From Spirochaetales bacterium (lineage in GTDB: Bacteria > Spirochaetota > Spirochaetia > Sphaerochaetales > Sphaerochaetaceae): 9,393 nucleotides of DNA. The stretch is from the NCBI GenBank assembly GCA_012519125.1, contig JAAYQY010000119.1, forward strand, positions 1 to 9,393, read 5' to 3'. Below the pieces are notes generated by a model. That model made no database searches and was not told the DNA's origin. It was given only the letters and a program-made list of their open reading frames with translations. Of the stretch, positions 1 through 9,393 are shown piece after piece. The position numbers and the translations under genes are program-made. Numbering within the stretch: position 1 is the stretch's first letter; each line of letters opens with the position of its first letter.

Positions 1-899
1 TCCATAAGCATGCCTAGGTAATCGAGGATGAGCGTGAAGAGCCGTGAAAAGTAGCGTTCATACCCTGCAAGCATCGGACTTTTGTAGATGTGGGTGTAGT
101 TGAACTTGATCATGGCCTCCACATACGGGAAGAGCTCATCGCTGAAACAGATGCCCTCTTTTTCATTGGAGTGCTCGATGACATCCACCACCAGCGTATC
201 GATGATCTGTGCGTTGCGCCGGCCCAAATGACGTGCAACCTCATCGGGCAACTCTTCCTTGCGTACAAGGCCCAGCCGACAGGCATCCTCAAAATCCCTG
301 CCAAGGTAGGCTATGGTGTCGCTGAAACGTACCACTGCTGCCTCATAGGTAGCAGGAAGCAGACCCTTTCTGCTGGTGATCCTGCTCAGGTCCCTCACGG
401 CAAAAGTCGGCTTTATCGCCTTTACCAGATGCTCGCCATTGTGACAGACAATTCCATCACGAACCGCATAGGTAAGATTCAGACCCTGGCCTTGGTTGCT
501 GAGAAAGTCGACTACCCGAAGGCTGTTCACCTCATGTTCAAAGGGGGGGAAATTTGCCTTCTGCATTGCCTGTGAGAGGATTTTCTCCCCTGTGTGTCCA
601 AACGGGGTATGTCCCAGGTCGTGACCCATCCCAATTGCCCAAGCCAACTCACTATCCAGACCAAGGCCTCTGCAAATGGAAGAGGCGATGGATGCCACAT
701 GAAGACAGTGTTCCATCCGGGTGCAGATATGGTCGTTGCTCGGAGCGAAAAAGACTTGGGTCTTGTGCTTGAGCCTGCGAAAAGGCGAAGAGTGGATGAT
801 GGCGGTGGTATCGCGGTAGAAAGGCCCTCGAACATCCTCACTCTTTGGTATTCTGCGCTCAACAAGCTGTGTCTGGGAGATCTTGTTTTGTAATTCCAT
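1..899 (-). CDS. dgt: dGTPase-like HD-domain deoxynucleotide triphosphohydrolase (3' end cut by window)
   Basis: Enzymes of this family hydrolyse dGTP or other dNTPs to the deoxynucleoside and tripolyphosphate, acting on cytoplasmic dNTP pools. Reading the minus strand from ATG at 899 gives an unbroken frame of 299 residues to the window edge. Visible family marks are the N-terminal block RDTTAIIHSSPFRRLKHKTQ (residues 29-48), RMEH with H64, GHDLGHTPFGHTGE with the HD pair H93/D94, and RFSDTIAYLGRDFED with D194. H64, H93, D94 and D194 fit the metal ligands of the HD fold. Most family members have about 330-380 residues, so only a short C-terminal part should be missing. A GGGGA ribosome site lies 5 nt before the ATG. 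A run of seven C on the coding strand (G at 543-549) falls inside the frame at NFPPFEHE, and the frame continues correctly through it. The gene is divergent from the 964 gene. The family call is firm; the preferred nucleotide cannot be read from sequence. Confidence 0.93.
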   Translation of the reverse strand, partial: MELQNKISQTQLVERRIPKSEDVRGPFYRDTTAIIHSSPFRRLKHKTQVFFAPSNDHICTRMEHCLHVASIASSICRGLGLDSELAWAIGMGHDLGHTPFGHTGEKILSQAMQKANFPPFEHEVNSLRVVDFLSNQGQGLNLTYAVRDGIVCHNGEHLVKAIKPTFAVRDLSRITSRKGLLPATYEAAVVRFSDTIAYLGRDFEDACRLGLVRKEELPDEVARHLGRRNAQIIDTLVVDVIEHSNEKEGICFSDELFPYVEAMIKFNYTHIYKSPMLAGYERYFSRLFTLILDYLGMLM

Positions 900-911
900 G
901 TTATTCCCCAA

Positions 912-924
912 ATAGGTAGCCTAT
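912..924. promoter_or_regulatory. 13-bp inverted repeat in the dgt/membrane-protein divergent region
   Basis: ATAGG-TAG-CCTAT is a perfect 5-bp inverted repeat with a 3-nt centre. It sits in the 64-nt gap between two divergent starts and just upstream of the plausible plus-strand -10. It could be an operator serving both genes, but a repeat this short can arise by chance. Confidence 0.2.
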
Positions 925-926
925 GG

Positions 927-932
927 TATCAT
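927..932 (+). promoter_or_regulatory. Possible -10 box of the 964-6556 operon
   Basis: TATCAT matches the sigma-70 -10 consensus at five of six bases. Transcription would begin near 939, leaving a leader of about 25 nt that includes the GGAGG at 955-959. No convincing -35 is seen 16-18 bp upstream (TTCCCC at 904-909 is the nearest), so this is tentative. If correct, it rules out the in-frame ATG at 931 as a start, since that ATG overlaps the -10. Confidence 0.3.
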
Positions 933-963
933 GACAGAAGACTCTTTGGATAGCGGAGGTTCC

Positions 964-1437
964 ATGGTTGAGATCTATGCACTGCCCTTGGTGTGCCTGC
1001 TTCTGAATTTCCTCGCCTTTGCCGCCTGCCTGAGATTCCTTTTCTCCCGCCAAGGCCTCTACTGGATTGTGCCTCTTTTCCTTACGCTCTTCATCCTCTG
1101 GCCCAACGCGCTCAACCTTTACCAGGTGGCAAGCGACATTTCCCAGGTCAGCCTCCCCTATACCTATTTCGATCTCCAACCACTGCTGCTCTCCCTCTTC
1201 TGGTATGCCATGATCGTTACGTTCCACTTCGCATTGAAGAAAACCATCAGGGTCAACCATTATGAGGAACAGGTACGCAAAAATCTCTTCGAAGCACGCT
1301 ACCAGATGGCTGTAGAGGCTTCGGTACACCAGCGAAAGGAAACGAGAAGGAAACAGTACTACACCAACCAGCCTGCTGTGGTACCCACCATGGATGCGTA
1401 CAGTCCAGCTTGGACTGATCTCTTCGACCAGCGCTGA
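964..1437 (+). CDS. Small membrane protein of unknown function, three predicted helices
   Basis: I do not recognise a family. From ATG 964 the product has 157 residues. Three hydrophobic stretches fit membrane helices at about residues 4-27, 32-53 and 70-91. A hydrophilic tail of about 65 residues follows, rich in Lys, Arg and Glu (about 92-131), and by the positive-inside rule it probably faces the cytoplasm. There is no separate cleavable signal peptide; the first helix starts almost at the N-terminus. An in-frame ATG at 931 would add 11 polar residues, but GGAGG at 955-959 lies just before 964 and a possible -10 overlaps 931, so 964 is preferred. It is the first gene of the aroK-aroC-helicase run, and its stop is 2 nt before the aroK start. 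A shared transcript is likely, but nothing in the protein links it to aromatic synthesis or DNA repair. Confidence 0.75.
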   Translation: MVEIYALPLVCLLLNFLAFAACLRFLFSRQGLYWIVPLFLTLFILWPNALNLYQVASDISQVSLPYTYFDLQPLLLSLFWYAMIVTFHFALKKTIRVNHYEEQVRKNLFEARYQMAVEASVHQRKETRRKQYYTNQPAVVPTMDAYSPAWTDLFDQR

Positions 1438-1439
1438 GC

Positions 1440-1967
1440 ATGAGCGACCACCTGTTTTTCTGTGGCATCAAGCACAGCGGAAAATCGACGCTTGGGCATC
1501 TCTTTGCCCAAGCGAGAGGCTTGGTTTGGGCTGACCTTGATGAATTGGTCCTCCAGCAAGTCCCCTACCCGTCCATTCGCTCTTTCTATCGTGAGCGGGG
1601 CAAAGATGCGTTCATGCAGGAGGAAGTGAAAGCCCTCACCTCCTTTTTGAGAAACACTGACAGAAGAGCGGTGGTCAGCTTGGGTGGAGGAGCTGCAGAC
1701 AACCAAAATCTGATCGACCTGGTCAAGGCAAACGGGAAGCTCATTTACTTGGTGGTTCCCGAAGAAATTCTCTTCCAGCGCATCATGAGCGGGGGGATAC
1801 CCCCCTTCTTGGATGCTCACGATCCCAAGGCTTCTTTCAGTACCCTCTATGCCAAACGCCATGAGCGCTATGGAAACATCTGTGATTTCATGGTAGAATT
1901 GCCCAATTATCCGGATCTCCACGATACGGCAAGATTCCTTGTCGAAACGCTACAGAGCGAGGTATGA
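1440..1967 (+). CDS. aroK: Shikimate kinase, divergent active site
   Basis: Shikimate kinase phosphorylates shikimate at O3 with ATP, the fifth pathway step, in the cytoplasm. The product has 175 residues, normal for the family. Walker A is GIKHSGKST (residues 9-17), the acidic pair is D32/D34 in ADLDEL, the glycine motif is SLGGGA (80-85), and R140 in YAKRHERY fits the arginine before the conserved Tyr. Two usual arginines seem absent. The FR-x-x-E arginine that binds shikimate is Met59 (AFMQEE), and the lid motif RPLL reads PPFL (121-124). The lid codons 118-122 form a G6-ATA-C6 inverted repeat. The ATG is 2 nt after the preceding stop with no clear Shine-Dalgarno, suggesting translational coupling. 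Chorismate synthase follows after 1 nt, which strongly supports the assignment despite the changes. A kinase of altered specificity is the alternative. Confidence 0.85.
   Translation: MSDHLFFCGIKHSGKSTLGHLFAQARGLVWADLDELVLQQVPYPSIRSFYRERGKDAFMQEEVKALTSFLRNTDRRAVVSLGGGAADNQNLIDLVKANGKLIYLVVPEEILFQRIMSGGIPPFLDAHDPKASFSTLYAKRHERYGNICDFMVELPNYPDLHDTARFLVETLQSEV
1791..1805 (+). repeat. G6-ATA-C6 perfect inverted repeat inside aroK
   Basis: Six G, then ATA, then six C form a perfect inverted repeat with a 3-nt loop, in frame as Gly-Gly-Ile-Pro-Pro (residues 118-122, the lid loop of the kinase). In RNA it would be a short, very GC-rich hairpin. There is no U-tract after it, so it is not a standard intrinsic terminator, and three more genes follow on the same strand. 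Confidence 0.8.
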
Positions 1968-1968
1968 A

Positions 1969-3018
1969 ATGGGACACAACAGTTTCGGCACAGCATTTAC
2001 CATCACCACATTTGGTGAGTCGCATGGTGATGCCCTCGGGGTCGTCGTCGATGGCGTAGAACCAGGATTCCTTGTTGACCAGGAAGCTTTGCAACGGGAA
2101 ATGGACAGGCGCCGTCCCGGCTCAAACCCGACGGGGACCGAACGCAATGAAATAGACAAACTCTCCGTTCTCTCCGGCCTCTATGAAGGCTACACCACCG
2201 GTACGCCCATCGCCATGATTCTCTACAGCACCAATCAGCGCAGTGCAGACTACTCGCACCTCAAGGATGTCTTTCGTCCCGGACATGCTGACTGGACTTT
2301 TGAACAAAAGTATGGAAGACGGGACATTCGCGGCGGCGGCCGTTCCTCTGGCAGGGAGACCAGTGCTCGGGTGGCTGCCGGAGCCTTGGCAAAACAACTG
2401 CTCGCAAAGCGGGGAATCCAGATAACTGCCGGGACGGTACAGGTAGGTCCTATCAAGGCAGAGAAACGACATTGGGATGACCGGGAGCCTTTGCTCTCCT
2501 GCCCCGACCGTGAGGCTGCCCAGGCCATGGTCTCTCTGATCGAAGAGGTACGCCAGCAAAAGGACAGTATCGGAGGGGTGATCGAATGCCGTGTCCAAGG
2601 GCTTCCGGTCGGGTTGGGAGAACCGGTCTTCGGCAAGCTCGATGCCCTGCTCTCGCATGCGGTGATGAGCATCGGTGCGGTGAAAGGAATCCAGTTTGGT
2701 GACGGGTTTGCCTGTGCAACGATGCGGGGAAGCGAATGCAATGACCAGCGAACCAGTGAGGGCTTTCTCTCCAACCATGCTGGGGGCGTCCTTGGTGGGA
2801 TCTCCAGCGGACAGGAGCTCGTCCTGCAGGCAGCGATCAAGCCGACATCATCCATAGGAAAGCCCCAGTTGACGGTGAACAAGGCCAACGAGACGGTAAC
2901 CCTTGAAGTGCAAGGTCGGCATGACCCCTGCATCTGCGGCCGAGCGGTAGTGGTTGTGGAAGCCATGGTTGCCATTACGTTGCTCGATCTCTACTACACC
3001 GCCTTTGGAAGAGCATGA
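1969..3018 (+). CDS. aroC: Chorismate synthase
   Basis: Chorismate synthase converts 5-enolpyruvylshikimate-3-phosphate to chorismate, the last step of the shikimate pathway, using reduced FMN without net redox change. From ATG 1969 the product has 349 residues, close to the usual 350-390. Family blocks are FGESHG (15-20) near the N-terminus, RPGHADWT with His106 (103-110), the glycine/arginine-rich RGGGRSSGRETSARVAAGA (121-139), NHAGGVLGGISSGQ (269-282), and the C-terminal RHDPCICGRAVVVVEAMVA (317-335). An upstream ATG at 1939 is in frame but lies inside aroK and adds ten residues before the conserved MGHNSFG start, so 1969 is chosen. CGAGGT just upstream is the likely ribosome site, 1 nt after the aroK stop. 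The helicase start overlaps the aroC stop by 4 nt (ATGA). No key residue is seen to be missing. Confidence 0.97.
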   Translation: MGHNSFGTAFTITTFGESHGDALGVVVDGVEPGFLVDQEALQREMDRRRPGSNPTGTERNEIDKLSVLSGLYEGYTTGTPIAMILYSTNQRSADYSHLKDVFRPGHADWTFEQKYGRRDIRGGGRSSGRETSARVAAGALAKQLLAKRGIQITAGTVQVGPIKAEKRHWDDREPLLSCPDREAAQAMVSLIEEVRQQKDSIGGVIECRVQGLPVGLGEPVFGKLDALLSHAVMSIGAVKGIQFGDGFACATMRGSECNDQRTSEGFLSNHAGGVLGGISSGQELVLQAAIKPTSSIGKPQLTVNKANETVTLEVQGRHDPCICGRAVVVVEAMVAITLLDLYYTAFGRA

Positions 3019-4679
3019 TGCAAGATACCCCCCTGATCGTCCAAAGTGACAAGACACTGCTTTTGGATGTCCACCATCCGCGAAGCGAGGAGTGCCGGGC
3101 GGATTTGGTCCGCTTTTGCGAGCTTATCAAAAGCCCCGAGCATATGCATACCTATACGCTCAGCGCCATCTCGTTGTGGAACGCCGCAGCAAGTGGAATC
3201 AAGTTGGAAACCATCCTTGACAGGCTTACCTACTGGAGCAAATTCCCTATCGCCGAGAGTGTCTACTTCTATGTGAAAGATATGGCTTCCCGGTGGGGCA
3301 AGGTCAGGCTTACCGAAAGTGACGACCCTCGCTACTACCGACTCGAAGTTGACAGTGAACGCATCAAAAGCGAATTGAGCCAGCGACGAGCGCTCTCCAA
3401 GCTTCTCGTGCTCAAGGATAGCCGAACGTTCCTGCTCGAGACCTATGCCAGAGGAGAAGTGAAGCTTCAGCTGATCAAGATTGGTTACCCTGTCGACGAC
3501 CGCATCCGCCTCTCGGCAGGACCTCACGTGCCGCTTGCCCTGAGAAAGCAAACCCGATCAGGCAAGGACTTTGTCGTAAGACCATACCAAAAGATGTCAG
3601 CAGACGCCCTGCTGGGCGATTTGGGTCCAGGTTGCGGCTTTGGTACCATCGTGCTTCCCTGTGGGTCCGGCAAAACGGTGGTGGGCATGGAGATCATGCA
3701 AAGATTGGCTACGCGGACACTGGTGGTAACCACCAACGTTGCAGCCGTGCACCAGTGGATGCAGGAGATTTTGGACAAGACCGACCTGACGGAAGAGCAA
3801 GTCGGAGAGTATACCGGTGAACGCAAGGACCCCAGAGAGATCACCGTCTGCACCTACCAGGTGCTCACCTACCGACCTGACAAGGAGGGCCCATTTCCTC
3901 ATCTCGATCTTTTGACCAAGGGCAACTGGGGACTCATCATCTATGATGAGGTGCATATGCTTCCAGCCCCGGTCTTCAAGATCACTGCAGAACTGCAGGC
4001 TGTCTACCGGGTAGGACTCACCGCCACCTTGGTGCGTGAGGACGGGAGGGAAGACGAGGTTTTCAGCCTTGTGGGACCCAAGCGATTCGATGTGCCCTGG
4101 AACGAACTGCAACAGCAGGGATTCATTGCCGAGGCGTACTGCCATGAGATCCGCATTGACTTGCCCAAGGAGTTGGAAATCCCCTATGCACTGGGAACAA
4201 AACGGGAGAAGTACCGGATGGCCAGCGAGAACCCGCTCAAGCTGGAGGTGGTGAAGGAGTTGGTCAATCGGCACCCTGATGATTTCATCCTGATCATCGG
4301 TCAATATCTTGATCAGCTGAAGCACATTGCAGATGCTTTCAAGCTTCCCATCATTACCGGCAGCACCCCCAACGCAAAACGGGAGGAGCTCTATCGTGCT
4401 TTCAGGGACGGTTCCACCAGAATCCTGGTCGTGAGCAAAGTTGCCAACTTTGCCATCGATCTTCCTGATGCCTCGGTGGCAATCCAGGTATCTGGTACGT
4501 TCGGCTCACGAAGTGAAGAGGCACAGAGGTTGGGAAGAATCCTCAGGCCGAAGAATCGCTCAAGTTTCTTCTACTCGGTAGTCACACGCTACTCCAATGA
4601 GGAAGAGTTCGCTGCCAACCGACAAAAGTTCCTTGCAGAGCAAGGGTACTCGTATGAGATTGAGGTATGGAACAATTGA
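3015..4679 (+). CDS. xpb: XPB/ERCC3-type superfamily 2 DNA helicase
   Basis: XPB is a 3'-to-5' helicase/translocase. In eukaryotes it is part of TFIIH, in transcription start and nucleotide excision repair; bacterial and archaeal versions are ATP-dependent DNA unwinding enzymes. The product has 554 residues. The N-terminal module (about 5-130) holds LIVQSDKTLLLDVH (7-20) and PEHMHTYTLSAISLWNAA (41-58). Motor motifs are PCGSGKT (215-221, Walker A), DEVH (311-314, Walker B), LTATLVRED (335-343) with the RED triplet typical of XPB, VSKVANFAIDLPDA (473-486) and QRLGRILRP (504-512, arginine fingers). The usual bacterial XPB length is about 540-570, so it looks complete. The start overlaps the aroC stop by 4 nt, with a second ATG at 3018 possible. 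It overlaps the next gene by 13 nt. No Bax1-type nuclease gene is visible. Confidence 0.95.
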   Translation: MMQDTPLIVQSDKTLLLDVHHPRSEECRADLVRFCELIKSPEHMHTYTLSAISLWNAAASGIKLETILDRLTYWSKFPIAESVYFYVKDMASRWGKVRLTESDDPRYYRLEVDSERIKSELSQRRALSKLLVLKDSRTFLLETYARGEVKLQLIKIGYPVDDRIRLSAGPHVPLALRKQTRSGKDFVVRPYQKMSADALLGDLGPGCGFGTIVLPCGSGKTVVGMEIMQRLATRTLVVTTNVAAVHQWMQEILDKTDLTEEQVGEYTGERKDPREITVCTYQVLTYRPDKEGPFPHLDLLTKGNWGLIIYDEVHMLPAPVFKITAELQAVYRVGLTATLVREDGREDEVFSLVGPKRFDVPWNELQQQGFIAEAYCHEIRIDLPKELEIPYALGTKREKYRMASENPLKLEVVKELVNRHPDDFILIIGQYLDQLKHIADAFKLPIITGSTPNAKREELYRAFRDGSTRILVVSKVANFAIDLPDASVAIQVSGTFGSRSEEAQRLGRILRPKNRSSFFYSVVTRYSNEEEFAANRQKFLAEQGYSYEIEVWNN

Positions 4680-6556
4680 ATGAGCAAGCACAAGAGTCGT
4701 TCAAGACACTGATCAGCCGGTACAGCGAAGACAACTACTTTTTTCTCGTACGCAATTACCTGGGACTGGTAAGCACTCCGTTCCACAAGCCACAGCTAAC
4801 CGGTCGACTCTGCACATTCTTCTGCCAGAAACACATCCAGGAGAACATGCTCGCTATGCTGGATGAAATGGATCTGGTGATCCTCAGTCTTATCCAGGTG
4901 ACCGGATCTGTACGCGCAGAGGATGTGACCAGACTTTTGAAGAGTCGATGGAGTTATGGCACCCTGCTCAGGCGAGTGTCCAACCTCCAGCAGAGGATGG
5001 TATTGCTCAACAACAACGGCTATCTGGTATGCAATCCTTTGATCGAGGAGCAATTGTCGGAATGTACATCATTGACTCCTCTGTTCGGAGAACATGCACA
5101 TGCATGCAGAAATTCTCCTTACTGCAGTACAGAGTTTCTTCGCTCATTCTTGAGTCTGATCCGCAAGGAAGGGAAAATCGCCTTCCGTGAAGAGTACCAG
5201 CGTCACTTTCCCACCTTTGCACCTGAACCGTTGGAGCAACTGTTCAACGCGTTGGGCAAAGCATTGCTTTCCCTCTGTGTACTTGAGGGAGAGAAGCATG
5301 TCCAGATCAATGACCAGAAGGCCTCTGCACTGCTTACCCTCAATGACAGGCAGCTGCTCTGCTTGCTGCTCTGCCATCAGCTGGGGTTGGAGAATATGGC
5401 GTTCGCTTTCGACCTGCTCGCAATTCTGGGAATAATCGGAAGCTTGGATACGAACTCACTGAAACTGCTCATAGGATCGCTGGCGGTGAAACACCACTTG
5501 GAAAGTGCTCCTTCCCTCCTCTCCGAACTCTCTACGTGGGGTGTCATCTCCCTTGATGAGGTCTGGCATGTCTCTGCCCTCGATACGGATCACCCACACA
5601 GTGGCCTCTTGGTGGACAGTGACCAAACCATCAGCTATGAGGGAACCTGTCTGCCTGATGACATGCTTTACAGAATTGCTGAGATTGAGGTTCTTGACCA
5701 TCAGAAGCGTTATCGTGTGACCAAGGAGAGTTTTGTCTTGGCGCTGGATTCAGGACTTACCTTCAATGAAATTGAACACTACCTGCATACCAACAGCCGC
5801 GCATCCTCTGCCACAACGCTTCTCAAACAGCTCAGCTTGCTGCATGAGCGGTATCGGCGCATAGCCATCTATGATGCGCTGATACTCAGTTGCGATGAGC
5901 GCACAGCCAATCTCTTGACCAATCTCCCCTCACTGAAGGAACACGTGCTCTCCTCTCTCAGTCCCACCATTTTTCTTATGCGCCGTGATACGGAGGAGTT
6001 GTGGAGGCAGATACTGGTTGACTCGGGCCAATTGCTTGGCTCGACCAAGCGCCATGAGCACATAGAGGTCAAACGACCTGTGGAGAATCCTCTCTTCACC
6101 CAAATGCTGGAGAATGCTCGTACCTGTGCAGAGCCTTCACTGCCCCCCTTGGTCGGGTCCAAGCCAAGCGCCTTCCTCGATAAGCGGTTGCTGGAAGCAA
6201 TCCAAACAGCCAAGCTTACCGATGAACAACGCTCAGACCTCGAGCATCGCTATCATGCCAGAATGATTTTGACAAAGGAACAGATAGTTGCTCAGGTGCT
6301 GAACACCGTTTTGGAAGCAGGGGGGTTCGATTACCAGGGAAAAGTCAGCCTTTGCAGGCAGGCTTCAGGAAAAACAAACATCGCCCTCGAATTGCAACTA
6401 ACCGACCAAGAACTGGTTGTCCAGGCCTTGGAGGTTGCCTATACGCCGCAGAAAGAGGCCCTGCTGAAGGCGGCAGTGATGCCGACGATGGAAGTGAAAA
6501 TCATTCCCGTCAGCAAAATATTCTTGGTTCGTTTGGTGAGGATCCACCTCGCCTGA
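4667..6556 (+). CDS. XPB-partner protein with helicase-associated (Helicase_C_3 / XPB N-terminal-like) domain
   Basis: This 629-residue protein has no Walker A or DEAD/DEAH motif, so it is not itself a motor. Its N-terminal half (about 1-300) is mostly helical by composition, with leucine-rich stretches such as 192-262, and could hold winged-helix repeats; this is inference. Residues 313-440 resemble the XPB N-terminal module. LLVDSDQT (314-321) matches LIVQSDKT of the helicase (7-14), and 347-378 aligns without gaps to helicase 45-76, with 8 identities including Tyr, Ser, Ala, Ser-Gly, Ile, Leu and Ser. A third part (about 520-629) is a compact unassigned domain. Actinobacteria also place a protein with this domain beside XPB, as recalled for M. 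tuberculosis Rv0862c/Rv0861c. The start lies inside the helicase gene (13-nt overlap) with GAGG only 1 nt before it, pointing to coupling; the next in-frame Met is residue 61. It probably acts with the helicase, but its function is unproven. Confidence 0.85.
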   Translation: MEQLNEQAQESFKTLISRYSEDNYFFLVRNYLGLVSTPFHKPQLTGRLCTFFCQKHIQENMLAMLDEMDLVILSLIQVTGSVRAEDVTRLLKSRWSYGTLLRRVSNLQQRMVLLNNNGYLVCNPLIEEQLSECTSLTPLFGEHAHACRNSPYCSTEFLRSFLSLIRKEGKIAFREEYQRHFPTFAPEPLEQLFNALGKALLSLCVLEGEKHVQINDQKASALLTLNDRQLLCLLLCHQLGLENMAFAFDLLAILGIIGSLDTNSLKLLIGSLAVKHHLESAPSLLSELSTWGVISLDEVWHVSALDTDHPHSGLLVDSDQTISYEGTCLPDDMLYRIAEIEVLDHQKRYRVTKESFVLALDSGLTFNEIEHYLHTNSRASSATTLLKQLSLLHERYRRIAIYDALILSCDERTANLLTNLPSLKEHVLSSLSPTIFLMRRDTEELWRQILVDSGQLLGSTKRHEHIEVKRPVENPLFTQMLENARTCAEPSLPPLVGSKPSAFLDKRLLEAIQTAKLTDEQRSDLEHRYHARMILTKEQIVAQVLNTVLEAGGFDYQGKVSLCRQASGKTNIALELQLTDQELVVQALEVAYTPQKEALLKAAVMPTMEVKIIPVSKIFLVRLVRIHLA

Positions 6557-6560
6557 TCAG
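6553..6560. other. Abutting convergent stop codons within the palindrome CTGATCAG
   Basis: The plus-strand stop TGA (6554-6556) is followed immediately by TCA (6557-6559), which is the minus-strand stop of aroDE. Together they form an 8-bp palindrome. There are no intergenic bases, and no GC stem with a U-tract is seen on either strand nearby, so transcripts from both sides probably run into the opposing gene unless stopped by Rho. Confidence 0.9.
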
Positions 6561-8041
6561 AGGTCTGCCTGAATCCAGTGCGGGTAGTGATAGCCGGTGA
6601 AGGCTTCGAACTGAAGCTTGCCTTGTTCCATCAACATCTGTGAACCGTTGACTATCCGGCACCCGGCATCCTTGGCCTTCTTCAGAAAGACCGTTTCCTT
6701 CGGTTCATAGACCAGCTCATAGGCAATCTCATTTCCGGTGAAAGAGAAGGAAGGACAGGGATCCATCGAGCTCAGTTCCCCCATTCCCACACTGGTGGTC
6801 TGTACCACCAAATCTGCTGCCCCGTTGTAGAGGTGTCCTCTCTCAAGGGTGTCATAGTTGCTCATCGTCTCAGAGGCCAGTGAGCGAGCATGCTCCTGGC
6901 TACGGTTGAGGATGGTTACCTTCACCCCATGGTTGTGCAGAGCCCAGACTACTGCCCGACTGGCACCTCCGGCTCCAATGACCAGTGCATGACGGATTGC
7001 TCCTTTGCCGATCTCCTCAGAAATCGGAGCCAGAAAGCCGTAGTAATCGGTATTCATTCCCTTCCACATGTTCTGGATGCGGACAACCGTATTGCACGAT
7101 CCTATCTGTTTCACCTCACGGGTGATACGGCCCAGATAGGGTTGCACGCTTCGTTTGTGGGGAACGGTGACCGAAAAGCCATGAATCTGGAGCATCTCAG
7201 CCAACTTGAAGAAGGCCCGTACCGAGTCCACCAAAAACGGAACATAGACAGCGTTGTAGCGGATCGCTTCAAACCCAGGGTTATGGATTTTCGGGCTTGC
7301 CGTATGATACACAGGATTGCCGATGATGCCGAAGATGTGAGTCTTCTCATCGAGCTTGTCAGCGCGGTACAGCGTACTCATAGCCTGTGCTCCCACATGG
7401 CCGGGAGCGGCCTGACTGTCTGAACAGAAGCTGAGAAGACTCCCGCACTTCTTGTACAGGATACGGGTACAGATGCCAAACTCTCCCATGCCGATGATAA
7501 TCTTCTCCTGTACATCGGAAAGTTCTTGTTGTACGCGGAAAAGCGTGATGATGTCCATGAGATTGTTCGGGGTGACTGCAACCTTGGGGATGTCACCTTT
7601 TGCAGCAAGCTTGCTGATTCTTCCAAAGATATCGGCAGGAACACACTCAAAATTGTGGTAGGATCGGATGATCTTAATTCCGCGCTGTCGCAGTGAGACT
7701 TCCATATCCACTTTTTGCTCAAAGAGCGGGTCCTTGAATTTCAGATCCCCTTTCTTCACATCATCTTCGATATCCACATAGGCGAAATCTCCCTTGCTTG
7801 CCTCATACAGCAATTGCAGTCGCTGTTTCTCGGCCAACGTGCACTTGCCCCCATCGATTGTGCGGCGAAGGGTAAGTATAACCGGGAGATCTACGGTTGA
7901 GGGAAAGGAAGAAGCAATTTTCTGTTCATCGGGATGCAGATGGTCAAGACGAAGCTCAGCGAGGGAGATCCACGTTCGGTTGCGTTCCACCAGAGCCCGG
8001 TTCTCCTCCAAAGTGGAGCCGGTAAGAGTAAGGCAAAGCAC
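6557..8041 (-). CDS. aroDE: Bifunctional 3-dehydroquinate dehydratase (type I) / shikimate dehydrogenase
   Basis: This two-domain enzyme carries steps 3 and 4 of the shikimate pathway: dehydroquinate to dehydroshikimate, then NADPH reduction to shikimate. The product has 494 residues. The dehydratase half (about 1-220) shows ELRLDHL (29-35), the catalytic His129 in SYHNFE, and the Schiff-base Lys153 in DIPKVAVTP. The dehydrogenase half (about 234-494) shows GNPVYHTASPKIHN (241-254), SVTVPHK with catalytic Lys296, GSCNTVV (314-320), NTD with Asp332, the NADP loop GAGGASRA (356-363), NRS, and QTTSVGM (414-420). The start is GTG at 8041, because AGGAGGT lies 5 nt upstream. The open frame extends to a GTG at 8080, but that adds 13 unconserved residues and would translate the ribosome site. 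Thr246 replaces the first Ser of the usual S-x-S, and GFSVT replaces the common G-x-NVT. It has its own promoter and is read against the aroK-aroC operon. Confidence 0.96.
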   Translation of the reverse strand: MLCLTLTGSTLEENRALVERNRTWISLAELRLDHLHPDEQKIASSFPSTVDLPVILTLRRTIDGGKCTLAEKQRLQLLYEASKGDFAYVDIEDDVKKGDLKFKDPLFEQKVDMEVSLRQRGIKIIRSYHNFECVPADIFGRISKLAAKGDIPKVAVTPNNLMDIITLFRVQQELSDVQEKIIIGMGEFGICTRILYKKCGSLLSFCSDSQAAPGHVGAQAMSTLYRADKLDEKTHIFGIIGNPVYHTASPKIHNPGFEAIRYNAVYVPFLVDSVRAFFKLAEMLQIHGFSVTVPHKRSVQPYLGRITREVKQIGSCNTVVRIQNMWKGMNTDYYGFLAPISEEIGKGAIRHALVIGAGGASRAVVWALHNHGVKVTILNRSQEHARSLASETMSNYDTLERGHLYNGAADLVVQTTSVGMGELSSMDPCPSFSFTGNEIAYELVYEPKETVFLKKAKDAGCRIVNGSQMLMEQGKLQFEAFTGYHYPHWIQADL

Positions 8042-8046
8042 TGTAG

Positions 8047-8053
8047 ACCTCCT
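8047..8053 (-). promoter_or_regulatory. Ribosome binding site deciding the aroDE start
   Basis: The minus strand reads AGGAGGT, a full Shine-Dalgarno match, ending 5 nt before GTG at 8041. It lies downstream of the more distal GTG at 8080, which has no comparable site, so translation should begin at 8041. Confidence 0.88.
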
Positions 8054-8075
8054 GAAATCGGGTGGATTGTCACCG

Positions 8076-8091
8076 AACACACGCTTGTGTT
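8076..8091. promoter_or_regulatory. 16-bp inverted repeat at the aroDE transcription start
   Basis: AACACA-CGCT-TGTGTT on the plus strand has perfect 6-bp arms around a 4-nt centre. The predicted aroDE start of transcription is about 8091, so the repeat would occupy about +1 to +16. It may be a DNA operator, or a 5'-terminal hairpin in the mRNA that guards against decay. It also lies upstream of the divergent ABC-F gene and could affect both. Confidence 0.45.
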
Positions 8092-8097
8092 AAGGTA

Positions 8098-8126
8098 ATC
8101 ATAACGTCAATCATCGGGCATTTCAA
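8098..8126 (-). promoter_or_regulatory. Sigma-70 type promoter of aroDE
   Basis: On the minus strand TTGAAA (8126-8121) and TATGAT (8103-8098) are separated by exactly 17 bp. Each hexamer differs from consensus at one base. Transcription would start near 8091, leaving a leader of about 50 nt before GTG 8041. I found no equally good plus-strand promoter for the ABC-F gene in the same region. Confidence 0.75.
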
Positions 8127-8141
8127 CACCCGTGTAGAGAG

Positions 8142-8147
8142 AAGGGG
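8142..8147 (+). promoter_or_regulatory. Ribosome binding site of the ABC-F gene
   Basis: AAGGGG lies 7 nt before GTG at 8155. The spacing is good, and the GTG precedes the first conserved strand of the ATPase domain. No ATG lies nearby in frame, so GTG 8155 is the chosen start. Confidence 0.7.
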
Positions 8148-8154
8148 AACGAGT

Positions 8155-9393
8155 GTGGCTACCTTGCAGGTACAGCGAGTGCATCTGGCTTTTGCAGACA
8201 GGGATATCTTGGAAGATGTCTCCTTTACCCTGACCGAAAAAAGCCGCAGTGCCCTTGCCGGCGGGAACGGCAGCGGCAAATCTACCTTGCTGAAGGTCAT
8301 CAGCCACGTCATGGCCGCAGACCAGTACGACTACTCTGCTACAAAGGGATTGAGAGTCTCCTACCTCCCCCAAAGCGACATTGTCTTTGAACAGGAGAGC
8401 GTATACGGAGAGGTCGAAAAAGCTTTCGACCGCTTATCTCCCCTGCTTGAAGAGCAACAGCTACTGGAGAACCGTCTTTCTACAGCTGGCGAGGGACAGA
8501 AAACTGAAGCGATGGTGCTTCGCTTGAGTGAAATTCACGAGGCTTTGCTGGAAGAGGGCTATTTCTCGCGCAAGGAGATCATCGAGCAGGTGCTCTTCGG
8601 GCTTGGATTCTCGAAAGCGGATATGGGCCGACCAACCAGTGAGTTCAGCGGAGGCTGGCAGATGCGCATCGCTCTGGCCAAAATCTTGGTGGAAAACCCT
8701 TCGATCATGCTGTTGGACGAACCTACCAACTATTTGGACATTGAAGCACGCTACTGGCTGAAAAACTACCTGAAAGTGTATGAAGGTGGGTTGATGATCG
8801 TCAGCCACGACCAGGGCTTTCTTGATGAGACGGTACACGAGGTCTTTGAACTCTTTCAGGGCAAACTCAAACGGTACAGTGGCAACTATACCCAGTATCT
8901 GAGACAGCGTGAGATGGAAATTGCACAGCTTGAGGCTGAGTTCAAGCTCCAGCAAGAGCAACTGGAGAAGAACGAGCAGTTCATTGAGCGGTTCCGCTAC
9001 AAGGCAACCAAAAGCCGGCAGGTGCAGAGCAGGATCAAGATGCTGGAAAAGATTGAGCTGGTGGAAGTACCCTCCCACCTGAAGCAACTCTCCTTCAGCT
9101 TTCCCCCTGCCCCACACAGCCCCAATGATGTGGTGATCATCGAGCATCTCGAGAAGCATTATGGGAGTCAGAGAATCTTCGACGACTTCTCCTTGATGGT
9201 GAACAAGGGCGACCGTCTTGCGGTCACCGGAAAGAACGGAGCGGGAAAGTCCACCTTGCTGAGAATTCTCAGCAGTGAGGACAGTGAGTATGGTGGCGTG
9301 GTTCGTCTCGGACCGAACGTCACGGTTGGGTACTTTGCCCAAGATACGGAGAAGACGCTCAATGCAGAAAACTCTGTGCTCGAAGAAGTCTCA
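8155..9393 (+). CDS. ABC-F family ATPase, YheS-like (3' end cut by window)
   Basis: ABC-F proteins are soluble twin-ATPase proteins that bind the ribosomal E site and act on stalled or slow translation; some give antibiotic resistance. They are not transporters, and no membrane segment is seen here. The 413 visible residues cover the first ATPase domain: Walker A GGNGSGKST (36-44), Q-loop LPQS (71-74), signature SGGWQMR (165-171), Walker B with IMLLDEPTN (184-192) and H-loop SHD with His218. Next comes a charged helical linker (about 250-310), then the start of the second domain with Walker A GKNGAGKST (359-367) and a Q-loop at FAQD (394-397). The linker motif FIERFRYKATKSRQVQSRIK (276-295) resembles that of YheS-type members. 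Full proteins have about 620-650 residues, so roughly one third is missing. It starts with GTG and is divergent from aroDE. Subfamily and substrate role are inferred. Confidence 0.95.
   Translation, partial: MATLQVQRVHLAFADRDILEDVSFTLTEKSRSALAGGNGSGKSTLLKVISHVMAADQYDYSATKGLRVSYLPQSDIVFEQESVYGEVEKAFDRLSPLLEEQQLLENRLSTAGEGQKTEAMVLRLSEIHEALLEEGYFSRKEIIEQVLFGLGFSKADMGRPTSEFSGGWQMRIALAKILVENPSIMLLDEPTNYLDIEARYWLKNYLKVYEGGLMIVSHDQGFLDETVHEVFELFQGKLKRYSGNYTQYLRQREMEIAQLEAEFKLQQEQLEKNEQFIERFRYKATKSRQVQSRIKMLEKIELVEVPSHLKQLSFSFPPAPHSPNDVVIIEHLEKHYGSQRIFDDFSLMVNKGDRLAVTGKNGAGKSTLLRILSSEDSEYGGVVRLGPNVTVGYFAQDTEKTLNAENSVLEEVS

What the first reader, a model, noticed from the sequence alone, without database searches (positions are those of the whole stretch)
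3015..6556. The XPB partner protein carries a motor-less copy of the helicase's own N-terminal module, resembling a bacterial XPB-p52 pair
Seen: the two genes overlap by 13 nt. Partner LLVDSDQT (314-321) matches helicase LIVQSDKT (7-14) at 5 of 8 positions. Partner 347-378 aligns without gaps to helicase 45-76 with 8 identities and many conservative pairs, and the distance between the two blocks is nearly equal (33 and 38 residues). Known: in TFIIH, XPB is held by p52/Tfb2 through a pair of structurally similar domains. Inference: helicase and partner may dock through these like domains as a pseudo-dimer, with the partner's helical N-terminal half playing the part of p52's winged-helix repeats. 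This would be a minimal two-gene repair or transcription-linked translocase.
Basis: partly seen in the sequence, partly recalled or inferred. Interest (0 to 1): 0.75.

Follow-up and report, generated by a model that had tools for sequence, protein, structure and literature searches.

The report
Bacterial XPB motor with p52-like partner
In a spirochaete bacterium the gene for the DNA motor XPB overlaps a gene whose protein has a predicted fold matching p52, the subunit that holds XPB in the TFIIH machine of animals and yeast, so bacteria likely own a cousin of that machine's core although a 2012 study said no p52 had been found in them.

Summary
Partner (4667-6556) and XPB (3015-4679) overlap by 13 nt and both carry Pfam Helicase_C_3, the XPB N-terminal module. 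The partner's AlphaFold model (pLDDT 90) has 20 PDB matches at E<=0.001, all TFIIH chains that I read as p52/Tfb2, in p52's domain order; the family's best PDB sequence matches are also Tfb2. A C-terminal WYL-like barrel is extra. In the best 80 of 295 XPB loci the partner is adjacent in 77 and elsewhere in the genome in 3. Pairs occur in other phyla; Deinococcus has a third small gene resembling p8/Tfb5 (suggestive only). Against: no match passes Pfam's Tfb2 cut-off, no interface could be predicted, several distant relatives are unlinked, and one family has XPB without a detected partner. A 2012 paper says bacterial p52 homologs 'have not been found'; my ten literature searches showed none described.

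The parts
3015..4679 (+). XPB family DNA motor (554 aa)
   Evidence: NCBIfam NF045503 'DNA repair helicase XPB' 814 bits, cut-off 610; PF16203, PF04851, PF13625
3033..3410 (+). XPB N-terminal docking module (residues 7-132)
   Evidence: PF13625 89.9 bits; family profile A9 matches eukaryotic XPB at E 3e-20 to 1e-16 and no p52 chain at E<=1
4667..4679 (+). 13-nt overlap of the two genes
4667..6556 (+). p52/Tfb2-like partner (629 aa)
   Evidence: AlphaFold2 pLDDT 90.2, pTM 0.84; the 20 Foldseek hits at E<=0.001 are all TFIIH chains read as p52/Tfb2, best 1.7e-8
4724..5566 (+). helical, winged-helix-bearing N-terminal region of the partner (about residues 20-300), matching p52's N-terminal and first middle domains
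   Evidence: VIA alignments to near-complete p52 chains start between model residues 20 and 64; matches to single MarR-type winged-helix proteins at about 54-141
5594..5863 (+). XPB-docking 'clutch' module (residues 310-399)
5858..6037 (+). beta-alpha-beta-alpha module like the p52 C-terminal/p8 domain (residues 398-457)
   Evidence: DSSP of model; p52 alignments run to model 452-457 = human p52 458-462; weak Tfb5 profile hits on the same place in 5 related genomes; no p8 or p52 hit by HMMER for this module alone
6326..6553 (+). C-terminal WYL-like beta-barrel (residues 554-629), absent from p52

Best explanation
The gene pair encodes an XPB DNA motor and a second protein whose predicted fold is that of the TFIIH subunit p52 with an added WYL-like barrel, and the second protein would hold the motor by pairing its own copy of XPB's N-terminal module with the one on XPB. 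Shown by calls: the overlapping genes, the homologous module in both proteins, the p52-like predicted fold spanning residues 20-457, and the co-retention of both genes. Inferred: the two modules pair face to face as XPB and p52 do in TFIIH; the p52-like body clamps and tunes the ATPase so that XPB becomes a regulated double-strand DNA translocase that opens or clears DNA; the winged helices bind DNA or another protein; the WYL-like barrel reports on single-stranded DNA, as in CapW and DriD. The most likely setting is repair or stalled transcription, beside and not instead of UvrABC and Mfd: the same genome has UvrB and Mfd.
Confidence: 0.77

Rival explanations
1. The partner is a bacterial regulator that took a copy of XPB's N-terminal module by duplication and joined it to winged helices; its likeness to p52 is parallel, not shared descent, though it may still bind XPB.
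For: The clutch profile hits XPB and Tfb2 equally (both E 1.6e-4); no hit passes the Tfb2 cut-off; winged helices are common.
Against: Foldseek ranks 20 chains read as p52 above any XPB chain, over 307-518 alignment columns; the alignment continues past the clutch into the p52 C-terminal domain; the helicase's own module profile finds XPB only, so of the two modules the partner's is the one with p52 affinity.
Confidence: 0.13
2. The partner is a WYL-type single-stranded-DNA sensor or transcription regulator that works on its own; its neighbourhood with XPB is operon history.
For: WYL-like barrel by fold and Pfam WYL in the Nonomuraea homologue; unlinked in some genomes.
Against: The genomes behind all 80 best XPB loci keep the partner, even the 3 where the genes are apart; the genus g76 partners and, by eye, the Gloeocapsopsis partner end after the p8-like module without a WYL region.
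Confidence: 0.06
3. The pair is an anti-phage or mobile defence module.
For: The helicase core matches PADLOC PbeA (E 6e-17); pairs occur on large plasmids.
Against: The partner has no PADLOC match at E<=0.01; here the pair sits between aro genes and PF13625 is found in 318 of 392 genomes of the phylum, mostly as two matches, unlike patchy defence genes.
Confidence: 0.04

Closest known systems
XPB-p52(-p8) subcomplex of TFIIH (Ssl2-Tfb2-Tfb5 in yeast)
   Same: XPB with an N-terminal module; partner with a homologous module; partner predicted as winged helices, clutch, then C-terminal domain, in p52's order
   Different: Bacterial, two genes that overlap, no room for a p8 gene between XPB and partner in the window, extra WYL-like barrel, sequence below the Tfb2 cut-off; counterparts of p34, p44, p62 and XPD not shown
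Archaeal XPB-Bax1 helicase-nuclease pair
   Same: XPB coupled to one dedicated partner (PMC7672443, passages)
   Different: Bax1 is a nuclease with a Cas2-like domain that contacts XPB's thumb and second helicase domain (passages); the partner here matches p52 and no nuclease family in Pfam
'Helicase-associated domain-containing protein' beside bacterial XPB (Paenibacillus, Deinococcus; Rv0862c beside ercc3 in Mycobacterium)
   Same: Same gene neighbourhood and PF13625 in the fetched homologues; Rv0862c is listed as hypothetical beside ercc3 (PMC2590607, passage; its sequence was not examined)
   Different: Annotated by domain or as hypothetical; a p52 link is not stated in the annotations that I saw
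WYL-domain proteins (PafBC, CapW, DriD, BrxR)
   Same: C-terminal barrel of like predicted fold
   Different: They are transcription regulators without a p52-like body or PF13625 (recalled); the window's barrel gives no Pfam WYL hit

Membership tests
XPB (ERCC3/Ssl2) helicase | Curated equivalog model over cut-off | tested here: met
   NF045503 814 bits, cut-off 610
XPB (ERCC3/Ssl2) helicase | N-terminal docking module | tested here: met
   PF13625 89.9 bits; A9 profile to eukaryotic XPB E 3e-20
p52/Tfb2 | Clutch module homologous to XPB's N-terminal domain | tested here: met
   fold
p52/Tfb2 | Predicted domain order winged helices - clutch - C-terminal domain along the chain | tested here: met
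   Foldseek and VIA, on a predicted model
p52/Tfb2 | Curated Pfam Tfb2 (PF03849) cut-off | tested here: not met
   No hit in the window partner at E<=1; 23 of 296 genomes match at E<=0.01, 0 over cut-off. I therefore call it p52-like and do not file it as a Tfb2 family member
p52/Tfb2 | C-terminal domain that pairs with p8/Tfb5 | tested here: inconclusive
   Fold aligned; HMMER of the module alone negative; sub-cut-off Tfb5 hits at this place in 5 genomes of one genus
p52/Tfb2 | Physical binding to XPB and stimulation of its ATPase | not testable with these tools
   needs a complex prediction or protein work
p52/Tfb2 | Binding to p34 and p62 | tested here: inconclusive
   Tfb4/p34 model silent in this genome, but silent in all 14 controls too; p62 not searched
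p8/Tfb5 (Deinococcus small protein, outside the window) | p8 fold | tested here: inconclusive
WYL domain | Pfam WYL or WYL fold | tested here: inconclusive
Bax1 nuclease | Nuclease domain and Cas2-like domain | tested here: inconclusive
   No nuclease family in Pfam and none seen in the listed PDB fold matches; a missing match does not exclude it

The most novel reading that the evidence does not exclude
The XPB-p52-p8 core of TFIIH is older than eukaryotes: bacteria of at least four phyla carry an operon-borne cousin of it (XPB plus a p52-like clamp, with a stand-alone p8-like subunit in Deinococcus), working as a single-stranded-DNA-sensing, DNA-opening translocase, and the XPB end of TFIIH was built from this module.
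Probability: 0.42. Interest if true: 0.92.

Novelty: new variant of a known kind. Interest (0 to 1): 0.78.

Why it matters
[quoted passage not shown] If the neighbour is its p52, work on bacterial XPB alone lacked its clamp, and a minimal two-protein version of TFIIH's motor end becomes available for study. It also makes a long-standing question testable: whether TFIIH's XPB module began in bacteria.

Tried and rejected

Natural XPB-partner fusions, which would have allowed an interface prediction: four long open frames (1109-1309 aa; L139-L142) turned out to be an ordinary partner whose frame stays open upstream, across the XPB gene in another frame, and a 1047-aa Tfb2 hit (G009, L130) reads as an unrelated enzyme, by eye a restriction-modification protein.

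p8/Tfb5 in spirochaetes: 24 of 149 genomes have a match at E<=0.1, none over cut-off, about 15 expected by chance. The five genus g76 genomes do hit the partner's C-terminal end, but they are close relatives and count as about one event. The C-terminal module by HMMER alone: no relevant hit. hhalign of that module with the Deinococcus small protein: probability 50%, E 1.6e-4. The Deinococcus family against PDB: Tfb5 chains only at E 0.79-1.2, below chance hits to designed barrels.

The family profile A2 does not hit the Gloeocapsopsis partner at E<=0.01; that partner rests on its position beside XPB and a PF13625 match below cut-off (31.5 bits, E 2e-7). Two haloarchaeal plasmid XPB genes have no annotated helicase-associated neighbour (2 loci only). 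A second homologue search, with the alignment, added to the first list only a 334-aa protein (P0035) identical to part of the window's. Tfb4/p34 search uninformative.

Literature searches. None of the listings or passages that I saw describes a bacterial p52; most subscription papers, and preprints, are not held. I read passages of eight papers, none whole. A Pfam family not in the library here (PF27388) is listed for these proteins; I could not read its name.

Full report
What is there. The window comes from a spirochaete assembly; close relatives are Sphaerochaeta. At 3015-4679 lies an XPB helicase (NF045503, 814 bits, cut-off 610). At 4667-6556, overlapping by 13 nt, lies a 629-aa partner, named hypothetical in relatives where a name is given, with one source giving a 'Helicase XPB/' domain name. 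Upstream are shikimate kinase and chorismate synthase, downstream on the other strand a 3-dehydroquinase/shikimate dehydrogenase fusion.

The observation. The shared module is real all the same. Pfam PF13625 hits helicase 7-132 and partner 314-424 (35.5 bits, cut-off 34.2), and 61 of 61 members of the partner family at E<=0.1. Profile against profile, the partner's module and the helicase's module align over 92 columns at 97.1% probability, E 6.2e-11.

Is it p52? Sequence first. The partner-family profile (61 sequences) finds yeast Tfb2 as its best match in the PDB (E 4.5e-4), then XPB (best E 1.5e-3), then human p52 (E 0.05, aligned from before the clutch). In the printed alignment yeast Tfb2 reads ITRESIRRALTNGITADQIIAYLE where the window partner (351-374) reads VTKESFVLALDSGLTFNEIEHYLH, 10 of 24 identical (my count). 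The profile of the clutch alone hits Tfb2 and XPB equally (E 1.6e-4), while the helicase's own module profile hits XPB (E 3e-20) and no p52. Running the eukaryotic Tfb2 model over 296 genomes of the phylum gives 23 with a match at E<=0.01, about 3 expected by chance. The ten best, fetched as loci, all lie in partner-family genes, and three more (G294, G261, G266) lie inside partner coordinates; one (G009) is noise and nine were not checked. None passes the curated cut-off, so this is a distant relative and I do not file it as a Tfb2 family member.

How tightly the pair holds together. Of 295 XPB relatives found, the best 80 were kept as loci, so this set leans towards the window's kin. Of these 80, 77 have the partner directly downstream; the other three (L029, L049, L064) have a full-length partner elsewhere in their genomes. 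In a wider draw of 392 genomes of the phylum, coordinates of both genes were listed for 90: 78 adjacent on the same strand, 12 apart; the lists were cut at about 150 rows, which again favours the window's kin. In more distant families I saw five linked loci (L122, L124-L127) and some unlinked: G004 and G184, and the five genomes of genus g76, all on different contigs. Family f29 has XPB but no second PF13625 in five of five genomes and no like neighbour in two loci read. PF13625 is missing from 74 of 392 genomes; of the 20 of these that are listed, 17 belong to the small-genome family f5.

Beyond spirochaetes. A search of plasmid records found XPB relatives in 172; I read seven of the ten best places and two haloarchaeal ones. 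Paenibacillus has XPB then partner with a 14-nt overlap; three Deinococcus have XPB, a roughly 100-aa gene, then partner; Gloeocapsopsis has a partner-like gene, then XPB after a 1-nt gap; Arthrobacter has the partner just upstream; Nonomuraea has it about 3.8 kb upstream, cut by the locus end. All seven match PF13625 at E 2e-7 or better, six of them over the cut-off; the family profile A2 hits six of the seven, not Gloeocapsopsis. The two haloarchaeal loci have no such neighbour annotated. The Deinococcus small protein (26 proteins found) has p8/Tfb5 chains as Foldseek ranks 1, 2, 3 and 5 (best E 0.024, 25% identity), but VIA Z (7.0) is tied with an unrelated fold (6.7) and the model is modest. 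I report it as suggestive.

How it likely works. In TFIIH the XPB N-terminal domain and the p52 clutch share a fold and form a pseudo-symmetric dimer that recruits XPB (PMC6422496, passages), and p52 and p8 stimulate XPB's ATPase while capping its DNA-stimulated maximum (PMC7708078, passages). The same parts are present here, so the same docking is the most economical reading (inferred). The pair would be a regulated DNA translocase with a possible single-stranded-DNA sensor. It is not a stand-in for the usual bacterial systems: UvrB and Mfd are in the same genome. In Mycobacterium tuberculosis, loss of the XPB gene ercc3 raised rifampin killing under starvation, while a knock-down study cited there saw no effect (PMC10534295, passages); a smegmatis pull-down listed XPB and RpoC among the proteins bound to MSMEG_2731 (PMC3348880, passages). 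Both are thin hints at transcription stress.

Novelty. [quoted passage not shown] Ten searches of the open library showed no description of one (calls in Tried and rejected); absence there is not proof. The kind (XPB held by p52) is known from eukaryotes; a bacterial form beside XPB with an added WYL-like barrel is a new variant.

Noticed in passing
L113:6741-7070, L118:6737-7084, L119:6744-7043 (Deinococcus plasmids): A roughly 100-aa protein with an AT-hook-like start and a p8/Tfb5-like core lies between XPB and the partner; 26 proteins found, and all eight that carry an organism name are Deinococcus.
   Followed up: partly
L148, L150-L153, L155 (five genomes of genus g76, family f27): Partner ends right after the p8-like module with no WYL-like barrel, and the Tfb5 Pfam model weakly matches that end; XPB lies on another contig.
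   Followed up: partly
L144, L145 (family f29): XPB present without the partner next door and without a second PF13625 in the genome (5 of 5 searched).
   Followed up: partly
window 1440-3018 and 6557-8080: The pair sits inside an aromatic-amino-acid cluster: shikimate kinase and chorismate synthase upstream (4-nt overlap with XPB), a dehydroquinase/shikimate dehydrogenase fusion convergent downstream.
   Followed up: no
L029, L049 after XPB: Where the partner is missing next to XPB, what looks by eye like the same unrelated gene follows XPB in both loci; the partner lies elsewhere in the genome.
   Followed up: partly
G273, G315, G182, G282, G372, G339 partner genes: Single in-frame stop codons inside otherwise strong partner matches; could be sequencing error, recoding or decay.
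   Followed up: no
window 3015-4679: Helicase core matches the PADLOC defence helicase PbeA (E 6e-17).
   Followed up: no
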